Shown here piece by piece: positions 1 to 64,000 of a stretch of DNA of 64,000 nt; position 1 is the first letter of the stretch, and every line of letters begins with the position of its first letter. Under the pieces are notes generated by a model. The model saw nothing but the letters and a program-made list of their open reading frames with translations, made no database searches and was not told the DNA's origin. Source of the stretch: Mucilaginibacter sp. (lineage in GTDB: Bacteria; Bacteroidota; Bacteroidia; Sphingobacteriales; Sphingobacteriaceae); the NCBI GenBank assembly GCA_028288305.1, contig JAQBOA010000043.1:1-64000 (forward strand), in the 5' to 3' direction. The position numbers were made by a program, and so were the translations under genes.

Positions 1-489
1 TGAAGCCCCGGAACCGCCTCTTATTCCCAGGGTGGACGAGACGTTCACAATGCTCCAGTAGCCCTGCTCTTTCATAACCAGCAATTCATGATTCATTGAT
101 AACAATACGCCAAGCACATAGGTGTCAAAGGACGCGGCATAACTTTCAGCTGTCTGCTCGGTAACCGGCCCTGGTTTCCCTTCTGTGCCTGCATTGTTCA
201 CCGCGATATCCAGCCGCCCAAACCGCTCGACTGTCAATTCTATAAGGTTTTCCAGGTCTTTGTCAATACGGACATCGGCGTAAATGAATTCAGCCTCAGC
301 TCCCATATGTACAAGTTCGGCTTCTAATTCAGCCCCTTCCCGGACCCGACGACCGGATACAACGATCCATGATCCCTCCTTTGCAAAGGCAAGCGCAGTC
401 GCCCTCCCTATCCCTGTAAGAGCACCGGTTATCAATACTACAGATTGAGAAAGTATCGGGGAGTCTGTATGTTCTTTTGGTATTGTCAT
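1..489 (-). CDS. SDR family oxidoreductase, 3' end outside the window
   Basis: NAD(P)-dependent short-chain dehydrogenase of unknown substrate. The reading frame opens at the ATG ending at 489 and is still open at base 1, so 163 residues are visible. The Rossmann glycine motif TGALTGIGRA lies near residues 20-30 and the AVNNAG motif near residue 92. The catalytic YxxxK lies beyond the edge. It is a close paralogue of the SDR at 1209-1994, sharing the stretch around VLITGALTGIGRATALAFA. With the SnoaL-like gene between them, the pair looks like a local duplication within one minus-strand transcription unit. Confidence 0.9.
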   Translation of the reverse strand, partial: MTIPKEHTDSPILSQSVVLITGALTGIGRATALAFAKEGSWIVVSGRRVREGAELEAELVHMGAEAEFIYADVRIDKDLENLIELTVERFGRLDIAVNNAGTEGKPGPVTEQTAESYAASFDTYVLGVLLSMNHELLVMKEQGYWSIVNVSSTLGIRGGSGAS

Positions 490-684
490 TTTTGGACAGA
501 TTTTTATCTGTGAATCAAATTATGAAGTTTAATCCCAGTGCTTTTCAATATGCACTTTACAGGAAAAATGGACCATTCCTCCTGTTTTTCCAAAGCGGCG
601 GTATGCGAACCGGATTCCTGCAGCCTAAATGAACTGTGTAGGGGCCGTATTGTGTGTGTGCACTCATGACTTACTATTTTTTTG

Positions 685-713
685 TTTCAATTAATGTTTG
701 AAATTTGTTTCAA
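685..713. promoter_or_regulatory. Inverted repeat, possible operator
   Basis: A perfect 6-bp inverted repeat, TTGAAA-TTTG-TTTCAA (698-713), is preceded by another TTTCAATT half at 685-692. It lies between the SnoaL-like gene and the truncated SDR in an otherwise featureless 230-bp gap. It could be a repressor site for the downstream SDR, but it is about 200 bp from that start and may be chance in AT-rich DNA. Confidence 0.25.
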
Positions 714-719
714 TTGATT

Positions 720-1127
720 TTATGCTTCGCTAAACTTGTCACCAAACATGGGCAGCCCGCTTACAGAATCGGACTGTGACGCCTCATCCTGTATGACGTC
801 CCAATGCTCAGCCAGCAGGCCGTTCTCAATCCTGACAATGTCCAGTGTTACCCAAGCCTTGAGCGCACCGATATTCGAGAACCGCCCATGTACCATGACA
901 TATTCGCCTTCAGCCATGATCAGCCCGGATTCGTATATCATATCCTGTGGGCACTGCGCTATTAAGCCTCGCAGACCCTCACGGCCGGGAGGAATGTGCG
1001 CACTATGTTGGATGTAATCCGGTGACCAGTAACGTTCGTAGGCACTGTCATCACGTGCATTGAATGCAGCGTTGAACGCCTCAAGCACCAATGCTTTGTT
1101 CTTTTCTTCAATAGTCTTTTCCATCAT
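720..1127 (-). CDS. Nuclear transport factor 2 / SnoaL-like family protein
   Basis: A 135-residue cystatin-like alpha+beta barrel protein of the SnoaL/NTF2 superfamily, probably a small enzyme or ligand-binding protein. Seen: an N-terminal helix with KALVLEAFNAAFNARD, then the WSPDYIQHSAHIPPGREGL loop typical of SnoaL-like proteins, then GLLAEHWDVIQDE near the C-terminus. The ORF opens with two consecutive Met codons, so the start may be either one. It lies 81 bp downstream of the SDR at 1209-1994 on the same strand and is probably co-transcribed with it. The substrate cannot be told from sequence. Confidence 0.85.
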   Translation of the reverse strand: MMEKTIEEKNKALVLEAFNAAFNARDDSAYERYWSPDYIQHSAHIPPGREGLRGLIAQCPQDMIYESGLIMAEGEYVMVHGRFSNIGALKAWVTLDIVRIENGLLAEHWDVIQDEASQSDSVSGLPMFGDKFSEA

Positions 1128-1208
1128 GGTTAATTTTCAGATACTGAATACAGGCTGTTATTTCTAAAGAAACAGCCGTATTAACATATTAAAATCGATT
1201 TAAAGAAA

Positions 1209-1994
1209 TTATGCCAGGAGCCCGCCATCCACACCAATAGAGGTACCGGTAAGATATGGTGACTTGTCCGAACCAAGGAAAACAATTGCCTGGGCAATTT
1301 CTTCCGGCTGTCCAACTCTTCCCATTGGAACGGTGGATATCAATCCGTCATAGTTCTCGTCAGTTCCGGTGAAACGTTTTAGCATTCCGGTCTCAGTCGT
1401 TCCGGGAGCAATAACGTTAACGCGAACGCCGGTTGTAGCCACTTCGAGGGCTACGGATTTTGTAATTCCTTCTACAGCATGTTTGCTTCCTACATAAATC
1501 GAAGCATAGGCGGCACCCATACTGCCGTAAGACGAAGAAATGTTGATGATACTTCCATGTCCCTTTGGTATCATCACCCGAAGCTCGTGCTTTAAGCTCA
1601 ATACAATGCCCAGGACATTGGTATCGAAGGTTTCCGCATAACTTTCGGCGGTTTGATCCAAAATTGGTCCCGGGGTTCCTTCAACGGCAGCATTGTTAAC
1701 GGCTACATCAATGCGACCGTACAGAGCCACCGCTTGATTTACCAGGTTTTCTACCTCATTCTCATAGCGAACATCTGTCTTGATAAAAGCAGCCTGTACA
1801 CCTTTAGCCAGGAGTTCAGCTTCCAATTGTTTGCCCGCTTCTTCACGGCGTCCGGCGATCACAACCGTAGAACCTTCATCAGCAAAGGCGAGTGCAGTCG
1901 CCCTCCCAATTCCGGTAAGCGCGCCTGTAATCAATACAACACTTTCTGATAATTCACGTCTTATACGTTTGTTAGTCTTTTCTGTGGTTTCCAT
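1209..1994 (-). CDS. SDR family oxidoreductase
   Basis: A full-length (261 aa) classical short-chain dehydrogenase/reductase. The cofactor motif TGALTGIGRA is near residue 24, NNAAVEG near residue 100, the catalytic serine in INISSSYGS near residue 150, and the YVGSK (YxxxK) active site near residues 166-170. The C-terminal GVDGGLLA fits the family. It has a basic, non-conserved N-terminal extension of about 17 residues. It is the first gene of the SDR, SnoaL-like, SDR minus-strand group, and the 360-bp gap upstream contains AT-rich palindromes also found in front of the nearby ArsR gene. The substrate is unknown. Confidence 0.92.
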   Translation of the reverse strand: METTEKTNKRIRRELSESVVLITGALTGIGRATALAFADEGSTVVIAGRREEAGKQLEAELLAKGVQAAFIKTDVRYENEVENLVNQAVALYGRIDVAVNNAAVEGTPGPILDQTAESYAETFDTNVLGIVLSLKHELRVMIPKGHGSIINISSSYGSMGAAYASIYVGSKHAVEGITKSVALEVATTGVRVNVIAPGTTETGMLKRFTGTDENYDGLISTVPMGRVGQPEEIAQAIVFLGSDKSPYLTGTSIGVDGGLLA

Positions 1995-2036
1995 TTTATT
2001 TAAGTTTACTTGTTATTGATATTTATTAATTAATTT

Positions 2037-2053
2037 AGATATTTCGATATATT
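2037..2053. promoter_or_regulatory. Candidate ArsR operator 1 (ATATCGAAATAT-type)
   Basis: An AT-rich near-palindrome centred on TCGA, reading AATATATCGAAATATCT on the minus strand. It lies 43 bp upstream of the SDR start at 1994. The same core occurs twice at 2132-2157 and once upstream of the ArsR gene at 2652-2666. The assignment to the ArsR regulator is inferred from proximity and shared motif. Confidence 0.4.
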
Positions 2054-2131
2054 GTTGAAAAAAAGACGATTAATACTATTCATGCGAAAGTTTTTTGTTC
2101 TTATTTCTAAAGCAAAGTTAGCTGTTAGTTT

Positions 2132-2157
2132 TATATATCGAAATATATCGATATATA
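2132..2157. promoter_or_regulatory. Candidate ArsR operator 2, double palindrome
   Basis: Two overlapping TCGA-centred palindromes (cores ATATATCGAAATAT and AATATATCGATATAT) lie in the gap between the ArsR gene and the SDR operon. The gap is otherwise featureless. A more GC-rich stretch at 2210-2345 holds no recognisable gene. Confidence 0.4.
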
Positions 2158-2353
2158 ATTTATGCATTTTGCCTTCCTTTGACATTAAGGTGATAAAGAT
2201 GTATTAAGATAACAGCGTAGCAGCTTGATTTCGTAGGCACTCGTGCGGGTAAGCGGTGTGAGCACGACATGGGGTAGTATGTTTTGGGGTCCTACAAGGA
2301 CAGGTGAGAACAGGCCTTAGGGGGGTGTTGGCAGACAGTGCGGCTGCGCGTTA

Positions 2354-2644
2354 CTACTTGTCTCTAAAATCACTTAAATAGGAAACATAGTCACCCATGA
2401 CCTCCTGGTTGATTTTGTAGCGCGCATGACGGCCATCTTTTTCGGCATGCAACAACTCAGCATCAACCAGCTGACTTAGATGATGTGAAATAGTCGACTG
2501 GGCCAAATTGAACATCTCTTTGATCGCCTGGCATTGCAACCAATCCTTTTCCTCCTTAACGGCCTGCATGATCCTGATGCGGTAAGGATCACCCAGAGCC
2601 TTAGATATCTTTTCTACCTTCTTGTTATCTAAATTCGTATTCAT
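2354..2644 (-). CDS. ArsR family winged-helix transcriptional regulator
   Basis: A small (96 aa from the preferred start) ArsR/SmtB-type repressor. Seen: the helix KISKALGDPYRIRIMQAV, the recognition region NLAQSTISHHLSQLVDAELL, and the wing AEKDGRHARYKIN. No CxC metal-binding motif is present in the alpha-3 region, so metal sensing is not supported. The longer frame adds 31 hydrophobic residues, so I place the start at the ATG ending at 2644, giving MNTNLDNKKVEK. It probably controls itself and the downstream SDR group, since TCGA-centred AT palindromes lie in front of both. Confidence 0.9.
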   Translation of the reverse strand: MNTNLDNKKVEKISKALGDPYRIRIMQAVKEEKDWLQCQAIKEMFNLAQSTISHHLSQLVDAELLHAEKDGRHARYKINQEVMGDYVSYLSDFRDK

Positions 2645-2651
2645 ATATGTA

Positions 2652-2666
2652 AAAATATCGATTTTA
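2652..2666. promoter_or_regulatory. Candidate ArsR autoregulatory site
   Basis: AAAATATCGATTTTA, a 15-base near-palindrome, lies 8 bp upstream of the preferred ArsR start codon and shares the ATATCGAT core with the sites at 2037-2053 and 2132-2157. A fourth ATCGAT lies at about 1193-1199, upstream of the SnoaL-like gene. Autoregulation is inferred. Confidence 0.35.
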
Positions 2667-2889
2667 TACCAAAATTCCGCAATGCCAAAAATAAGGTTAA
2701 TCTCATTTTTTGTTAAAATGAAATACCATAGATCCAACTTTTAAAAAGGTAAAAATTGCCCTGAAAAACGATAAAATTTGATCTAAAATTGGAAAAAATC
2801 ACTTATTTTTATAAAATGAGTTTTGACGATGGTCTTAAAAACTGCCTTTTTAATGCTTTAAACAGCGATTTTTAATATTTTATTATAAA

Positions 2890-3028
2890 AAAACTCTGCC
2901 AAAAACACCCCAAAATGCATAAAATGAAAAATCAAAAACCGCTCTCAGAGCATCAAAAAGGGCGTTTGCTTGTTGCAATGGAGGCCCTGCAAATCCGATA
3001 CTTTCATACTGTCATTATAAAACATTGA
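2890..3028 (+). repeat. Diverged copy of the 11.6-kb small-ORF repeat
   Basis: This stretch matches 11630-11751: CTCTGCC-rich DNA, then an ATG (2924) opening a 34-codon frame beginning MKNQKPLSEHQKGRL, closely similar to MKRKPLSDYQKQRL at 11665. A one-base indel near the end throws this copy out of frame with the other, so its tail (QIRYFHTVIIKH) differs. A GTGGAGAATA sequence like the ends of the 11-kb element occurs downstream at about 3166. It looks like a degraded mobile or repeat unit. The remaining 2645-3333 region is AT-rich with no convincing gene. Confidence 0.5.
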
Positions 3029-3333
3029 CTATCATTTAATTGAGTTAAAAATAAGAAATCTCTGCCAAATTCTAAGAGAGGCATAATTGCTTATTTCTAT
3101 CATATTAATTATCAATATATTACGACGATAAAAGTCGAGAATATGTTCCTCTATACAGTGTTTGTGGAGAATAAAAGAGTTTATACAAAAAAACATAAAG
3201 GTGCCTTTAGTATTGAAAGTGTATCGGCAAAGGCAGCACCTTGTTTTCATTTACCACTATCGTAAAACTTGGCGATGCTTTTAACGGTGCACTATGGAAC
3301 AGTAGCAGGAAGTAAATAATACTTAGTTCTTTT

Positions 3334-4175
3334 TCATTTTTGTTTCCAATGCTGACGTTTGATCAACTTGCAGTTTTTGATATTTAAATACATGAAAATC
3401 CCCGTCGCGATCAAACAGAATATCGTGGCCTGGATCGTGCCTTCCGGCCCGAATTTGCAGCCAGTGATCCATTCCGCGCCGGTTAACTGCATTGTCAGTA
3501 ACCTGGGGGTATTGTCATTACCCGAAGTGATCGCACCGAAGATACCCGATTGCATAAAATTCCAGGCAAAATGGATCGCTATCGGCAGCCACAGACTTCT
3601 GGAATAGATATAAGCCGCGCCTAATAATAAACCCGCTTCGGCCGCTATACAGATCGCCGAAACTAAAGTAGCGTTAGGGTTGAAGAGGTGTAAAGCGCCA
3701 AATATCAGTGCAGAAATCAGTAAAGCGATATAACTACCCAACTTCTCTTCTATGATTCTGAATACAATGCCGCGTATTAAAATCTCTTCAAAAATGGCAA
3801 CAGTGAAAGCTACCGTCAGCGGAATAATGATAAAGGAAACCGGGTTAACAGACACTATTTTGAAGCCATCGTTCAAAAGATCACCAATATGGTCAGGCAT
3901 TGAATGGTTACACCTATAGCAACACCTATCACCAAATTTTTGATGATGCTTTTCGAGAGTTCGGTGATCTCACGTTTTTCCATTCAACGAAAGAACAGGC
4001 GGTAAGTCCCGATGACCGCGATGGAAGCCAGGATGTCTTTGACCAAATTCCGCAGTTCTTTGCCGGTGTCTTTAAGCAGCCTGGCACTGATATTTTGGGT
4101 CGCGATAAACACGATCAAACAGACCAGGAGACCTAGGATGATCCGGGTAACGGGATGGCTTAATAATTTTTTCAT
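3334..4175 (-). pseudogene. CPBP family intramembrane metalloprotease, broken by a nonsense codon and a frameshift
   Basis: Type II CAAX prenyl-endopeptidase/bacteriocin-processing family membrane protein. The C-terminal part (3334-3900) carries the core motifs FEEILIRG (EExxxR), FGALHLF and AIHFAWNF (HxxxN). The N-terminal part (MKKLLSHPVTRIILG..., 3984-4175) stops at TGA exactly where YRLFFR should continue as (W)MEKREITEL, consistent with TGG to TGA. In the next segment a one-base loss in a T run (about 3868-3874) shifts ILVIF out of frame with NDGFKIVSVNP. Two lesions argue for a real pseudogene rather than one read error. It overlaps the DUF4386 gene by 4 bp, so it was the last gene of that operon. 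Confidence 0.8.
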
Positions 4176-4834
4176 AGCTGTGATGGTTTAAACCCTTTGA
4201 TGATAAGGTATAGCCCCAGTGAAAATTCAAACAGCGCGACTAATAGCGCAGACAACCCTGCTAAAACCGAATGTTGACCGATCAGACCAAACTGTATCGC
4301 GAAATAGCCAGCCAGAAGTGGGACTGCTCCGATGATTCCGATCAAGGAAAGGCCGCGAGGCACAAGGCGAGACCGATATAGCATGACTCCCAGCAACAGG
4401 TCGCATATGGCCGGCATGAAGCTTTGTCCGAGGAGGAAAATGCGGTCATAAAGAATTGCAAGTGCATGGCTGGTCACCAAGGCATTTGCTCCGGCTCCGG
4501 CCCGCCGCAAGGTCACAATCGACAAAAGGAACGCCACGCCGACGAAAATGGTGCCGGATTCCAGGATACGGGCGGCAACGAGTCCCAGTGCGGCACTTTC
4601 ATGCTGCTTCCTGAGCACCGGGTAAAGCACAACGGCCGTACTGATGCCGGCCAGGGCCACGATGATTTCCAGTATGCCGCCGATAACGACAGCAGTATCA
4701 GGGCCTTGTCCTACAATGTAGTTAGGATCGTGTACTGCCTGATAAAGTACAAGGGTTGGTATCGAAACGAAAGTGAGCACATAGCACACCCCCGCGACCA
4801 GCGCGGTTTTTCGGTTGGCGTTCATTTTTTTCAT
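4172..4834 (-). CDS. DUF4386 domain-containing membrane protein
   Basis: A 220-residue integral membrane protein with about six hydrophobic segments (residues 12-30, 48-70, 88-110, 125-145, 155-175, 185-210 approximately) and the family-typical start NRKTALVAGVCYVLTFVSIP. The family has no established function. It is followed with a 4-bp overlap by the CPBP protease pseudogene and lies 11 bp below the S41 peptidase, so it belongs to the operon that starts at the barrel gene (6327-7001). Confidence 0.88.
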   Translation of the reverse strand: MKKMNANRKTALVAGVCYVLTFVSIPTLVLYQAVHDPNYIVGQGPDTAVVIGGILEIIVALAGISTAVVLYPVLRKQHESAALGLVAARILESGTIFVGVAFLLSIVTLRRAGAGANALVTSHALAILYDRIFLLGQSFMPAICDLLLGVMLYRSRLVPRGLSLIGIIGAVPLLAGYFAIQFGLIGQHSVLAGLSALLVALFEFSLGLYLIIKGFKPSQL

Positions 4835-4845
4835 TTGCTTAAATT

Positions 4846-6294
4846 TTATGGTTTGATCAGCTTTTTGGCAAATTCCAGTTCGGGGTCTTTGCCTTTGAGT
4901 TTGTCGGCTATGGTCGGTATCACCCGATAGTTTGGATACAAGCCATGATCCTTAAATTGGTAATCTTTTACAGCCATCATATACATCATTAAAGGAATAG
5001 CCACCCTTATCTTCGTAACAGGCAAAGTCATTTCCGGCACAATTCCTGAATTATTTCCGTAATAGCCGCCGCCCGATTCTTCACCGATAAAGACCGCGTT
5101 GGTATTGGAATGGATCATCGAAATGCATTCGCTGGCCGTGGAAAAACAGCCCCCATTGATCAGCACATAAATTTTACCGGTATAGGTGGGCAGCATTGGT
5201 TTTTGCTTACCTACATTCGGGTGACGGATCACATCAAAAGTTCCAGCCGCATTTGCTTTGATAAGGGCGGCGGGAACCTTGCGCCCTGCCATCTCTGTGT
5301 ATTTGAAAAATCCGAAATTATCAGTGTTAATGGTCAGAGAGGAATAGTAATCAAACTCATGGCCTACTAAATAAGAGAACAGCAGCTTTCCAAACTCATC
5401 CGTGCCGCCGTGGTTATTCCGGAGGTCTATAACCAGATTTGTTATCTTACTCGAATCGATGCGGTTAAAAGCGGTTTGAAGAAACTTTGGCAGGTCAAGT
5501 TTTTGCTGCTCCAGCACATCGCCGTCAAAAGATTCAATTTTTAAATAGGCGGTCTTTTGATCATCCGTTATTTTGAATGCCAATGGATCTGATAAAAAAT
5601 GCACAGGATATTTTTTATCCCGGATCGCATTCAGTTTACTAAAGACCAATCCGGGCAGTTTTGCTTTTTTTACTTTAGAACCGGCACCCGAAAGGTATTC
5701 AACGGGGTAAAAACTGGTATCGCCGTACAGGTAATAAAAATACCTGGTAAAATATTTTGAAAAGGTAAGATTCCGGTATTTGTAGGTTTGATTATGCCCA
5801 TCAGCAGGCATGATAGCCAGCATATCCTTCAATATCGAATTGGTGGAATGCCCGTTGATCGCAACGATACCCGCCCCCACAAAACCTTTATCTTCAGTAG
5901 TAGAAAAATTGGTCAAGACAAACAGCTTGCCGTCCGAGTAATAGGGCTGAAACGGGATCGCGGTGGCTGCTGCATCAAATTTATCCTGATCGGTCTTAGG
6001 GGCCAAAACGGCCAGGTGGCCGCAGCCTATCTGCGTAGTGATTTTACTCAGGAGTAGTTGATACTTGCTTTCAGGCATAGGCCCGGCAATATCACTTTCA
6101 GCCGCATCAAAGATCGCATTCATGGCCGCTTTAGTGTTGTAACGATAAATTCCGGGATGCCCCTCTTCCAATGCCGATCTGAAAATTTTGAAGTCGCTCC
6201 TTAATTCCGCTGCCGAATAGTTCGGTTTTGTAACCTCTTGAGCAAAAATGATAGATGGCAGCAATAGTAATAACAGAAGTGATTGGATTTTCAT
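4846..6294 (-). CDS. S41 family peptidase, secreted
   Basis: C-terminal-processing-protease (S41) family serine protease, 482 aa from the ATG ending at 6294, chosen because it starts the signal peptide MKIQSLLLLLLLPSIIFAQ. Seen: the interface DLRNNHGGTDEFG near residue 290, the nucleophile region NGGCFSTASE with the serine near residue 385, and GEESGGGYYGNNSG after it. No clear PDZ domain separates the halves, as in the tail-specific-protease-like 'interphotoreceptor' subgroup. It is probably periplasmic or surface-associated. It is the second gene of a four-gene minus-strand operon whose promoter carries operator A. The target is unknown. Confidence 0.9.
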   Translation of the reverse strand: MKIQSLLLLLLLPSIIFAQEVTKPNYSAAELRSDFKIFRSALEEGHPGIYRYNTKAAMNAIFDAAESDIAGPMPESKYQLLLSKITTQIGCGHLAVLAPKTDQDKFDAAATAIPFQPYYSDGKLFVLTNFSTTEDKGFVGAGIVAINGHSTNSILKDMLAIMPADGHNQTYKYRNLTFSKYFTRYFYYLYGDTSFYPVEYLSGAGSKVKKAKLPGLVFSKLNAIRDKKYPVHFLSDPLAFKITDDQKTAYLKIESFDGDVLEQQKLDLPKFLQTAFNRIDSSKITNLVIDLRNNHGGTDEFGKLLFSYLVGHEFDYYSSLTINTDNFGFFKYTEMAGRKVPAALIKANAAGTFDVIRHPNVGKQKPMLPTYTGKIYVLINGGCFSTASECISMIHSNTNAVFIGEESGGGYYGNNSGIVPEMTLPVTKIRVAIPLMMYMMAVKDYQFKDHGLYPNYRVIPTIADKLKGKDPELEFAKKLIKP

Positions 6295-6326
6295 AATCTG
6301 TGGTTTTAACAAACTGTTAAGGATAA

Positions 6327-7001
6327 TTATTTCTTTTTGCTGAATGGGTTTGTCTTCCAGGCTTTGGAAACATGGATGCTGACAACAAAACTCCGGTTGT
6401 ACATTTCCTGTCCACGAGAGATATTGGTCAGCCCGTAATTATAGCGCAGGTCAAGGGCGATCCTTTTTGTTTTGGTATGAAAGGTATAACCACCACCTGC
6501 CTGAAGTCCGGCATCAAAGCGCTTAAAGCCATTGGTTGATGAATCAAAAGCCAGGTCGCTGGTTTGATCGTTGATATTTCGCGTGCCGTAAAAATTATAG
6601 GCGATGGAAGGCCCGGCATTCACATGGAATTCACTGAAGTGAAAACGCGCCAGTAAGGGTATTTCGATGGCATAGGTCCGGATCGTGGATTCGCTGGTTG
6701 TTAACGGGTTATTCGCTTTAAGTTTTCCGCCCTTCATCGAGAAATAGAACTCGGATACAAGCGAGAATGCCGGCGTGATACCTGCCTGGAAAGTTACGCC
6801 GACCTGCGCGCCCAGTACAGATTTCTTATAGTCGCTCAGGGCGTTGTTATTAGCACCATAATTAAGGTTCGTACTCACCAAATTGACCACGGCGTCTAAA
6901 TAAGTTTTGGCGGTTTTAACCGTATCTGTGGTTTGGCAAAAGGCCGCGGGGGCCAGGAACATCATACCAAGTATTAGTCCTGTGTGTAAGGTTTTTTTCA
7001 T
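6327..7001 (-). CDS. Outer-membrane beta-barrel (PorT/OMP_b-brl_2-like) protein
   Basis: A 224-residue barrel protein with a cleavable signal (MKKTLHTGLILGMMFLAPAAFCQ). Alternating strands such as GAQVGVTFQAGITPAFSLVSEFYFS and the terminal FVVSIHVSKAWK support an 8-strand barrel typical of Bacteroidota 'porin family' proteins. It is the first gene of the operon with the S41 peptidase and DUF4386 protein. Its promoter region (7028-7112) has a -7 box TACTTTTG and the triple 21-bp repeat assigned to the adjacent LytTR regulator. The ligand or role is unknown. Confidence 0.85.
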   Translation of the reverse strand: MKKTLHTGLILGMMFLAPAAFCQTTDTVKTAKTYLDAVVNLVSTNLNYGANNNALSDYKKSVLGAQVGVTFQAGITPAFSLVSEFYFSMKGGKLKANNPLTTSESTIRTYAIEIPLLARFHFSEFHVNAGPSIAYNFYGTRNINDQTSDLAFDSSTNGFKRFDAGLQAGGGYTFHTKTKRIALDLRYNYGLTNISRGQEMYNRSFVVSIHVSKAWKTNPFSKKK

Positions 7002-7027
7002 TTTCTTTTGATTTATTTTTTCTTAAC

Positions 7028-7112
7028 CAAAAGTATATGAATGACTTAGGTTGGTAAATTTTGTTATGCCAAGTGGCCCCGGATGTCTGCATATGGCCGG
7101 TTCCTGTCTGCA
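7028..7112 (-). promoter_or_regulatory. Operator/promoter A: triple 21-bp-spaced repeat plus -7 box
   Basis: Read on the minus strand: TGCAGA (7107-7112), TGCAGA (7086-7091) and GGCATA (7065-7070), each exactly 21 bp apart, then 35 bp on to a Bacteroidota -7 box TACTTTTG (7028-7035). The barrel-gene start is at 7001. Operators B (10175) and C (11064) have the same layout. Direct repeats two helical turns apart are the usual target of LytTR DNA-binding domains, and a LytTR regulator is encoded immediately next door. That regulator is therefore the likely activator. Confidence 0.75.
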
Positions 7113-7125
7113 AAGCAGGGTTGGT

Positions 7126-7821
7126 TTAAGCCCTGCTGTTGACGAGTTGGAAGAAGGTATCTTTATAGGTATCCGAAACCGGGATCAATTGGTCGGCAAT
7201 CTTGATACGGCTGCGCTCGATAGATTCGATCTTGCTCACCGCCACCATAAATGATTTATGTACCCGGCACACCAGGCTGGCCGGGATCAGTCGTTCGAAC
7301 TCACTGAAATTCTGGAGAGTCATCACTTTTTTGGTGGTGGTATGTACCCTGCGGTAATCCCGCATTCCTTCAATATAGATGATCTCGCTGATCATGATCT
7401 TTTCCAGGCGGTTCTCGGTCTTCACAAAGATGAAATCAGCTGGATTATCCGATTTTTTTTGCGTTAAATTTTCCTGCGCTTTATTAACCGCTTGCAGGAA
7501 ACGGCTAAATTCAAAGGGTTTTAAAAGATAATCGGTGATTTGCAGTTCATAGCCTTTCAGCGCATACTCCTGGTAAGCCGTAGTGATGATAACCTGGCTG
7601 TTGATCTTTGAACTTTCCAGTAATTCTATCCCGGTCAGTTCATCCATATTGATGTCCAGGAAAAGCAGATCGACCTTATTATTATTGAGGTAATTTAGCC
7701 CGGTCAGGGCATTGTCAAACGTCGCACTTAAACGCAAAAAAGGGACCTTGTCTACAAAGTCCTTTGTTTTTTCCAGCGCAAGTGGCTCATCTTCGATAAT
7801 AATGCAGCTTAGTTTATCCAT
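7126..7821 (-). CDS. LytTR family response regulator
   Basis: Two-component response regulator, 231 aa. An N-terminal receiver domain has the acidic pair ED (residues 10-11), phospho-acceptor D56 in LFLDINMDELTG, and K101 in DYLLKPFEF. A C-terminal LytTR DNA-binding domain (about 135-230) has IIYIEGMRDYRRVHT and the VCRVHKSFMV segment. Its start overlaps the 3' end of the histidine kinase by 8 bp, so the two are translationally coupled. Its stop codon is only 14 bp from operator A, and two further copies of that operator lie upstream in the same cluster, which makes this protein the obvious regulator of all three units. Confidence 0.95.
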   Translation of the reverse strand: MDKLSCIIIEDEPLALEKTKDFVDKVPFLRLSATFDNALTGLNYLNNNKVDLLFLDINMDELTGIELLESSKINSQVIITTAYQEYALKGYELQITDYLLKPFEFSRFLQAVNKAQENLTQKKSDNPADFIFVKTENRLEKIMISEIIYIEGMRDYRRVHTTTKKVMTLQNFSEFERLIPASLVCRVHKSFMVAVSKIESIERSRIKIADQLIPVSDTYKDTFFQLVNSRA

Positions 7822-8881
7822 TGGGTATCATTAAATCAATCGTGTATAATTCATTGGTTTTTTCCACCCGCAGATGATGTTTCCCCTTATAAAGGAGTTC
7901 AAGCCGTTTTTTGATCAGCTCATTACCCAAACCGCTGTCCGGCTGCTGTATTTTTACCCCTGGTTCGAACTTATTGGCACAGACTAACCTGATGTTGTCA
8001 TCATTGACGAAGATATCGATCGTGATAGCGTTCTCTATTTTCTTATTGTTGGTGTGTTTAAACGCATTTTCAATGAACGGAATAAAGACCATCGGCGCAA
8101 TGAGTTTATTACCCATCACCCCGGTCACTGAAAAGTTTACGTAATGTTGGTTGGCGGTCCTTATTTTTTGCAAGGCGATATACTTTTCCAGGTATTCCAC
8201 TTCCTTGTGCAATAAGATCAGATCAGTCTTTGTTTCGTAAAGGATAAACCGCATAATACCCGATAGCTTATTCAAATAATTGGAGGCTTTGACCGCATCT
8301 TTCAGAATGAGCGCGTCGATGTTATTGATGGTATTGAACAGTAAATGCGGATCAAGTTGCGATTTGACCAGCGCCATTTCCATCTCGTAGTTTTTTTCTT
8401 TCAATAGTTCTTTCAGCCTGATCTCAGAGAGCCAGGTAACAAAGCCTTTGATACTTAGCGCCAGCATACCGGTGATCAGATCAATAAAGGTCGTCACCAT
8501 GATTACCTTGATAGCAGTTGACCGGCCGTTTTTGCCGCCCTCATCCATATCGAGGACGTGGCCTGTTTCGATCAGGTAACGGTGCAGGACATAGGAAAGG
8601 GCTGCGATACCAACGGCGATCAACAGACCAAAGACCAGCGACAACAAAAACTTCCGTTGTTGCAGGTATTTGGGAAATAAGACGAAATAATAAAGTATGT
8701 AGGTGATGGCCGAAGGCAGGATGGCAAACAAAAAAAGGCTTTTTAAAGCATTGATTACCCGGGCAACGTGGTCGCCGGTAGGTGGACTGCTTTTGTTGTA
8801 AAGCCCCAGAAGGATGCCGATCAGGATGAAATAACAAGTCCAGAAACCGACATTCAACAAAAGCGCTAAATATTTTTTCAT
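7814..8881 (-). CDS. LytS/YehU-type sensor histidine kinase
   Basis: A 355-residue membrane histidine kinase. Four transmembrane segments occupy about residues 5-25, 45-70, 78-100 and 125-150, with no sensory PAS domain. The phospho-acceptor histidine is H179 in SQLDPHLLFNTINNIDAL (His_kinase family). The ATPase part contains PMVFIPFIENAFKHTNNKK (N box) and DSGLGNELIKKRLELLY (G box). It is paired with the LytTR regulator by an 8-bp overlap. It starts 59 bp after the esterase gene without an obvious operator of its own, so it may be transcribed from operator B by read-through. The signal is unknown. Confidence 0.95.
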   Translation of the reverse strand: MKKYLALLLNVGFWTCYFILIGILLGLYNKSSPPTGDHVARVINALKSLFLFAILPSAITYILYYFVLFPKYLQQRKFLLSLVFGLLIAVGIAALSYVLHRYLIETGHVLDMDEGGKNGRSTAIKVIMVTTFIDLITGMLALSIKGFVTWLSEIRLKELLKEKNYEMEMALVKSQLDPHLLFNTINNIDALILKDAVKASNYLNKLSGIMRFILYETKTDLILLHKEVEYLEKYIALQKIRTANQHYVNFSVTGVMGNKLIAPMVFIPFIENAFKHTNNKKIENAITIDIFVNDDNIRLVCANKFEPGVKIQQPDSGLGNELIKKRLELLYKGKHHLRVEKTNELYTIDLMIPNG

Positions 8882-8939
8882 AATTATCTATAAATGTGTC
8901 TCTTTAATTCGGCTTTACAGCATTTAATATTCGGGTCGT

Positions 8940-10154
8940 CTATTTACCTTTCAAAAGTAAATTTAGTTTAGCCCTTGTTTCTGGTATCTCTTTGATAGCC
9001 AGTGCCTTTTTAAAACAGATCATTGCGTTATTGTTATCACCTTTTGCCAGGTAATAGTCCCCATAAGAATCCTGAGGGTTAGCGTCCTTAGGGTAGTTAA
9101 GCACATTTAAAGCAAATAATTCCCCGGCCATATTATATTGCTTTGACCTTAAAGCGTAATATCCCAGATTATTGACCAATGGTTCATCAGGAAGTACTTG
9201 GTAACCCAGTTCCTCCGTAATTTTTCGGTAATGAGCTATGATCACTGAAGACAAATTTGGATTGGTTATTTGATACTCGGCATATCTGGGGAAAACATAA
9301 TAATCAAAAATAAAACGCAATGCATCATATGCCGCTATTAAAGGGACTGTTTGATGATTGTCATTCTCGTAATACTCCTCTTTAAACCGCAGTTTATTTT
9401 CCGGATGCTGGTGCACGTGATGTATCAGATCCAAATTATACCTTACCAGTTCTGTCTTGTCTGACGTATCTGCCTGTACAGCTGTCGTATCGACGCCTCT
9501 TTCCATATGATTTGCTATGGCCAGAAACAATGTTTTATAGGCATAGGAATCTTTTTCAATGGCGGCATTAGCTTCTTTCAAAACTTTGTGACTGTCCCAC
9601 CAAATGGATGGTTCTATGGCAATATAGCCGTTGAAAAGGTCCTTATGATGAACCATCGTTTGCACGACCATTAACCCGCCCAGGGAATGGCCCATTAGAA
9701 GTTTATAGGGTGCAGTAAGATAATTGGAATCGATGTGGGGAATTAACTCTTTTTCTATAAAGGAAAGAAAACGCTCTCCGCCTCCCGAATTTTTTACGCC
9801 GTCTGCATTGTTTGCAACGGTTGTTGGCGTGAGATCCCTGCTTCTATCGGTGTTAGGGATGCCTACTACGATCATAGGCGGACAAAGGCCCATATCGGCC
9901 AAACGTTCTACGGTTATTGCAACGGAGCGGAAATTATTTTCACCATCTAACACGTAAATGACAGGGTAATTGCCTTTTGTTGTAGCACGGGATTTTTTGC
10001 CTTGATATGGCGTGTAGATCAGCAATTGCCGCTGCTCTTTTAATATGTCAGACCTAACACTATCTGCAAAGCCTAAGCTAAAATTGCTTTGCGACTGCGC
10101 TGTCGCATCAAAAATTGAAACGATGAAAAAGGAAAGGAAAAAAAGATACTTCAT
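8940..10154 (-). CDS. Secreted Fes/IroE-like alpha/beta-hydrolase (esterase) with TPR-like tail
   Basis: A 404-residue esterase from the ATG ending at 10154, chosen because it begins the signal peptide MKYLFFLSFFIVSIFDATAQ. The putative-esterase (esterase D/Fes) fold shows YPVIYVLDGENNFRS near residue 65 and the nucleophile elbow LMGHSLGG with Ser157. The final 60-70 residues look like tetratricopeptide repeats (DSYGDYYLAKGDNNNAMICFKKALAI). Such proteins cleave siderophore or other ester substrates in the periplasm, but the actual substrate is unknown. Operator B and a TACATTTG -7 box lie directly upstream, so it is probably induced by the neighbouring LytS/LytTR system. Confidence 0.88.
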   Translation of the reverse strand: MKYLFFLSFFIVSIFDATAQSQSNFSLGFADSVRSDILKEQRQLLIYTPYQGKKSRATTKGNYPVIYVLDGENNFRSVAITVERLADMGLCPPMIVVGIPNTDRSRDLTPTTVANNADGVKNSGGGERFLSFIEKELIPHIDSNYLTAPYKLLMGHSLGGLMVVQTMVHHKDLFNGYIAIEPSIWWDSHKVLKEANAAIEKDSYAYKTLFLAIANHMERGVDTTAVQADTSDKTELVRYNLDLIHHVHQHPENKLRFKEEYYENDNHQTVPLIAAYDALRFIFDYYVFPRYAEYQITNPNLSSVIIAHYRKITEELGYQVLPDEPLVNNLGYYALRSKQYNMAGELFALNVLNYPKDANPQDSYGDYYLAKGDNNNAMICFKKALAIKEIPETRAKLNLLLKGK

Positions 10155-10174
10155 TTTATTTATGGGATATAAGG

Positions 10175-10259
10175 CAAATGTATCCAAAGGCAACAGTTCG
10201 GGAAATTGCCTTATGCCAAGCAGGCTCAGATGTCTGCAATCTTGTTCATTTCATCTGCG
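10175..10259 (-). promoter_or_regulatory. Operator/promoter B: triple 21-bp-spaced repeat plus -7 box
   Basis: On the minus strand: CGCAGA (10254-10259), TGCAGA (10233-10238) and GGCATA (10212-10217), at exact 21-bp steps, then 35 bp to the -7 box TACATTTG (10175-10182). It serves the esterase starting at 10154. The upstream two hexamers lie within the last codons of the choline-kinase-like pseudogene (stop at 10226-10228), so coding and operator sequence overlap. Confidence 0.75.
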
Positions 10260-11059
10260 AACCGGAGCGACCACATATCGGCCAAAGCCGCATTTAGCAA
10301 GTTTTGGCCAAGCGCCCCTTTATCAAACAGGAGTATAGCGTAAACGATCCTGCAGACCTGCTTCATTAAAAAGAACCGTGCACGCTTGTAGTCTGAAAGA
10401 CCGTCACCAAAATAAGCTTCAAGAAAAATATTTTCCTGTTCATCACCGGCAACATAAAAGTTGGCGGCTATAGCCAGGTCAACATAGCGGTCGCTCTGAT
10501 GCGCGGCGTCCCAATCAATGACTCATATTTTTGCTCCGTCACAGATGGTGTTGCCGGGGTTAAGATCGTTATGGCTGGGCACCCTATCGGTATCGTCCCA
10601 GGGATAATGCTTTCTGATCTCTGCATAATAAGTCAGACACGCTGCTAGCGCAGACCCTTCAAATTGAGCGATAAGGCTATCAACGGTAGTTACTAAATTA
10701 TTTCCGTCCGGAAATGGCGGCAACTCGTGTATGCGCCTGATCGTTCGCGCAAGTTCTTGTATTGAAACCCTTGCCGTATTTTCAATAAAGCCCGCGATCG
10801 ATAGACCTGTTGTCTTATTTGAATAATAAACCGGTGGCGCAATGCCTGCTTCAGCGGCGATCTCCATATTGCCCGAAAGATTACCCAGTTTTAAAACGTA
10901 GGGCTGATCGTTAATCGCGATTTTAAATACGGGTGAGGCAGACAAGCCACCCGGCAGTAAAACGAGTTCTTGTACTGCCATAGTCCGAAAGGTTTGCTGT
11001 AACGCACTTTCAACTGCTGCCAAATGTGACGGCGGTATCAGGGTCTGTAGGATTTCCAT
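10226..11059 (-). pseudogene. Choline kinase / aminoglycoside phosphotransferase-like protein with an internal TGA
   Basis: An APH/choline-kinase-fold small-molecule phosphotransferase. The 278-codon frame is interrupted at codon 179 by TGA (10523-10525). The first part holds the catalytic Brenner loop SHNDLNPGN. Directly after the stop the same frame continues VIDWDAAHQSDRYVDLAIAANFYV, which supplies the second metal-binding aspartate and the C-lobe, ending MNKIADI. The stop replaces what is plausibly a TGG. A product ending at 10523 would lack the DFG-equivalent motif and be inactive. Operator C precedes it; the promoter is so close that the message would be nearly leaderless. Confidence 0.85.
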
Positions 11060-11063
11060 CTAA

Positions 11064-11149
11064 TAAAAGTAACTTAAAGAGATCGGTCAGGAGATTTTTG
11101 TTATGCGAAGTGCGCCTGAATGTCTGCATCCTGTCGATTTCACTCTGCA
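11064..11149 (-). promoter_or_regulatory. Operator/promoter C: triple 21-bp-spaced repeat plus -7 box
   Basis: On the minus strand: TGCAGA (11144-11149), TGCAGA (11123-11128) and CGCATA (11102-11107), with 21-bp steps, then 36 bp to a slightly weaker -7 box TACTTTTA (11064-11071). The kinase-like pseudogene starts at 11059, only 5 bp beyond the box, so the transcript would be leaderless or translation would begin further in. The layout is the same as in operators A and B. Confidence 0.7.
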
Positions 11150-11349
11150 AAATCTATTTTTGGTTATGCCGGAAAGCTTCGTGGAGAATATAGTAGTAGC
11201 AATTCAAAATATAATTTTACCTGATAATCAACAAGTTGTGGCGTTGAGGTTAATGGAGAAGCTAAATTTTTAACTTTTGTACTCAGAATAATGCTGAAAA
11301 TTGACAATTTGAAATAGCCATGTTTTTTTAAGCCAAATTATATTTTTTC

Positions 11350-11747
11350 GTGGAGAATAAAATATTCGCGTTTTTAAAGACATTGAATGTAAGTGAGTTA
11401 TGCTATTTTAATTATTCGTATTTGCAATAAAATCAGTTTAAAATTCTAAAAAAACTCTGGCATAACTTCGTCAAAAGTCTGCCAAAAACTCTGGCAAAAG
11501 ATGTTGGAACGGTTTTTTTGTAAATTTTAAAATTGATAATTTTTTCTGATTTTTTGTAAATTAGTAAAACAATAAAAACACTGTTTTTAATATCAAGAAG
11601 GGTGTTTTTTAAAGAATAATTCAATTAAAAACTCTGGCAAAAGTCTGCCAAAACGTGAAAAAAAATGAAAAGAAAACCGCTCTCAGACTATCAAAAACAG
11701 CGTTTGGGTTTCGCAATTGAGGCTCTTGGCAATCCGATATTCTCCAC
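11350..11747. mobile_element. 398-bp MITE-like element with GTGGAGAATA terminal inverted repeats
   Basis: The left end GTGGAGAATA (11350-11359) and right end TATTCTCCAC (11738-11747) are perfect 10-bp inverted repeats. A further direct copy of GTGGAGAATA lies at 11181-11190. The interior has repeated CTCTGGCA / GTCTGCCA units forming TGGCA-N6-TGCCA inverted repeats and a 28-codon plus-strand ORF. No transposase is present. A degraded relative of the right part lies at 2890-3028. The identification as a mobile unit is inference from the ends and the second copy. Confidence 0.45.
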
Positions 11748-11751
11748 ATAG
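11665..11751 (+). CDS. Possible 28-aa small protein (MKRKPLSDYQKQRL...)
   Basis: A short frame that ends with TAG inside the right terminal repeat. Its counterpart at 2924 keeps the same reading frame over 21 codons with conservative changes (D/E, Y/H, I/M), which hints that it is or was translated. A hairpin followed by CTTTTC (11755-11783) directly after the stop would suit a plus-strand terminator. I recognise no family; it may also be the remnant of a longer protein. Confidence 0.3.
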   Translation: MKRKPLSDYQKQRLGFAIEALGNPIFST

Positions 11752-11754
11752 AAT

Positions 11755-11783
11755 GCCTATGCGAGTAATTGCATAGGCCTTTT
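11755..11783 (+). terminator. Hairpin terminator after the small ORF
   Basis: A perfect 8-bp stem GCCTATGC / GCATAGGC with an 8-base loop is followed by CTTTTC on the plus strand. It separates the MITE-like element from the convergent GlxA-type regulator gene. Confidence 0.5.
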
Positions 11784-11809
11784 CAGGATACAGTACACCT
11801 ATACTAAAC

Positions 11810-12790
11810 TCAGGAAATACCGGCCTGCTTGTTGTACTTATTCTTGTATTCTACCGGGGTCATTCCTGTTATCCGTTTGAAAACATCCCTGAATGTCGGA
11901 ACATCTGTGTATCCAACATCCAGCATTATTTCCATGATTGATTTTCTTCCAATTTCCAATTGTTTCTTTGCAGCTTCTATTTTTACCCGTTGTATATATT
12001 CCGCCACTGTATTCCGTGTACCTTTTTTGAATCTTCGTTCAAAGGTTCTGCGGGTTAGATCGAAACGGGAAGCGATCTCATCGACATTGAACTTCTCCCG
12101 GTAATTTTGTTCTATGAACTCTTGCGACCTTATAATCACTTCATCTCCATGATCTTTAAGGCCATTGAATATGATAAAAGGGGATTGGGTGTTTCTATCC
12201 AGGTCAATTACAAAATATTTTGCCGTATAGATAGCAATTTCCCTTCCGGCGTATTTTTCTACGAGATGCAGAAGAAGGTTCCACCATGCATTATTCCCAC
12301 CGCTGGAATAGAGGCCGTTCTGATCCGTAATAGCTTTCTCATCTACCAATGTTACTGAAGAATAATGATGCCTGAATTCATTAGCATATAGCCAATGGGT
12401 AGTGCATTGCCTGCCTTTAAGCAATCCGGAAAAAGCTAATAAAAAAGCTCCTGTACAAAGGCTTGCAACCTCTGCACCATTCTTGTATTGTTCGTTGATC
12501 CAACTAACGTAATTTATATTTGTATTGGTCGCTGTAAATATATCGCCTGACAATGCGGGGATAATGATCAGGTCCGTCTTTTCGATATCACTTATAAACG
12601 CATTGGGATGTATAGAAAATACGCCGTCGTTCAGTTTAACTTCTCCGTTAAGGCCAACCAATTGTACATTGAACAAAGGAGCTTTACCTGACTTTTTCAG
12701 AAACTCATTCACCATAACAAATACATACCTGGAATCCGCTACAGATGCAAGTACCGCGTTCTTCAGCGCCAATATGCAAATATCAATCAT
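11810..12790 (-). CDS. GlxA family (DJ-1/PfpI + AraC HTH) transcriptional regulator
   Basis: A 326-residue regulator from the ATG ending at 12790 (MIDICILALKNAVLASV); the longer frame adds 14 unlikely residues. The N-terminal DJ-1/PfpI amidotransferase-like domain (about 1-180) has the nucleophile-elbow region VASLCTGAFLLAFSGLL. The C-terminal AraC/XylS domain has the two helix-turn-helix segments NVDEIASRFDLTRRTFERRF and IMEIMLDVGYTDVPTFRDVF. These proteins respond to small metabolites. Its target may be the divergent VOC-DoxX group starting at 12908, but no operator was identified. Confidence 0.9.
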   Translation of the reverse strand: MIDICILALKNAVLASVADSRYVFVMVNEFLKKSGKAPLFNVQLVGLNGEVKLNDGVFSIHPNAFISDIEKTDLIIIPALSGDIFTATNTNINYVSWINEQYKNGAEVASLCTGAFLLAFSGLLKGRQCTTHWLYANEFRHHYSSVTLVDEKAITDQNGLYSSGGNNAWWNLLLHLVEKYAGREIAIYTAKYFVIDLDRNTQSPFIIFNGLKDHGDEVIIRSQEFIEQNYREKFNVDEIASRFDLTRRTFERRFKKGTRNTVAEYIQRVKIEAAKKQLEIGRKSIMEIMLDVGYTDVPTFRDVFKRITGMTPVEYKNKYNKQAGIS

Positions 12791-12874
12791 ACAACAAATG
12801 TAAGTGAAATATTTGTCGCAATCACCCACCATAGAATGCCGTATTCACACGCTTAAAATATCATATTCAATCAA

Positions 12875-12882
12875 TACTTTTG
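12875..12882 (+). promoter_or_regulatory. -7 box TACTTTTG
   Basis: A perfect Bacteroidota TAnnTTTG box lies 25 bp upstream of the VOC-family start at 12908, in the divergent gap shared with the GlxA-type regulator. No clear TTTG -33 element was found. Confidence 0.55.
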
Positions 12883-12907
12883 TCATCTAACCAAACAAAA
12901 CCTTAAA

Positions 12908-13345
12908 ATGCTTAGCACAAATTTTTATTTACACTTTATGGGCAATGCAGAAGAAGCCATGAACTTCTACAAATCTTTATTTGGAGGAGAGTTTGAGTCA
13001 TTTATGCGCTATTTAGATGTTCCCGGCGGCGAAAAAATGTCGGCTCATGACCAAAAGAAGATCATGCATGTGGCCTTGCCTATTGCCGGAAACCAAATGA
13101 TTATGGCTACTGATACACTGGAATCGATGGGGCGCAGCGTTGTATTTGGCAATAATTATCATATTTCCCTTGAAGCGGAAAGCGAGGCGGAAGTGGACAA
13201 AATTTTTGTCGGCTTGTCTGCCGGTGGTACGGTAGAAGCTCCTCTTAATAAAACCTTCTGGGGGGCATACTTCGGCATGTTTACCGATAAATTCGGCGTT
13301 AAATGGATGATCAATTATACGTATCCCAAAAAAACCCAATTATAG
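12908..13345 (+). CDS. VOC family (PhnB-like) protein
   Basis: A 145-residue vicinal-oxygen-chelate/glyoxalase-fold protein of the PhnB/3-demethylubiquinone-methyltransferase-like subgroup. Seen: an opening YLHFMGNAEEAMNFYKSLFGGEF, then AGNQMIMATD, and the closing WGAYFGMFTDKFGVKWMINY. Homologues are common beside DoxX and DUF1801 genes, as here, but their reaction is unknown. It is the first gene of a plus-strand group and has its own TACTTTTG box. Confidence 0.92.
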   Translation: MLSTNFYLHFMGNAEEAMNFYKSLFGGEFESFMRYLDVPGGEKMSAHDQKKIMHVALPIAGNQMIMATDTLESMGRSVVFGNNYHISLEAESEAEVDKIFVGLSAGGTVEAPLNKTFWGAYFGMFTDKFGVKWMINYTYPKKTQL

Positions 13346-13357
13346 AAACACAAAAAA

Positions 13358-13750
13358 ATGGAAACACAAACTATTATTTCAAAACCACTATGGTGGACAG
13401 GAACTATCCTAAAAGGGCTAGTGTGCCTTTTTTTATTGCTCGATGCAATAATGAAACTGATAAAAAGCTCACCATCTGTTGATGGTACAAAACAACTCGG
13501 CCTGCCTGAAAATTGTGTTCAATTTCTTGGAATTTATTTACTCGTAAGTGCGGTTCTCTACGTTTATCCAAGAACTGTAGTAATGGGATTTCTTTTTCTC
13601 TTTTCTTATTTAGGAGCTGCAGTTGCTATTACTTATAGGGCAAATATCGACGGGCATTCATATATTTTTCCGATCGCATTTGCTGTTTTCATTTTGCTGG
13701 CAGAATTTCTGCGAAATACAACGGTGAGAAATATTATACCGCTTATATAA
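13358..13750 (+). CDS. DoxX family membrane protein
   Basis: A 130-residue protein with four transmembrane helices (about residues 14-32, 50-68, 73-92 and 102-118). The pattern GLPENCVQFLGIYLLVSAVLY is typical of DoxX-like (DoxX_2/DoxX_3) proteins. It starts 12 bp after the VOC gene and is probably co-transcribed. The role is not established; relatives are linked to oxidative stress in other bacteria. Confidence 0.88.
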   Translation: METQTIISKPLWWTGTILKGLVCLFLLLDAIMKLIKSSPSVDGTKQLGLPENCVQFLGIYLLVSAVLYVYPRTVVMGFLFLFSYLGAAVAITYRANIDGHSYIFPIAFAVFILLAEFLRNTTVRNIIPLI

Positions 13751-13754
13751 ATCT

Positions 13755-13979
13755 GTGCTTATTTCATTTAAAGCATATATTGATAACATTAAGATAAAGA
13801 CGGGAAAAACGCCTGCTGATCTTAAAAAATTAGGAGAAGAAAATGGCTTTCTTAAAAAAGGAGAGTTAGCAGAAGGTATAAAGGCCGGGCAAATTGTAAC
13901 CTGGCTGAAAGATGATTTTGATTTAGGACATGGTCATGCAATGGCTATTTATGCGTTATTTAAAGGAAAAACAAATTAA
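13755..13979 (+). CDS. DUF4287 domain-containing protein
   Basis: A 74-residue cytosolic protein beginning at GTG (13755), 4 bp after the DoxX stop. FKAYIDNIKIKTGKTPADLKKL and the closing LGHGHAMAIYALFKG match the DUF4287 pattern. The function is unknown. No ATG is available in the frame before the conserved region, which supports the GTG start. Confidence 0.85.
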   Translation: MLISFKAYIDNIKIKTGKTPADLKKLGEENGFLKKGELAEGIKAGQIVTWLKDDFDLGHGHAMAIYALFKGKTN

Positions 13980-14045
13980 TAAGTAATTTCAGTCCGTAAA
14001 TTTCGATTACAGAACACATGCCAAAACCGTAAAATCACATTAGCG

Positions 14046-14396
14046 ATGAACCAGGAAGTCACCCAATACATTGAGAATATCGAACAAAAATGGCAAGCAG
14101 ATACCTGCAAGCATCTCCGCGAAACAGTACTGCAATCTGTTCCTGGGATAGAAGAGGCGCTGCAATATGGCAAACCACACTATAAAAAAAACGGTAAATA
14201 TGTATGTACTTACAATACTGCCAAAGCATGGGTAAGTTTTACTCTTTTTAATGCAGCATCTCTCGAAGCGCCGGAGGGCCTTTTTGAACCTGGTGATAAC
14301 CCTGATAGAAAGACAATCAAGATCCGTGAAGGGCAGAATACAGATTATAATCTTTTAGCAAAGTTATTGCAACAGGCATCAGCTTCCCTAAGCTAA
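14046..14396 (+). CDS. DUF1801 domain-containing protein
   Basis: A 116-residue YdhG/YjbR-like protein. The diagnostic region IEEALQYGKPHYKKNGKYVCTYN and the following AWVSFTLFNAASLEAPEGLF fit DUF1801. These are small alpha/beta proteins of unknown function that often accompany DUF4287 and VOC genes, as here. The 66-bp gap to the DUF4287 gene is compatible with one operon. Confidence 0.88.
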   Translation: MNQEVTQYIENIEQKWQADTCKHLRETVLQSVPGIEEALQYGKPHYKKNGKYVCTYNTAKAWVSFTLFNAASLEAPEGLFEPGDNPDRKTIKIREGQNTDYNLLAKLLQQASASLS

Positions 14397-14617
14397 AAAC
14401 CGGCTTGTTAATTAATGAGAATTAAATGAAGCAGAATCATTAGCCACTATTTCGTCAATTGAAGAGAATTTCTATCTATGTAAATTGTAAATAAATCTTA
14501 TGTATTTTTGAAATACTTCCGATGTAAATTGTATGTAATTGGTAAGCTTGCTCAAATTTAGCGAAGTTAGTGTATAATTACTTTGAGATTCTCACAAACT
14601 TATTCTTCTTTAAATGC

Positions 14618-14642
14618 AAAAGGCGATCTTTAAGACCGCCTT
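14618..14642 (-). terminator. Intrinsic terminator of the lmo0937-like gene
   Basis: On the minus strand AAGGCGGTCTTAAAGATCGCC folds into a hairpin with the stem AAGGCG/CGCCTT, followed by TTTT. It lies 23 bp after the stop codon of the small membrane-protein gene at 14665-14823. Confidence 0.6.
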
Positions 14643-14664
14643 AATACAATAAATACATAACAAA

Positions 14665-14823
14665 TTAAATTACTGAAGTATCCCCTCTTATAAGTCCAAT
14701 TATAAGGGCAATAACTGCAATAACAAGTAATACGTGGATTATTCCACCTGCTGAATAAGCAAAAACTCCTATCGCCCATCCAATCACCAGGATTACTGCG
14801 ATGATATAAAGTAGTGATCTCAT
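14665..14823 (-). CDS. lmo0937 family small membrane protein
   Basis: A 52-residue protein too short for a usual length cut-off. The frame starts MRSLLYIIAVILVIGWAIG and has a second hydrophobic stretch IIHVLLVIAVIALIIGLIRG, giving two transmembrane helices. That is the hallmark of the lmo0937 family, common in Bacteroidota and often stress-induced. A terminator hairpin follows directly. The function is unknown. Confidence 0.85.
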   Translation of the reverse strand: MRSLLYIIAVILVIGWAIGVFAYSAGGIIHVLLVIAVIALIIGLIRGDTSVI

Positions 14824-15156
14824 AATATTGTTTTTTAAGTTAATTGTTTTAACCTTATCTAAAAAATCATGCCATGGTTTATATAAGTTGGTTAAAGCCG
14901 TCGCTTCAGATATTTCTGTTCAGAATAATCTACATTCATCATTTTATGTGTGTTTAAGTGGTGTCTACAAGAGAGGACGATGGATTATTGTAAAAAAAGC
15001 CGATGAATAAGATTCGCATCAAGGAGTTGCTTTCCACAATTAAAGGCAAAGTACTGTTTAAAATTTAAGGCTTTATCTGGTAATAATATTTAAGATATAG
15101 ATTGGTTATTGATTAATTAGTTTAATTTTATTAACACAATCAATGACCTTAAATTT
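14824..15156. other. 333-bp gap, no recognised feature
   Basis: AT-rich DNA between the lmo0937-like gene and the first DUF4870-like gene. A 60-codon plus-strand frame here has no coding character. It presumably contains the two divergent promoters, but I see no clear TAnnTTTG box. Confidence 0.5.
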
Positions 15157-15531
15157 ATGGAACCTAACAATCCTTTCGCAAACCAGGAAAACGGGAAAAC
15201 TGCCAGCATAATTAGTTATTTCACCATTATAGGATGGCTTATTGCCTATTTTGGATTTCACATAAACAACAGGACAAGTTTGGGCAGTTATCAGCTAAGG
15301 CAAACCTTGCTTCTTCACCTAACTTCAATGATTGTAAGATATGGACTGGCCTTCATTTTAGGGGCTGTTTGGTTATCAACCGGTATGTTTTCATTATATT
15401 ATTTACTTAAACTGGTTGAAATAGTGTTTTTTATACTATGGATAATCGGGATAATAGGTGCAATTAATGGTGAAAAAAAACCCATACCATTTTTGGGCGA
15501 GCCGGCGCAAAATATGTTTTCTACAATTTGA
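15157..15531 (+). CDS. DUF4870-like membrane protein, copy 1
   Basis: A 124-residue protein with three to four hydrophobic helices. It begins NPFANQENGKTASIISYFTIIG and contains TSLGSYQLRQTLLLHL, a pattern like DUF4870 proteins. It ends GEPAQNMFSTI. It is a tandem paralogue of 15871-16248, which keeps the NPF..DGKTA start, the SF/YHLRQTLLL core and the PIP.LG..AQN.FS tail. The function is unknown. Confidence 0.75.
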   Translation: MEPNNPFANQENGKTASIISYFTIIGWLIAYFGFHINNRTSLGSYQLRQTLLLHLTSMIVRYGLAFILGAVWLSTGMFSLYYLLKLVEIVFFILWIIGIIGAINGEKKPIPFLGEPAQNMFSTI

Positions 15532-15870
15532 GAAAGTATTACTATTGCAGCTGCATTTTAATGAATTAAGTCTAATGTAATTCCTATGCCTTATTTCTTG
15601 GCTGGGTACAATTAAAAATGATAAATAGTTCAGTCTGCATATCAATTGATCGTTACTTATATTAATCATAACGAAACCTTAATCGTTAATTCCAAACAAT
15701 CACTCTCCTGTTTAATACAAGCTTCAATATCTTAAATTTAATATTGGTTATTTACTCTTATAAAGACCGCAATTAAATAGGACTAACCCTGTGCCGAAAC
15801 AAATAACGCTTTTCTGCGTATAAAGATGCAACTCATAACACTTTTAAAATCACTTAGGACAAATAAATTT
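15532..15870. other. 339-bp gap, no recognised feature
   Basis: AT-rich spacer between the two paralogous membrane-protein genes. I see no hairpin terminator, gene or repeat in it. Confidence 0.5.
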
Positions 15871-16248
15871 ATGGAGCGTACTAACCCCTTTGGAATACAA
15901 GACGATGGAAAAACGGCAGGTTTACTTAGTTATTTTTTTGTTTTAGGATGGTCAATGGCCTTTTTTACTTTTCATAAATATGAGAAAACAAGTTTAAGCA
16001 GCTTTCATTTAAGGCAAACATTGCTTTTGTATATTACCTATTTATTTTTTAGATACGGACTATCATTCTTTTTAAGTGCGATTGGATTTCCAATTTTTCT
16101 TCTTTCAATGGATTATTATATTGTACTGGTAAACATAACGTTTATAATTCTTTGGATAATTGGTTTAAATGGTGCCAGCAAAGCAGAACTAAAGCCGATA
16201 CCTGTTTTAGGCAGGGTGGCTCAAAACATATTTTCACGTATTTCATAA
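15871..16248 (+). CDS. DUF4870-like membrane protein, copy 2
   Basis: A 125-residue paralogue of the preceding gene. I chose the ATG at 15871 (MERTNPFGIQDDGKTAG) because it aligns with the start of copy 1; the open frame extends 15 codons upstream. It has hydrophobic segments at about residues 14-32, 50-75 and 85-105. Conserved features are TSLSSFHLRQTLLLYI and the C-terminal PIPVLGRVAQNIFS. The function is unknown. Confidence 0.75.
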   Translation: MERTNPFGIQDDGKTAGLLSYFFVLGWSMAFFTFHKYEKTSLSSFHLRQTLLLYITYLFFRYGLSFFLSAIGFPIFLLSMDYYIVLVNITFIILWIIGLNGASKAELKPIPVLGRVAQNIFSRIS

Positions 16249-16250
16249 AA

Positions 16251-16311
16251 GAACCAGGAGTCAAGAACCAAGAACCAAGATTAATCTATTTACAATAGTT
16301 TTTTCTCCTGG
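16251..16311. repeat. Short intergenic repeat between convergent genes
   Basis: A tandem-like AAGAACC series (16263-16279) and a 7-bp inverted pair CCAGGAG (16254-16260) / CTCCTGG (16305-16311), followed by T-rich sequence, lie between the convergent membrane-protein and DACNV genes. It may act as a weak bidirectional terminator. Confidence 0.35.
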
Positions 16312-16346
16312 CTCATGATTCTTAACTCTTTACTCTCTTATAGCTG

Positions 16347-17504
16347 TTAAAGCAACAGGGCGTCCACCGAATGGGCATGGACAATGCCATCACATGGCGA
16401 CCATGAAAAAATAGTAAAACGTCCATCCTGTGAGGATATTAGTGCGATGGCATCGCGCTGATCAAATACAAACTGTGCAGCCGAAAGATGCCTCGTGCCT
16501 CCGTTTTGCGAGGGATGGATTGTTAAGGCAACGTTGCCAACTACTGGCTCCGTTACCAGCATTTGCTCAACAGGCAGGCCATTTGATGATAATCCTATTT
16601 TTGCACCAAAAGCAAGCAGTTCCAGGCGGTCGCTAATAATAGTGGCCCCATCAACGGCGGTAAGGCCGGCAATGCTCTCAACTACCCGGTTAACGTCTTC
16701 CTGCCAAAGGCTGAAATCATGTTCGCTAACATTTTGCTGCATTAACTTTGTAAGCTCATCAAATGCAGGTGTAACAGGATAGGTAATTGGATATATGATC
16801 GAGTCCCTCCAGGCATCGCTGTCGGCAGGTACCACTAATAAAGAGCCGCCATGTCCGTGGGCACGCATAGATGCCGCCAGTTGTATCAGTATATTCTGTA
16901 TCAATACATTAACAGAATCATTCCAGCCTGTTTGTACATTAAAATCAAGCAGGGAGGTAAGCAAAGCCGGGCAATCGGGAAGGCTCCTGCTATGTTCGTC
17001 AATAATTTTTATTTCGTCACCTTTTAGGACAGCCACATTAATAAATTTTCCGAAACCGTGGATACGGCGGTGTTTTATCACCAGCAGGCCCGGCTCAACA
17101 ACCTCCAATACAAAACAACAATCAGGAATAGTGCGGGTAGTGCCCCAAACATAAAGCTCACCACCTTCGTCCCAGATGCCCAAGTGAATGCCCGAACGTT
17201 CAACAGCAGGCGCTAATTTTGTAAGTACAGATGGTGTTAGCAATATAGATTCTTCAAAAACAAGCGGCTGTCCCGCAAGTACAGGAGGCAGATAGGCTAA
17301 TGATATCTTTGGCGAACGACCTTCCTCCTTTCGCAAACTGGCCCAAAATGCAACGTCTATAATCGTTTCAATAACCTTTAGCGGCGGTTCTGGAGCAAGG
17401 TCTTCGTCCCCTTCCTGCAAAGCAACCTTTAAAAGATTTGTAAAATGACTTTCAATAGCTGGTGAAGCAATTTTGGCAGCCTGGTATGTTGATTTATAGC
17501 TCAT
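16347..17504 (-). CDS. Putative sensor-domain DACNV (DisA-like) protein
   Basis: A 385-residue cytosolic protein. The C-terminal third resembles the DisA/CdaA diadenylate-cyclase fold: DGATIISDRLELLAFGAKI (the DGA motif) around residue 285, then GGTRHLSAAQFVF and a DAIALISSQDGRFTIFSW strand pair. In active cyclases the second motif is GTRHRAA. Here RHR has become RHL, so nucleotide binding without synthesis is more likely, as proposed for the DACNV family. The N-terminal 250 residues hold an alpha/beta region of no known family. It stands alone, convergent with the DUF4870-like pair. Confidence 0.7.
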   Translation of the reverse strand: MSYKSTYQAAKIASPAIESHFTNLLKVALQEGDEDLAPEPPLKVIETIIDVAFWASLRKEEGRSPKISLAYLPPVLAGQPLVFEESILLTPSVLTKLAPAVERSGIHLGIWDEGGELYVWGTTRTIPDCCFVLEVVEPGLLVIKHRRIHGFGKFINVAVLKGDEIKIIDEHSRSLPDCPALLTSLLDFNVQTGWNDSVNVLIQNILIQLAASMRAHGHGGSLLVVPADSDAWRDSIIYPITYPVTPAFDELTKLMQQNVSEHDFSLWQEDVNRVVESIAGLTAVDGATIISDRLELLAFGAKIGLSSNGLPVEQMLVTEPVVGNVALTIHPSQNGGTRHLSAAQFVFDQRDAIALISSQDGRFTIFSWSPCDGIVHAHSVDALLL

Positions 17505-17827
17505 TTATAATTATAACGAAGCTAAAATACTGCTATTCTTTTTTACACACACATAATAGTATAACTATTACATTTAAATGGTTGATCAGGTTGTGCAAGT
17601 CTTTCTTAATCCATAATCCGGGTGTTCCAATTTTTGAGACAAGAACATCCCGAACAGTTGGAACGTTTGGAACGCCTGGAACACTGTAGCCCTGCTAAAG
17701 GTTTACACTCGGCCTTGTCCGTTTCAGATTTTTCAGCTTTGCTTTATCCTGAAAATCATTTAATCAGCTTAATCAACGGTTCAGACAAATTGAAAAATCC
17801 TTATATTGCCCTACCAACCTCAGCCAT
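17505..17827. repeat. Promoter gap with short repeats and left arm of an inverted repeat
   Basis: This contains a run of TTGGAAC/CTGGAAC units (17655-17685) and, at 17742-17791, a sequence whose reverse complement matches 20335-20382 on the other side of the ABC permease (shared TTTGTCTGAACC, TGATTAA and GGAT blocks). Both look like dispersed Sphingobacteriaceae-type intergenic repeats. No gene is present. Confidence 0.45.
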
Positions 17828-20209
17828 ATGTTAAAAAACTACTTCAAAACTTCGTTCAGGTATTTCTGGAACCATAAGGTTTTTTCATTGATCAATATTG
17901 TCGGTTTAACAACCGGTATATGTGTTTGTTTCTTTGCGTTGCTTTATGTGCAGTTCGAGTTAAGCCGGGATAGTTATAACAAAAACGCGGACAATATTTA
18001 TCGACTTGTAACCGACGTAAAAACACCTTCTGGTATCAATTACGAAAGCACATCAACCCCGATGGGGCCTGCAATGAAAGCGACATTCACTGAAGTAAAA
18101 GATATGGCAAGGGTTTTTATGGACGATATGATCCTGCAGAGCAACCCTGACAACCCTATAAAAGAGGAAGTAGCCTATGCGGATTCTTCGGTATTTAAAA
18201 TTTTTTCATGGCCGCTGCTGCGGGGTAATATCAGCCACCTGTTTAATGCGCCCTGCAATGTGGTACTTTCAGAAACTGCCGCAAAAAAATACTTCGGCAA
18301 TATCGACCCAATGGGGCAAACCCTGATGATCAACGGAAAAACTAAAGCTACGGTAACCGGTATAATGAAGGATATCCCCAATAACTCGCACCTGCGGGTC
18401 GATATCATTTTTTCCATAACTACTTTGGTTAACGAGGATTTGAATAACCACTGGACCCGTTTCGGATTCTACACTTATCTTTTATTGCAACCCGGTCAGT
18501 CTGCGGCTTCTCTTCATGCCAAGCTTCCGGCTTTTGTAAAAGCGAATATTGATCAGACTGACTTCAAATATCAATTGTCCCTGGAGCCATTAAAAAAAGT
18601 TTATCTATATGGCAAACCACGCGGGCATCGCACAGGCTCATCCGCAAGTGGAAGCATTACCAATGTTTATATCATTTCTATAATAGCTGTACTGGTATTG
18701 TTTATTGCCTGTTTTAATTTCATTAACCTCACAACCGCATTTTCTTTACAAAGGGCCAAAGAAATAGGTGTTCGTAAAGTGCTTGGCGCATCAAAATACC
18801 AGCTGATGTTGCAATTTTTTATGGATGCTGTGATACTTTGCCTTGTCGCTTTTATAATCGCATTGTTGTTTGCCATGCTGTTGTTGCCGTTGTTTAATCA
18901 ATTGGTAGGCACCATAGTGGCCGATAGTATTTTCCACAATTTGCAAAATGTTTTATGGCTTTTATTGCTTGCCATTGTGGTAGGTATTTTATCTGGTGTG
19001 TACCCGGCTTTGTTCTTATCCACCTTTAAACCCATCAGCACCATTAAAGGAAAAACAGGTTCATCAGGAACAGGGCTTGTTTTACGCCGTTTATTGGTGG
19101 TGGCGCAATTTTCTATTTCGATATTCCTCATCCTGGCTACTACCATAATTTACACGCAGCTCAACTTTATGCAAAACCAGCAACTCGGTTTTCAAAAAGA
19201 TCATAAACTGGTAATCGACTATCAATTCAACGAACGTGTAAATCACCACATAGAAGGTATAAAACAACAATTAGCTGGTATCCCGGGAGTTGGATTGGTC
19301 AGCTTCTCATCATCTATTCCCGGCACATCAAATAACCAGTTCAATACCATTATTGAAAATAACAAAGGCGAAAATGAACAGCAAAGACCTGATGTTTATT
19401 TTATTGATGATATCTTTCTAAAACAGTTTCACATAGATGTCATTGCCGGGCGTGGGTTTTATAAAGAGATACAGGCCGATTCAATGAAGTCAATGATCAT
19501 CAACCAGGCTATGTTAAAAAGCTTGGGCTTTAGAAATGCCAATGAAGCCATTGGCAAACACTTTACCCAGCTACATCATCAGGGGCGGATAGTAGGTGTC
19601 GTCAAGGATTTTCATAATCATTCCTTTTTAGAAACTGTTCAACCCTTAACGCTAAGGGTTGATCCCGGCCATTTAACCAATATCACTATTGACATCACGT
19701 CAGCTGATGTCAGTTCGACCGTAAACAGACTGGAATCATCATGGAAAAATATAGCCGCGGGCGTCCCATTCGTGTATTTTTTTGCTGATGATGCCTACAA
19801 TCAACAATACATAGCTCAGGAACGCTTTGGCAAACTGTTTATTTGCTTCGCGATTGTGGCTATCGTCATATCGTGCCTTGGGTTACTAGGTTTGTCGGCG
19901 TATAATACCATACAACGTAAAAAAGAAATAGGTATCCGTAAAGTATTGGGCGCATCGGTAGGCAGCATCATGACTATGCTATCTATCGATTTTGTGAAGC
20001 TGATCATTATCGCCCTATTGGTGGCATCCCCGCTTTCGTGGTGGGCCATGAGTAAATGGCTTCAAGGTTTTGCGTACCGCATAGATATTCCTTTGTGGGT
20101 ATTCCTTTTTTCGGGCCTGGCGGCGGTATTTATTGCTTTGTTAACTATAAGCTTTCAGTCGGCAAAAGCTGCGTTGGTTAACCCGGTGAAAAGTTTGAGG
20201 AATGATTGA
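17828..20209 (+). CDS. FtsX/MacB-like ABC transporter permease, orphan
   Basis: A 793-residue permease with the Bacteroidota two-module layout: an N-terminal helix after MLKNYFKTSFRYFWNHKVFSL, a MacB periplasmic core (about 45-250), three FtsX helices (about 285-425), a second TM plus periplasmic module (430-670), and three terminal FtsX helices. The motifs IGVRKVLGAS and IGIRKVLGAS occur once in each FtsX domain, as expected. No ATPase gene is adjacent, which is common for this family. The substrate is unknown; such permeases are linked to export or envelope stress. Confidence 0.92.
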   Translation: MLKNYFKTSFRYFWNHKVFSLINIVGLTTGICVCFFALLYVQFELSRDSYNKNADNIYRLVTDVKTPSGINYESTSTPMGPAMKATFTEVKDMARVFMDDMILQSNPDNPIKEEVAYADSSVFKIFSWPLLRGNISHLFNAPCNVVLSETAAKKYFGNIDPMGQTLMINGKTKATVTGIMKDIPNNSHLRVDIIFSITTLVNEDLNNHWTRFGFYTYLLLQPGQSAASLHAKLPAFVKANIDQTDFKYQLSLEPLKKVYLYGKPRGHRTGSSASGSITNVYIISIIAVLVLFIACFNFINLTTAFSLQRAKEIGVRKVLGASKYQLMLQFFMDAVILCLVAFIIALLFAMLLLPLFNQLVGTIVADSIFHNLQNVLWLLLLAIVVGILSGVYPALFLSTFKPISTIKGKTGSSGTGLVLRRLLVVAQFSISIFLILATTIIYTQLNFMQNQQLGFQKDHKLVIDYQFNERVNHHIEGIKQQLAGIPGVGLVSFSSSIPGTSNNQFNTIIENNKGENEQQRPDVYFIDDIFLKQFHIDVIAGRGFYKEIQADSMKSMIINQAMLKSLGFRNANEAIGKHFTQLHHQGRIVGVVKDFHNHSFLETVQPLTLRVDPGHLTNITIDITSADVSSTVNRLESSWKNIAAGVPFVYFFADDAYNQQYIAQERFGKLFICFAIVAIVISCLGLLGLSAYNTIQRKKEIGIRKVLGASVGSIMTMLSIDFVKLIIIALLVASPLSWWAMSKWLQGFAYRIDIPLWVFLFSGLAAVFIALLTISFQSAKAALVNPVKSLRND

Positions 20210-20741
20210 GAGGGTGTGCAATAGGTGTTTCTAATGCACGGAGTGCATGATTTTCTTGATTATTATTCCAGGCCCTGTGCGATTCCCTCCTTGGGAGTGT
20301 GTAGGGAGGGGTTTCTACGCCATGCATCAACGGTTATTTGTCTGAACCATGATTAAAGGATTGAAGGATTTCCTGGATTAATTAAGCAAACTGCTCCCGA
20401 TAGCTATCGGGACTCATAACGGCAAACTGGTAATTGTAAAGCAAGTGCAGTGCTTTCTACTACCGCCAGCCCCGTTATACGCTAATACGCCTGCAAGGCA
20501 TTAGGCTCAAGGCAGGTATCCGCTGCTATCGGGTTTATATAGTTTAGATAGTGCTTTAATTAGAAGAAAAATTAGGTGTTTTCACGGGTTGTATAGTTAT
20601 TTCTTAAGTATATATTTATCAATTATTTCAGATGATAACTAATTGGAAAGTTTGATAGTTTTAACAATGCGATAAAATTCAATTGTTGCAACTACCTTTA
20701 TCTAAAGGTAAATTTGATATATAGACTTAACAATATTTTGT
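20210..20741. other. 532-bp gap with repeats at the edge of the accessory block
   Basis: This holds a GGAG/CTCC hairpin (20285-20310), the right arm of the inverted repeat around the permease (20335-20382), and an 18-bp perfect palindrome TCCCGATAGCTATCGGGA (20395-20412). About 200 bp of increasingly AT-rich DNA then leads into the ATPase operon. No gene, tRNA or attachment site is visible. Confidence 0.5.
20395..20412. repeat. 18-bp perfect palindrome
   Basis: TCCCGATAGCTATCGGGA is fully self-complementary. A related half, GCTATCGGG, recurs at about 20524-20532. It could be a dispersed repeat or an unusual protein-binding site at the border of the ATPase operon. Confidence 0.6.
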
Positions 20742-23144
20742 ATGGTAAAGGACAAAGAAAGTTTTTTAAAAAAAGTTGCGCTAATTCCAAGTTTAAACGA
20801 AAATCGACTTTCTTTAATTTTTGCCCTTTATCCAAATATAGATGTTTCTAAAAGAGAAAAATTTGTAGAAAACATCAGTTTGTATTATAAAACTATAAAT
20901 GAAGAGAATAGAAAAAGTCTAAATAAAGTTGAAGATATACGACTTAATAGTATTGAAAATTGGATCGGTAAAGACTTAAGAATCAAAAGGATTAAGCTTA
21001 AATCAATAAGAGGGTTTCCAAATGAAACCAAACCCTTTGGTATTGATTTTTCTAACAATGAGGGTAATCCACAAAGTATGATTATTCTTGGTTCCAACGG
21101 TTCGGGAAAATCGTCCATATATAATGTTATTGAGTATAATTATTGCAAAAAAATTGGTGAAGCTCAACTAAGATCTTCAAATATTTTTGATGAGGAGGAC
21201 AATAGATTTAAAGATTATTTATGTCATTATAATGAACCGTATAATAGTTGCTTTGCCGAAATTGAGACTATTGATGAAAACTTTACATTACAGGGAGCAA
21301 ACATTCCTATCGATGTTAGGAAAAGAATAAATCCTGATACACACTTTATTAGTGATTATGACATTTTTTATAATGGAAGACTTGATTATCTCTCTGGAAC
21401 TAAAGATTCATTCCATAATCTGATAGCCGAAAGTTTAGGGCTAAAAGAATTGTTGCAATTTGAAAGGAATATTCTTTCGTTTTTGAGTTACAATAGAATA
21501 ACAGAATCCAAAAGAATTGGTGGATTGGAAAGAAGCATCAAACAAGAAAAGGAGATTATTGCTAATAGTGAAGAAGCTATTCAGGTCAAGAAATCACAAC
21601 TTGTTGATTTGGAAAGGAATCAAGAAAAAAAATCACAAGATGACAAGAAACAGATATTGCAAAAAGTATTAACACAAATTAAATCGAATGATTTCTCTTT
21701 TGTGCTCGATTATAAAAGGCTATTGGATAGTATTGATGAATTTAAAAAGGACTATGAAATATTATCAACCCAAGAAGAAAATACTGCAAGCCTTTCCGAA
21801 GTTCAATTTCTGACGTTAGGATTAGAATTGCTAAAGGAAACCATAGATTGTCCTTTTTGTGAAAACTCTCAAAAAAAAGTCTCAGAAATTAATATTAATG
21901 TTCTTAAAAGACTTGACAAAATACAATCATTTAATAAGTTAAACCAGGCAATAAATAAATCATTCAATATTGTAACAGAGAATTTAATTAATCTTTTTAA
22001 TAGAATAGCAATATTAAAATCGAAACTAACTATTGAATTAAATTTAATAAAGGCACATTCAGAATTTACCGAACTCTCATCTGTCGAAAACAGCTTAATC
22101 AATATTATTGAAGCACTCCAGGCGGATGAATTTTTTACTGATGGGTCGAAGATGGAGGAAATCGAATCATTTAAATTGAACAAGAATAATTTTTTATTCA
22201 ATTTTTTTGAAACAAATAAAGAAATAATCCAGGATAGTTTTAAAAGCAATATTGAAATCATTTCTAAATTCGATGCTCAAAGAAGTGAACTTATTAATAG
22301 GATTGAAAGATTAGCTTTTGCCGATCCCGTAAACAAAAGCACGTTTGAGCAAATCGTAACCTTGAAAAATGAAATTGCTGCTTTAACTAATCAGATAAAA
22401 TTATCTAATCAAAAAGTAAAAGATAGCGATTTAGAACTAAATTTAGTTAGAGAACAACAATTAATTTATAATACAATTAAAGAAGATGCAAGAATATTTT
22501 CAACTCATTTTCATACTCTTTTAAACAAGGAAGTACTAGAAGCCTTTAAACCAATAAAGTCAATAGTTGAGCAAGTTCTAAAGACATATTTAGAACATGA
22601 ACAAAGAGCAGTTGACATTGAAATAAAGATGCAGCCTGATGAAATTGATAATGAGACAGGAGAAATATTATCTGAAATAATTACCGCATCCATAAAACCT
22701 AAAAATAATTTGCACCCTTCCCTTCCGGTTAATAAATACTTTAACACATTTCATTACCGTCTTTTTTCAACAATGGTGGGCGTAAGCATAGCTATGGCCT
22801 CAAGAATTATTACTAAAATCAATTTGCCTTTAGTTTTAGATGATATTTTTTATGCTAGTGATTTTGCTAATAGAGCAACTATAGAAAGATTTATAAAAGA
22901 ACTTTTTGACCTATTTGAAGAGTATACCCCTGATTTAGAACTACAATTAATCCTATTTACTCACGATCAATTAATATTCGAAAGTGCAGCAAAAGCAACG
23001 GCAAAAACGAAAATACCAAACGTGATTTTTGCAAAGCTTTTTCCATCTAAAAATTCAAAAGATAAGGGTGATTATAGAGAGTTAGTTTATAGAATGCAAG
23101 AATATCTCCCTTATAAAATAATGCAAAACACCCTTATAAATTAA
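20742..23144 (+). CDS. SMC/Rad50-like AAA ATPase with zinc hook, candidate defence protein
   Basis: An 800-residue ABC-type ATPase. A helical N-terminal extension (about 1-80) precedes IKLKSIRGFP and the Walker A GSNGSGKSS (117-125). Coiled-coil arms flank a central CPFC zinc-hook-like motif (370-373). Walker B is LVLDDIF (697-703), followed by FTHDQ (H-loop, about 739). It lacks a recognisable LSGGQ signature. Such proteins include RecN/Rad50 relatives and the ATPases of Lamassu-type and other phage-defence systems. DNA here is far poorer in G+C than the flanks (20-23% in two 60-base lines against 43% in a flanking one). Its stop overlaps the next start (TAATG). Confidence 0.8.
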   Translation: MVKDKESFLKKVALIPSLNENRLSLIFALYPNIDVSKREKFVENISLYYKTINEENRKSLNKVEDIRLNSIENWIGKDLRIKRIKLKSIRGFPNETKPFGIDFSNNEGNPQSMIILGSNGSGKSSIYNVIEYNYCKKIGEAQLRSSNIFDEEDNRFKDYLCHYNEPYNSCFAEIETIDENFTLQGANIPIDVRKRINPDTHFISDYDIFYNGRLDYLSGTKDSFHNLIAESLGLKELLQFERNILSFLSYNRITESKRIGGLERSIKQEKEIIANSEEAIQVKKSQLVDLERNQEKKSQDDKKQILQKVLTQIKSNDFSFVLDYKRLLDSIDEFKKDYEILSTQEENTASLSEVQFLTLGLELLKETIDCPFCENSQKKVSEININVLKRLDKIQSFNKLNQAINKSFNIVTENLINLFNRIAILKSKLTIELNLIKAHSEFTELSSVENSLINIIEALQADEFFTDGSKMEEIESFKLNKNNFLFNFFETNKEIIQDSFKSNIEIISKFDAQRSELINRIERLAFADPVNKSTFEQIVTLKNEIAALTNQIKLSNQKVKDSDLELNLVREQQLIYNTIKEDARIFSTHFHTLLNKEVLEAFKPIKSIVEQVLKTYLEHEQRAVDIEIKMQPDEIDNETGEILSEIITASIKPKNNLHPSLPVNKYFNTFHYRLFSTMVGVSIAMASRIITKINLPLVLDDIFYASDFANRATIERFIKELFDLFEEYTPDLELQLILFTHDQLIFESAAKATAKTKIPNVIFAKLFPSKNSKDKGDYRELVYRMQEYLPYKIMQNTLIN

Positions 23145-23701
23145 TGATAAAGATAGATTCAAAGGGTATTCATATACCATCAAAGCTTATTAAAATAATT
23201 GTTATAACTGTTTTAATCATTCTCCTTTATTTTCTTCGAAATTGGCAAATTGAAAATATGATTACGAACGAAGAAAAGCAGACAAGTAGAGTAATACTTG
23301 ATATAGTCAATGATCAGGCCAAATCTGGTCTGCTTTTACCTAAAATAGTTATATTAAGTAAAGACATATTAATAAAAAATAAATTAAATGACTCGATTTC
23401 TCAACAGATTTCTGCTTTTTTAATTACAAAGTATCTAAAAAAAGAAAGCGTTGACCCTGATAAAATTGACTATACTCCTTTCTTTATTTATCCAGATTCT
23501 ACTGTTAGTCGTGGTAATTATGCCATTACGAAAGAACAATTAGAAGAGTTAAAAAATCATATAGCTTTTTTAACCATACAAGTTGATAAAGCTGTTCAGG
23601 AAAGCAAAACCGAAATAAGTAGGGAAACTGGTCGAATAAACACTTTAGTTGTTATTTGGATAGGTGTCGTGGGAATGTTAGGAATTTTATTCCTATTGTA
23701 A
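23144..23701 (+). CDS. Membrane protein of the ATPase operon, N-terminal part
   Basis: A 185-residue frame overlapping the ATPase stop by one base, so translation is coupled. TM helix 1 is at about residues 17-36 (LIKIIVITVLIILLYFL). Next comes a 125-residue soluble segment with no recognised domain, then a second helix VVIWIGVVGMLGILF at the very end. The frame stops inside that helix, and the overlapping frame -1 (from 23656) completes it as FIPIVINYK before a coiled coil. I infer that the two frames were, or still are through slippage, one two-TM protein of about 420 residues. The family is unrecognised. Confidence 0.6.
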   Translation: MIKIDSKGIHIPSKLIKIIVITVLIILLYFLRNWQIENMITNEEKQTSRVILDIVNDQAKSGLLLPKIVILSKDILIKNKLNDSISQQISAFLITKYLKKESVDPDKIDYTPFFIYPDSTVSRGNYAITKEQLEELKNHIAFLTIQVDKAVQESKTEISRETGRINTLVVIWIGVVGMLGILFLL

Positions 23702-24405
23702 TAAATTATAAGGCCACTGAGGACATTAAAATTATTAAAGAAGATGCAGTTAAGGCAAGGACCGATTCAGAAAATGCGCTATCAGAAATCTCCTTAGTTA
23801 AAAAAGAATCCGAATTAGCATCGCAACAAGTAGAATTTGCTGTATCTAATTCTGAAAAAGCTAATTTAGGTGCTCAAACAGCAATTTTTAATTCTGCGAA
23901 TGCTGTCACAAAAGCTACAGAAGCATCGGTCATCTCAAAAAATGCATTAGTAGAATCAGGCATTGCAAAAGGGAACTCTACAACAGCAATAAATGAAGCT
24001 AAAGAAGCTAGTAAAAGAGCTCTTCATGTAGAGCAATTGTTAACATCTCTAAATGATATAAGTAAAATAAAGGATATTGATGGATCGTTTTTATTGTACA
24101 ATGATAATCCATTTGAAACATTAAAAAGTTATCTCAAGGATATATATTCCAGCTTAAATAATTCATCTGATATTTTCGACAAGCCAATTATTAAAGATAT
24201 TTTTAGACAACTTTCATTAAGATTACATTTGATTGCTCCGTATGATTTTATCGAGCCGCAAAATTTCGACTTATTAAATACTTTTTCATTGGATTTATCA
24301 AACTTAATCAATGTTCCTTTAACTGAAGACTCCTTTATGATGGCATTATCATTCTTACATACGTTAAATACTAATTTGGCAATAAATCATAACGCTTCAT
24401 TGTAA
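23656..24405 (+). CDS. Coiled-coil protein of the ATPase operon, C-terminal part
   Basis: A frame in -1 relative to the preceding one. Its first 15 codons read out of the ancestral frame (MDRCRGNVRN). Meaningful sequence begins FIPIVINYKATEDIKIIKEDA, continues with about 110 residues of Ala/Ser/Glu-rich heptads (coiled coil), and ends in a helical domain of about 110 residues (YLKDIYSSLNNS to the C-terminus) of no recognised family. It is best read as the cytoplasmic half of the membrane protein at 23144-23701. It ends 4 bp before the convergent DUF2130 gene. Confidence 0.55.
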   Translation: MDRCRGNVRNFIPIVINYKATEDIKIIKEDAVKARTDSENALSEISLVKKESELASQQVEFAVSNSEKANLGAQTAIFNSANAVTKATEASVISKNALVESGIAKGNSTTAINEAKEASKRALHVEQLLTSLNDISKIKDIDGSFLLYNDNPFETLKSYLKDIYSSLNNSSDIFDKPIIKDIFRQLSLRLHLIAPYDFIEPQNFDLLNTFSLDLSNLINVPLTEDSFMMALSFLHTLNTNLAINHNASL

Positions 24406-24409
24406 TAAA

Positions 24410-25660
24410 TCACTCCAACAATAATCCCTCCTCATCATCACCCAAACTTAAATGGATCATATCACTACCTGCAATTCCCTCTATTGAACCTTTTATATGC
24501 GCAGCATTTAGTAACACTTTCTCTAGTTGTTTTTCACGCGCCTTCCACATTTTTTCCATGGCATCACGCTCTTTTTGTATAGACATACGCATGCTCATAT
24601 AACCTTCACGGATCGCTTTCCATTGTTCGCTGAACTCGTTGCTTACCAGGTAATCGTACAGTAAGTGCATTTTATCGCCTTTATTGTCTTGCGCCTTTGC
24701 AAGGTTCGCGAGTTTTATAATGCCATCACGCAAAATGTAAGCTACGGCTTTAACTTCATCAAATGAGCATATCCAAACACCGTCTTTTTCGCCAAAACAA
24801 TCCATTCCTTTTGGGTAACAATGCGAAACAATTACAGCCACATCCACCCCAATTGCCCGCATATCTTTTTTGAGCTTATCAATCCAGTCTGTCGAAAAAT
24901 CTTTTGTCCGCTTGCTCTCATATATTATTCTGCCACACTCCTGCCCAAAAGTGTTTCTTACCGTTTGGATGCAATCAGCTCCACGAACACCCTTACCTAC
25001 TTCACTTATAAGGTCAAAAGGGAAATAATCGCGTAATAGCTCCTCCAATATCAATTCCTGTGCTTCACCCTGCAACTGCATCGAGCCTTGTTCGGCCTTG
25101 CGTTTCATTTCATCTACAAGCTTTTTTTGATCTTCAAGCTGCTTTTCTAATTCTTTTTGTCTAAGCTGATATTCTGTATCCTTTAAATTAAAACGTTCTG
25201 CTTCCTGCTTTCTAATTTGTTCGGATATTTCATTTCTTTGTTCCTGCAGCTTACGTTGAACAGATAATTCCAGTTCTTCTTCTCTTTGTTTAAGGGCGTT
25301 TTCCTTTTGCAGAAATTCAAGTTCCTTTTGTCTCGATTCCTTCAATTTTTCATCCGACTCATTTTTTGCATTTTGCAGCAGCACGAGCTGATTTTCATAG
25401 TCAGATCCAATGCTTTTCCTTAATGATTGTTCTATAATTAATTGTAACTGTTTCTTTTCATCAGCAAGGCGTTGTTCAAATTGTAATTGTTGCTGCCTCT
25501 CTCTGGTAGTGAACTCGTTTTCTTTTTTCTTGAATTCTTCTTCTTTTTGCTGGGTATATTCCAGCATTTTTACACGAAGTTCTTTTTTATACTCTTCGGC
25601 CATCACTTCCTCAATCGGAAATCCAAAACCACAATTAGGACACTTAACTTCTGTTGCCAT
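24410..25660 (-). CDS. DUF2130 domain-containing protein (coiled coil + PD-(D/E)XK-like core)
   Basis: 416 residues. An N-terminal zinc-finger-like CPNCGFGFP (7-15, one CxxC) is followed by a long Glu/Lys/Gln-rich coiled coil (about 20-200). A nuclease-like core follows: LILEELLRDYFPFDLISEV, GVRGADCIQ and RIIYESKRTKDFS, i.e. the E...D...ExK order of the PD-(D/E)XK superfamily. The C-terminus is helical. DUF2130 proteins are widespread and of unproven function; the core suggests DNA cleavage or binding. It meets the ATPase operon head-on with a 4-bp gap and no terminator. Confidence 0.85.
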   Translation of the reverse strand: MATEVKCPNCGFGFPIEEVMAEEYKKELRVKMLEYTQQKEEEFKKKENEFTTRERQQQLQFEQRLADEKKQLQLIIEQSLRKSIGSDYENQLVLLQNAKNESDEKLKESRQKELEFLQKENALKQREEELELSVQRKLQEQRNEISEQIRKQEAERFNLKDTEYQLRQKELEKQLEDQKKLVDEMKRKAEQGSMQLQGEAQELILEELLRDYFPFDLISEVGKGVRGADCIQTVRNTFGQECGRIIYESKRTKDFSTDWIDKLKKDMRAIGVDVAVIVSHCYPKGMDCFGEKDGVWICSFDEVKAVAYILRDGIIKLANLAKAQDNKGDKMHLLYDYLVSNEFSEQWKAIREGYMSMRMSIQKERDAMEKMWKAREKQLEKVLLNAAHIKGSIEGIAGSDMIHLSLGDDEEGLLLE

Positions 25661-25944
25661 GTTTATTAGGAAAATAAAAGATGCAATTAACGCAATTGCA
25701 TTTAAAGTTAACGATTGACAACATCTAAACTATACTCCACATCAAACCTCCAATAAAATTAAACGATTAACAACCCGTGAAAACACCCTATTTATAACAT
25801 TAATAAATTACAGATTTTGAAATTTGATAAAACAATCCACACCACCACGTCTTTGCGAACAAAGCGATCTATAAGCTATGCCAGTCAAACAGATAAATGT
25901 TGCTGGGGAGGATGAACGCTGTCGACCAACACCGTCACCACCAT
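25661..25944. other. Gap with a degenerate repeat fragment
   Basis: AT-rich promoter region of the DUF2130 gene, then at about 25845-25910 a diverged copy of the repeat that follows (GCTATGCCAGTCAAACAGATAA, compare about 25998-26019). No gene is present. Confidence 0.4.
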
Positions 25945-26411
25945 GTCATTGCGAGGAACAGCCTGTCCCGATTATTTCGGGAAAGCAACCTCTGAGCTAT
26001 GCTAGTCAAACAGATAAATCTAGTTGGGGAGAACAAACACATGTTCAACAATAATTGCGTTCCATTGATTTGCAAGTGCAGCGATTGCTTCGTACCTACC
26101 CATGACATGTTTGTTGAGTTGAACAAAAAAGGGTGTCATGGTGAGTAACCTATTTTTGCGCGCAAACAATTGCATTGAAAATGACGCTTTTATATGTGTC
26201 TTATAATCAGTATATTATACAATGTGTCATTGGCAGGCCCTCGAACCATGTGCGCAAAGGCCTTGCCGCCGTGCATTAACGCCTTGCCAACGGATTATAC
26301 CCCCATTGCAGAACCGCCTGTCCTCCGCACGTGCTTCGAGGGCCTCAGCATGACAGCGCTCTTTTGTCATTTCACCTACAGAATTTTCCTAATTTTACCA
26401 CTCGCAAAGAC
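25945..26411. repeat. Composite dispersed repeat, copy 1
   Basis: The outer ends read GTCATTGCGAGG ... CTCGCAAAGAC (inverted). Inside lies a second inverted pair, GTCATGGTGAG...CTCGAACCATGTG facing CACGTGCTTCGAGGGCCTCA. The unit matches 31584-31894 over most of its length. This copy carries about 90 extra bases (26146-26235) between GGTGAG and GGCCCTCGAACC. A further inverted arm with AATCGGGACAGGCTGTT at 26480-26502 pairs with AACAGCCTGTCCCGATT at 25957-25973. ORFs across it are by-products of the repeat. Confidence 0.65.
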
Positions 26412-26730
26412 GGGTGGGTACGGTGTGCAGAAACATAATTGCGTTCCATTGACTTGCAAGTGTAGCGATTGCTTTCCAGAAACAATCGGGACAGGCTGTT
26501 TCAAGGACGAGCATGCGTGGATGTTAAAAAAATCACTCAATCCCAATAAATAAATCAAAGCAAATTGCTTATATTTGGTCAACGATTTTTAACCTTGGGA
26601 GGGTTATTTATTTTGTTAAGAAAAGATTTGGGATTAAATTTCCCAATTCTTGCTAATAATTTTGCTATTTTCTTTATTTTTGCTTATATTTGACTGATAT
26701 ACAGCTTTTTAGATATGTACTCGTTCTCGA

Positions 26731-26810
26731 TTTTATGACTACCTAAACGCGTTTAGCCCGCAAAATGGTAAATTTTATCACTACCTAAACCAGTTTAGCC
26801 CGTAGAATAT
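26731..26810. promoter_or_regulatory. Two direct repeats 42 bp apart upstream of ileS
   Basis: CTACCTAAACGCGTTTAGCC (26739-26758) and CTACCTAAACCAGTTTAGCC (26781-26800) differ at two positions and continue to match on both sides (TTTTAT.A before, CG.A.AAT after). Each carries a palindrome TAAAC-GC/CA-GTTTA. The 42-bp period equals four helical turns, suggesting a co-operatively bound operator. They lie about 280 bp before ileS in an otherwise empty AT-rich gap. Confidence 0.4.
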
Positions 26811-27052
26811 GGACGTTTATTGCTAAATAAAAGGGTTTATAGGGTAATAAAACCGAAAAAACCTGCTATTTTTAGTCAATTTGAGCACTATTATCTGCAT
26901 ATTTTACATTAAACCGATAAAATAGCGCTCCCAGATTTGGCGGCTTTTAAAAAGTTGTCAAATCTTTTCTAATCACACAATATTTTATCGAAAAATAAAA
27001 AGTTTATCGTGTCATTTTCACACTAATATGATACTTTTTGCCTTAAATTCCG

Positions 27053-27060
27053 TATTTTTG
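27053..27060 (+). promoter_or_regulatory. -7 box TATTTTTG of ileS
   Basis: A perfect TAnnTTTG box 31 bp upstream of the ileS ATG. The leader is short, so no room exists for a T-box or other long leader riboswitch below this promoter. Confidence 0.6.
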
Positions 27061-27091
27061 CAGCCTCTAAAATTTGAGCTGAAGAACATTA

Positions 27092-30000
27092 ATGTATAAG
27101 GAATATAAGCAGTTAAATTTATCGCAGACTGGCAAAGATGTACTTGATTTCTGGAAGAAGCATAACATCTTCGAAAAAAGCATCAGCAGTCGCCCGGCAA
27201 ACAACCCTTACACTTTTTACGAGGGGCCGCCGTCTGCCAATGGTATGCCCGGTATTCACCACGTTATGGCCCGCGCCATAAAAGACATATTTTGCCGTTA
27301 CAAAACCTTAAAAGGTTACCAGGTAAAACGCAAAGGCGGCTGGGATACTCACGGTTTACCAATTGAACTCGCTGTAGAAAAATCATTAGGAATAACTAAG
27401 GATGATATCGGCAAAAAAATATCCGTTAAAGATTATAATGATGCCTGCCGCAAGGAGGTAATGCGTTATACCGATATCTGGAATGACCTCACCGAAAAAA
27501 TGGGTTATTGGGTTGATCTGGAAAACCCGTACATCACCTATAAAAACGAATATATCGAAACCCTTTGGTGGATACTAAAGGAGTTTTACAATAAAGATCT
27601 TTTATACAAAGGTTATACCGTACAGCCGTATTCGCCAAAGTCAGGCACCGGCCTAAGCTCGCACGAGCTGAATCAGCCGGGTACTTACAAAATTGTGAGG
27701 GACACGTCGATAACTGCCCAATTTCATTTGAAGACTGATCAGCAGCATCCGTTAATGTCCTTATTGTTTGAAGATAAAAACGAAGACACTGTAATATTAG
27801 CCTGGACAACCACCCCCTGGACTTTACCTTCCAACTGCGCATTAGCAGTTGGCGAAAAGATAGATTATGTTAAGATCCGTACATTTAATCCTTATACCTA
27901 TGAGCCGGTAAGCGTTGTTTTGGCGAAAGACCTGGTTGCTAAATATTTTAAAGCCGAAGGCGAAAATGCTTCTTTCCAGGACTATAAAGCAGGTGATAAA
28001 ATAATCCCGTGGGAGTTACGCGGAAGTTTTAAAGGTGTTGAATTATTAGGACTTCGCTATCATCAGCTAATGCCTTATGTAACCAACGAAGACCTTGAAA
28101 AAAATGCCTTCCGTGTTATCCCGGCTGATTTCGTGACTACCGAAGATGGTACCGGTATCGTTCACACCGCATCTATTTTTGGTGCCGACGACTTCAGGGC
28201 CTGTAAAGAAAATGGCGTTCCATCTGTAATGGTAAAGGATGAAAGCGGAAAAGAAGTGCCACTGGTTAATAAGCAGGGCCGTTTTGTGGATGAAGTGACC
28301 GATTTTGCCGGACTTTATGTAAAAGAAGAATACTATACCAAAGAAGAACGCGAAGCGCCGGGCTTTAAGGCTACCGATGTATTGATCTCCATCAAATTAA
28401 AGACAGAGAACAAGGCTTTCGACGTTAAGAAATACGAACACAGTTACCCGCATTCCTGGCGTACAGACGAGCCGATATTATATTATCCGCTTGATAGCTG
28501 GTTTATCCGCACCACAGCCGTGAAGGATAAACTGGTAGCGCTTAATAAAACCATCAACTGGAAACCGGAATCGACCGGAACAGGTCGTTTTGGTAACTGG
28601 TTGGAAAACCTGGTCGACTGGAACCTTTCACGTTCCCGCTATTGGGGTACACCGCTGCCGATCTGGAGAGAAGAAAACGGACCTGAAGAAAAATGTATCG
28701 GCTCTATACAGGAGTTAAAAGATTTATTGACGGCCGCAGTTAATAGTGGTCGTTTATCGCAAAAAGAGCAGGAAAAAGATAAAACAATCCTTCAATCACT
28801 CAATAATTCAGACTTTGATCTGCATCGTCCTTATATTGATGAGGTGGTATTGGTATCGTCATCCGGCAAACCAATGTACCGTGAGCCAGATTTGATCGAC
28901 GTTTGGTTTGATTCGGGCGCCATGCCTTATGCGCAATGGCATTTCCCGTTTGAAAACAAGGAACAATTTAAAAACGCCTATCCTGCCGATTTTATAGCCG
29001 AAGGTGTCGACCAAACCCGCGGCTGGTTCTTTACCTTGCATGCCATCGCAGTAATGCTAAGCGTAACCAGCGAAGAGGTTAAAAAAGTAAATAAGGAAGT
29101 CGGCAATAAAGGCGTCGCCTTTAAAAATGTGGTTTCAAACGGTTTGGTGCTGGATAAAAACGGTAACAAAATGTCCAAACGTTTGGGCAACGCTGCTGAT
29201 CCTTTCGAAACCATCGAAAAATACAGTGCCGATGCCGCCCGCTGGTATATGATCAGCAACGCCGCACCGTGGGACAACCTGAAATTTAACGAGGAGGGTT
29301 TAGATGAAGTTCGCCGTAAGTTCTTCGGCACTTTGTATAACACCTATACCTTCTTTGTATTATACGCCAATATAGATAAGTTTAAATACAGCGAACCAGA
29401 AGTTGCTATTGAAAAGCGTCCTGAAATTGACCAATGGATCATTTCATTGCTTAATACGCTGAGTAAAGAGGTAGATGCATTTTACGCTGATTTTGAACCA
29501 ACCAAAGCTGCCCGTGCCATACAGGATTTTGTGGACGCACATTTAAGCAACTGGTATGTACGTTTAAGCCGCCGTCGTTTTTGGAAGTCTGATGATTCGG
29601 AAGATAAATTATCAGCTTATCAAACTTTGTATACTTGTTTGGTAACTATAGCTAAATTGATGTCGCCGATAGCGCCGTTCTTTGCTGATCGTTTATACAT
29701 CGATCTCAATAAAGTAACCAAGAAAGAGCAGTTTGAATCTGTTCACCTGGCTTATTTCCCTGAGTATCATACCAGCCTGGTAAACAAAAAGCTGGAACAG
29801 CGGATGCAGCTGGCGCAGGATATTTCCTCATTGGTTTTATCATTGCGCAAAAAAGTAGGCATCAACGTAAGGCAACCATTAAGTAAAATTTTATTGCCGA
29901 TATTGGATAAAAGTTTTAAGCACCAGGTAGAGCAGGTAAAGGATTTAATACTGTCTGAAACCAATATAAAAGGTATTGAATACATCACTGATACAACAGG

Positions 30001-30523
30001 CTTCATAAAAAAGAAAGTAAAACCAAACTTTAAAGTCCTTGGTGCTAAGGTAGGTAAAGACATGAAGGCAGTTGCTGAAGCGATAACCAATTTTACCCAG
30101 GAAGACATTGCAAAGCTGGAAACGGATGGCGAAATACCGGTACTTGATACTCGATACTTGATACTAAGTACTGACGTTGAAATCATCGCCGAAGACGTTC
30201 CCGGCTGGCAAGTTGCAAATTTAGGAAAACTAACTGTCGCGTTAGATGTTACCATTACCAGCCAATTGAAACAAGAAGGTAACTCTCGTGAGCTAATTAA
30301 TCGTATACAGGGTCTGCGCAAGTCAAACGGGTATGAAGTTACTGACAAAATAAATGTACGCTTAAGTAACCATTCACATATCCGCGAAGCAGTGACGGAT
30401 AATTTATCCTATATTTGCGCCGAAATTTTGGCGGAGAGTATTTTGTTCGAAAACGAACTGAATGAAGGTGAATTAGCCACGATAGATGGAATTGAAATTT
30501 TGATTGCTATTAGTAAAATATAA
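27092..30523 (+). CDS. ileS: Isoleucyl-tRNA synthetase
   Basis: Class Ia aminoacyl-tRNA synthetase charging tRNA-Ile, 1143 residues. The HIGH-type motif is in PPSANGMPGIHHVMARA (about residues 47-63), the WTTTPWTLPSN editing-domain motif near 235, and the KMSKR catalytic loop in NGNKMSKRLGN near 695. The anticodon-binding domain follows. The length and the long C-terminal part suit the eukaryote-like IleS subtype common in Bacteroidota. Near residue 1025 the code runs through ACTTGATACTCGATACTTG, an internal repeat read as DTRYLIL. The stop is directly followed by the dksA-like ATG. Confidence 0.97.
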   Translation: MYKEYKQLNLSQTGKDVLDFWKKHNIFEKSISSRPANNPYTFYEGPPSANGMPGIHHVMARAIKDIFCRYKTLKGYQVKRKGGWDTHGLPIELAVEKSLGITKDDIGKKISVKDYNDACRKEVMRYTDIWNDLTEKMGYWVDLENPYITYKNEYIETLWWILKEFYNKDLLYKGYTVQPYSPKSGTGLSSHELNQPGTYKIVRDTSITAQFHLKTDQQHPLMSLLFEDKNEDTVILAWTTTPWTLPSNCALAVGEKIDYVKIRTFNPYTYEPVSVVLAKDLVAKYFKAEGENASFQDYKAGDKIIPWELRGSFKGVELLGLRYHQLMPYVTNEDLEKNAFRVIPADFVTTEDGTGIVHTASIFGADDFRACKENGVPSVMVKDESGKEVPLVNKQGRFVDEVTDFAGLYVKEEYYTKEEREAPGFKATDVLISIKLKTENKAFDVKKYEHSYPHSWRTDEPILYYPLDSWFIRTTAVKDKLVALNKTINWKPESTGTGRFGNWLENLVDWNLSRSRYWGTPLPIWREENGPEEKCIGSIQELKDLLTAAVNSGRLSQKEQEKDKTILQSLNNSDFDLHRPYIDEVVLVSSSGKPMYREPDLIDVWFDSGAMPYAQWHFPFENKEQFKNAYPADFIAEGVDQTRGWFFTLHAIAVMLSVTSEEVKKVNKEVGNKGVAFKNVVSNGLVLDKNGNKMSKRLGNAADPFETIEKYSADAARWYMISNAAPWDNLKFNEEGLDEVRRKFFGTLYNTYTFFVLYANIDKFKYSEPEVAIEKRPEIDQWIISLLNTLSKEVDAFYADFEPTKAARAIQDFVDAHLSNWYVRLSRRRFWKSDDSEDKLSAYQTLYTCLVTIAKLMSPIAPFFADRLYIDLNKVTKKEQFESVHLAYFPEYHTSLVNKKLEQRMQLAQDISSLVLSLRKKVGINVRQPLSKILLPILDKSFKHQVEQVKDLILSETNIKGIEYITDTTGFIKKKVKPNFKVLGAKVGKDMKAVAEAITNFTQEDIAKLETDGEIPVLDTRYLILSTDVEIIAEDVPGWQVANLGKLTVALDVTITSQLKQEGNSRELINRIQGLRKSNGYEVTDKINVRLSNHSHIREAVTDNLSYICAEILAESILFENELNEGELATIDGIEILIAISKI

Positions 30524-30910
30524 ATGAAACAAGAAACAACAGAAAAAACAAGGTACTCTGAAACAGATTTGCAAGAATTCAAAGGCCTTTTATTGGATAA
30601 GCTTCGTATTGCAAAAGAAGAATTAAATTCTCTTGCAACCTCGTTAAGCTCGCCTAATGCCAACGGTACTGATGATACCGCAGGTACTTATAAAACATTG
30701 GAAGACGGATCGGCTACACTTGAGAAAGAACAAATAAACCAATTAGCTGCCCGTCAGAAAAAATTTATTGAGCAGCTGGAAGCGGCGTTAGTACGTATCG
30801 AAAACAAAACATATGGCGTTTGCCGCGAAACCGGCAAGCTGATACCAAAAGAACGTTTACGTGCTGTACCGCACACCACCTTAAGCATGGAAGCCAAATT
30901 GAAACAGTAA
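30524..30910 (+). CDS. TraR/DksA family protein
   Basis: A 128-residue DksA-like RNA-polymerase secondary-channel factor. An N-terminal coiled coil (KGLLLDKLRIAKEELNSLATSL...) is followed by the DDTAGTYKTLEDGSATLEKEQ segment and the degenerate zinc-finger region YGVCRETGKLIPKERLRAVPH. Only one cysteine of the C4 finger remains, as is usual in Bacteroidota. It starts on the base after the ileS stop and ends on the base before lspA, so ileS-dksA-lspA form one tight operon. Confidence 0.93.
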   Translation: MKQETTEKTRYSETDLQEFKGLLLDKLRIAKEELNSLATSLSSPNANGTDDTAGTYKTLEDGSATLEKEQINQLAARQKKFIEQLEAALVRIENKTYGVCRETGKLIPKERLRAVPHTTLSMEAKLKQ

Positions 30911-31522
30911 ATGAAGGCAGATTATTTAAAACCTTTTCTTTTAGCCGCATTTATTATCCTTATTGACCAGATTATAAAAACCTGGGTTAGAACCCATATG
31001 GATTTTAACCAGGAACTCCATTTTTTAGGCAGTAGGGGAATGTTAAGATATACCGAAAATAACGGTATGGCTTTTGGCTGGGAAATAGGCGGCGAAGCCG
31101 GAAAGTTAATTTTAACCATATTCCGCATTATTGCTGTCGGAGGTATTGGTTATGGCCTTGTTTATTTAATAAAACACAATTATCATCGGGGTTTAATAAC
31201 GTGTGTAGCCTTGATATTTGCCGGGGCGCTTGGTAATATCATCGATTCTACATTTTATGGTATTTTATACCAGCACGGGCAATTGTTTGAAGGCCGGGTT
31301 GTGGATATGTTCTATTTCCCATTAATAAGAGGCACATATCCCGACTGGTTCCCTGTTTTGCATGGACAGTCGTTTGAGTTTTTTCAACCTATCTTTAATC
31401 TTGCAGACGCTGCAATATCAGTAGGCGTAATTACCATTTTGCTTTATCAAAAACGCTATTTTAAACAACACGAAATTCCGATGATGATTAGCAATACCAA
31501 CAGTGAAATAGTGGAAGAATAG
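30911..31522 (+). CDS. lspA: Lipoprotein signal peptidase (signal peptidase II)
   Basis: An inner-membrane aspartyl protease that removes signal peptides from diacylglyceryl-modified prolipoproteins, 203 residues with four TM helices. Conserved blocks seen: LIDQIIKTWV near residue 17, YTENNGMAFGW near 53, GALGNIIDSTFYG with the first catalytic Asp, RVVDMFYFPL, and FNLADAAISVG with the second Asp. A Bacteroidota-type insertion (about 130-150) lies between the last blocks. It is the last gene of the ileS-dksA-lspA operon. Confidence 0.97.
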   Translation: MKADYLKPFLLAAFIILIDQIIKTWVRTHMDFNQELHFLGSRGMLRYTENNGMAFGWEIGGEAGKLILTIFRIIAVGGIGYGLVYLIKHNYHRGLITCVALIFAGALGNIIDSTFYGILYQHGQLFEGRVVDMFYFPLIRGTYPDWFPVLHGQSFEFFQPIFNLADAAISVGVITILLYQKRYFKQHEIPMMISNTNSEIVEE

Positions 31523-31583
31523 TCATCGTCATTGGTCATTAGGGTGTTCTTCCCGGCTCTTGTATCTAAAAAATAAAAGAATT

Positions 31584-31894
31584 GTCATTGCGATCCGCTG
31601 ATAGGCGGAGAAGCAATCCCGTCGTCATGCATTACCGCCAATGCAAAGTCCGTGATTGCTTTGTGCCTACTCATGACATGCTTGTTGATCTAAACCAAAA
31701 AAAGGGTGTCATGGTGAGGCTCTCGAACCATGTGTGCAAAGGCCTTTCCGCCATGCATTAACGCCTTGTCTGATGAACATTATGCATCATGGCACCTCCT
31801 TCAGCCCCCGCACGTGCTTCGAGGGCCTCAGCATGACAACGCTCTTTTGGCATTTCTCCTTCAGAATTTTCCTAATTTTACCACTCGCAAGGAC
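31584..31894. repeat. Composite dispersed repeat, copy 2
   Basis: The intact form of the unit at 25945-26411. The outer ends GTCATTGCGA and TCGCAAGGAC are inverted. An inner inverted pair of 27 bp with few mismatches lies at 31708-31734 and 31811-31837 (GTCATGGTGAGG facing CCTCAGCATGAC). It fills most of the 410-bp gap between lspA and the DUF4142 gene. Short frames in it are not genes. Confidence 0.7.
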
Positions 31895-31932
31895 AAAGTT
31901 TCTTATCGTTTATAAACGCTTTCCGATTCTTC

Positions 31933-32529
31933 TTATTTCATACTATCATGGATGGTATTAATTGCGTCAAGGTGTTTTTGCAAAACCGGTAATGTTTTGG
32001 CCGCAAAAGCTTTAAGATCAGGATCACTGCAATTTTTAGCAGCATCCTGAAAAGCCTTTATATCCTTTTTATGATCTTTTACCATATCCTCCACATAGGC
32101 CTTATCAAAAGCAGCTCCTGATTTTTTTGACAGATCATCGATGTTTTTTTGATCATCAGCATCAGGTGCCGATGGTAAGGTAATATTTTTGGTTCTTGCC
32201 AATGCAATTAATTCATCGTTCGCTTTTGTATGGTCTGATACCATCATTTTGCCAAAATTTTTAACCCGTTTATTTACACCTTTTTCTGTTGCAATTTTGC
32301 CTAATGCAACTTCGGTTAAACCTCCGCTGGCTGCTTCAACGGCAAACTTGGTATCGCCCATTTCAACAGTGCCGCTCATTTTTGAAGCAGTGTCTTTTTT
32401 GCTGCTATCAATTTTTGCTGTATTTGCACTGTCAGCCATTTCCTTGGTATCGTTTTTTGTATTACTGTGGCAAGCCTGAAATATCCATGCAGTCAGCACA
32501 ATCATCATTACATAACTTAACTTTCTCAT
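31933..32529 (-). CDS. DUF4142 domain-containing lipoprotein
   Basis: A 198-residue lipoprotein with a signal peptide and lipobox FQACHS (Cys20), then a low-complexity Lys/Asp linker. The four-helix ferritin-like DUF4142 domain follows (about 58-198: AASGGLTEVALGKIATEKG, FGKMMVSDHTKAND, KAYVEDMVKDHKKDIKAF). Acidic and histidine pairs (DH, HKKD) are placed as in the family. It is probably periplasmic, with unknown function. It stands alone, divergent from gcvH. Confidence 0.9.
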   Translation of the reverse strand: MRKLSYVMMIVLTAWIFQACHSNTKNDTKEMADSANTAKIDSSKKDTASKMSGTVEMGDTKFAVEAASGGLTEVALGKIATEKGVNKRVKNFGKMMVSDHTKANDELIALARTKNITLPSAPDADDQKNIDDLSKKSGAAFDKAYVEDMVKDHKKDIKAFQDAAKNCSDPDLKAFAAKTLPVLQKHLDAINTIHDSMK

Positions 32530-32639
32530 AGTGATTTTATATGGTTTTTCTATTATTAGTTAACGAATTATAGAAAACTTAGTTTTTTTTCTATTGTTAG
32601 TTTATGTGCTGTTAATAATTTTTAATAACCCGTTATTTA

Positions 32640-32669
32640 TTGTGTTAGCTTAAAGTTTTATTATTTTTG
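32640..32669 (+). promoter_or_regulatory. Promoter of gcvH (TTG-N19-TATTTTTG)
   Basis: A -33-type TTG at 32640-32642 and a perfect TAnnTTTG box at 32662-32669, 20 bp upstream of the gcvH start codon. Spacing of 19 fits the Bacteroidota consensus. Confidence 0.65.
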
Positions 32670-32688
32670 ACGCATAAAAATTAAATAC

Positions 32689-33066
32689 ATGAATTTTCCT
32701 GCAGAATTAAAATATACAAAAGACCACGAATGGATAAAAATTGAAGATAATGATGCATATATAGGCATTACAGAATTTGCACAACGCGAATTGGGTGATA
32801 TTGTTTATATAGATATTACTGCAATAGGTAAAGAAATTGAAAAAGATGCGGTTTTTGGTACCGTTGAGGCAGTTAAAACTGTATCGGATCTTTTTATGCC
32901 GGTTACCGCAACTATCACAAAACTTAACCCTCTGCTTGATAAACAGCCCGAACTGGTAAATACCGATCCTTATGGTGATGGCTGGATGGTTAAAGTAACT
33001 TTGAAGAATACAGATGTTGATGGTTTGCTATCTGCTGAAGATTATAAATCATTAATCGGTGTTTAA
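32689..33066 (+). CDS. gcvH: Glycine cleavage system H protein
   Basis: The lipoyl-carrier protein of the glycine cleavage complex, shuttling the aminomethyl group between P, T and L proteins. 125 residues, normal length. The lipoylation site is K63 in [21 protein letters not shown] at the N-terminus and GDIVYIDI are conserved. The other gcv genes are not in the window, as is usual. Its last base overlaps the start of the VanZ gene. Confidence 0.97.
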
Positions 33067-33461
33067 TGAAAGTAACATTTAAATATTATGGGCCTGCTAT
33101 TTTGTGGGCCTTATTTATTTTTATACTATGCAGCGTTAAGCTTGGTAAGGTTAGCCATTCACCCATGTTTTTTCCTGGTTTTGACAAACTGGTCCATTGC
33201 GGGTTCTTTCTTGTCCTGGTAGTTTTTTTTTGTTACGGTTTAATAAGGCAACAATCGTATCAGGCTTTTCCGTATAAAAAAGTAATACTAATTACTACAA
33301 TCGCTATCATATACGGAGGTGTTATTGAATTACTTCAACTATATATTTTTACCTGGCGAAGCGGTGAATGGAATGACCTTTTTGCTGATACGATAGGCGC
33401 ATTGATGGGAGCTTTTAGTATTGTAACAACGGTTAAAGCATTGAGTTATGTTAAAGAATAA
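33066..33461 (+). CDS. VanZ family membrane protein
   Basis: A 131-residue protein with four TM helices. ALFIFILCSVKLGKV, the conserved FDKLVHCGFFLVLVVFF and the C-terminal WRSGEWNDLFADTIGALMGAF (the 'D..AN..G'-like block) are diagnostic of VanZ-like proteins. It overlaps gcvH by one base, a pairing common in this group. The molecular role is unknown; the vancomycin-resistance link of the founder does not transfer. Confidence 0.9.
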   Translation: MKVTFKYYGPAILWALFIFILCSVKLGKVSHSPMFFPGFDKLVHCGFFLVLVVFFCYGLIRQQSYQAFPYKKVILITTIAIIYGGVIELLQLYIFTWRSGEWNDLFADTIGALMGAFSIVTTVKALSYVKE

Positions 33462-33591
33462 ATTGATCCTCCTTTTAGGCTTACTCGTGATGGTTTCATT
33501 TACTTCATGCGGAATTTTTAAAGGCTGTGGTTGTCCAAAATTTGGTAAAACTAAAATGATATGCAAATGTGCATATGTGCAAATGTGCTGA
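33448..33591 (+). CDS. 47-aa cysteine-rich small lipoprotein
   Basis: The frame MLKNKLILLLGLLVMVSFTSCG begins inside the last 14 bases of the VanZ gene. It shows a signal peptide and lipobox (FTSC, Cys21), then GIFKGCGCPKFGKTK. The last dozen codons (MICKCAYVQMC) come from a repetitive TGCAAATGTGCATATG-type sequence that runs on past the stop, so the C-terminus may have been extended by that repeat. It is too short for usual ORF cut-offs. The function is unknown. Confidence 0.7.
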   Translation: MLKNKLILLLGLLVMVSFTSCGIFKGCGCPKFGKTKMICKCAYVQMC

Positions 33592-33675
33592 TGAGCTGCA
33601 GATGTGCAAATTTACTGACAAGTATATCTCCAACCTTCACATTTGACATCCGCACATTTAAAATCTGCATATTAA
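33556..33675. repeat. TGCAAATGTGC-type repeat with inverted arms
   Basis: Direct copies of TGCAAATGTGC (33562-33572, 33578-33588) and GCAGATGTGCAAAT (33597-33610) are followed by the opposite-strand forms CACATTTGACATCCGCACATTT and AAAATCTGCATATT (33659-33673). Together they form an imperfect hairpin that starts inside the small lipoprotein gene. TTTGCACATCTGCAAG at 46679-46694 is a related fragment. Confidence 0.5.
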
Positions 33676-33723
33676 AAAATGACACAGATCAGTTGAAATA
33701 GTGATTTACATCAAGTAATCTTA

Positions 33724-33755
33724 TTTGGATTAAATATAAATAAGCTTTACCTTTG
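33724..33755 (+). promoter_or_regulatory. Promoter of feoAB (TTTG-N20-TACCTTTG)
   Basis: A complete Bacteroidota consensus: TTTG at 33724-33727, 20 bp, TACCTTTG at 33748-33755, 19 bp before the feoA start codon. No Fur-box-like palindrome was recognised. Confidence 0.75.
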
Positions 33756-33774
33756 ACTAAATTTAGAAGACAAT

Positions 33775-33990
33775 ATGAGGCTTTCAGATCTTTTACCCGG
33801 TGCAATAGGAATTGTTAAAGAATTTACCGACCTGGAAATGTCGGTTAAATTAATGGAAATGGGATGTTTACCTGGCGAAGAAGTTACCGTTTCGCGCATT
33901 GCACCCCTTGGCGACCCTATAGCTATTACTGTATCCGGTTACCAGTTAAGCTTACGGAAATTTGAAGCTTCTACCATTATTTTGCAATAG
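33775..33990 (+). CDS. feoA: FeoA family ferrous-iron transport protein
   Basis: A 71-residue SH3-like beta-barrel protein accompanying FeoB in Fe(II) uptake. RLSDLLPGAIGIVKEF, the KLMEMGCLPGEEVTV core and the closing ISLRKFEAS-like strand (LSLRKFEA) are family features. It lies 11 bp before feoB, under a well-formed promoter. Confidence 0.93.
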   Translation: MRLSDLLPGAIGIVKEFTDLEMSVKLMEMGCLPGEEVTVSRIAPLGDPIAITVSGYQLSLRKFEASTIILQ

Positions 33991-34001
33991 TTTTTAAACC
34001 A

Positions 34002-36116
34002 TTGAAAGCTGATATAAGAGTTGCACTTGTTGGAAACCCAAACACCGGGAAATCAACTCTTTTCAATACATTAACCGGGTTAAATCAAAAAATAGGAAAT
34101 TTTCCTGGGGTTACTGTTGATAAAAAGACCGGTTATTGCCAATTGCAGGATGGTCGCGTTGCTGAGATCATTGACCTGCCTGGTACGTATAGCCTTTATC
34201 CTAAAAGCCAGGACGAATCTATTGTATTTTCTGTACTGGCCGATAAATCAAATCCGCATACTCCCGATCTCGTTGTTGTAATACTTGATGCGACCAACCT
34301 AAAAAGAAATCTGCTGCTGTATACACAGGTTGCCGATTTGAAAATACCTGTTATTATCGCCCTGAATATGATGGACCTGGCGAAAAAATCGGGTTTAATC
34401 ATTGATGTCGATTTATTTTCGAAAAAGTTAGGTGTTCCCGTAGTGTGCATTTCCGCGAGGAAATCAGACGGAATTGATAAATTAAAAGCAGCAATATCTT
34501 TTGCCAATAAAATAGCCTTACAACAAGAATCAATTGATGTGAGCTCTATTGCCCCAGCGTTGATTGGCCAAATAAGCCATGAATTTAAGCTCGACAATCA
34601 ATATTATGCTTTACAGCTTGCCCATCAGCATGAAACTATAAAATTTATTTCGCCAGCTGAAAGTGACCGCATTGAAGAGATAGAACAGAAATTTTCATTT
34701 CACTCTCAAAAAGCACAGGCTACCGAAACTATAGCCCGGTATAATTTTATAAACGACCTGTTGTATGATACAGTAAAGGTACCTGCAACGGCCCAGGAGG
34801 AAACGCTTAGTAACAAGATAGATAAAGTACTTACTCACAAAGTATTTGGCTTTATAATCTTTTTTGGTATTCTGCTGTTTATGTTTCAGTCTATATTTTC
34901 ATGGTCGGCCTACCCGATGGAATTGATCGCTGATCTTTTTGTTTGGATCCAAAGCACCTTGCACCAATTATTGCCAGCGGGGCCATTAACCGGTTTGCTG
35001 GTTGATGGGGTTATTGGTGGTTTAAGCGGCGTGATGGTATTTATACCGCAAATAGCTATTTTGTTTGCTTTTATTTCCGTTTTGGAAGATACAGGTTACA
35101 TGTCGCGGGTAACGTTTATGATGGATAAACTGATGCGAAAGGTTGGCCTCAACGGAAAATCGGTTGTGCCGCTAATCGGTGGTTTTGCCTGTGCCGTACC
35201 ATCAATCATGAGTACCCGTACTATTGAAAACTGGAAAGACCGTATGATCACCATCATGGTAACACCATTGGTTACCTGTTCGGCGCGCCTGCCCATTTAT
35301 ATCCTGCTTATTGCGTTGGTTGTACCCAACCGCAATGTTTGGTGGATAATTAATTTACAAGGACTTGCCCTTACGGGAATGTACGTTTTTAGTCTTGTAT
35401 CAGCTGTACTTGTGGCATTTGTGTTTAAACTTATTTTGAAAGGAAGAGAACGCGGCTATTTCATTATGGAAATTCCTGTTTATCGCATGCCCCGGTGGAA
35501 AAACGTAGCTTTTTCTATGTACGAACGTTCAAAAACATTTGTCCTTCGAGCCGGAAAAGTAATTATTGCTGTTTCAGTAATATTATGGGTATTAGCATCT
35601 TATGGACCGGGAAACACTTTTGAACAGATTGAAAAAAAATATCAGCAGCTGCAATATACTCAGCATTTGAAGCCCGACGAGATTTCGAAAGCTATTAAAT
35701 CTGAAAAGCTCGAAAACTCATACGCAGGCGTATTGGGTCATGTAATTGAACCTGTGATAAAGCCTTTAGGATTTGATTGGAAAATTGGCATTGCTTTGAT
35801 CACCTCGTTTGCCGCCCGCGAAGTTTTTGTCGGCACTATGGCCACCATATACAGCGTTGAAGGCAGTGCCGAAAAACTGGGATCAGTACAGCAAAAAATG
35901 AAAGCAGCAACAAACCCCGATACCGGCCAACCTGTATTTTCACTTGCTGTGGCATTTTCTTTGATGATGTTTTATGCCTTTGCCATGCAGTGCGCAAGTA
36001 CTGTAGCCGTAGTTTACCGTGAAACAAAAAACTGGCGCTGGCCTGCTATACAGTTTGCCTATATGACTGTGCTTGCATACACAGCAAGTTTCGTAGCTTA
36101 TCATCTTTTAAAATAA
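34002..36116 (+). CDS. feoB: Ferrous iron transporter B
   Basis: An inner-membrane Fe(II) transporter, 704 residues, TTG start (no ATG is available before the G domain). The N-terminal GTPase has GNPNTGKSTLFN (G1, about 11-22), the DLPGTYSL G3 loop and NMMD (G4). Two Gate domains follow, with VVPLIGGFACAVPSIMSTRT and ITSFAAREVFVGTMATIYS, and 8 or so TM helices. It is co-transcribed with feoA. No FeoC is seen. Confidence 0.97.
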   Translation: MKADIRVALVGNPNTGKSTLFNTLTGLNQKIGNFPGVTVDKKTGYCQLQDGRVAEIIDLPGTYSLYPKSQDESIVFSVLADKSNPHTPDLVVVILDATNLKRNLLLYTQVADLKIPVIIALNMMDLAKKSGLIIDVDLFSKKLGVPVVCISARKSDGIDKLKAAISFANKIALQQESIDVSSIAPALIGQISHEFKLDNQYYALQLAHQHETIKFISPAESDRIEEIEQKFSFHSQKAQATETIARYNFINDLLYDTVKVPATAQEETLSNKIDKVLTHKVFGFIIFFGILLFMFQSIFSWSAYPMELIADLFVWIQSTLHQLLPAGPLTGLLVDGVIGGLSGVMVFIPQIAILFAFISVLEDTGYMSRVTFMMDKLMRKVGLNGKSVVPLIGGFACAVPSIMSTRTIENWKDRMITIMVTPLVTCSARLPIYILLIALVVPNRNVWWIINLQGLALTGMYVFSLVSAVLVAFVFKLILKGRERGYFIMEIPVYRMPRWKNVAFSMYERSKTFVLRAGKVIIAVSVILWVLASYGPGNTFEQIEKKYQQLQYTQHLKPDEISKAIKSEKLENSYAGVLGHVIEPVIKPLGFDWKIGIALITSFAAREVFVGTMATIYSVEGSAEKLGSVQQKMKAATNPDTGQPVFSLAVAFSLMMFYAFAMQCASTVAVVYRETKNWRWPAIQFAYMTVLAYTASFVAYHLLK

Positions 36117-36330
36117 TTGTCTATAATTAACTGCCATTTCATTTATAGATTGCGATACGTAACGGAAAATCACCCCCCCTTTTACAGCCAATTATCTTAT
36201 AGTTTGGGAGAAAATTTAAAATAAAGGTACTATAGAACTTTAAGAAAATATTTTTACTTAAAAATATCTTTTGGTTATCAAATAGTATATTTACATACTC
36301 AATTATCAATAACCTCTTAACCCTACTTTT

Positions 36331-36912
36331 ATGGACTTCGCAACACTAAACAAACAACGGAAATTTACGTTGATTGCCGCCATCGTTGGCGTCATCAGCA
36401 TCTTTTTGCCCTGGATAGCTGTTTCAGGACTTGGCATAAGTATGAGCGAAAATGGCTTGCACAGCTATGGCGTGATGGCATTTATAGGTTTTATTGTCGC
36501 CGTCATTTTAATTACTATGGGCGACCAAACGAAGCCGCTTGATAAAACGATGTGGTTTGTTGAATTGATAGCCGGGGCTGTTGCCCTAATTTTTACATTA
36601 TTGTTTATGACCAACCTATCTGGTGACACATTTGGGGCAGCGGGCTTTGGAATTGGCATATGGATATCGATATTGGCAGCAATTGGCGTTTTGGCGTCCA
36701 CATGGCTATTCAAAAGCCCCGAAGATAGCCTTCAGGATAGTTTTGAAAACCTTAAATCCAAAGTAACCACTGCCACCAGTCAAAATACTTCCGGAACCAG
36801 CAGCAACGCCGGAACAGGTAAGGTGGCCGAACTGGAAAAGCTTATTAAATTGAAAGAAGAAGGAAAAATATCCGAAGCGGAGTACCAGGAAATGAAATCT
36901 AAAATACTTTAG
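36331..36912 (+). CDS. SHOCT domain-containing membrane protein
   Basis: 193 residues. Four TM helices occupy about 13-33, 47-65, 77-95 and 105-125. A Ser/Thr-rich linker is followed by a C-terminal SHOCT (short C-terminal) domain with KVAELEKLIKLKEEGKISEAEY. SHOCT domains are thought to mediate oligomerisation or nucleic-acid contacts. The membrane part is of no named family. It stands alone. Confidence 0.85.
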   Translation: MDFATLNKQRKFTLIAAIVGVISIFLPWIAVSGLGISMSENGLHSYGVMAFIGFIVAVILITMGDQTKPLDKTMWFVELIAGAVALIFTLLFMTNLSGDTFGAAGFGIGIWISILAAIGVLASTWLFKSPEDSLQDSFENLKSKVTTATSQNTSGTSSNAGTGKVAELEKLIKLKEEGKISEAEYQEMKSKIL

Positions 36913-37029
36913 GTAAGAATATCTGGTAAGACTTTGATTTTGAAAGGGATCCTAGGATTTCAGGCTTTAGCTTTGTACTTTCTGCTTTTAGCTTTCCGCT
37001 CAAATCCTTATCTTTGAACGAGGTAAAAA

Positions 37030-37641
37030 TTGGATAACGTTAAAATTCTTGAAAGATATCTCCCGCCCGATGCCGCCCCACTCATCGGCCGCTGGATTGA
37101 TTACTTTAAATGTGAGTTTAAAATTTCGCGCAACCGTAACAGTAAATTTGGGGACTACAGGCCACCGTATGCCGGTAAAGGGCATCGCATATCTGTTAAT
37201 TACGACCTTAACCCCTATGCTTTCCTGGTAACAGCAGTGCATGAATTTGCTCACCTGCACACCTGGAACGAGCACAAGCATAAGGCCAAACCACATGGTA
37301 CGGAATGGAAAAACAATTTCAAAAAAATGATGCAGCCCTTTTTTGAAAAAGATGTTTTCCCTGCTGATGTCAAACATGCCATAATTAGTTATCTCAATAA
37401 TCCAGCGGCATCAAGCTGTTCAGATTTAACCTTATTCCGCTCTCTCCGAAAATACGATGCACCAAAGGAATCAGTAACCACAGTTGAAAAATTACCTGTT
37501 AAAGCGCTGTTTAAATTAAAGGACGGTCGCGTTTTTCAAAAAGAAGAAAAACTACGCAAACGCTATAAGTGCATTGAAGTGAATTCCAAACGGATTTATT
37601 TATTCAGCGCTGTTGCAGAAGTTGAACACATAGAAAATTAG
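37030..37641 (+). CDS. SprT-like zinc metallopeptidase
   Basis: 203 residues from a TTG start. The zinc-binding motif HEFAH in TAVHEFAHLHTW (near residue 71) and the upstream SKFGDYRPPYAGKGHRISVNYDL strand are typical of SprT/YgjP-like proteins. The third ligand probably lies in KPHGTEWKNNF. The C-terminal zinc ribbon is degenerate, with only single cysteines. Possible roles are DNA-protein crosslink repair or an unknown proteolytic function. Confidence 0.8.
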   Translation: MDNVKILERYLPPDAAPLIGRWIDYFKCEFKISRNRNSKFGDYRPPYAGKGHRISVNYDLNPYAFLVTAVHEFAHLHTWNEHKHKAKPHGTEWKNNFKKMMQPFFEKDVFPADVKHAIISYLNNPAASSCSDLTLFRSLRKYDAPKESVTTVEKLPVKALFKLKDGRVFQKEEKLRKRYKCIEVNSKRIYLFSAVAEVEHIEN

Positions 37642-37802
37642 TTACATCTATTTTATTCTTTTACATCAGATTTCATTTGCCTTAGTGAGAATGTTGATTT
37701 TTTTAATAAATTTAGACAAGTCTAAAATATTTATTAGATTTGTTTAAATTATAATAAATCATGGGTTTTATACTAAAAAAATGTAACCTTCAATTGCAAC
37801 AA

Positions 37803-37810
37803 TAATTTTG
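37803..37810 (+). promoter_or_regulatory. -7 box TAATTTTG deciding the porin start
   Basis: A perfect TAnnTTTG box two bases before an in-frame GTG at 37812. A transcript from this box would begin after that GTG, so translation must use the ATG at 37824, directly before the signal peptide. Confidence 0.5.
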
Positions 37811-37823
37811 CGTGAAATTTGAT

Positions 37824-39137
37824 ATGAAAAAACACATACTCCTTCTCCATATATTATTATTTGTTGTTATACAAACTGTTTTAGCCCAAGATACTGTTAA
37901 GCAAGAACGTTATAGTTTTCACTTCCAGGAAACCATTATCACACAATACAAACCGCCGTTCAATGCGCTATATACTGGTAAAAACAGTTTATTGCCAACA
38001 GCGGAAACACAATCATCAATTACCACTACTTTTTTTGGAGCAGCCCGGCTTTGGAAAGGTGCTGAGGCTTATTTTAATCCGGAACTATCGGGCGGTGCTG
38101 GTTTGAGCCAAACACTGGGTATAGCCGGTTTTCCAAATGGCGAAACCTTTAGGGTGGGCGGAGTACAGAACAAAATTTATATAGCCCGTTTATATTTTAA
38201 GCAAAATTTTGAATGGGGAAAAGAAAAAGATACTATTGAAAGTGACGTCAACCAGTTAGCTTGTTTAAAAAGTAAACGGTATTTCTCTTTTGCCGTTGGA
38301 AAATTTAACATGGGTGATTTTTTTGACCAAAACAATTTCAGTCATGACCCACGTACGCAATTCATGAACTGGGCCTTGATGGATAATGCTGCCTGGGACT
38401 ATCCGGCAAATACACGCGGCTATGTAATAGGTGCATATACTGAATTGGGGCAACGTACATGGACACTCCGGTTTGCCTTCACCATGAACGTTACACGGGC
38501 TAACTCATCAATATGGGACGCTAACATTGGAAAGGCAAATACCCAGACAATTGAATTTGAAAAGCGTTATCAGATAAAAGGCCAGAAAGGTACTTTGCGG
38601 GTTTTGGGATTTTTGAATAACGGTAAATTTGGCAATTACAACCTTGCTATAGCACAAAACCCAAATGCACCAAATGTTGATTCCACACAACATTATGGGC
38701 GTCACAAATATGGCTTTGGTATTAATACCGATCAGTACCTTACAAAAGATTTTGGTTTATTTGCCAAAGCCAGCTATAATGATGGCCATACTGAAACCTG
38801 GTTTTTTACCGAAATTGACCGTTCTTTTACATTCGGAGGCGTACTAAAGGGCTCGCAATGGAAACGCGGTAGTGATGAAGCAGGATTAGCTTTTATAACT
38901 AATGGCTTATCTGCGCCTCATCGTAATTATCTTGCAGATGGGGGTTATGGTTTCTTAATTGGCGACGGCAAATTAAATTACGCGCCCGAAATGATTGCAG
39001 AGTTTTATTATAAAATAGATGTTTACCAAAAGAAATTCTTTTTAACACCCGATTACCAGTTTATTCTTCACCCTGCTTATAATAAAGACCGCGGCCCGGT
39101 TAATGTGCTTGGAATAAGGGCACATGTGGAATTTTAA
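37824..39137 (+). CDS. OprB-like carbohydrate porin
   Basis: 437 residues from the ATG at 37824; the promoter position argues against the upstream GTG. A signal peptide MKKHILLLHILLFVVIQTVLAQ is followed by a large outer-membrane barrel. Conserved OprB-family traits are the N-terminal FHFQETIITQYKPPFNALYTG, AYFNPELSGGAGLSQTLG and GVQNKIYIARLYFKQNFEWG, and the terminal NVLGIRAHVEF with a C-terminal Phe. It probably admits sugars or small organic solutes. It stands alone. Confidence 0.85.
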   Translation: MKKHILLLHILLFVVIQTVLAQDTVKQERYSFHFQETIITQYKPPFNALYTGKNSLLPTAETQSSITTTFFGAARLWKGAEAYFNPELSGGAGLSQTLGIAGFPNGETFRVGGVQNKIYIARLYFKQNFEWGKEKDTIESDVNQLACLKSKRYFSFAVGKFNMGDFFDQNNFSHDPRTQFMNWALMDNAAWDYPANTRGYVIGAYTELGQRTWTLRFAFTMNVTRANSSIWDANIGKANTQTIEFEKRYQIKGQKGTLRVLGFLNNGKFGNYNLAIAQNPNAPNVDSTQHYGRHKYGFGINTDQYLTKDFGLFAKASYNDGHTETWFFTEIDRSFTFGGVLKGSQWKRGSDEAGLAFITNGLSAPHRNYLADGGYGFLIGDGKLNYAPEMIAEFYYKIDVYQKKFFLTPDYQFILHPAYNKDRGPVNVLGIRAHVEF

Positions 39138-39465
39138 CAGTCAATAAATTCCAGGCTTAACTTTTAAATTTCCGTTAATCTTATAATTTTTAGTTGATTA
39201 AAAACGTGAATCCTTCTCAGAGCAAATGAAAGTTCCTATGTAAACCTATAATAAAATCATTCTATTTTCTTTTAAAAAATGCATTTCGTCTGTACTTAAT
39301 AACAGATTAATTTTTTAAGTAAAAATTACATTTGATTTATTAAATATTAAAATACCGCAATATATTTAATTAATCCGAAATAATATAACCGATAAATTAG
39401 ATTTTTGAGTCACTAAAAACAACTTTTCCATAAGGTGCGCGTATAAATTATGAGGAAAAATTAAC
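39138..39465. other. 328-bp gap, no recognised feature
   Basis: Very AT-rich upstream region of the PAS sensor gene. A GAGGAAAAA ribosome-binding-type sequence lies just before the start at 39466. Nothing else was identified. Confidence 0.5.
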
Positions 39466-41088
39466 ATGTCCAAAGCTAATTTTCTCAGCACTGTGCGCAT
39501 AAAGACCATCATGAACGATCTTCCAATATCAGTTAGTCAAACCCACACCTTTCAGTTTAATGTAAAGAAAAGGTCTGACCGTTTAATGAATTACTTTCTT
39601 GCCAGCTATTTTTTGGTCGGATTAATATTAGCTGAATTTTATGGTACCTGGCTGATCGCAATTGGCATGGGCGGCCTTTTGTTAATCGTTTATTATACTG
39701 TCAAAATAGCGTTACCCGGTTCTTCCATATATCAATATGTTTTGAGCGCCGTATTGGGACTTTTCATGATTCAGTTTATTTACCAGATGCACGGGCTGTT
39801 TGAAATGCACTTTTTTGCCTTTATCGGCAGCGCTTTGCTCATCACTTATCAGAAATGGAAACTGCAAATTCCGATATTAATCATGGTGACTGTTCAACAT
39901 ACCTATCTTGGTTACCTTCAGCACACTGGTTTTACCAATGTTTATTTCACACATCCGACATATTTTACCTTGCACACATTTCCCATTCATATCCTGTTGT
40001 CCACAGTGATATTTTTTGTTTCCGGATTATGGGCTTATCAGCTGAGAAAGTATAATCAAATTCATACCCTTCAAACCATACAAATGGCGAACCTGCAAAA
40101 AGAAGCCCAGCTTTCTGTAGAACGAGGAAAAAATGCTGCAGCTCTTGAAGAAAGAAATACCATACTGGAAAGTATTACTGATGCCTTCTTTGCAGTCGAC
40201 AATAACTGGATGATTACCTATTGGAACAATATGGCTGAAAAGGTATTGGGTAAACTCAGGAATGAAACGCTTGGTCGCCATTTATGGAAAGTATATGCCG
40301 ATTCCATAGAATCAGAGTCGTACCGAAAATACCATGAGGCAATGGAAACTGGGAGCGCTGTTCATTTTGAGGATTATTACTCTTCCATGGATAAGTGGTA
40401 CGAGATCAGCGCTTATCCATCAGCTAATGGTTTGTCGGTTTATTTTAAAGACATTACTGAACGCAAGCATTCTGAAATCCTTTTAACCGCCTCCGAAAAA
40501 AGGTACAGTGAATTGTTTCATTTAAGCCCTTTGCCCATGCTTTTATTCGATTTGGACACCTTACAATTCCTGGATGTTAATGAAGCAACAATAAATCATT
40601 ACGGATATAGCAGGCAAGAGTTTTTAGCTATGACCCTTAGGGATATCAAGCTGGCTGACGATATTCCTGAAATGGAAAAATTATTGCACAGTGATAGGTT
40701 AATGAAAAAAACGAACGCGATTGGAAATTTCAGACATAAAAAGAAAAACGGGAACATTATCAACGTGGATATCCAGGCTAATTTTATTGAATATAAAGGA
40801 AAAGAAGCAAAGGTTATCGTTGTAAACGATGTTACGGAAAGATTGACTTATATCCAGGCTATCGAAAATCAAAATGAAAAACTAAAGGAAATATCCTGGA
40901 TGCAGTCACACGTAATGCGAGCGCCTCTTGCCAAAATCATAGCGCTTATTCCGCTTATTCATGATGAAAAAGAGAATATTATTGAGAGGGAAAAGATGCT
41001 GAATTATCTTTCAATTTCCGCAAATGAACTGGATAAAGTCATCGAAACGATAACGGATAAAACATGCGTCGTTGAAATACACAGTTAA
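39466..41088 (+). CDS. Membrane PAS-domain sensor lacking a kinase ATPase domain
   Basis: 540 residues. Six TM helices occupy about 40-200, with an MHGLFEMHFFAFIGSALLITYQ block like the MHF/7TM sensor modules. A short coiled coil follows, then two PAS domains (about 228-345 and 350-470). The C-terminal helix WMQSHVMRAPLAKIIALIPLI resembles the HisKA H-box of Bacteroidota PAS kinases (SHNxRAPL). The protein ends about 50 residues later, and no HATPase_c domain follows in any frame. It could act as a phosphotransfer or signalling scaffold, or be a truncated kinase. Confidence 0.75.
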   Translation: MSKANFLSTVRIKTIMNDLPISVSQTHTFQFNVKKRSDRLMNYFLASYFLVGLILAEFYGTWLIAIGMGGLLLIVYYTVKIALPGSSIYQYVLSAVLGLFMIQFIYQMHGLFEMHFFAFIGSALLITYQKWKLQIPILIMVTVQHTYLGYLQHTGFTNVYFTHPTYFTLHTFPIHILLSTVIFFVSGLWAYQLRKYNQIHTLQTIQMANLQKEAQLSVERGKNAAALEERNTILESITDAFFAVDNNWMITYWNNMAEKVLGKLRNETLGRHLWKVYADSIESESYRKYHEAMETGSAVHFEDYYSSMDKWYEISAYPSANGLSVYFKDITERKHSEILLTASEKRYSELFHLSPLPMLLFDLDTLQFLDVNEATINHYGYSRQEFLAMTLRDIKLADDIPEMEKLLHSDRLMKKTNAIGNFRHKKKNGNIINVDIQANFIEYKGKEAKVIVVNDVTERLTYIQAIENQNEKLKEISWMQSHVMRAPLAKIIALIPLIHDEKENIIEREKMLNYLSISANELDKVIETITDKTCVVEIHS

Positions 41089-41249
41089 TTTTTTTAATCT
41101 ATTTATGTGCAAAATGTCGAAACGTTGACCGTACGTGGAATTTTAATAAATTAAATCCTGGTTCAATTAACATTTCCCACTTCCAATAGTCTAATGTAAT
41201 ATTACTATTGCACAAATAATTGTGTTCAAAAACAGCGTTATTTAGATTT

Positions 41250-41783
41250 ATGAAGAAAAATTTTGTCCTGATAATAATAATTTTTATAACAAGTGCCTGT
41301 TTTGCACAGGAAAAAAATACAGTAACCAGGTCGGCTATTACATTTCAGATAAAAAACCTTGGTATTAATACGGGGGGCACAATCAGTGGCCTTAAGGCCG
41401 ATATTCAATTTAATCCAAACAACCTGGCGTCAGATACAATTAATGCCTCTGTAGACGTAAATACCATTAATACTGATAATGACAGCCGCGATGATCATTT
41501 AAAAGGTACCGATTATTTTGATGCGGCGCATTTCCCTAAAATAATAATGAAGTCTGTTTCATTTAGGCATAAAAGCGGAACCAATTATACCGGCACGTTT
41601 AACCTAACTATTAAAGGTAAAACAAAATTGATAGAAATCCCGTTTACTTATACCGAAAAAGGTAATACAGCAATTTTTAAAGGTAATTTTAAATTAAACC
41701 GTTTAGATTTTGGCATCGGCGAAAGCAGTATGATGCTATCAAATGAAGTAACTGTTAATATAGATGCTGAGATAAATAAATAA
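41250..41783 (+). CDS. YceI family protein
   Basis: 177 residues from the ATG at 41250, chosen because it starts the signal peptide MKKNFVLIIIIFITSACFAQ. The lipocalin-like YceI barrel shows ITFQIKNLGINTGGTISGLKADIQFNP, DDHLKGTDYFDAAHFPKIIMKS and the C-terminal GESSMMLSNEVTVNIDAEI. Members bind isoprenoid or other lipids in the periplasm; the ligand here is unknown. It is monocistronic. Confidence 0.92.
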   Translation: MKKNFVLIIIIFITSACFAQEKNTVTRSAITFQIKNLGINTGGTISGLKADIQFNPNNLASDTINASVDVNTINTDNDSRDDHLKGTDYFDAAHFPKIIMKSVSFRHKSGTNYTGTFNLTIKGKTKLIEIPFTYTEKGNTAIFKGNFKLNRLDFGIGESSMMLSNEVTVNIDAEINK

Positions 41784-41905
41784 TATCCTGAAAAATAAAT
41801 GCTTAATTGGAGTAATCAAAAAATTAAGAATTGATAACTGTAACTTAACACCGATACTGGCTTTAAACTGCTGTTAATCATCTGCAAATTGTAACTTTAC
41901 AGGGT

Positions 41906-42970
41906 ATGAAATTAAGGATACTTGTTTTAATAAATGCGGCAGCCGTAGCTATAACCCTTGCGGCAGTAAATTATTATTTTCAACACAATTGGTATTATGT
42001 TATAGTAACCTTTTTAGTTGCTTTAATTACAAGCTTTATTGTTTTTTATTATCTGATTGAAAAATATGTCTATTCGAAAATAAAACTTATTTATAAACTC
42101 ATCCATAATTTAAAGCTGGGCAGGGATTTGCGCGATGCATTAGGTGAACATATAAGTGCCGACCCAATAAATGATGTTGAGCTCGAGGTAAAAGAATGGG
42201 CCCGGCAAAAGAAAAGCGAAATTGACGACCTCCGCAAACAGGAAAAGTTTCGACGGGACTTTTTATCCAATATTTCACATGAGTTTAAAACGCCTTTGTT
42301 TGCTATACAGGGTTATATAGAAGCTATACAGGACGACGACTTTGAAGATAAAGAAATGGCTCAGCTGTTTTTAGCAAAAGCCGCAAAAAACGTTGATAGG
42401 TTGAGTTACCTTATTCAAGATCTTGATGAGATATCAAAATTGGAATCGGGAGAAATACCTGTTAACTTAACCCGGTTTAAGATAAATGATCTTATAAAAG
42501 AGGTTTTCGAAGCAATGGAGATAAAAGCCCGTCAGCATAATATTAAATTAATATTTAAACAAAAATATGATGAGCCGATACTGGTAAATGCAGATCGTGA
42601 AAAAATAAGGCAGGTACTTGTTAACCTGATCGATAACTCTTTAAAATATGGAAATGAAGAGGGGAGCACATCTGTAAGTCTGTTCGAATTGCACGACCAG
42701 GTACTGGTTGAAGTTACTGATGATGGTATTGGAATCGAAGAAAAGTTCCTTCCGCGTTTATTTGAGCGTTTTTTTAGAACAGATACCAGCCGGTCCAGGC
42801 AAATAGGGGGATCCGGTCTTGGCCTTGCCATCGTTAAACATATTATTGAAGCCCACGAACAAACTATAAGCGTCAGAAGCACAGAAGGTTTAGGTTCAAC
42901 CTTCGGTTTTACCCTTCAAAAATCAAAACAATCTTTGCCGTTCCCAAGTATACCTGTTTTAAATAATTAA
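41906..42970 (+). CDS. PhoR-like sensor histidine kinase
   Basis: A 354-residue kinase with two N-terminal TM helices (about 3-22 and 29-50), a short HAMP-like linker with a DPINDVELEVKEWA coiled coil, HisKA with H in FLSNISHEFKTPLFAIQG (near residue 127), and HATPase_c with LVNLIDNSLKYG (N), DDGIGIEEK (G1) and GGSGLGLAIVKHI (G2). It resembles Bacteroidota PhoR but lacks a PAS domain, and no PhoB gene is adjacent. The phosphate link rests on the DUF47 gene 43 bp downstream. Confidence 0.92.
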   Translation: MKLRILVLINAAAVAITLAAVNYYFQHNWYYVIVTFLVALITSFIVFYYLIEKYVYSKIKLIYKLIHNLKLGRDLRDALGEHISADPINDVELEVKEWARQKKSEIDDLRKQEKFRRDFLSNISHEFKTPLFAIQGYIEAIQDDDFEDKEMAQLFLAKAAKNVDRLSYLIQDLDEISKLESGEIPVNLTRFKINDLIKEVFEAMEIKARQHNIKLIFKQKYDEPILVNADREKIRQVLVNLIDNSLKYGNEEGSTSVSLFELHDQVLVEVTDDGIGIEEKFLPRLFERFFRTDTSRSRQIGGSGLGLAIVKHIIEAHEQTISVRSTEGLGSTFGFTLQKSKQSLPFPSIPVLNN

Positions 42971-43013
42971 CATTAATTTTACATTGCAGAATTTTTTGCG
43001 AAATTTTAATAAA

Positions 43014-43664
43014 ATGTCCATTAATAGTATAATACAATCTTTTATACCTAAACATAAGAAAATCTTTTTTCCGCTGTTTGAGCAGGCTGCAAATAATGTT
43101 GTGATAATGGCAAGGGCTTTAGTTGAATTGGTTAATTCAAATAACCCGGATGAGCGGGAAGAGCTTTTTAAGCAAATTGATAAGTTAGAAAACAAGGGTG
43201 ATGAGATTACACACCGGATATACCTTGAGTTGGGTAAAACTTTTGTAATTCCTTTTGATCGCGAGGATATACATTCGCTGGCATCTGCTATTGATGATGT
43301 TGCCGATAATATTCAGGGAGCCTCAAACCGTATGAATCTTTACCGGATAGATGATTTTAATGAACATATAAAAAAACTTTCTGATTTAATATTGCAGGCA
43401 ACCATTGATCTTGAGAAGGCTATTAAAGAATTAAGAGATCTGAAAAACGTGCGTCATATTGCTGATTCATGCATCAGGATCAATAGTGTTGAAAACCGGG
43501 CTGATTATATTTTTGACCGGGCTGTAGCCGATTTGTTTTTATATGAAACTGACGCTATACGCCTTATTAAATACAAAGAAATATTGTCATCATTGGAAAC
43601 TGCTACAGATATGTGCGAAGATGCTGCAAATGTTATGGAATCCATTTTAGTAAAAAATGCTTAA
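43014..43664 (+). CDS. DUF47 (PhoU-related) family protein
   Basis: 216 residues from the ATG at 43014 (MSINSIIQSFIPKHKKIFFPLF), preferred over the upstream TTG. An all-helical PhoU-like bundle has KLENKGDEITHRIYLELGKTF and the DREDIHSLASAIDDVADNI metal-binding E/DxxxD block. Members normally pair with a PiT-type phosphate transporter gene. Here the next gene is DUF4197 instead, so the transporter is missing or elsewhere. Confidence 0.92.
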   Translation: MSINSIIQSFIPKHKKIFFPLFEQAANNVVIMARALVELVNSNNPDEREELFKQIDKLENKGDEITHRIYLELGKTFVIPFDREDIHSLASAIDDVADNIQGASNRMNLYRIDDFNEHIKKLSDLILQATIDLEKAIKELRDLKNVRHIADSCIRINSVENRADYIFDRAVADLFLYETDAIRLIKYKEILSSLETATDMCEDAANVMESILVKNA

Positions 43665-43694
43665 GTTTATTTAAGTTATACCTAACAATCCGGC

Positions 43695-44447
43695 ATGAAT
43701 AGCCGTTTAATTACCTGTATGAAAACAGCCCTATTAATTATTCCCTCTTTACTTTTGTTTATTACCCTTTCAGGATACAATACCGCTAATCATTTAAAGC
43801 AAACAAACACAGCACAGCCTACTATTCCTTCGGTGTCTGAGATTGGTAGTGGCTTAAAAGAAGCCTTATTGCAGGGAACCGGCAAAAGCTCTGATCAGCT
43901 TTCGGCCCTTAATGGGTATTTTGGTAACCCTGCAGTGAAAATACTTTTTCCGCCCCAGGCACAAAAGGCCGAAAAAAAATTACGACAGCTTGGCCTCAAC
44001 AAACTATGCGATGATGTGATCCTTTCGCTTAACCGTGCAGCTGAAGATGCCGCCAAACAAGCTAAGCCCATATTTATAGATGCAATTAAGCAAATGACTC
44101 TGCAGGATGTAAGTAATATTTTGTTGGGGAACCAGGATGCAGCTACACAATATTTTAAACGTACAACATCTGTTCAGTTAAGTTCAACTTTTAAACCTGT
44201 TATACAAAATAGCTTAAACAAAACGGGTGCAACTAAATATTATGGAGATGCCGTTAACGAGTACAATAAAATTCCTTTTGTAAGCAAGATGAATCCAGAT
44301 ATCAGCGATTATGTTACTCAAAAAGCCATTGATGGCTTATTTTATCAGATAGCGCTGGAAGAATTAAATATCCGGAAAAATATTGGCGCCCGTCCATCAC
44401 CATTAATGCAAAAAGTTTTTGCCTTTGCCGATAAGAATCAAAAATAA
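43695..44447 (+). CDS. DUF4197 domain-containing protein
   Basis: A 250-residue secreted protein. A signal segment MKTALLIIPSLLLFITLSG begins at residue 9; the start may be that ATG. The helical DUF4197 domain has EIGSGLKEALLQGTGKSSDQL, GLNKLCDDVILSLNRAAEDAA and the closing YVTQKAIDGLFYQIALEE. It is probably periplasmic. The function is unknown. It follows the DUF47 gene by 30 bp and may share its transcript, and it is convergent with the TonB-type gene. Confidence 0.88.
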   Translation: MNSRLITCMKTALLIIPSLLLFITLSGYNTANHLKQTNTAQPTIPSVSEIGSGLKEALLQGTGKSSDQLSALNGYFGNPAVKILFPPQAQKAEKKLRQLGLNKLCDDVILSLNRAAEDAAKQAKPIFIDAIKQMTLQDVSNILLGNQDAATQYFKRTTSVQLSSTFKPVIQNSLNKTGATKYYGDAVNEYNKIPFVSKMNPDISDYVTQKAIDGLFYQIALEELNIRKNIGARPSPLMQKVFAFADKNQK

Positions 44448-44463
44448 TATAATTATTGAATGA

Positions 44464-45549
44464 TTATTTATTAAAGTCAACTGTCAAATTTACTTTTTCA
44501 GCTTGGCCGTTTATATTGCCAACCCAAGCAGGACCATCATTTATAAGGTCAATTGCTTTTTGATCGGTTAACTTATCACATCCTTTTATAATCTTTATAG
44601 CAGTAATTGTCCCGTCATTATGAACATAAAATGATAGTTTGACAATACCGGTTTTGCCACCAGGCGACACAGCATTTTCTTTTAAATAATCTTTTAATTT
44701 ATCCCAACCCAAATTAGGATGTGCATTTATTTCTTTATTCTCTACAGCGTTTTTGGTATACCCCGTAACTATAGCTTCATCAAGTGAACTACTATTTGGT
44801 TCAAGTTCTATCGTTTTTAACGAATCATATTTTTGTATATCCAGCTGTAAAGTATTATAATTTGTATCTGAAATAACCAGCTCAGTTTTATTACTATCTA
44901 CATATAAGGTAAATCTACCCTTTGCATCTGTTACAACTCCAATGTTTGTTCCGTTAGCTTTAACAATGGCCCCCGTTAAAGGCAATCCGTCATCTTTACG
45001 GACTACTACGCCTTTAATAATAATTTTTGAAACTGGTTTATAATTTGAATTTACCTTTTGTAATGCACCTTCTGACTGTCCCTGCGTTACCTTATCCGCA
45101 ACAGCATTTTGTTCAAGCGTATTATTTTCTTCAGATGGTTTATTATTTTTCCTTTGAGAGGTCATTCCAATTACTATCATTTCATCTAATGGCGTAGAAT
45201 CTTCAGCCACAGAATCCCTAATGACAGCATTTATTGCCTGATCAGGATAAACAGGTTTGTTATTAAACCCTTTAACTCTTTTATAAACAGCAGTTGATTT
45301 TTTGAAATAAAGCGGGTGAATTATTGTTTTTACAGCCAACACAACATTTTTCCCTTGCTCAGGTACAACACCTGCCGGTTTAATATTCAGTTTAACCTCC
45401 TGCCTGGTTTTCTGCAAATTTCTCAGTGGTTTATTAAACAACAACAATCCTACTGTAATTGCAATTAAAAGTATAGATACCGAAATAGTTCTGCCTTTTA
45501 AGGAAATCATTGGCCACTCTCTTCCGGCAATTGATTTTTGTGTATACAT
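44464..45549 (-). CDS. Energy transducer TonB with carboxypeptidase-regulatory-like domain
   Basis: 361 residues. One N-terminal TM helix (ISVSILLIAITVGLLLF, about 24-40) is followed by a disordered periplasmic stretch, a CarboxypepD_reg-like beta-sandwich (about 180-250: IIKGVVVRKDDGLPLTGAIV), and a TonB C-terminal domain (about 275-361: GIVKLSFYVHNDGTITAIKI). This architecture resembles anti-sigma/BlaR-associated TonB proteins of Bacteroidota. An upstream partner is absent, so the energised receptor is unknown. Confidence 0.85.
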   Translation of the reverse strand: MYTQKSIAGREWPMISLKGRTISVSILLIAITVGLLLFNKPLRNLQKTRQEVKLNIKPAGVVPEQGKNVVLAVKTIIHPLYFKKSTAVYKRVKGFNNKPVYPDQAINAVIRDSVAEDSTPLDEMIVIGMTSQRKNNKPSEENNTLEQNAVADKVTQGQSEGALQKVNSNYKPVSKIIIKGVVVRKDDGLPLTGAIVKANGTNIGVVTDAKGRFTLYVDSNKTELVISDTNYNTLQLDIQKYDSLKTIELEPNSSSLDEAIVTGYTKNAVENKEINAHPNLGWDKLKDYLKENAVSPGGKTGIVKLSFYVHNDGTITAIKIIKGCDKLTDQKAIDLINDGPAWVGNINGQAEKVNLTVDFNK

Positions 45550-46125
45550 TATCAGTTATAATTGGTTTATTAAAAAAAGGTGAATTGGGGCGACTAAGTT
45601 AATTTTTTTTTATGATTCTTAGAAATTTTATAATCTTGCAAATAAAGAAATTTTCATGCCATTCCTTTTTGATCTAATTTGCGGACACTAGGAGACAATT
45701 TCAAGTAATTGATTATTCCGGTATTGTTATTATTACTCATTTTGCTCAAAAATTTCCCCGCTGCACTAATTTGAAGGCAACATAAAACACTAACTTTTTA
45801 ACCGAAACACAAATTAATTTTCTAAAAAAATATAAAATTATCAAACACTATTTAATACCACTATGGCATATTAATTGCGTTCTTTTACACAGAAAAATGT
45901 TTTGATTTTAGATATTAATATATTTTTATAGTAAAAAATACATTCATAAAAGATAATATCTTTTATTATCTTTACATAATATATATTAAAACACTGTCAA
46001 AAAGTGACTAATTAACGTGGATTAAAGCTTAAGATTTATATTAATTTTATAATATCTTTAAAAGCAATAACAAGTTAATAATGTTAAAAATTACATTTGA
46101 CAATTGAATTTAGAGCCCAATTAAT
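45550..46125. other. 576-bp AT-rich divergent promoter gap
   Basis: Region between the TonB-type gene and the CheY-like gene. It is dominated by A/T runs. I see no gene, strong hairpin or repeat. Confidence 0.5.
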
Positions 46126-46536
46126 ATGTGCAAACTTGTAGTAATTGATGACAACCCAACTGATCACTATATTATGCAACGATTACTGCATAATAATTAT
46201 AACTGTGAGCAAGCCACTTATACTTTTGATGGCCAGTTGGTTTTAGATTATCTGAACGAAAATAAAAATACAGACACATTACCTGATGTAATATTTTTAG
46301 ATCTGGATATGCCGGAATTAACCGGCTGGGAGTTCCTGGATGAATTAGAGAGCTTTAACAATGGAGCCAAAAAAAATGTTCAGGTTCATATTATGAGTTC
46401 TTCAATACGTTCTGCAGATGTTTTCCATTCAAAAAAATATGCCTGCGTTAATTCTTTTATGACTAAACCATTATCCAGGGAATTGATAAATAAGGTTTGC
46501 GAACAAGCCAGCCTCTCTTCACAATCAGCATTCTAA
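46126..46536 (+). CDS. Single-domain CheY-like response regulator
   Basis: A 136-residue receiver domain with no output domain. The acidic pair DDN is at residues 8-10, the phospho-acceptor Asp in IFLDLDMPELTGWEFL (near 65), the Ser/Thr position in IMSSSIRSAD and Lys in SFMTKPLSRE. Such proteins relay phosphate from PAS histidine kinases in this phylum. No kinase gene is adjacent, so the partner is unknown. Confidence 0.93.
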   Translation: MCKLVVIDDNPTDHYIMQRLLHNNYNCEQATYTFDGQLVLDYLNENKNTDTLPDVIFLDLDMPELTGWEFLDELESFNNGAKKNVQVHIMSSSIRSADVFHSKKYACVNSFMTKPLSRELINKVCEQASLSSQSAF

Positions 46537-46719
46537 ATCCCGATAAGATATTTATAATTTTTTCAAAGAGTCAATAAGTTTACTGCTTTCTTCCTTAAGT
46601 TATTAAACGGGCTAATAAGATCAATGCTCTTTCGCCCTGTCGAGTTATTGCTCCCGTGCTGTATATTCAAGTTCATTATTTGCACATCTGCAAGTTATTA
46701 GCTTATTTTTACAGTCATA

Positions 46720-47484
46720 ATGACCACCCGCAGCAAATTATACTTCGCATCCGATTTTCATTTAGGTACAGGAACATATACTCAATACCGGGAGCGTGAA
46801 GCCCGTTTAGTACGCTGGCTTGATCAAATAAAAACCGATGCTGCCGAAGTTTTTTTAATGGGTGATGTTTTTGATTTTTGGTTTGAATATAAAACTGTTG
46901 TACCTAAAGGATATATCCGTTTTTTAGGCAAGCTTGCCGAGTTGGCTGATGCTGGAATAAAGCTCTACTTCTTTAAAGGCAATCATGATATGTGGATGTT
47001 CGACTATTTTGAACATGAATTAGGCGCAACAATTATTAGCAATGAACTAGAGATTGAACGCAATGGAAAAAAATTTTATCTGCATCACGGCGACGGCTTA
47101 GGGCCAGGAGACGCTTTTTATAAAATTTTAAAGAATTTTTTTCGAAGCAAGTTTTGCCAATGGCTGTTTGCCCGTATCCATCCAAACCTGGGAGTTGGCA
47201 TAGCAAATTACTGGTCGCGGCACAGTCGCATATCCAATCAAAAAAAGGAAAGCCCTAAACCCGGCGAACAAGAATGGCTGGTTATTTATTGCCGGGACTT
47301 GCTAAAAACACATTTTTATGACTATCTTATCTTTGGTCACCGTCATTTGCCTTTAAACATCCCGTTAAACGAAAAAAGCACTTATATTAATCTTGGCGAA
47401 TGGGTTAACCATAATACTTATGCTGTTTTTGATGGTGAACAACTGGCTTTACATTATTTTGAAGGCACTCAATTAAATATGTAA
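46720..47484 (+). CDS. lpxH: UDP-2,3-diacylglucosamine diphosphatase
   Basis: A membrane-associated metallophosphatase of lipid A synthesis that cleaves UDP-2,3-diacylglucosamine to lipid X. 254 residues with the complete calcineurin-like motif set: ASDFHLG, GDVFDFWFEY, FKGNHDMW, YLHHGDGLGPGD and IFGHRHLPL. The length and DFHLG form suit LpxH of Bacteroidota. It is monocistronic. Confidence 0.93.
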   Translation: MTTRSKLYFASDFHLGTGTYTQYREREARLVRWLDQIKTDAAEVFLMGDVFDFWFEYKTVVPKGYIRFLGKLAELADAGIKLYFFKGNHDMWMFDYFEHELGATIISNELEIERNGKKFYLHHGDGLGPGDAFYKILKNFFRSKFCQWLFARIHPNLGVGIANYWSRHSRISNQKKESPKPGEQEWLVIYCRDLLKTHFYDYLIFGHRHLPLNIPLNEKSTYINLGEWVNHNTYAVFDGEQLALHYFEGTQLNM

Positions 47485-47529
47485 ATACTTCTTATTTAAT
47501 ATAGGATCGACAATAATTCCAAAATCGAT

Positions 47530-47543
47530 CCGCCAGCTGGCGG
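47530..47543. repeat. 14-bp palindrome CCGCCAGCTGGCGG
   Basis: A perfect GC-rich palindrome in the gap before the ECF sigma gene, standing out from AT-rich surroundings. It resembles the short dispersed palindromes elsewhere in the window. Confidence 0.4.
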
Positions 47544-47602
47544 GCGAAATCCGAAATTCTCCACCTTCATGCAACGTTGTAAAAAATAGTGCGTCATATA
47601 AC

Positions 47603-48181
47603 ATGCAAGCTGATCAAAATTTGGAAGCAGTATTTATTGACAAACATTACAACCTGGTGGTTGAATGCAAACAGGGAAGTAAAAAAGCCTGTTATGAGTT
47701 GTACAAACTGTATGCTAAAGCGATGTTAAACGTCGCCTTTAGGATAGTGGGCAATATTGCTGAAGCTGAAGATGTGTTGCAGGAAGCTTTTTTAGATGCT
47801 TTTGGCAAAGTGAAAGATTTTAGGCAGGATACCACCTTTGGGTTATGGCTTAAACAAATAGTGGTTAATCGTTCCATTAATTTGCTGCGTAAGCGCAAAC
47901 TGGAATTAATTGAACTGGAAGGTGAACAATTAGAAAATATTGCAGACGAGGAAGTTGCAGACGACGAAGAAATTCAATATAAAGCATCGCTGGTAAAGGA
48001 TGCCATTAAGGAATTACCTGAAGGTTACCGCTTAGTAATATCACTTTACCTGCTGGAGGGCTATGATCACGAAGAAATAGGACAGATATTGAATATTTCA
48101 GAAAACACATCAAGAACACAGTTTTTGAGAGCAAAAAGAAAGTTGATTGAGATTTTAAAAAGAAAAGGAATATCATCATGA
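47603..48181 (+). CDS. ECF-type RNA polymerase sigma factor
   Basis: A 192-residue sigma-70-family extracytoplasmic-function factor. Region 2 is YAKAMLNVAFRIVGNIAEAEDVLQEAFLDAF (about 35-65) and FGLWLKQIVVNRSINLLRKRK. Region 4 is AIKELPEGYRLVISLYLLEGYDHEEIGQILNISENTSRTQFLRAK (about 135-180). It overlaps the next gene by 4 bp; that gene has the form of an anti-sigma factor. Together with the beta-sheet protein it makes a typical ECF envelope-stress operon. Confidence 0.93.
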   Translation: MQADQNLEAVFIDKHYNLVVECKQGSKKACYELYKLYAKAMLNVAFRIVGNIAEAEDVLQEAFLDAFGKVKDFRQDTTFGLWLKQIVVNRSINLLRKRKLELIELEGEQLENIADEEVADDEEIQYKASLVKDAIKELPEGYRLVISLYLLEGYDHEEIGQILNISENTSRTQFLRAKRKLIEILKRKGISS

Positions 48182-48741
48182 GTGAGCGATTAGAAGATTT
48201 CATAAAGAATAACAAGGAAGAATTTGATGATCTTGAACCATCAGGTGATTTATGGGCACGAATTGAAAAACATTTACCGGCTGAAGTACCCGAATTAAAA
48301 AAACGTGAAGTAAAAACATTTTCACTTGGGTTTGTATTGCGTGTAGCAGCAACTGTGATTGTAGTAATGGGTATCGGTTTCGCTTTTTACTTGCGACATG
48401 AAAAAAAGGAAGGCGTTGACTTTGCCGCAATTAATCCTGTATATGCTGAACAAAAGATTCGTTATACTTCGTTAATAGAAACAAAACGTACAGAGTTAAA
48501 ATCAATTGCCAAGTCTGATCCGCAGTTGTATAAAGAGTTTAGCGAGCAAATAGCTGAGATGGACTCTACTTACAAACAAATGAATACCGACCTGGTTACC
48601 AGTCCTAACCAGGAACGTGTTTTACGTGCAATGATCCACAATCTGAAAATACAAACAGATGTACTTAATAAACAATTAGGTGTTATTGAGCAGATGAATA
48701 AAATGAAAAAGGAACAAGATAATGATAGTAAAGATATTTAA
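48178..48741 (+). CDS. Anti-sigma-factor-like transmembrane protein
   Basis: 187 residues. A cytoplasmic N-terminus of about 55 residues (MSERLEDFIKNNKEEFDDLEPSGDLWARIE) precedes one TM helix (FVLRVAATVIVVMGIGFAFYL, about 57-77) and a helical periplasmic part. The position and topology match anti-sigma factors that hold the preceding ECF factor. No HxxxCxxC zinc motif is present, so it is not a ZAS-type. The role is inferred from the operon. Confidence 0.75.
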   Translation: MSERLEDFIKNNKEEFDDLEPSGDLWARIEKHLPAEVPELKKREVKTFSLGFVLRVAATVIVVMGIGFAFYLRHEKKEGVDFAAINPVYAEQKIRYTSLIETKRTELKSIAKSDPQLYKEFSEQIAEMDSTYKQMNTDLVTSPNQERVLRAMIHNLKIQTDVLNKQLGVIEQMNKMKKEQDNDSKDI

Positions 48742-49987
48742 ATATACCCTGCTTGTGTTAATACCGCTTTTAACCAGTCAGGTAGGTTTTGCACAGGAAA
48801 TAAATACGTCAAAGCAAAATGTATCCCAGCAAAATACAAATGACATTGATATCAACTTTAAGTTGAATATTAATGACTTAGTTAAGAATTTGGTGGTTAA
48901 AGTCAATGAGATTGCGCCAAAAATTGAGCTTGGACTTAAAGATTACGAAAAAGACCTGAATTTTAATGTTACATCTAAAATTGACCTGGGATTAAGTGAT
49001 CTCAAAAACCTGGATTTAGACAATTACATTAATAATTCTGATGAGGATTTTAGGGAAGGCCGGGTAAAACAAAAGTTTAAAAGCTATAGCAAAAGCTACC
49101 CCATTGATGCAAACGATAAGATAAGGCTAAGTAATCAATACGGCAGAATAATAGTTAACACCTGGGACAGACATGAAATTAAGGTGGATGTACAAATTAA
49201 AGCTGAAGCTAATGATGACGATGAAGCTCAAAAGCTATTAGATGGGGTGCAGATACGTGATAGTAAAGAAGGTGACCTGGTATCGTTCAGGACTACAATT
49301 GAACCTAATGAAAATGGTTCGTGGAAAATATGGGAGTGGGGCGGCAAAAAAAACCGTAAACTGGAAATAAATTATACTGTATATATGCCCACCAAAACAG
49401 ATTTGACCGTAGAGGATAGCTATGGTTCTATTCAATTGCCCAATTTGGATGGAAGGGTAAAAATAAGATCATCTTATGGCAGTGTTTTGGCACAGAACTT
49501 AAGCAACCCATCAAATGAGATAGAGGGGAGTTATGGAAGTTTAAAAGTAGGAACACTTAACGGTGCACATTTGGATTATTCGTATGGAAGTGTTGACATG
49601 GACGAATGCAGTAATCTGAAGGCCAATCTCAGTTACGGCTCATTCAAATTAGGAAAACTAAAAGGTACAGCCGACCTTGACTTATCGTACGTTGGAGGCT
49701 TTAAAATTGAAGAAATGGGCAGTACATTTAAAAGGCTGAATGTAAATTCTTCCTATTCAGGTGTATCGTTAGGCGTACCTGGCAGTAATAACTTCGACTT
49801 CGATATAACTACAAACTACGGGGGATTTAACTACAATGATAATAAAGTTACCATTACTAGCAAAACACCTCCTGATGGCAGTAAACACGTCGGTCCAACA
49901 CGGAACTATAAAGGCCACTTTGGTAAAGAAGGTAACGAAGCGCAGGTAAACATTCACACTACTTACGGCAGCGTAAATATTGAGTAG
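48722..49987 (+). CDS. Secreted DUF4097-like repeat protein
   Basis: 421 residues with a signal peptide (VKIFKYTLLVLIPLLTSQVGFAQ). An N-terminal low-complexity Asn/Asp/Leu region is followed by a right-handed beta-structure built of short repeats in which SYGS/TYGS recurs (DSYGSIQLP, SSYGSVLAQ, GSYGSLKVG, LSYGSFKLG, TTYGSVNIE). This is the pattern of DUF4097/adhesin-like 'toastrack' proteins. It overlaps the anti-sigma-like gene by 20 bp. It is probably a periplasmic or surface protein under control of the ECF factor. Confidence 0.8.
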   Translation: MIVKIFKYTLLVLIPLLTSQVGFAQEINTSKQNVSQQNTNDIDINFKLNINDLVKNLVVKVNEIAPKIELGLKDYEKDLNFNVTSKIDLGLSDLKNLDLDNYINNSDEDFREGRVKQKFKSYSKSYPIDANDKIRLSNQYGRIIVNTWDRHEIKVDVQIKAEANDDDEAQKLLDGVQIRDSKEGDLVSFRTTIEPNENGSWKIWEWGGKKNRKLEINYTVYMPTKTDLTVEDSYGSIQLPNLDGRVKIRSSYGSVLAQNLSNPSNEIEGSYGSLKVGTLNGAHLDYSYGSVDMDECSNLKANLSYGSFKLGKLKGTADLDLSYVGGFKIEEMGSTFKRLNVNSSYSGVSLGVPGSNNFDFDITTNYGGFNYNDNKVTITSKTPPDGSKHVGPTRNYKGHFGKEGNEAQVNIHTTYGSVNIE

Positions 49988-50030
49988 TACATAAATTGAA
50001 GATTTACGAAGTTTTTGAAACTTCGCAAAT

Positions 50031-51269
50031 CTAACGGCGTTTCATTTTATTTATACTTTTCGTGATCGTTGCTTTGTCTGTTACTGATTTGGCCAGCTTC
50101 AACGCATTTTTTAAATGTTCAATCGCTATCTCATTGTCAATATCAGTATACAAATAGCCAAGCAGGGAATAATATAAATGATTGGCAGTAAGTTTTAATT
50201 TCTCCGCTTCTATTATAGCTTCGGTTTTGCTGGTTGCCTTTGCCAGTGCATAAGTTCGGTTCAAAGCAGCAATAGGGGAATATTCAATTAATAGTAGTTT
50301 ATTATAAAACTGTAAAATATTCTCCCATTTTTCCTGTGTGTCCTGTTTGTTGGTATGCCAGTACGCAATAGCTGCCTCCAGGTGATATTTTGATATTTCA
50401 TTACCTTTTGCCGCTTTATTTAAAAAGAATTCGCCTTGTAAAATAAGTTCTTTGTTCCAAAGAGTGGTGTCCTGTTCTTCATATAAAATTAATTCCCCTT
50501 TTGGGTTTATCCTCGCTTCAAACCGCGAAGCATGAAAACACATGAGCGATAACAGGGCATTTACTGCGGGTTTATTGGTCCCTTCATTTTCAATTAATAA
50601 ATAGTTTAACCGCATTGCTTCTAAACAAAGATCTTTTCTTAAAGTTGTGTTTTGGGATAAGGAATAATAACCCTCGTTAAAAAGAAGATAAATAGTAGTT
50701 AAAACTGTTTCCAGCCTTTTATCTATATCAGATGTGGAAGGGAATTCTATTTTAACTTTCTCCTGTCTTAATTTTTCTTTTGCCCTGAACAGGCGTTTAT
50801 TTATGGTTTCCTTATTGCTCAAAAATGCGTCAGCTATTTCTTCAATGCCAAATCCGCAAAGTATCCGTAACGACAATCCAATTTGTGCTTCTGTAGAAAT
50901 TGAAGGGTTACAAATGGCAAACATCATTTGCAACAAGCTGTCGCTTATGTTTTTATTCGAAAGGTCAATTTCTATTTCATATAGTTCAGTATTTGTCGTT
51001 TGCATTTCCGCCTTAACTTTTTCAGAAAAAATAGCATTCCGTTTTAGATAGTCTTTAGCCCTGTTTTTTGCCACTGCATAAAGCCATGCAACCGGGTTAT
51101 CAGGTATGCCTTTTGTTTTCCAGGTTTCAGCGGCAAGCAAAAAAGTGTCGCTGGCTATATCTTCCGCAATTTCAATATGCTCAAAGCCAAACAGCTTACA
51201 AAGAACTGAAGTAATTTTGCTGAACTCTGTTCGGAACAAATGGGGTATAAGTTCACTTTTTGTATCCAT
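50031..51269 (-). CDS. ECF42-type sigma factor with DUF6596/TPR-like C-terminal domain
   Basis: A 412-residue sigma factor. Regions 2 and 4 lie in the first 170 residues (IAEDIASDTFLLAAETW, PVAWLYAVAKNRAKDYLKRN, SLRILCGFGIEEIADAFLSNKETINKRLFRAKEKLR). A large C-terminal extension has NEGYYSLSQNTTLRKDLCLEAMRL and TPR-like helices. That layout defines the ECF42/SigJ-like group, which lacks an anti-sigma factor and is usually encoded beside YCII (DGPF) proteins, two of which lie upstream here on the same strand. Confidence 0.92.
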   Translation of the reverse strand: MDTKSELIPHLFRTEFSKITSVLCKLFGFEHIEIAEDIASDTFLLAAETWKTKGIPDNPVAWLYAVAKNRAKDYLKRNAIFSEKVKAEMQTTNTELYEIEIDLSNKNISDSLLQMMFAICNPSISTEAQIGLSLRILCGFGIEEIADAFLSNKETINKRLFRAKEKLRQEKVKIEFPSTSDIDKRLETVLTTIYLLFNEGYYSLSQNTTLRKDLCLEAMRLNYLLIENEGTNKPAVNALLSLMCFHASRFEARINPKGELILYEEQDTTLWNKELILQGEFFLNKAAKGNEISKYHLEAAIAYWHTNKQDTQEKWENILQFYNKLLLIEYSPIAALNRTYALAKATSKTEAIIEAEKLKLTANHLYYSLLGYLYTDIDNEIAIEHLKNALKLAKSVTDKATITKSINKMKRR

Positions 51270-51320
51270 AAAAAATTCTCACCGTAAAGATAACCCTTAC
51301 GGTGAGAATTAAACAGGTGC

Positions 51321-51665
51321 TTAATCATTATTGCCAATAACCGGCCTAACTTCAACATAACCGCCCAGCAACAGAATAGGGCAGCCCGGGGCCATCGAAA
51401 AAGCATCCTCAATGGAGTCCGCTTTTATATTGATAAAGCCGCCTAATATTTCCTTTACTTCGGCAAAGGGGCCATCAGTAATTACATTACCGGGCTTTAA
51501 AATTTTTCCTTCATGACTTAACCGGCTTCCACTAATAAATTTGCCCTGTGCCGCAATCCCGCCGAGCCAGTTATCCCACTTTTTTGCAAATTCTTGCATT
51601 ATTTCGGGCGTAGGACGGTTTGCCCCTGTCGGGGCATTCCTGAAAAGCATTACAAACTCTTTCAT
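51321..51665 (-). CDS. YCII (DGPF) family protein 2
   Basis: 114 residues from the ATG ending at 51665 (MKEFVMLFRNAP), which aligns with the paralogue; the longer frame overlaps that gene. A ferredoxin-like YCII fold carries the ITDGPFAEVKEILGGF signature. It lies between its paralogue and the ECF42 gene. Members are small proteins of unknown activity, tightly linked to ECF42 sigma factors and probably part of that regulon. Confidence 0.9.
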   Translation of the reverse strand: MKEFVMLFRNAPTGANRPTPEIMQEFAKKWDNWLGGIAAQGKFISGSRLSHEGKILKPGNVITDGPFAEVKEILGGFINIKADSIEDAFSMAPGCPILLLGGYVEVRPVIGNND

Positions 51666-51676
51666 CTTTTGCTGTT

Positions 51677-52018
51677 TTAGTCCATATAAATTAAATCCCT
51701 CAACTCTACGTTGCCGCCAACCTGGAGAATAGGACATCCCTTTGCGATTTCAACTGCCTCTTCAATTGATTCGGCCTTTATAATGCAAACGCCCATTAAA
51801 ATTTCCTTTACTTCTGCGTAAGGCCCGTCAGTAACTACATTTCCGGGCTTAACAGTTTTACCTTCGGGACCGGGCCTGTTTCCGCCGCCATACTTGCCTT
51901 GCGCGGCAATATCTGCAAACCAATCATTCCATTGTTTTTCTACTGCTTGTACTTGTTCCGGAGTTGGTTTAAAATCTCCCATTGGAGCATTTCTGAAAAC
52001 CATGATAAATTCTTTCAT
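51677..52018 (-). CDS. YCII (DGPF) family protein 1
   Basis: 113 residues, beginning MKEFIMVFRNAPMGDFKPTPEQ, with the VTDGPYAEVKEILMGV signature. It shares most of its length with the next gene and arose by tandem duplication. It is the first gene of the YCII-YCII-ECF42 minus-strand unit, 11 bp before its paralogue. The function is unknown. Confidence 0.9.
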   Translation of the reverse strand: MKEFIMVFRNAPMGDFKPTPEQVQAVEKQWNDWFADIAAQGKYGGGNRPGPEGKTVKPGNVVTDGPYAEVKEILMGVCIIKAESIEEAVEIAKGCPILQVGGNVELRDLIYMD

Positions 52019-52267
52019 TTTTTTATAGTTTAATTGTTTTTGAAATGAAGACGATTGAGTTTTTTAGAATTGGACAAAAGGTAAAATTATTTTATTTAAA
52101 AAATGATTACTAATATTATTTGTTATCTCTCTCTTTGTTTCAACCAACTTTGAAAACCGAACAGCCCAACGTTCGGTTTCATTACAATAGTTAGCGTAAA
52201 TAAAACGACATTTACTATTTACCAACAAGTTATAGATTTGGAACAGGGATTGAAGCAATAAAATTAC

Positions 52268-55200
52268 TTGAACGCATATACTTTCCATATCACCCCGTAT
52301 GACCTGGCCTTCCTGGGGGCGATATTTATCGGGCTCACTTTTACGCTGCAGTTGTGGTTTGCCAAAAGGATCAACCAACCCGCAAACCGGTTTTTTGCCC
52401 TGGCATTGGTTACGATTATTTTGTGGATAGGCAGGATATTGGGCATCGACGTCGGGCTGTCAGCTTACATTACTCATTGGAGCCGGCTGCCGCTGCAATT
52501 TTCGCTTGCGCTTGGCCCGCTCATTTATTTTTATGTGCTTAAAATAACCCGACCGGAATATAAATTCCGCTGGAAGGATCTGCTGCATTTTAGCCCCCTG
52601 CTGCTGGAATTGAGCGCACAGGCCTGGGAAGTTAGGGATAGTATAAAAACCGGCGCAGCTACTTATGAAACGCCGGCCTTTCCTCAGCTGAACCCGGTAT
52701 TGCAATTGCTGGCGTTTATTTCTGTCATCACATATTTGTATTGGTCTTTTAAGCTAATAGAACGCTTTTATAAACGGCTTAAATTTAATGGGAATGATCG
52801 GTACCGGTTTGAATTTCGGTGGCTGCATAATTTACTTATCGGTTTCGGACTGTTATGGCTATTGTGGATACCGTTTACAGCTGTTGATTGTTTTTATTAT
52901 TATTACCAATTAAGTATCCATGCTTATTATCCTTTGTATCTTCTTTTAGCGATAATGGCGATTTGGATGGCCGCTGTGGCCTTTTTAAGACCGGAGGCTG
53001 GCGTGCTGGTCGAAACCCCTTCGTTTTTAAAGCCGTCGCTTCCTGCGGAAATGAAGCAAAAAGGTATTTGGCTGAAGAAAGCTGTGCAAGGAGGTCTGTA
53101 CTACCAGGACCCGGAATTAAGTTTAAGCTCGCTGGCTGAAAAGCTTGCGTTGACTACCCATGAATTATCCCGGATTATCAATACAGCGCTCAAAAAAAGC
53201 TTCAATGATTTTATCAATGAATACCGCGTTGCGGAAGTGATCCGGAAAATGCAGGATCCCGCTTATGATCATATAACCTTGCTTGGTGTTGCGTTTGAAT
53301 CGGGATTTAATTCCAGAACTACTTTTCACCGCATCTTTAAACAAATGACCGGGAAAAGCCCGGCAGAATATAAGACCGAACGGAAAAAAGAAATCCCATC
53401 TTATAACTTGGAACACTATTCCCGAATTGCACCGATAATTTCGTACCAGCAAACCACCCTGAAGTGGCATGATGCGAAATTAAACGGCAATTATATGTTT
53501 AGAAATTATTTAAAGATCGCATGGCGCAATATTATTCGCCACAAAACTTACTCGGTCATAAATGTTGCCGGATTAGCCGTGGGTTTTGCGGCATTCTTGC
53601 TTATTTTTCTTGTAGTTCGTTATGAACAAAGTTTTGATCAGTTTCATGTTCACAAAAACCAGCTATTCCGTGTGATACGTGTCGCGCGTAATGCGGCACA
53701 TGAGGGCTATCGGATGGGGGTGCCGTTCCCTGTGCCCGCAAGTTTGAGGAGCAACCTTCCACAATTAGCCAATGCAGGAGCTATTGTTCCTGATGACTTT
53801 GTGCAAGTCATTATAAAGGATAATGGAGAAAGCGCCGCAAAAAGATTTAGAGAAGAACATGGAATGTTTTTCGCTGAACCGCAATTTTTTGACATGTTTA
53901 GTTTTCCGATGGTCGCAGGCGAATACAGGAACTCACTTAAAATGCCCGGGAACGTTTTGTTAACACAGAGTTTGGGAGATAAATATTTCGGGCATTGGCA
54001 AAAGGCTACAGGCAAAATGTTGAGGATGGATGGCATAACGGTAAGGGTTTGTGGTATTTTAAAAGATATGCCTGCTAATACCGATTTCCCGATTAAAGCG
54101 GTACTGTCTTACGCTACACATCAAAGCTATGCTGATCTGAAAAAGTTCATGAACGACTGGGTCTATATTGAAGAAGACAATTACTGCTTTGTGCAATTGA
54201 ATGAAAGCAATTCACCTGCACGGTTCAAACGTCAGCTTAAGCAATATTCCGATAAGTATATCAAACCTGTCGATCCAGGTTATTTTCTTTCGATACAGCC
54301 GTTGAATGAAATGCACTTTGATGCGCGTTACGGGACGTTCGATGGTCGGGTTTTCAGCGAAAACCTTATCATTGTGCTTAGCACCATTGGTATTTTTCTA
54401 CTGGTAGTAGCCTGTGTAAATTTCATCAATCTTAGCACTGCACAGGCCGTAAACCGCGCTAGGGAAGTAGGGGTACGTAAAGTACTGGGCAGTAACCGCC
54501 GCCAACTGATCTTTCAATTCCTGGGTGAAGCAGCCATCGTCAGCTGTTTTGCATTTTTCATCGCGCTGGCTACTGCGATGCTTGTTTTACCGGCCATCGG
54601 CAACCTGCTGGATATCCGCCTCACTATCTCCGCATTGTACCAGGGTAATATGATCTTCTTCCTTGTGTGTACATTGGCCGCGGTAATCCTTTTAGCCGGT
54701 TTTTACCCTGCCTTCCTGCTGTCGGGCTTTAACCCTGCACAGGTATTAAAAAGCACACTCTCCGGACAACAGGGTGGTATTTCGCTGCGGCGCGGCCTGG
54801 TTATTTTTCAGTTTTTTACAGCGCAGGCACTTATCATAGTTACATTGGTAATGGTGTCGCAAATGAGCTACGTTAATACGGCCGATATGGGTTTTAACAA
54901 GGAAGCTATTTTAACTGCCCAGGCTCCGCAAGACAGTACTGGTTTTGCTAACCAGGCTGTTTTACGCAATGAATTAATGAAAATACCCGGTATCAAAAAT
55001 GTGAGTTTCGGTATGGGCGCCCCTATCAGCCATAACTGGACCACCGACTTGCGAACACCTGATAATGTTGGTAAAGTGCCAAATATGATCACTGCGTATA
55101 AAATGAACGACACAGGCTTTTTTAGCCTGTTTCATTTGCAGTTTATTGCGGGCCGCCCCTATCACAACTCGGATACGACCAGCGAATTTGTAGTGAGCGA

Positions 55201-55903
55201 AGACGTTGTCCATAAACTGGGCTGCCGCGACCCTCAGCGCGCCATAGGGAGGAGGATTATCGTGGTCGGCCATAATCTACCTATCGTGGGCGTTGTGAAA
55301 AACTTTCATATTACCTCGCTACGCGACAGCATGGTACCCGTGGTAATGTCGACAGACAAACGGATGTATGGTATGGTCAGCGTTAAATTTAATTTGATGC
55401 AGGCAAAGCCTGCAATAGCCGCCATGCAAAAGTTGTGGGACAAATATTTCCCTGATTTCGCGTTCACGCACACTTTCCTTGATCAGGATATCGCCGCTTA
55501 TTACCGGCAGGAAACCCAACTATCGCAGCTTTACAAGCTTTTTGCGGCCGTTGCCATACTAATATCCTGTTTGGGTTTGTATGGATTGGTAACATTCATG
55601 GCGGTTCAGCGAAAAAAGGAGATCGGCGTACGCAAAGTGCTCGGTGCTCCCGTTAGCGCGATATTGATACTGCTATCACGGGAGTTTACGTTGCTGATTG
55701 GTATCTCGTTTCTGATCGCAGCGCCTGTTGCTTGGTATTTTATGCATGGCTGGCTGCAGCAATATGCTTACCACATAACCTTAGGCCCGGAACTTTTCGC
55801 CATAACCATCATAGGATCCATTTTGATCACATGGGCAACGGTGGGTTATACCGCCGTCAAAGCAGCGTTAGCCAACCCCGTAAAAAGTTTGAGAAATGAA
55901 TAA
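52268..55903 (+). CDS. Membrane AraC-type regulator fused to FtsX-like ABC permease
   Basis: One uninterrupted 1211-codon frame from a TTG start. Residues 1-240 have seven hydrophobic helices like membrane-bound AraC regulators. Residues 275-380 form an AraC HTH (SLSSLAEKLALTTHELSRII and ITLLGVAFESGFNSRTTFHRIFKQMTGKSPAEYK). From residue 410 (MFRNYLKIAWRNIIRHKTYS, ATG at 53495) the rest is a complete two-module MacB/FtsX permease with VGVRKVLGSN and IGVRKVLGAP. The join has no stop, so it is a single protein or two genes in one frame with internal initiation at 53495. No ATPase gene is adjacent. Confidence 0.85.
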   Translation: MNAYTFHITPYDLAFLGAIFIGLTFTLQLWFAKRINQPANRFFALALVTIILWIGRILGIDVGLSAYITHWSRLPLQFSLALGPLIYFYVLKITRPEYKFRWKDLLHFSPLLLELSAQAWEVRDSIKTGAATYETPAFPQLNPVLQLLAFISVITYLYWSFKLIERFYKRLKFNGNDRYRFEFRWLHNLLIGFGLLWLLWIPFTAVDCFYYYYQLSIHAYYPLYLLLAIMAIWMAAVAFLRPEAGVLVETPSFLKPSLPAEMKQKGIWLKKAVQGGLYYQDPELSLSSLAEKLALTTHELSRIINTALKKSFNDFINEYRVAEVIRKMQDPAYDHITLLGVAFESGFNSRTTFHRIFKQMTGKSPAEYKTERKKEIPSYNLEHYSRIAPIISYQQTTLKWHDAKLNGNYMFRNYLKIAWRNIIRHKTYSVINVAGLAVGFAAFLLIFLVVRYEQSFDQFHVHKNQLFRVIRVARNAAHEGYRMGVPFPVPASLRSNLPQLANAGAIVPDDFVQVIIKDNGESAAKRFREEHGMFFAEPQFFDMFSFPMVAGEYRNSLKMPGNVLLTQSLGDKYFGHWQKATGKMLRMDGITVRVCGILKDMPANTDFPIKAVLSYATHQSYADLKKFMNDWVYIEEDNYCFVQLNESNSPARFKRQLKQYSDKYIKPVDPGYFLSIQPLNEMHFDARYGTFDGRVFSENLIIVLSTIGIFLLVVACVNFINLSTAQAVNRAREVGVRKVLGSNRRQLIFQFLGEAAIVSCFAFFIALATAMLVLPAIGNLLDIRLTISALYQGNMIFFLVCTLAAVILLAGFYPAFLLSGFNPAQVLKSTLSGQQGGISLRRGLVIFQFFTAQALIIVTLVMVSQMSYVNTADMGFNKEAILTAQAPQDSTGFANQAVLRNELMKIPGIKNVSFGMGAPISHNWTTDLRTPDNVGKVPNMITAYKMNDTGFFSLFHLQFIAGRPYHNSDTTSEFVVSEDVVHKLGCRDPQRAIGRRIIVVGHNLPIVGVVKNFHITSLRDSMVPVVMSTDKRMYGMVSVKFNLMQAKPAIAAMQKLWDKYFPDFAFTHTFLDQDIAAYYRQETQLSQLYKLFAAVAILISCLGLYGLVTFMAVQRKKEIGVRKVLGAPVSAILILLSREFTLLIGISFLIAAPVAWYFMHGWLQQYAYHITLGPELFAITIIGSILITWATVGYTAVKAALANPVKSLRNE

Positions 55904-56254
55904 ATGCCTTTCGGTTCGCCGGTTCAAGCGTCATACTGTGTAAAAAAGAAAATAAATCAGGCACATTTTTCTAAATATTCTTGATCGCTTTTCCATAAGG
56001 AAAAAACAAGCAGCAGGAGCTTTCTTTGCACTGCAATTATTCTTGCCGGTTCAAGCAGGATGCTTGAACCGGCGTTGTTTTGTCAGTGACAAAATCTTGT
56101 CAGTCGTAAGCAATTGATTGACAAGCGCGTAGCAAGTTGTAGCGTGTTGTAGCATGTGTAGCGCTACACCACACGCGATACACTTTTCCAAAAACGCTAT
56201 TCCCAAACCGGACGAAAGAACCTCTCGCCATTTTACCTTTCAGCTTTCACTCCT
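55904..56254. other. 351-bp gap with terminator, 10-bp tandem repeats and palindrome
   Basis: This holds CGCCGGTTCAAGCG (55918-55931) and the matching hairpin at 56045-56073. A threefold 10-bp tandem, GTAGCAAGTT / GTAGCGTGTT / GTAGCATGTG, lies at 56129-56158 and runs into the palindrome GTGTAGCGCTACAC (56156-56169). No gene is seen. Confidence 0.6.
56045..56073 (+). terminator. Hairpin terminator downstream of the fused permease gene
   Basis: A perfect 12-bp stem GCCGGTTCAAGC / GCTTGAACCGGC with a 5-base loop, followed by GTTGTTTTGTC. It is 142 bp after the permease stop codon, and could serve both convergent genes. Confidence 0.6.
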
Positions 56255-57442
56255 TCAAAGCACCCTGCAAAGCAGTCCCTTCAAATATTCTCCTTCTGGA
56301 AATGAAGCTCTAACCGGATGATCTTCTGGCTGACAAAACTGGTGGATAAACTGCACCTGTTTACCGGCATCAAGCGCTGCCCAGGCCAGCACCTGTTTAA
56401 AAGTTTCCATGTCCATTGCACCTGAACAAGAAAAAGTTGCCAGCAAGCCTCCATTATTGAGTAATAACATGGCTAACCGGTTTAAATCTTTATAAGCACG
56501 TGATGCTTTGTCCAACGCTGAGCGCGAAGGCGCGTATTTTGGCGGGTCGAGTATGATGACATCAAATAGGTCACCGTCTTCCTTAAATTTCCTTAGTTGT
56601 TTGTTAACATCTGACGCAATAGTATTTACCGTTGCATTATCAAAATTATTAAGACCAATATTTTCCTTTAAGGTATTAATAGCCAAAACAGAACTATCTA
56701 CCGCCGTAACAGATGATGCGTCATTTTTTAAACTGTTTAATGTAAAGCCACCGGTATAACAAAAACAATCCAATACTTTTTTTCCTTTAGCATAGGATGC
56801 GACAATTCTCCTGTTATCTCGCTGGTCACAATAAAAGCCTGATTTTTGCCCTTCGGCGATATTGATATGGTAAATTATATTGTTTTCCTTAACTTCTACG
56901 CTTTCGGGAGGATGCTTTCCCGCTAATACAATATTTTGCGTTCCCAACCCTTCATGCAGGCGCGACGAGGCATCGCTTTTATCAAAAATACCCTCTGGCT
57001 TTAATAAATGCTGCAGCTCATCAATAATAACAGGCATCATTTTTTCCATACCCGAAGTAAGTACCTGTACCGCAAGGTAACCGGCGTATTTATCCACTAT
57101 CAAACCCGGAAGATAGTCAGATTCACTGAAGATAAGCCTACAGGTATTGGTGGTACCATCAGCCAATAGGTTAGCCCGGCTTTCAACGGCCTCTGCAACT
57201 TTAATCCGGAACCATTGCTCATCCACTTCATCGTTTTCACTCCATTCCAATAGTCGTAAAGCAACACGCGATTGGTCATTATAAAAACCATAGGCCATAA
57301 AGGCGCCTTTGGCATCCAGCAGGCGTACAATTTCTCCATTTTCAGGTTTCCCTTTCACCTTTTCAATAGCGCCCGAAAACACCCAGGGATGGCGGTGTAT
57401 AACAGCTTTTTCTTTTCCCTTCTTTAATATAACATCAATCAT
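56255..57442 (-). CDS. RlmI-like class I SAM-dependent rRNA methyltransferase
   Basis: 395 residues. An N-terminal PUA domain (HPWVFSGAIEKVKGKPENGEIV) is followed by a central EEHUD-like region and a C-terminal Rossmann methyltransferase with VLDCFCYTGGFTLNSLK (SAM motif I) and ILDPPKYAPSR (motif IV). The FSCSGAMD loop near the end carries the catalytic-type cysteine. The family methylates C5 of 23S rRNA cytosine (m5C1962 in E. coli). That target is inferred from the family. It is monocistronic. Confidence 0.9.
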   Translation of the reverse strand: MIDVILKKGKEKAVIHRHPWVFSGAIEKVKGKPENGEIVRLLDAKGAFMAYGFYNDQSRVALRLLEWSENDEVDEQWFRIKVAEAVESRANLLADGTTNTCRLIFSESDYLPGLIVDKYAGYLAVQVLTSGMEKMMPVIIDELQHLLKPEGIFDKSDASSRLHEGLGTQNIVLAGKHPPESVEVKENNIIYHINIAEGQKSGFYCDQRDNRRIVASYAKGKKVLDCFCYTGGFTLNSLKNDASSVTAVDSSVLAINTLKENIGLNNFDNATVNTIASDVNKQLRKFKEDGDLFDVIILDPPKYAPSRSALDKASRAYKDLNRLAMLLLNNGGLLATFSCSGAMDMETFKQVLAWAALDAGKQVQFIHQFCQPEDHPVRASFPEGEYLKGLLCRVL

Positions 57443-57484
57443 GGGGGTAAAGGTAATAATCCCTTTAACAACATCCTCAACAAG

Positions 57485-57633
57485 CGTCCTTGCGAGGAAC
57501 GAAGCAATCGCTGAATATGCAAATCCCCGAAACGTAATTAAGTTCGTCGACCTGTAAGCCGGTTTGCAAATTGAAAATGTATTTAAGGTTCATGATTAGC
57601 AAATGTAGAGATTGCTTCGTTCCTCGCAAAGAC
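57485..57633. repeat. 149-bp MITE-like inverted repeat
   Basis: The arms TTGCGAGGAACGAAGCAATC (57490-57509) and its exact reverse complement (57610-57629) are perfect over 20 bp and extend with one mismatch to the outer GTC/GAC. The 100-bp interior has no ORF. The ends resemble the GTCATTGCGA ends of the composite repeats at 25.9 and 31.6 kb, so they belong to the same repeat family. It lies in the RlmI-dinB gap. Confidence 0.65.
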
Positions 57634-57653
57634 ATAGTAGAGAGAGAGTTAAT

Positions 57654-58763
57654 TCAAAATGGAAAAAGCTTCAACTGGTCTGATGGTTTCTCTTCTTTTT
57701 GTTTAATCATAACCTCTCCAAAATTAGAAAGAGAGATACCCAACAGTCGTGTTTTTTTACCATCGGGAGATGTTGCCGCTAATAAGCGTTTTGCTGTTGC
57801 ACAGATTGTTTCCAAATCATTTAATCCAACCGGGAAAGATTGGTTACGGGTAATTTGTTTAAAATCACTATACTTTATTTTGAGGGTTAGTGTACGCCCC
57901 TTTAGCTGGTAATTTTGCAAACGATTACAAACTGTCTTTGCAATCTTATCAAGTTCAGCCTCCATTTCTTCAATAGTTGTCAGGTCATAAGCGAAGGTGT
58001 CTTCAGCGGCTAATGATTTTGTTTCGCGATGCGGCTGTATTTCGCGGTTATCAATCCCTCTTACTATCTGGTAATAAAACTTACCCACTTTACCAAAGTG
58101 CTTTGTTAATTCTTCCTCAGTAAGTTTTTTTAAATCTTCGCCGGTATGCAATCCCATTTTTTTCATCTTTTGGGCAGTTACTTTTCCTACGCCAAAAAAC
58201 TTTTCTACCGGGAGCTTTTCCATAAATCCTTCGATGGCCGATGGACCAATAAAAGTTAGCCCATCAGGTTTGTTTATGTCTGATGCGGTTTTTGCTATAA
58301 ACTTATTTATGGATATCCCGGCAGACGCTGTTAATTGTAATTCATCTGTTATAGCCTGTTTTATTTGCTTCGCTATTTCAATGGCCGAGCCAATATTCAA
58401 TTTATCATTAGTAACATCAAGATAGGCCTCATCCAATGAAAGGGGTTCGATAAGATCAGTATAACGACCGAATATTTCGCGTATTTTTTGCGATACTTCT
58501 TTGTAAGCCGCAAAGCGTGGCAGTACAAACAACGCATCCGGACAAAGCTGTAAAGCTTGTTTTGATGGCATAGCCGACCGGATACCAAACTTGCGTGCTT
58601 CATAGCTCGCAGTAGCTACAACCCCTCCTCGCCCCTGTGGCAGGCCGCCAACAACCAATGGTTTGCCACGGTATTCGGGATTATCGCGCTGTTCAACAGA
58701 AGCATAAAATGCATCCATATCTATATGGATTATTTTACGATAATTTTGAACTATCTTTTCCAT
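57654..58763 (-). CDS. dinB: DNA polymerase IV (Y family)
   Basis: A translesion DNA polymerase, 369 residues. Palm motif 1 is IHIDMDAFYASVEQRDNPEYRG (first catalytic Asp near residue 15), motif 2 SLDEAYLDVT carries the second acidic pair near residues 108-109, and the thumb HhH is KFFGVGKVTAQKMKKMGLHT. The little-finger domain and a C-terminal SDQLKLFPF complete it. That tail resembles a beta-clamp-binding motif (QLxLF). It is monocistronic; no LexA site was recognised. Confidence 0.95.
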   Translation of the reverse strand: MEKIVQNYRKIIHIDMDAFYASVEQRDNPEYRGKPLVVGGLPQGRGGVVATASYEARKFGIRSAMPSKQALQLCPDALFVLPRFAAYKEVSQKIREIFGRYTDLIEPLSLDEAYLDVTNDKLNIGSAIEIAKQIKQAITDELQLTASAGISINKFIAKTASDINKPDGLTFIGPSAIEGFMEKLPVEKFFGVGKVTAQKMKKMGLHTGEDLKKLTEEELTKHFGKVGKFYYQIVRGIDNREIQPHRETKSLAAEDTFAYDLTTIEEMEAELDKIAKTVCNRLQNYQLKGRTLTLKIKYSDFKQITRNQSFPVGLNDLETICATAKRLLAATSPDGKKTRLLGISLSNFGEVMIKQKEEKPSDQLKLFPF

Positions 58764-58795
58764 TGATACTTGCTGCGACGGAAAATTTTGCGTCT

Positions 58796-59293
58796 CTACG
58801 GTACTATATCGTACTTTATCATTACAGTTGGTAATAAAGTAGCCATATCAAGAGGAACCTGGTCAGTAGAAAAAATTGGTTTTCGATTAGTATAGTTATC
58901 GTAAACGGCTTTCTGCAGGTCCCTGTTACTTAAAGCAGGCTTGTTAAAACTAAAAGCAAACGGAATTATAAAATCATGAAATTTTTCATGATCAGGAATT
59001 ACCCATTTAAAGTTAGATTTCTTTAAGGCGTTGATAACGGGGCTTGCTAAAGCAACATCGTCGGCATAATAAATAACCATCTTAGAAATATGACCTTTTG
59101 TATCAGCAGTAAATTTAAAAACCACCAAACCAATGGCCTTTTTTTTCGCTATCTCTCGGGAAACAGTTAAACTATCTCTGAAAAATGCATTCATTACATC
59201 TTTACCTCCCTGGAAAGGGAACGATAATTTTTCTTGCGCCATACAGTAAACGGATAGTAATATGGCAATTATTGATAAAAGTATTTTCTTCAT
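58796..59293 (-). CDS. Secreted TonB-C-terminal-like protein
   Basis: 165 residues with a signal peptide (MKKILLSIIAILLSVYCMAQ). The rest resembles a TonB C-terminal-like fold: AIGLVVFKFTADTKGHISKMVIYYADDVALASPVINALKKSNF. No TM anchor or Pro-rich spacer is present, so it is not a functional energy transducer. It is probably a periplasmic protein of unknown role. It may be co-transcribed with the downstream dinB gene, 32 bp away. Confidence 0.65.
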   Translation of the reverse strand: MKKILLSIIAILLSVYCMAQEKLSFPFQGGKDVMNAFFRDSLTVSREIAKKKAIGLVVFKFTADTKGHISKMVIYYADDVALASPVINALKKSNFKWVIPDHEKFHDFIIPFAFSFNKPALSNRDLQKAVYDNYTNRKPIFSTDQVPLDMATLLPTVMIKYDIVP

Positions 59294-59328
59294 TACAGTT
59301 TATTTGGTGAATAGTTGATTGAGTGAGC

Positions 59329-59353
59329 AGTTGATTTTCAAACATAATCAACT
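59329..59353 (-). terminator. AT-rich hairpin after the THUMP methyltransferase gene
   Basis: A perfect 8-bp stem AGTTGATT / AATCAACT around TTCAAACAT lies within a wider TTGATT...AATCAA repeat field (59315-59370), between the methyltransferase stop and the next minus-strand start. A terminator role is plausible but weak, because no U-run follows. Confidence 0.35.
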
Positions 59354-59377
59354 TAATCCAACACAATCAACAAAAAA

Positions 59378-60547
59378 CTAGCTTTTAGGTTCTCTTTTAC
59401 TGCCTTCATAAAGCTCATACTCTAATAACCGGCAATCAAGTTTACCATTGTAAAATTCAATCTTCCTTGCTGCCTTCAAACCGATCTTTTTGGCAAGGTC
59501 CGGATTGCCTGTAAAAATATATCCCCGGTAACCTAAGCAATCCTTCTTCATAAAATCCCCTATCCGTTTATAGGTGGCCTCCAGTTTGGTATGCACACCA
59601 AGGCGCTCGCCATATTCAGGATTAAACATTATAACCCCTGGTTCCGTAGGTACAGGTGTTTCTTCAAAATCACAAACGCTAAAATCTATTAAATGGTCTA
59701 CTCCTGCAGTTTTCGCATTTTTTTGTGAAATATCTATTGCATCTGCCGAAATATCTGTCGCAATAATTTTAAATCCGATTTCCTTTTTTGCTTTATCTTT
59801 TAATTTTCTTCTTTCCGAAAAAAATACAGTTTCATCGTAACCCATAATATGCATAAAGCCATAATTCATCCTGAAAAGCCCGGGGCATTTATCGGTTGCT
59901 AATAAGGCTGCTTCAATAGCCAACGTTCCTGAACCGCACATCGGATTTATAAAAGTGCTGTTTTTGTCCCAATGTGTAGCCATAATAGTTGAGGCCGCCA
60001 AAGCTTCGAGCATTGGGGCCTTTCCGGGAATTTTACGGTAACTATGTTTTGCCAGCGTTTCGCCTGATGTATCTAAAAATATATCGGCTTCGCTGTCTTG
60101 CCAGTACAAGTGAACTAATGTTTTATTTGCTTCAGCACCTGAATTCGGCCTAATACCTTTTACTGATTTTATCCTGTCGGCAATAGCATCCTTAACTTTT
60201 ACATTGGCAAAAAGCGGTGTGAGTATATGCTCGTTATTTACAGTTGACGACACAGAAAAATAGCCGGTAAAATCAATAAGCTTTTCCCACTCAATTTCAA
60301 CAATATTATTATAAAGCTGTTGCGGATCATCGGCAGTAAAGCTTTTAATTAAGTATAATACCTGGCTGGCACAGCGCAAATTGAGGTTTAATGCTATGCA
60401 ATCAGTAACGGTTCCTAAAAGTTCGATCCCTGTCTGAAAAACACGCGTGGGTTTAAAACCTAATGTTTCTACTTCCTGTTGCAGATAGATAGACAGCCTT
60501 TTATTACAGGTTATGATAATTTTACTTTCGGTGTGGAAAACTTGCAT
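59378..60547 (-). CDS. THUMP-domain RNA methyltransferase (RlmL/Trm-like)
   Basis: 389 residues. An N-terminal ferredoxin-like plus THUMP domain (about 50-165: LRCASQVLYLIKSFTADD) is followed by a Rossmann N2-guanine-type methyltransferase with INPMCGSGTLAIEAALLATDK (motif I) and the catalytic MFNPEYGERLG (NPPY-like motif IV). The RlmL_N/'class I SAM-dependent RNA methyltransferase' family fits. The target is probably a guanine in 23S rRNA. It is divergent from the DUF3127 gene. Confidence 0.9.
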   Translation of the reverse strand: MQVFHTESKIIITCNKRLSIYLQQEVETLGFKPTRVFQTGIELLGTVTDCIALNLNLRCASQVLYLIKSFTADDPQQLYNNIVEIEWEKLIDFTGYFSVSSTVNNEHILTPLFANVKVKDAIADRIKSVKGIRPNSGAEANKTLVHLYWQDSEADIFLDTSGETLAKHSYRKIPGKAPMLEALAASTIMATHWDKNSTFINPMCGSGTLAIEAALLATDKCPGLFRMNYGFMHIMGYDETVFFSERRKLKDKAKKEIGFKIIATDISADAIDISQKNAKTAGVDHLIDFSVCDFEETPVPTEPGVIMFNPEYGERLGVHTKLEATYKRIGDFMKKDCLGYRGYIFTGNPDLAKKIGLKAARKIEFYNGKLDCRLLEYELYEGSKREPKS

Positions 60548-60626
60548 GATATTTTGCGAATTTATGAATTAAATATGCCCGATTTAACTTTGATCTATTA
60601 ACTTTACATTTTAAATATTTTTAACT

Positions 60627-60989
60627 ATGGAAATTAAGGGTAAGATACATGAAGTGTCGCCAACTGTACAGGTAACAGAATCACTTAAAAAAAGAGAACT
60701 GATACTTGAATATATCGAAAATCCGCAATATCCGGAGTATCTAAAGTTCGAAGCTATACAAGATCGCTGCAATTTATTGGATACCGTTAAAGTGGGTGAC
60801 GATGTTGAAGTATTTTTTAATCTAAGAGGTAGACCATGGACTGATAAAACAGGCAAAAAGACCTATTTTAACTCACTACAATTATGGAAAATTAACATAT
60901 TGGCTGGCGCCGGTGCAAGTGCAACGCCTGCATATGCTCCACCCGCTGATTTGAGCTCAAGTCCGGATGAGGATGATTTGCCGTTTTAA
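60627..60989 (+). CDS. DUF3127 domain-containing protein with SSB-like C-terminal tip
   Basis: 120 residues. The OB-fold-like DUF3127 domain (about 1-92) has MEIKGKIHEVSPTVQVTESL, LKFEAIQDRCNLLDTVKVGD and RPWTDKTGKKTYFNSLQLWK. A disordered linker ends in the acidic tail SSPDEDDLPF, strikingly like the DDDIPF tip by which SSB recruits DNA-repair proteins. This suggests a single-stranded nucleic-acid-binding role, but the function is not established. It stands alone, divergent from the THUMP methyltransferase. Confidence 0.9.
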   Translation: MEIKGKIHEVSPTVQVTESLKKRELILEYIENPQYPEYLKFEAIQDRCNLLDTVKVGDDVEVFFNLRGRPWTDKTGKKTYFNSLQLWKINILAGAGASATPAYAPPADLSSSPDEDDLPF

Positions 60990-60998
60990 CCAGTTTGC

Positions 60999-61134
60999 AG
61001 TTGCCAGTTTGCAGTAGTCAGTTACTTTTAAGAGTTAGCAGTTGCTGCTTTGCAAAGCCACATAATAGAAATAGCCCTTCAATAAGAGGGCTATTTCTAT
61101 TATAAAAACTGCTAACTGCAATCTGGCAACTGTA
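60999..61134. repeat. Nested inverted repeat around the terminator
   Basis: Outer arms: CAGTTGCCAGTTTGCAG on the left (60999-61015) faces CTGCAATCTGGCAACTG on the right (61117-61133) with one mismatch. Middle arms AGTTAGCAGTT and AACTGCTAACT face each other. The perfect terminator stem at 61064-61101 lies in the centre. The whole can fold into one long cruciform between two convergent genes. Confidence 0.6.
61064..61101. terminator. Bidirectional hairpin terminator
   Basis: A perfect 15-bp stem AATAGAAATAGCCCT / AGGGCTATTTCTATT with an 8-base loop lies between the convergent DUF3127 and sorting-domain genes. A/T-rich flanks on both sides suit termination in both directions. Confidence 0.75.
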
Positions 61135-61147
61135 AACTCCTCTACAG

Positions 61148-62029
61148 CTACTCTTCTTTCAGTATCCTCTTTAATGCAAAGCTGTTACCTTGTTTTATTT
61201 GCAGATAATAAATGCCATTTAATCCCATCACAAAGCTTTTCATAAAACGACCTCCGCTAACTTTTTCATTCCATATTAATTTGCCTTCGCTATCAATAAG
61301 CTTAACATCAGCAACAGTTTTTCCTGGCAAATTAAATGTCATTAAAGTTTTTCCGGTTGAAAATTCAGGCACAATGTTTGGATCTTCAATTTCAAATTTT
61401 GGTCCTTCAACATGGGGCATCCTTTTTAAATCTTCATCTGAAATTTCAGAAACGTGAAATCTAATATGAGTGCTTATCCCGTCATTATCAATATTTACAA
61501 AATCAAAATTTTGACTGTTTCTGCGATCAGACCGCATTAGTAACGAACCGCCAAAATTTCTTTCAGGCAATTCTGGTCCGTTTAACAGGTCGTCATTCCC
61601 ATTAAATTTAAAATCTGACCTGGTGTTCATTTGCTTAACCCTGCCTCGTTTAACCATCATTATATTGCCTAAACTGTCTTTTATCACTATATTTTCTGAT
61701 GTTAAAGGCGAATGATCGTTATTTTCTGAGCCTCTTTTGTGAAATTCAAAATGGCTAACCCGCCCATCAACGCTATCTTTTCGTTTAAAAGTATAAGAGT
61801 GTGAGTTATCATTATCACTTAAACGGTTAATATCTTTTAAAGCAGCCTGCTTGTCCTTCGCAGAAAGCTCTTTTATATTTTTGCCGTTAATAATAGTGTC
61901 TCCATGTTGTATGGATATTTCCACATCCTTTTGATTTTGGGCCATTAGCAAAGGAGGTAAGCCAAGTATAGCAATTAAACTAAGTGCAAAAATAAATTCG
62001 AAGCTGGGTTTAATTAATGATTTTTTCAT
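61148..62029 (-). CDS. Secreted protein with T9SS-type-A-like sorting domain
   Basis: 293 residues from the ATG ending at 62029 (MKKSLIKPSFEFIFALSLIAILGLPPLLMAQ, a signal peptide). The middle is a charged, poorly structured region of no known family with KRGRVKQMNTRSDFKFN. The last 75 residues (STGKTLMTFNLPGKTVADVKLIDSE..., GLNGIYYLQIKQGNSFALKRIL) match the Por-secretion/type IX sorting domain in pattern. It is probably exported to the surface. It is divergent from the sensor kinase at 62157 and might be its target or ligand partner. Confidence 0.75.
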   Translation of the reverse strand: MKKSLIKPSFEFIFALSLIAILGLPPLLMAQNQKDVEISIQHGDTIINGKNIKELSAKDKQAALKDINRLSDNDNSHSYTFKRKDSVDGRVSHFEFHKRGSENNDHSPLTSENIVIKDSLGNIMMVKRGRVKQMNTRSDFKFNGNDDLLNGPELPERNFGGSLLMRSDRRNSQNFDFVNIDNDGISTHIRFHVSEISDEDLKRMPHVEGPKFEIEDPNIVPEFSTGKTLMTFNLPGKTVADVKLIDSEGKLIWNEKVSGGRFMKSFVMGLNGIYYLQIKQGNSFALKRILKEE

Positions 62030-62140
62030 TGAAGTAGTTTTAAAACGCAAATTTAGCATATAACTATATCTCAATACGTTAAATGTAATTTATAAATTGT
62101 TAAAATTTGTTAAATGCAAAATTTAACAGCTTATTTAAAA

Positions 62141-62148
62141 TAATTTTG
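62141..62148 (+). promoter_or_regulatory. -7 box TAATTTTG of the sensor kinase gene
   Basis: A perfect TAnnTTTG box only 8 bp upstream of the ATG at 62157, implying a nearly leaderless transcript. No good -33 element is visible. Confidence 0.45.
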
Positions 62149-62156
62149 TTTTTAGG

Positions 62157-63989
62157 ATGAAAAAGAGAAGTATTGCCCTTATTATAGGTTTGATGAGTTT
62201 TGCGTTGTTGGGTGTAATGGGTATGCAATTTTATTTTTTGCGCCAGTCTTATCAAATGCAATCCGAACTATTTGATCGTTCTGTTAACGAAGCGTTAAAC
62301 AATGTATCGGCCAAGATTAGCAAACAGGACGCAAATAATTTTTTAAACATAAAAGCATTTAAGAGCCGTTTAAATCAAAATACCTTTACTGATAAACTTA
62401 ATAAGGGTACTCAGGACAGAAACAATACTTTTAATCATACAATTGAAAAAAACGTAACTGCTATTCCAAAAAAACTAACGCTCCGTCAAAAAAAGATAGC
62501 TTTATTACGTGATAGTTTACGACGGATGATAGCGCATAAAAGGATGGATGATGATATGGCCCGATTAATGCAGGGCGGATCTATCGACCTTCAGTTACGT
62601 TATGAAGAATTTACGGATGATTTTGGAGTTGTTCATGGCAGGGTTACCCCTGTAATTGTTAGAAATACGGAAATTGTAACACTAAAGAAACATCAAAAGC
62701 TTCATAAATATGATACTATAAGATACACATATAGTGATCCGCAATTTGGAAAACAAGTAATTTCGGTTCCGCATATTAACGCGCAATGGCAGCAGCAGCA
62801 GGATCGTAAAGAAAAGGAAAGGCGACTAAGAGAGGTGCAAAGATTACTGGAAAACGATTCATTACAAAATTCAACCCATAGCAAATCAACGGTTATTGAA
62901 AACTTAGCTGAGGAGTATGGCAGATATGACGAACCTTTAAGGATGCGTTTAAACCCCTTATGGATTGATACCTTGCTCAGGTTTGAATTACATAGTAAAG
63001 GAATTCATTTGCCCTTTAGTTACGAAGTAACCACAGCAAACAGCGACTCCCTGATTTTTTCGAAGGCAAATGACTTTACCGGTGAAAGACCAACTTTTAC
63101 CAGTGGAACTATTTATCAGACAATAATATTTAGCAGGGATGTGATAAACGATCCCGGATTGATCCGACTTATCTTCCCTCAAAAAAATTCATTGATTTTA
63201 AAAAGGATGAATGCCACGATGGCAATTACTTTTGGGCTATTAATAGTACTTATATTTTGTTTCGGATATACTATTTTTTCTATCCTGAGACAAAAAAAGG
63301 TATCAGAAATGAAAACAGATTTTATAAACAACATGACTCATGAGTTTAAAACTCCTGTTTCAACAATAATGATTGCCAGCGAAGCTTTAAAGGATAATGA
63401 AATTGCATTTGACAAAAGCCGCGTTACGAGGCTTGCAAGTATTATATATGAAGAAAATGAGCGTTTAGGTAGTCATATCGAACGGGTATTGAACATAGCG
63501 CGCATTGAAAAAAACGATTTTAAACTGGATAAAAAACCGCTTGACGTTAATGAAATGATAACAATAGTTATTGATTCAATGGCGCTTAAGCTGCAAAAAT
63601 GTAATGCTAAAACAACCTTACAGCTTGATGCAGAAAATGCTGTTATAAATGCGGATGAGCTACATTTTTCAAATGTGATTTATAATTTAATTGATAACGC
63701 TATTAAATATAGTGTTGGCGATCCTGATATTACGATAAGCACATTGAACAAAAACGGGCAGATAGTGATACGGGTATCAGATAAAGGCATTGGCATGAGC
63801 CGTGATCAGCAAACAAAAATATTTGAACAGTTTTACCGTATACCTACAGGCAATCTGCATGATGTTAAAGGGTTTGGATTAGGCTTGAGCTATGTAAACA
63901 CAGTAGTAAAAAGGCTTAACGGAATTATAAGCGTTAGGTCCGAAAAAGAAAAAGGTTCAGAATTTGAATTAAAATTCGAGCTTGCTTAA
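62157..63989 (+). CDS. Sensor histidine kinase
   Basis: 610 residues with TM helix 1 at about 5-27 (IALIIGLMSFALLGVMGMQFYF), a 320-residue extracytoplasmic domain rich in Lys/Arg/Gln of no recognised family, and TM helix 2 at about 355-378. HisKA follows, with H in INNMTHEFKTPVSTIMIA (near 399), and HATPase_c has IYNLIDNAIKYS (N), DKGIGMSRDQ (G1) and GFGLGLSYVNTV (G2). The complete gene ends 11 bp before the window edge, so the cognate response regulator is probably just outside. Confidence 0.93.
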   Translation: MKKRSIALIIGLMSFALLGVMGMQFYFLRQSYQMQSELFDRSVNEALNNVSAKISKQDANNFLNIKAFKSRLNQNTFTDKLNKGTQDRNNTFNHTIEKNVTAIPKKLTLRQKKIALLRDSLRRMIAHKRMDDDMARLMQGGSIDLQLRYEEFTDDFGVVHGRVTPVIVRNTEIVTLKKHQKLHKYDTIRYTYSDPQFGKQVISVPHINAQWQQQQDRKEKERRLREVQRLLENDSLQNSTHSKSTVIENLAEEYGRYDEPLRMRLNPLWIDTLLRFELHSKGIHLPFSYEVTTANSDSLIFSKANDFTGERPTFTSGTIYQTIIFSRDVINDPGLIRLIFPQKNSLILKRMNATMAITFGLLIVLIFCFGYTIFSILRQKKVSEMKTDFINNMTHEFKTPVSTIMIASEALKDNEIAFDKSRVTRLASIIYEENERLGSHIERVLNIARIEKNDFKLDKKPLDVNEMITIVIDSMALKLQKCNAKTTLQLDAENAVINADELHFSNVIYNLIDNAIKYSVGDPDITISTLNKNGQIVIRVSDKGIGMSRDQQTKIFEQFYRIPTGNLHDVKGFGLGLSYVNTVVKRLNGIISVRSEKEKGSEFELKFELA

Positions 63990-64000
63990 GAAAGTCCGAA

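Follow-up and report, generated by a model that had tools for sequence, protein, structure and literature searches.

Well-studied LytTR systems come mostly from Firmicutes and Proteobacteria. RcoM-1 is a single LytTR regulator that responds to CO. In the portions of the literature available, LytTR sites consist of two repeats of 9-11 nt separated by spacers of 11-13 nt (PMC4847170), and LRS operators are likewise described as pairs (PMC6193735). Triple LytTR sites are on record for RcoM-1 and for CoxC, which needs all three repeats to repress and whose operator overlaps the -35 element; the majority of the LytTR class are activators with binding sites upstream of -35 (PMC11347149, available in part).

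The locus described here lies in a stretch of 64,000 nucleotides from Mucilaginibacter sp. (contig JAQBOA010000043.1, positions 1 to 64,000), referred to as the window. The first-pass annotation of its sequence had called a third phased half-site unusual for LytTR sites. LytTR operators are pairs in PMC4847170 and PMC6193735, but the RcoM-1 and CoxC triples mean that the arrangement is not unprecedented, as far as the available text of these sources goes (PMC11347149). Because triple sites are known for those two regulators, the window case takes a known form of operator to a response regulator, and the contrast between two-part and three-part sites is an addition to it.

The window operators resemble those of RcoM-1 and CoxC in having three direct repeats with a step of about two helical turns, which LytTR domains bind there and are predicted to bind here, and the repeat words are loosely alike (TTCNNGCA in RcoM-1/CoxC, TTTNGCAGA in the window; available part of PMC11347149). 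The window system differs from both in its exact 21-bp steps and in the two-part version of the operator carried by the relatives' own promoter. CoxC senses CO as a single protein with an MHYT domain (same source, in part), whereas the window regulator has a receiver domain beside its LytTR domain and a separate gene for a LytS-type kinase, and thus lacks the one-protein architecture of the RcoM/CoxC class. YpdA/YpdB of E. coli likewise pairs a LytS-type kinase with a LytTR response regulator and uses direct repeats with the 11-13 nt spacer given for the class, but its sites form a pair (A and B), whereas the window has three and a promoter of the Bacteroidota type (PMC4847170, in part). LRS of Streptococcus mutans such as HdrRM resemble the window in their direct repeats just upstream of -35 and in positive autoregulation of the regulator operon, which we infer for the window cassette; their partner, however, is an inhibitory membrane protein rather than a kinase, and their operators are pairs (PMC6193735, in part). 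In a literature search, no title or abstract opening among the matches listed dealt with this operator.

Genes and promoters of the window locus

The genes of the locus are all encoded on the minus strand (Table 1), and the order in the direction of transcription is operator c, APH-like frame, operator b, esterase, PF06580 kinase, receiver-LytTR regulator, operator a, barrel, S41 peptidase and DUF4386 protein. The receiver and LytTR domains of the regulator both exceed the Pfam cut-offs and the PF06580 histidine kinase gene adjoins it, the composition of a two-component system. Residue D56 in LFLDINMDE, which we take to be the phospho-acceptor aspartate, is invariant in 17 of 17 aligned regulators (16 of the 80 fetched orthologues and the window's own). 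The NCBIfam models supply no specific name for kinase or regulator; the latter falls short of the BtsR and LytR equivalogs, with 99.3 of 246 and 87.3 of 375 bits, respectively. A sequence search of solved structures gave receiver domains among the matches listed (60 of 93). The esterase also has a C-terminal TPR match, which is weak and below the cut-off, and the end of the APH-like reading frame is overlapped by half-sites one and two of operator b.

Table 1. Operators, -7 boxes and genes of the locus, in window coordinates
Feature	Positions	Strand	Details
Operator a	7065-7112	-	TGCAGA 7107-7112, TGCAGA 7086-7091, GGCATA 7065-7070; exact pattern match 7065-7111; 5' of barrel-S41-DUF4386 genes
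Operator b	10212-10259	-	CGCAGA 10254-10259, TGCAGA 10233-10238, GGCATA 10212-10217; exact pattern match 10212-10258; 5' of esterase-kinase-regulator
Operator c	11102-11149	-	TGCAGA 11144-11149, TGCAGA 11123-11128, CGCATA 11102-11107; exact pattern match 11102-11148; 5' of APH-like gene
-7 box, promoter a	7028-7035	-	TACTTTTG; -33-like TTT at 7056-7058
-7 box, promoter b	10175-10182	-	TACATTTG
-7 box, promoter c	11064-11071	-	TACTTTTA
DUF4386 protein	4172-4834	-	third gene after operator a; recurrent barrel partner in relatives
S41-family peptidase	4846-6294	-	next after barrel; PF03572 1.1e-15
Outer-membrane beta-barrel protein	6327-7001	-	first gene after operator a; PF13568 4.7e-25
Response regulator, receiver and LytTR DNA-binding domain	7126-7821	-	PF00072 3.6e-17, PF04397 6e-14
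Sensor kinase, LytS type (His_kinase family)	7814-8881	-	PF06580 2.7e-20
Putative esterase	8940-10157	-	first gene after operator b; PF00756 5e-21
APH-like phosphotransferase frame	10226-11059	-	after operator c; PF01636 3.7e-4, below cut-off; broken by in-frame stop, first part 10523-11059

The annotation had placed three hexamers at exact 21-bp steps in front of each promoter, the third lying 35, 35 and 36 bp, start to start, from a TAnnTTT(G/A) -7 box. The steps were borne out at all three sites, and so were the distances; at promoter c the picture needs amending in that the -7 box ends in TTTA and the -33 position reads TCT. The pattern GCAGA-N16-GCAGA-N16-GCATA matches the window three times, versus no match in each of 100 dinucleotide shuffles. 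Scored with a matrix built from 70 sites, all from the loci of other genomes, the window operators reach 52.6, 45.7 and 41.8 bits, and the next-best window position -14.4. In their three direct repeats at two-turn intervals they agree with the RcoM/CoxC class; the canonical LytTR operator is a pair of direct repeats upstream of -35 with a step of about 21 bp, and the target promoters have three.

At orthologous loci the operator immediately precedes a promoter of the Bacteroidota -33/-7 type. Its last half-site ends at a fixed distance of 6 bp from the -33 TTG, and the TTTG starts at the identical offset in 65 of 73 sites, a set that includes the three window sites. The consensus of the relatives reads TTTTGCAGAYTAAAA...TTTGCAGACATCTT...CTTTGCATA.....AATTG, followed after about 20 bp by TAnnTTTG. 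The latter is the -7 consensus, mapped at -12 to -5 in Flavobacterium psychrophilum (PMC9723704, in part), and promoters a and b carry this sigma-A box as the relatives do. If the start site were as in Flavobacterium, simple arithmetic would place the half-sites near -86, -65 and -44 (about -88/-84, -67/-63 and -46/-42), with the TTG occupying -35/-33.

The best reading of these sequences would be an activator operator belonging to a small, self-contained LytS/LytTR cassette, the usual target of which appears to be an outer-membrane barrel with a DUF4386 protein. The whole explanation, which we consider probable, is that the adjacent LytTR regulator binds operators a to c and activates, that the distal half-site marks targets and that the regulon is local. 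The LytS-type kinase would phosphorylate the regulator, molecules of which, judging from the spacing, would bind TTTnGCAGA, TTTGCAGAC and TTnGCATA along the same face of the double helix at two-turn intervals; the bound regulator would then recruit RNA polymerase to the TTG (-33)/TAnnTTTG (-7) sigma-A promoter. The predicted regulon comprises the barrel-S41-DUF4386 genes, the esterase operon including the regulator, and the APH-like gene. Because 58 nt separate the end of the esterase gene from the start of the kinase gene, and the kinase and regulator genes overlap, operator b probably drives all three. On this map they most likely form one operon under site b, which would therefore also be autoregulatory.

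The regulator might instead be a repressor like CoxC, with the third half-site tightening repression of the targets, since CoxC requires all three repeats to repress. We think this unlikely: the CoxC operator overlaps -35, and binding upstream of -35 with activation is the mode of most LytTR regulators (available part of PMC11347149), whereas the last half-site here stops short of the -33 TTG. Activation from an upstream operator remains the preferred reading.

Half-site number at target and kinase promoters

Conservation was assessed at the best 80 of 130 loci from a protein search with the regulator (69-95% identity), which range from Mucilaginibacter to Saprospiraceae and Flavobacterium, with one labelled Chlorobiota; L072, in which the regulator end was not readable, was left out of the counts over 79 loci. 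These loci are related by descent, and the counts therefore overstate independence. When words were counted in the 600 nt after the regulator with no pattern assumed, GCAGA was followed by GCATA in 58 cases at 21 bp and in 36 cases at 42 bp, and by GCAGA in 37 cases at 21 bp; no other word distance up to 70 bp occurred more than once. When up to 3 mismatches over the 15 positions are allowed, a triple is kept within 700 nt after the regulator at 70 of the 79 loci, 33 of them exact, so that the operator came through the scan of related genomes that had been set beforehand as its refutation test. Scored by the full matrix, 72 of 79 loci contain a site that exceeds 15 bits in the 1000 nt following the regulator. 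A scan of all 80 loci (1.12 Mb) put 114 hits above 5 bits on the regulator strand, the 70 training sites among them, and one on the opposite strand; sequence simulated once per locus by a first-order model (1.12 Mb in total) contained no hit above 5 bits.

Target promoters (after the regulator) and kinase promoters (in front of the kinase-regulator genes) differ in the first half-site. For this contrast the sites were picked by half-sites two and three alone, which yielded a site in 74 of 78 target regions and 52 of 70 kinase regions. The first half-site register (7 positions) holds 9.16 bits at targets versus 0.86 at kinase promoters; half-site two holds 10.66 and 11.13 bits, and half-site three 10.87 and 10.26 bits, respectively. 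The promoter itself is also less conserved on the kinase side, with 7.11 versus 3.93 bits for the -33 box and 10.57 versus 7.01 bits for the -7 box, whose offset is unchanged. In the first half-site, 63 of 74 target promoters have five or all six of the letters of T.GCAGA, and 42 of 52 kinase promoters have three or fewer. In the 48 loci with both, the first half-site of the target is better in 44, tied in 4 (L051, L076, L082 and L092) and worse in none, a split with a sign-test value of 1e-13 that ignores descent. The reading frames are a script's choice, and errors among them are possible; a miscalled gene start is probably why six more kinase-side sites, at the usual promoter distance with matches of 0-3/6, lay outside the scanned region and escaped the first scan. 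Kinase regions lacking a site above threshold numbered 18 of 70 at first and 12 of 70 once these six were recovered. The kinase promoter of most relatives that have a site thus carries the canonical paired operator.

Two promoter-proximal half-sites at the kinase promoter and three at the target are a strong tendency, and since exceptions exist, not a law. The kinase promoter of L015 has 5 of 6 first-half-site letters, and L062 has a near-complete triple 5' of the kinase gene. In the window and in L016 no kinase-proximal pair is found (best scores -11.6 and -21.5 bits), and a triple lies further upstream, in the window 5' of esterase-kinase-regulator; there the two-part kinase promoter would have been lost and triple operator b probably took over kinase-regulator expression by read-through. 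Twenty further loci were examined, 10 of which share regulator DNA with the training loci. Among the other 10, three-versus-two is found in L098, L138 and L123 (64% identity), and two half-sites at both target and kinase promoters in L140 and L141. Five loci with 50-58% identical regulators have no site above threshold within 3.7 kb; for one of them, L132, a longer stretch carries a two-part site. By eye, the L140 and L141 targets resemble the L092 target.

An improbable alternative is that the operative site is an ordinary LytTR pair formed by half-sites two and three, the distal GCAGA being a neutral leftover. Most kinase promoters with a site do keep those two alone, and so do the L140 and L141 target promoters, but over 74 targets a neutral remnant has to be squared with the conservation of the distal half-site, which far exceeds that of the register one step further out (1.27 bits).

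Under the activator reading, the two promoter-proximal half-sites would be the core common to both kinds of promoter and the distal third would mark targets, while the kinase-regulator promoter mostly has two, with weaker -33 and -7 boxes. The third half-site would raise output, and the likely effect would be strong output with weaker positive feedback. The contrast suggests a simple promoter code for output and self-control. We regard as evenly balanced the broader proposal that half-site number may be such a code in many Bacteroidota, three for output and two for self, with a downstream gene that is exchangeable provided that the three-part promoter is retained; if it is true, one phosphorylated regulator would thereby set two response curves. 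Two and three half-sites within one locus, in dozens of genomes, are a built-in comparison, so that how half-site number contributes to LytTR activation is testable with one protein and two natural promoters.

Distribution of the operator and its target genes

In the 4,908,314 bases of its own genome the exact triple has three matches, all inside the window, and a reversed control has none. The local regulon proposed by the annotation fits, as these three exact operators lie within 4.1 kb. The 14 other LytTR loci of this genome (15 LytTR domains) have no site within 3.3-kb loci, the best full score being -11.1. Operator and regulator also occur together: the family (399 genomes) has the regulator (E<=1e-90) in 7 members, the exact triple in 11 and both in 6, so that the triple is present in 6 of 7 regulator genomes versus 5 of 392 without it (Fisher p=5.9e-10). 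The seventh regulator genome, G370, has a triple with one mismatch. A profile aligned from 67 of 68 distinct sites of the loci (L091 excluded as weak) and the three window sites finds two or three sites at E<0.01 in each of the seven genomes. These sites are no more than about 3 kb from the regulator gene, with two exceptions: window operator c, at 3.3 kb, and a site in G397 on another contig, located 425 nt upstream of a gene whose esterase shares 86% identity with that of the window. Elsewhere, three genomes contain three weaker matches in all (E 0.04-0.07). From their sequence, the missing -7 box and inspection by eye, the exact-pattern matches in the regulator-less G006, G200, G227, G235 and G350 were set aside as chance or coding.

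A thinner sample of the phylum (296 genomes) contains the regulator (E<=1e-70) in 6 and the profile (E<=1e-4) in 3, overlapping in the window's own genome only; the remaining regulators of this sample are only 50-64% identical. One of them, in G551 (L123, 64%), has a triple and a pair by the matrix. Two weak partial profile matches outside the own genome under strict filters look like chance and were not used.

That another transcription factor binds the sites is very unlikely: the regulator-site link does come from proximity, but operator and regulator share genomes, the site follows the regulator stop codon by 4-35 nt in 56 of the 72 loci that have one, the spacing matches direct repeats of the LytTR type (PMC4847170 and PMC6193735, in part) and the 14 other LytTR loci of the genome, each scanned over 3.3 kb, are without it.

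In the regulator tree families are intermixed, and many of the forks are unsettled. That the cassette has spread horizontally is put forward only as a suggestion.

With the adjacent regulator as the predicted ligand, the operator gives a way to assign this regulator's targets in sequenced Bacteroidota. The first target genes were aligned from 74 of 79 reading frames, five kinase frames being left out. They comprise, with overlaps, 34 OMP_b-brl_2, 6 OMP_b-brl, 8 CarbopepD_reg_2, 3 DoxX_2, 3 DUF2306, 3 Peptidase_C1_2, 2 DUF4386 and 1 esterase. A literature search on DUF4386 gave no match. The genes that follow (65 of 94 frames aligned, from 50 chosen loci) include 33 DUF4386, 5 S41 and 5 DoxX_2; from these counts the usual output is a barrel with a DUF4386 protein, which are probably envelope proteins.

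Distribution of the regulator

The regulator, a receiver and LytTR protein, has a scattered distribution, being found in seven of 399 family genomes (E<=1e-90) and in six of 296 in the phylum sample (E<=1e-70). In the regulator tree, which spans loci L015-L094 from other genomes, families are intermixed. Together, the scattered occurrence and the family-mixing tree suggest horizontal spread or repeated loss of the regulator.

Operator copies and two-part sites in other genomes

Two Flavobacterium loci (L062 and L063) carry additional operator copies several kilobases away from the regulator, and the regulon may therefore be wider there. In L092, L140, and L141, two half-sites occur at the target promoter and at the kinase promoter alike, and the cassette target appears by eye to be serine hydrolase-like. 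L132 has a two-part site in a locus with a regulator that is only 57% identical, hinting that this form is older or more widespread.

Surroundings of operators b and c

An in-frame stop breaks the APH-like frame, which runs on past it. The last codons of this frame overlap half-sites one and two of operator b. In L016 the frame end is seen only as a short remnant ahead of the triple site. Upstream of operator c, an AT-rich gap contains several short repeated CTCTGGCA / GTCTGCCA words, noted by eye.

Coordinates of the features discussed
Feature	Location	Position	Strand
APH-like frame	window	10226-11059	-
In-frame stop	window	near 10523	-
AT-rich gap	window	11450-11660	
Two-part site	L132	near 930
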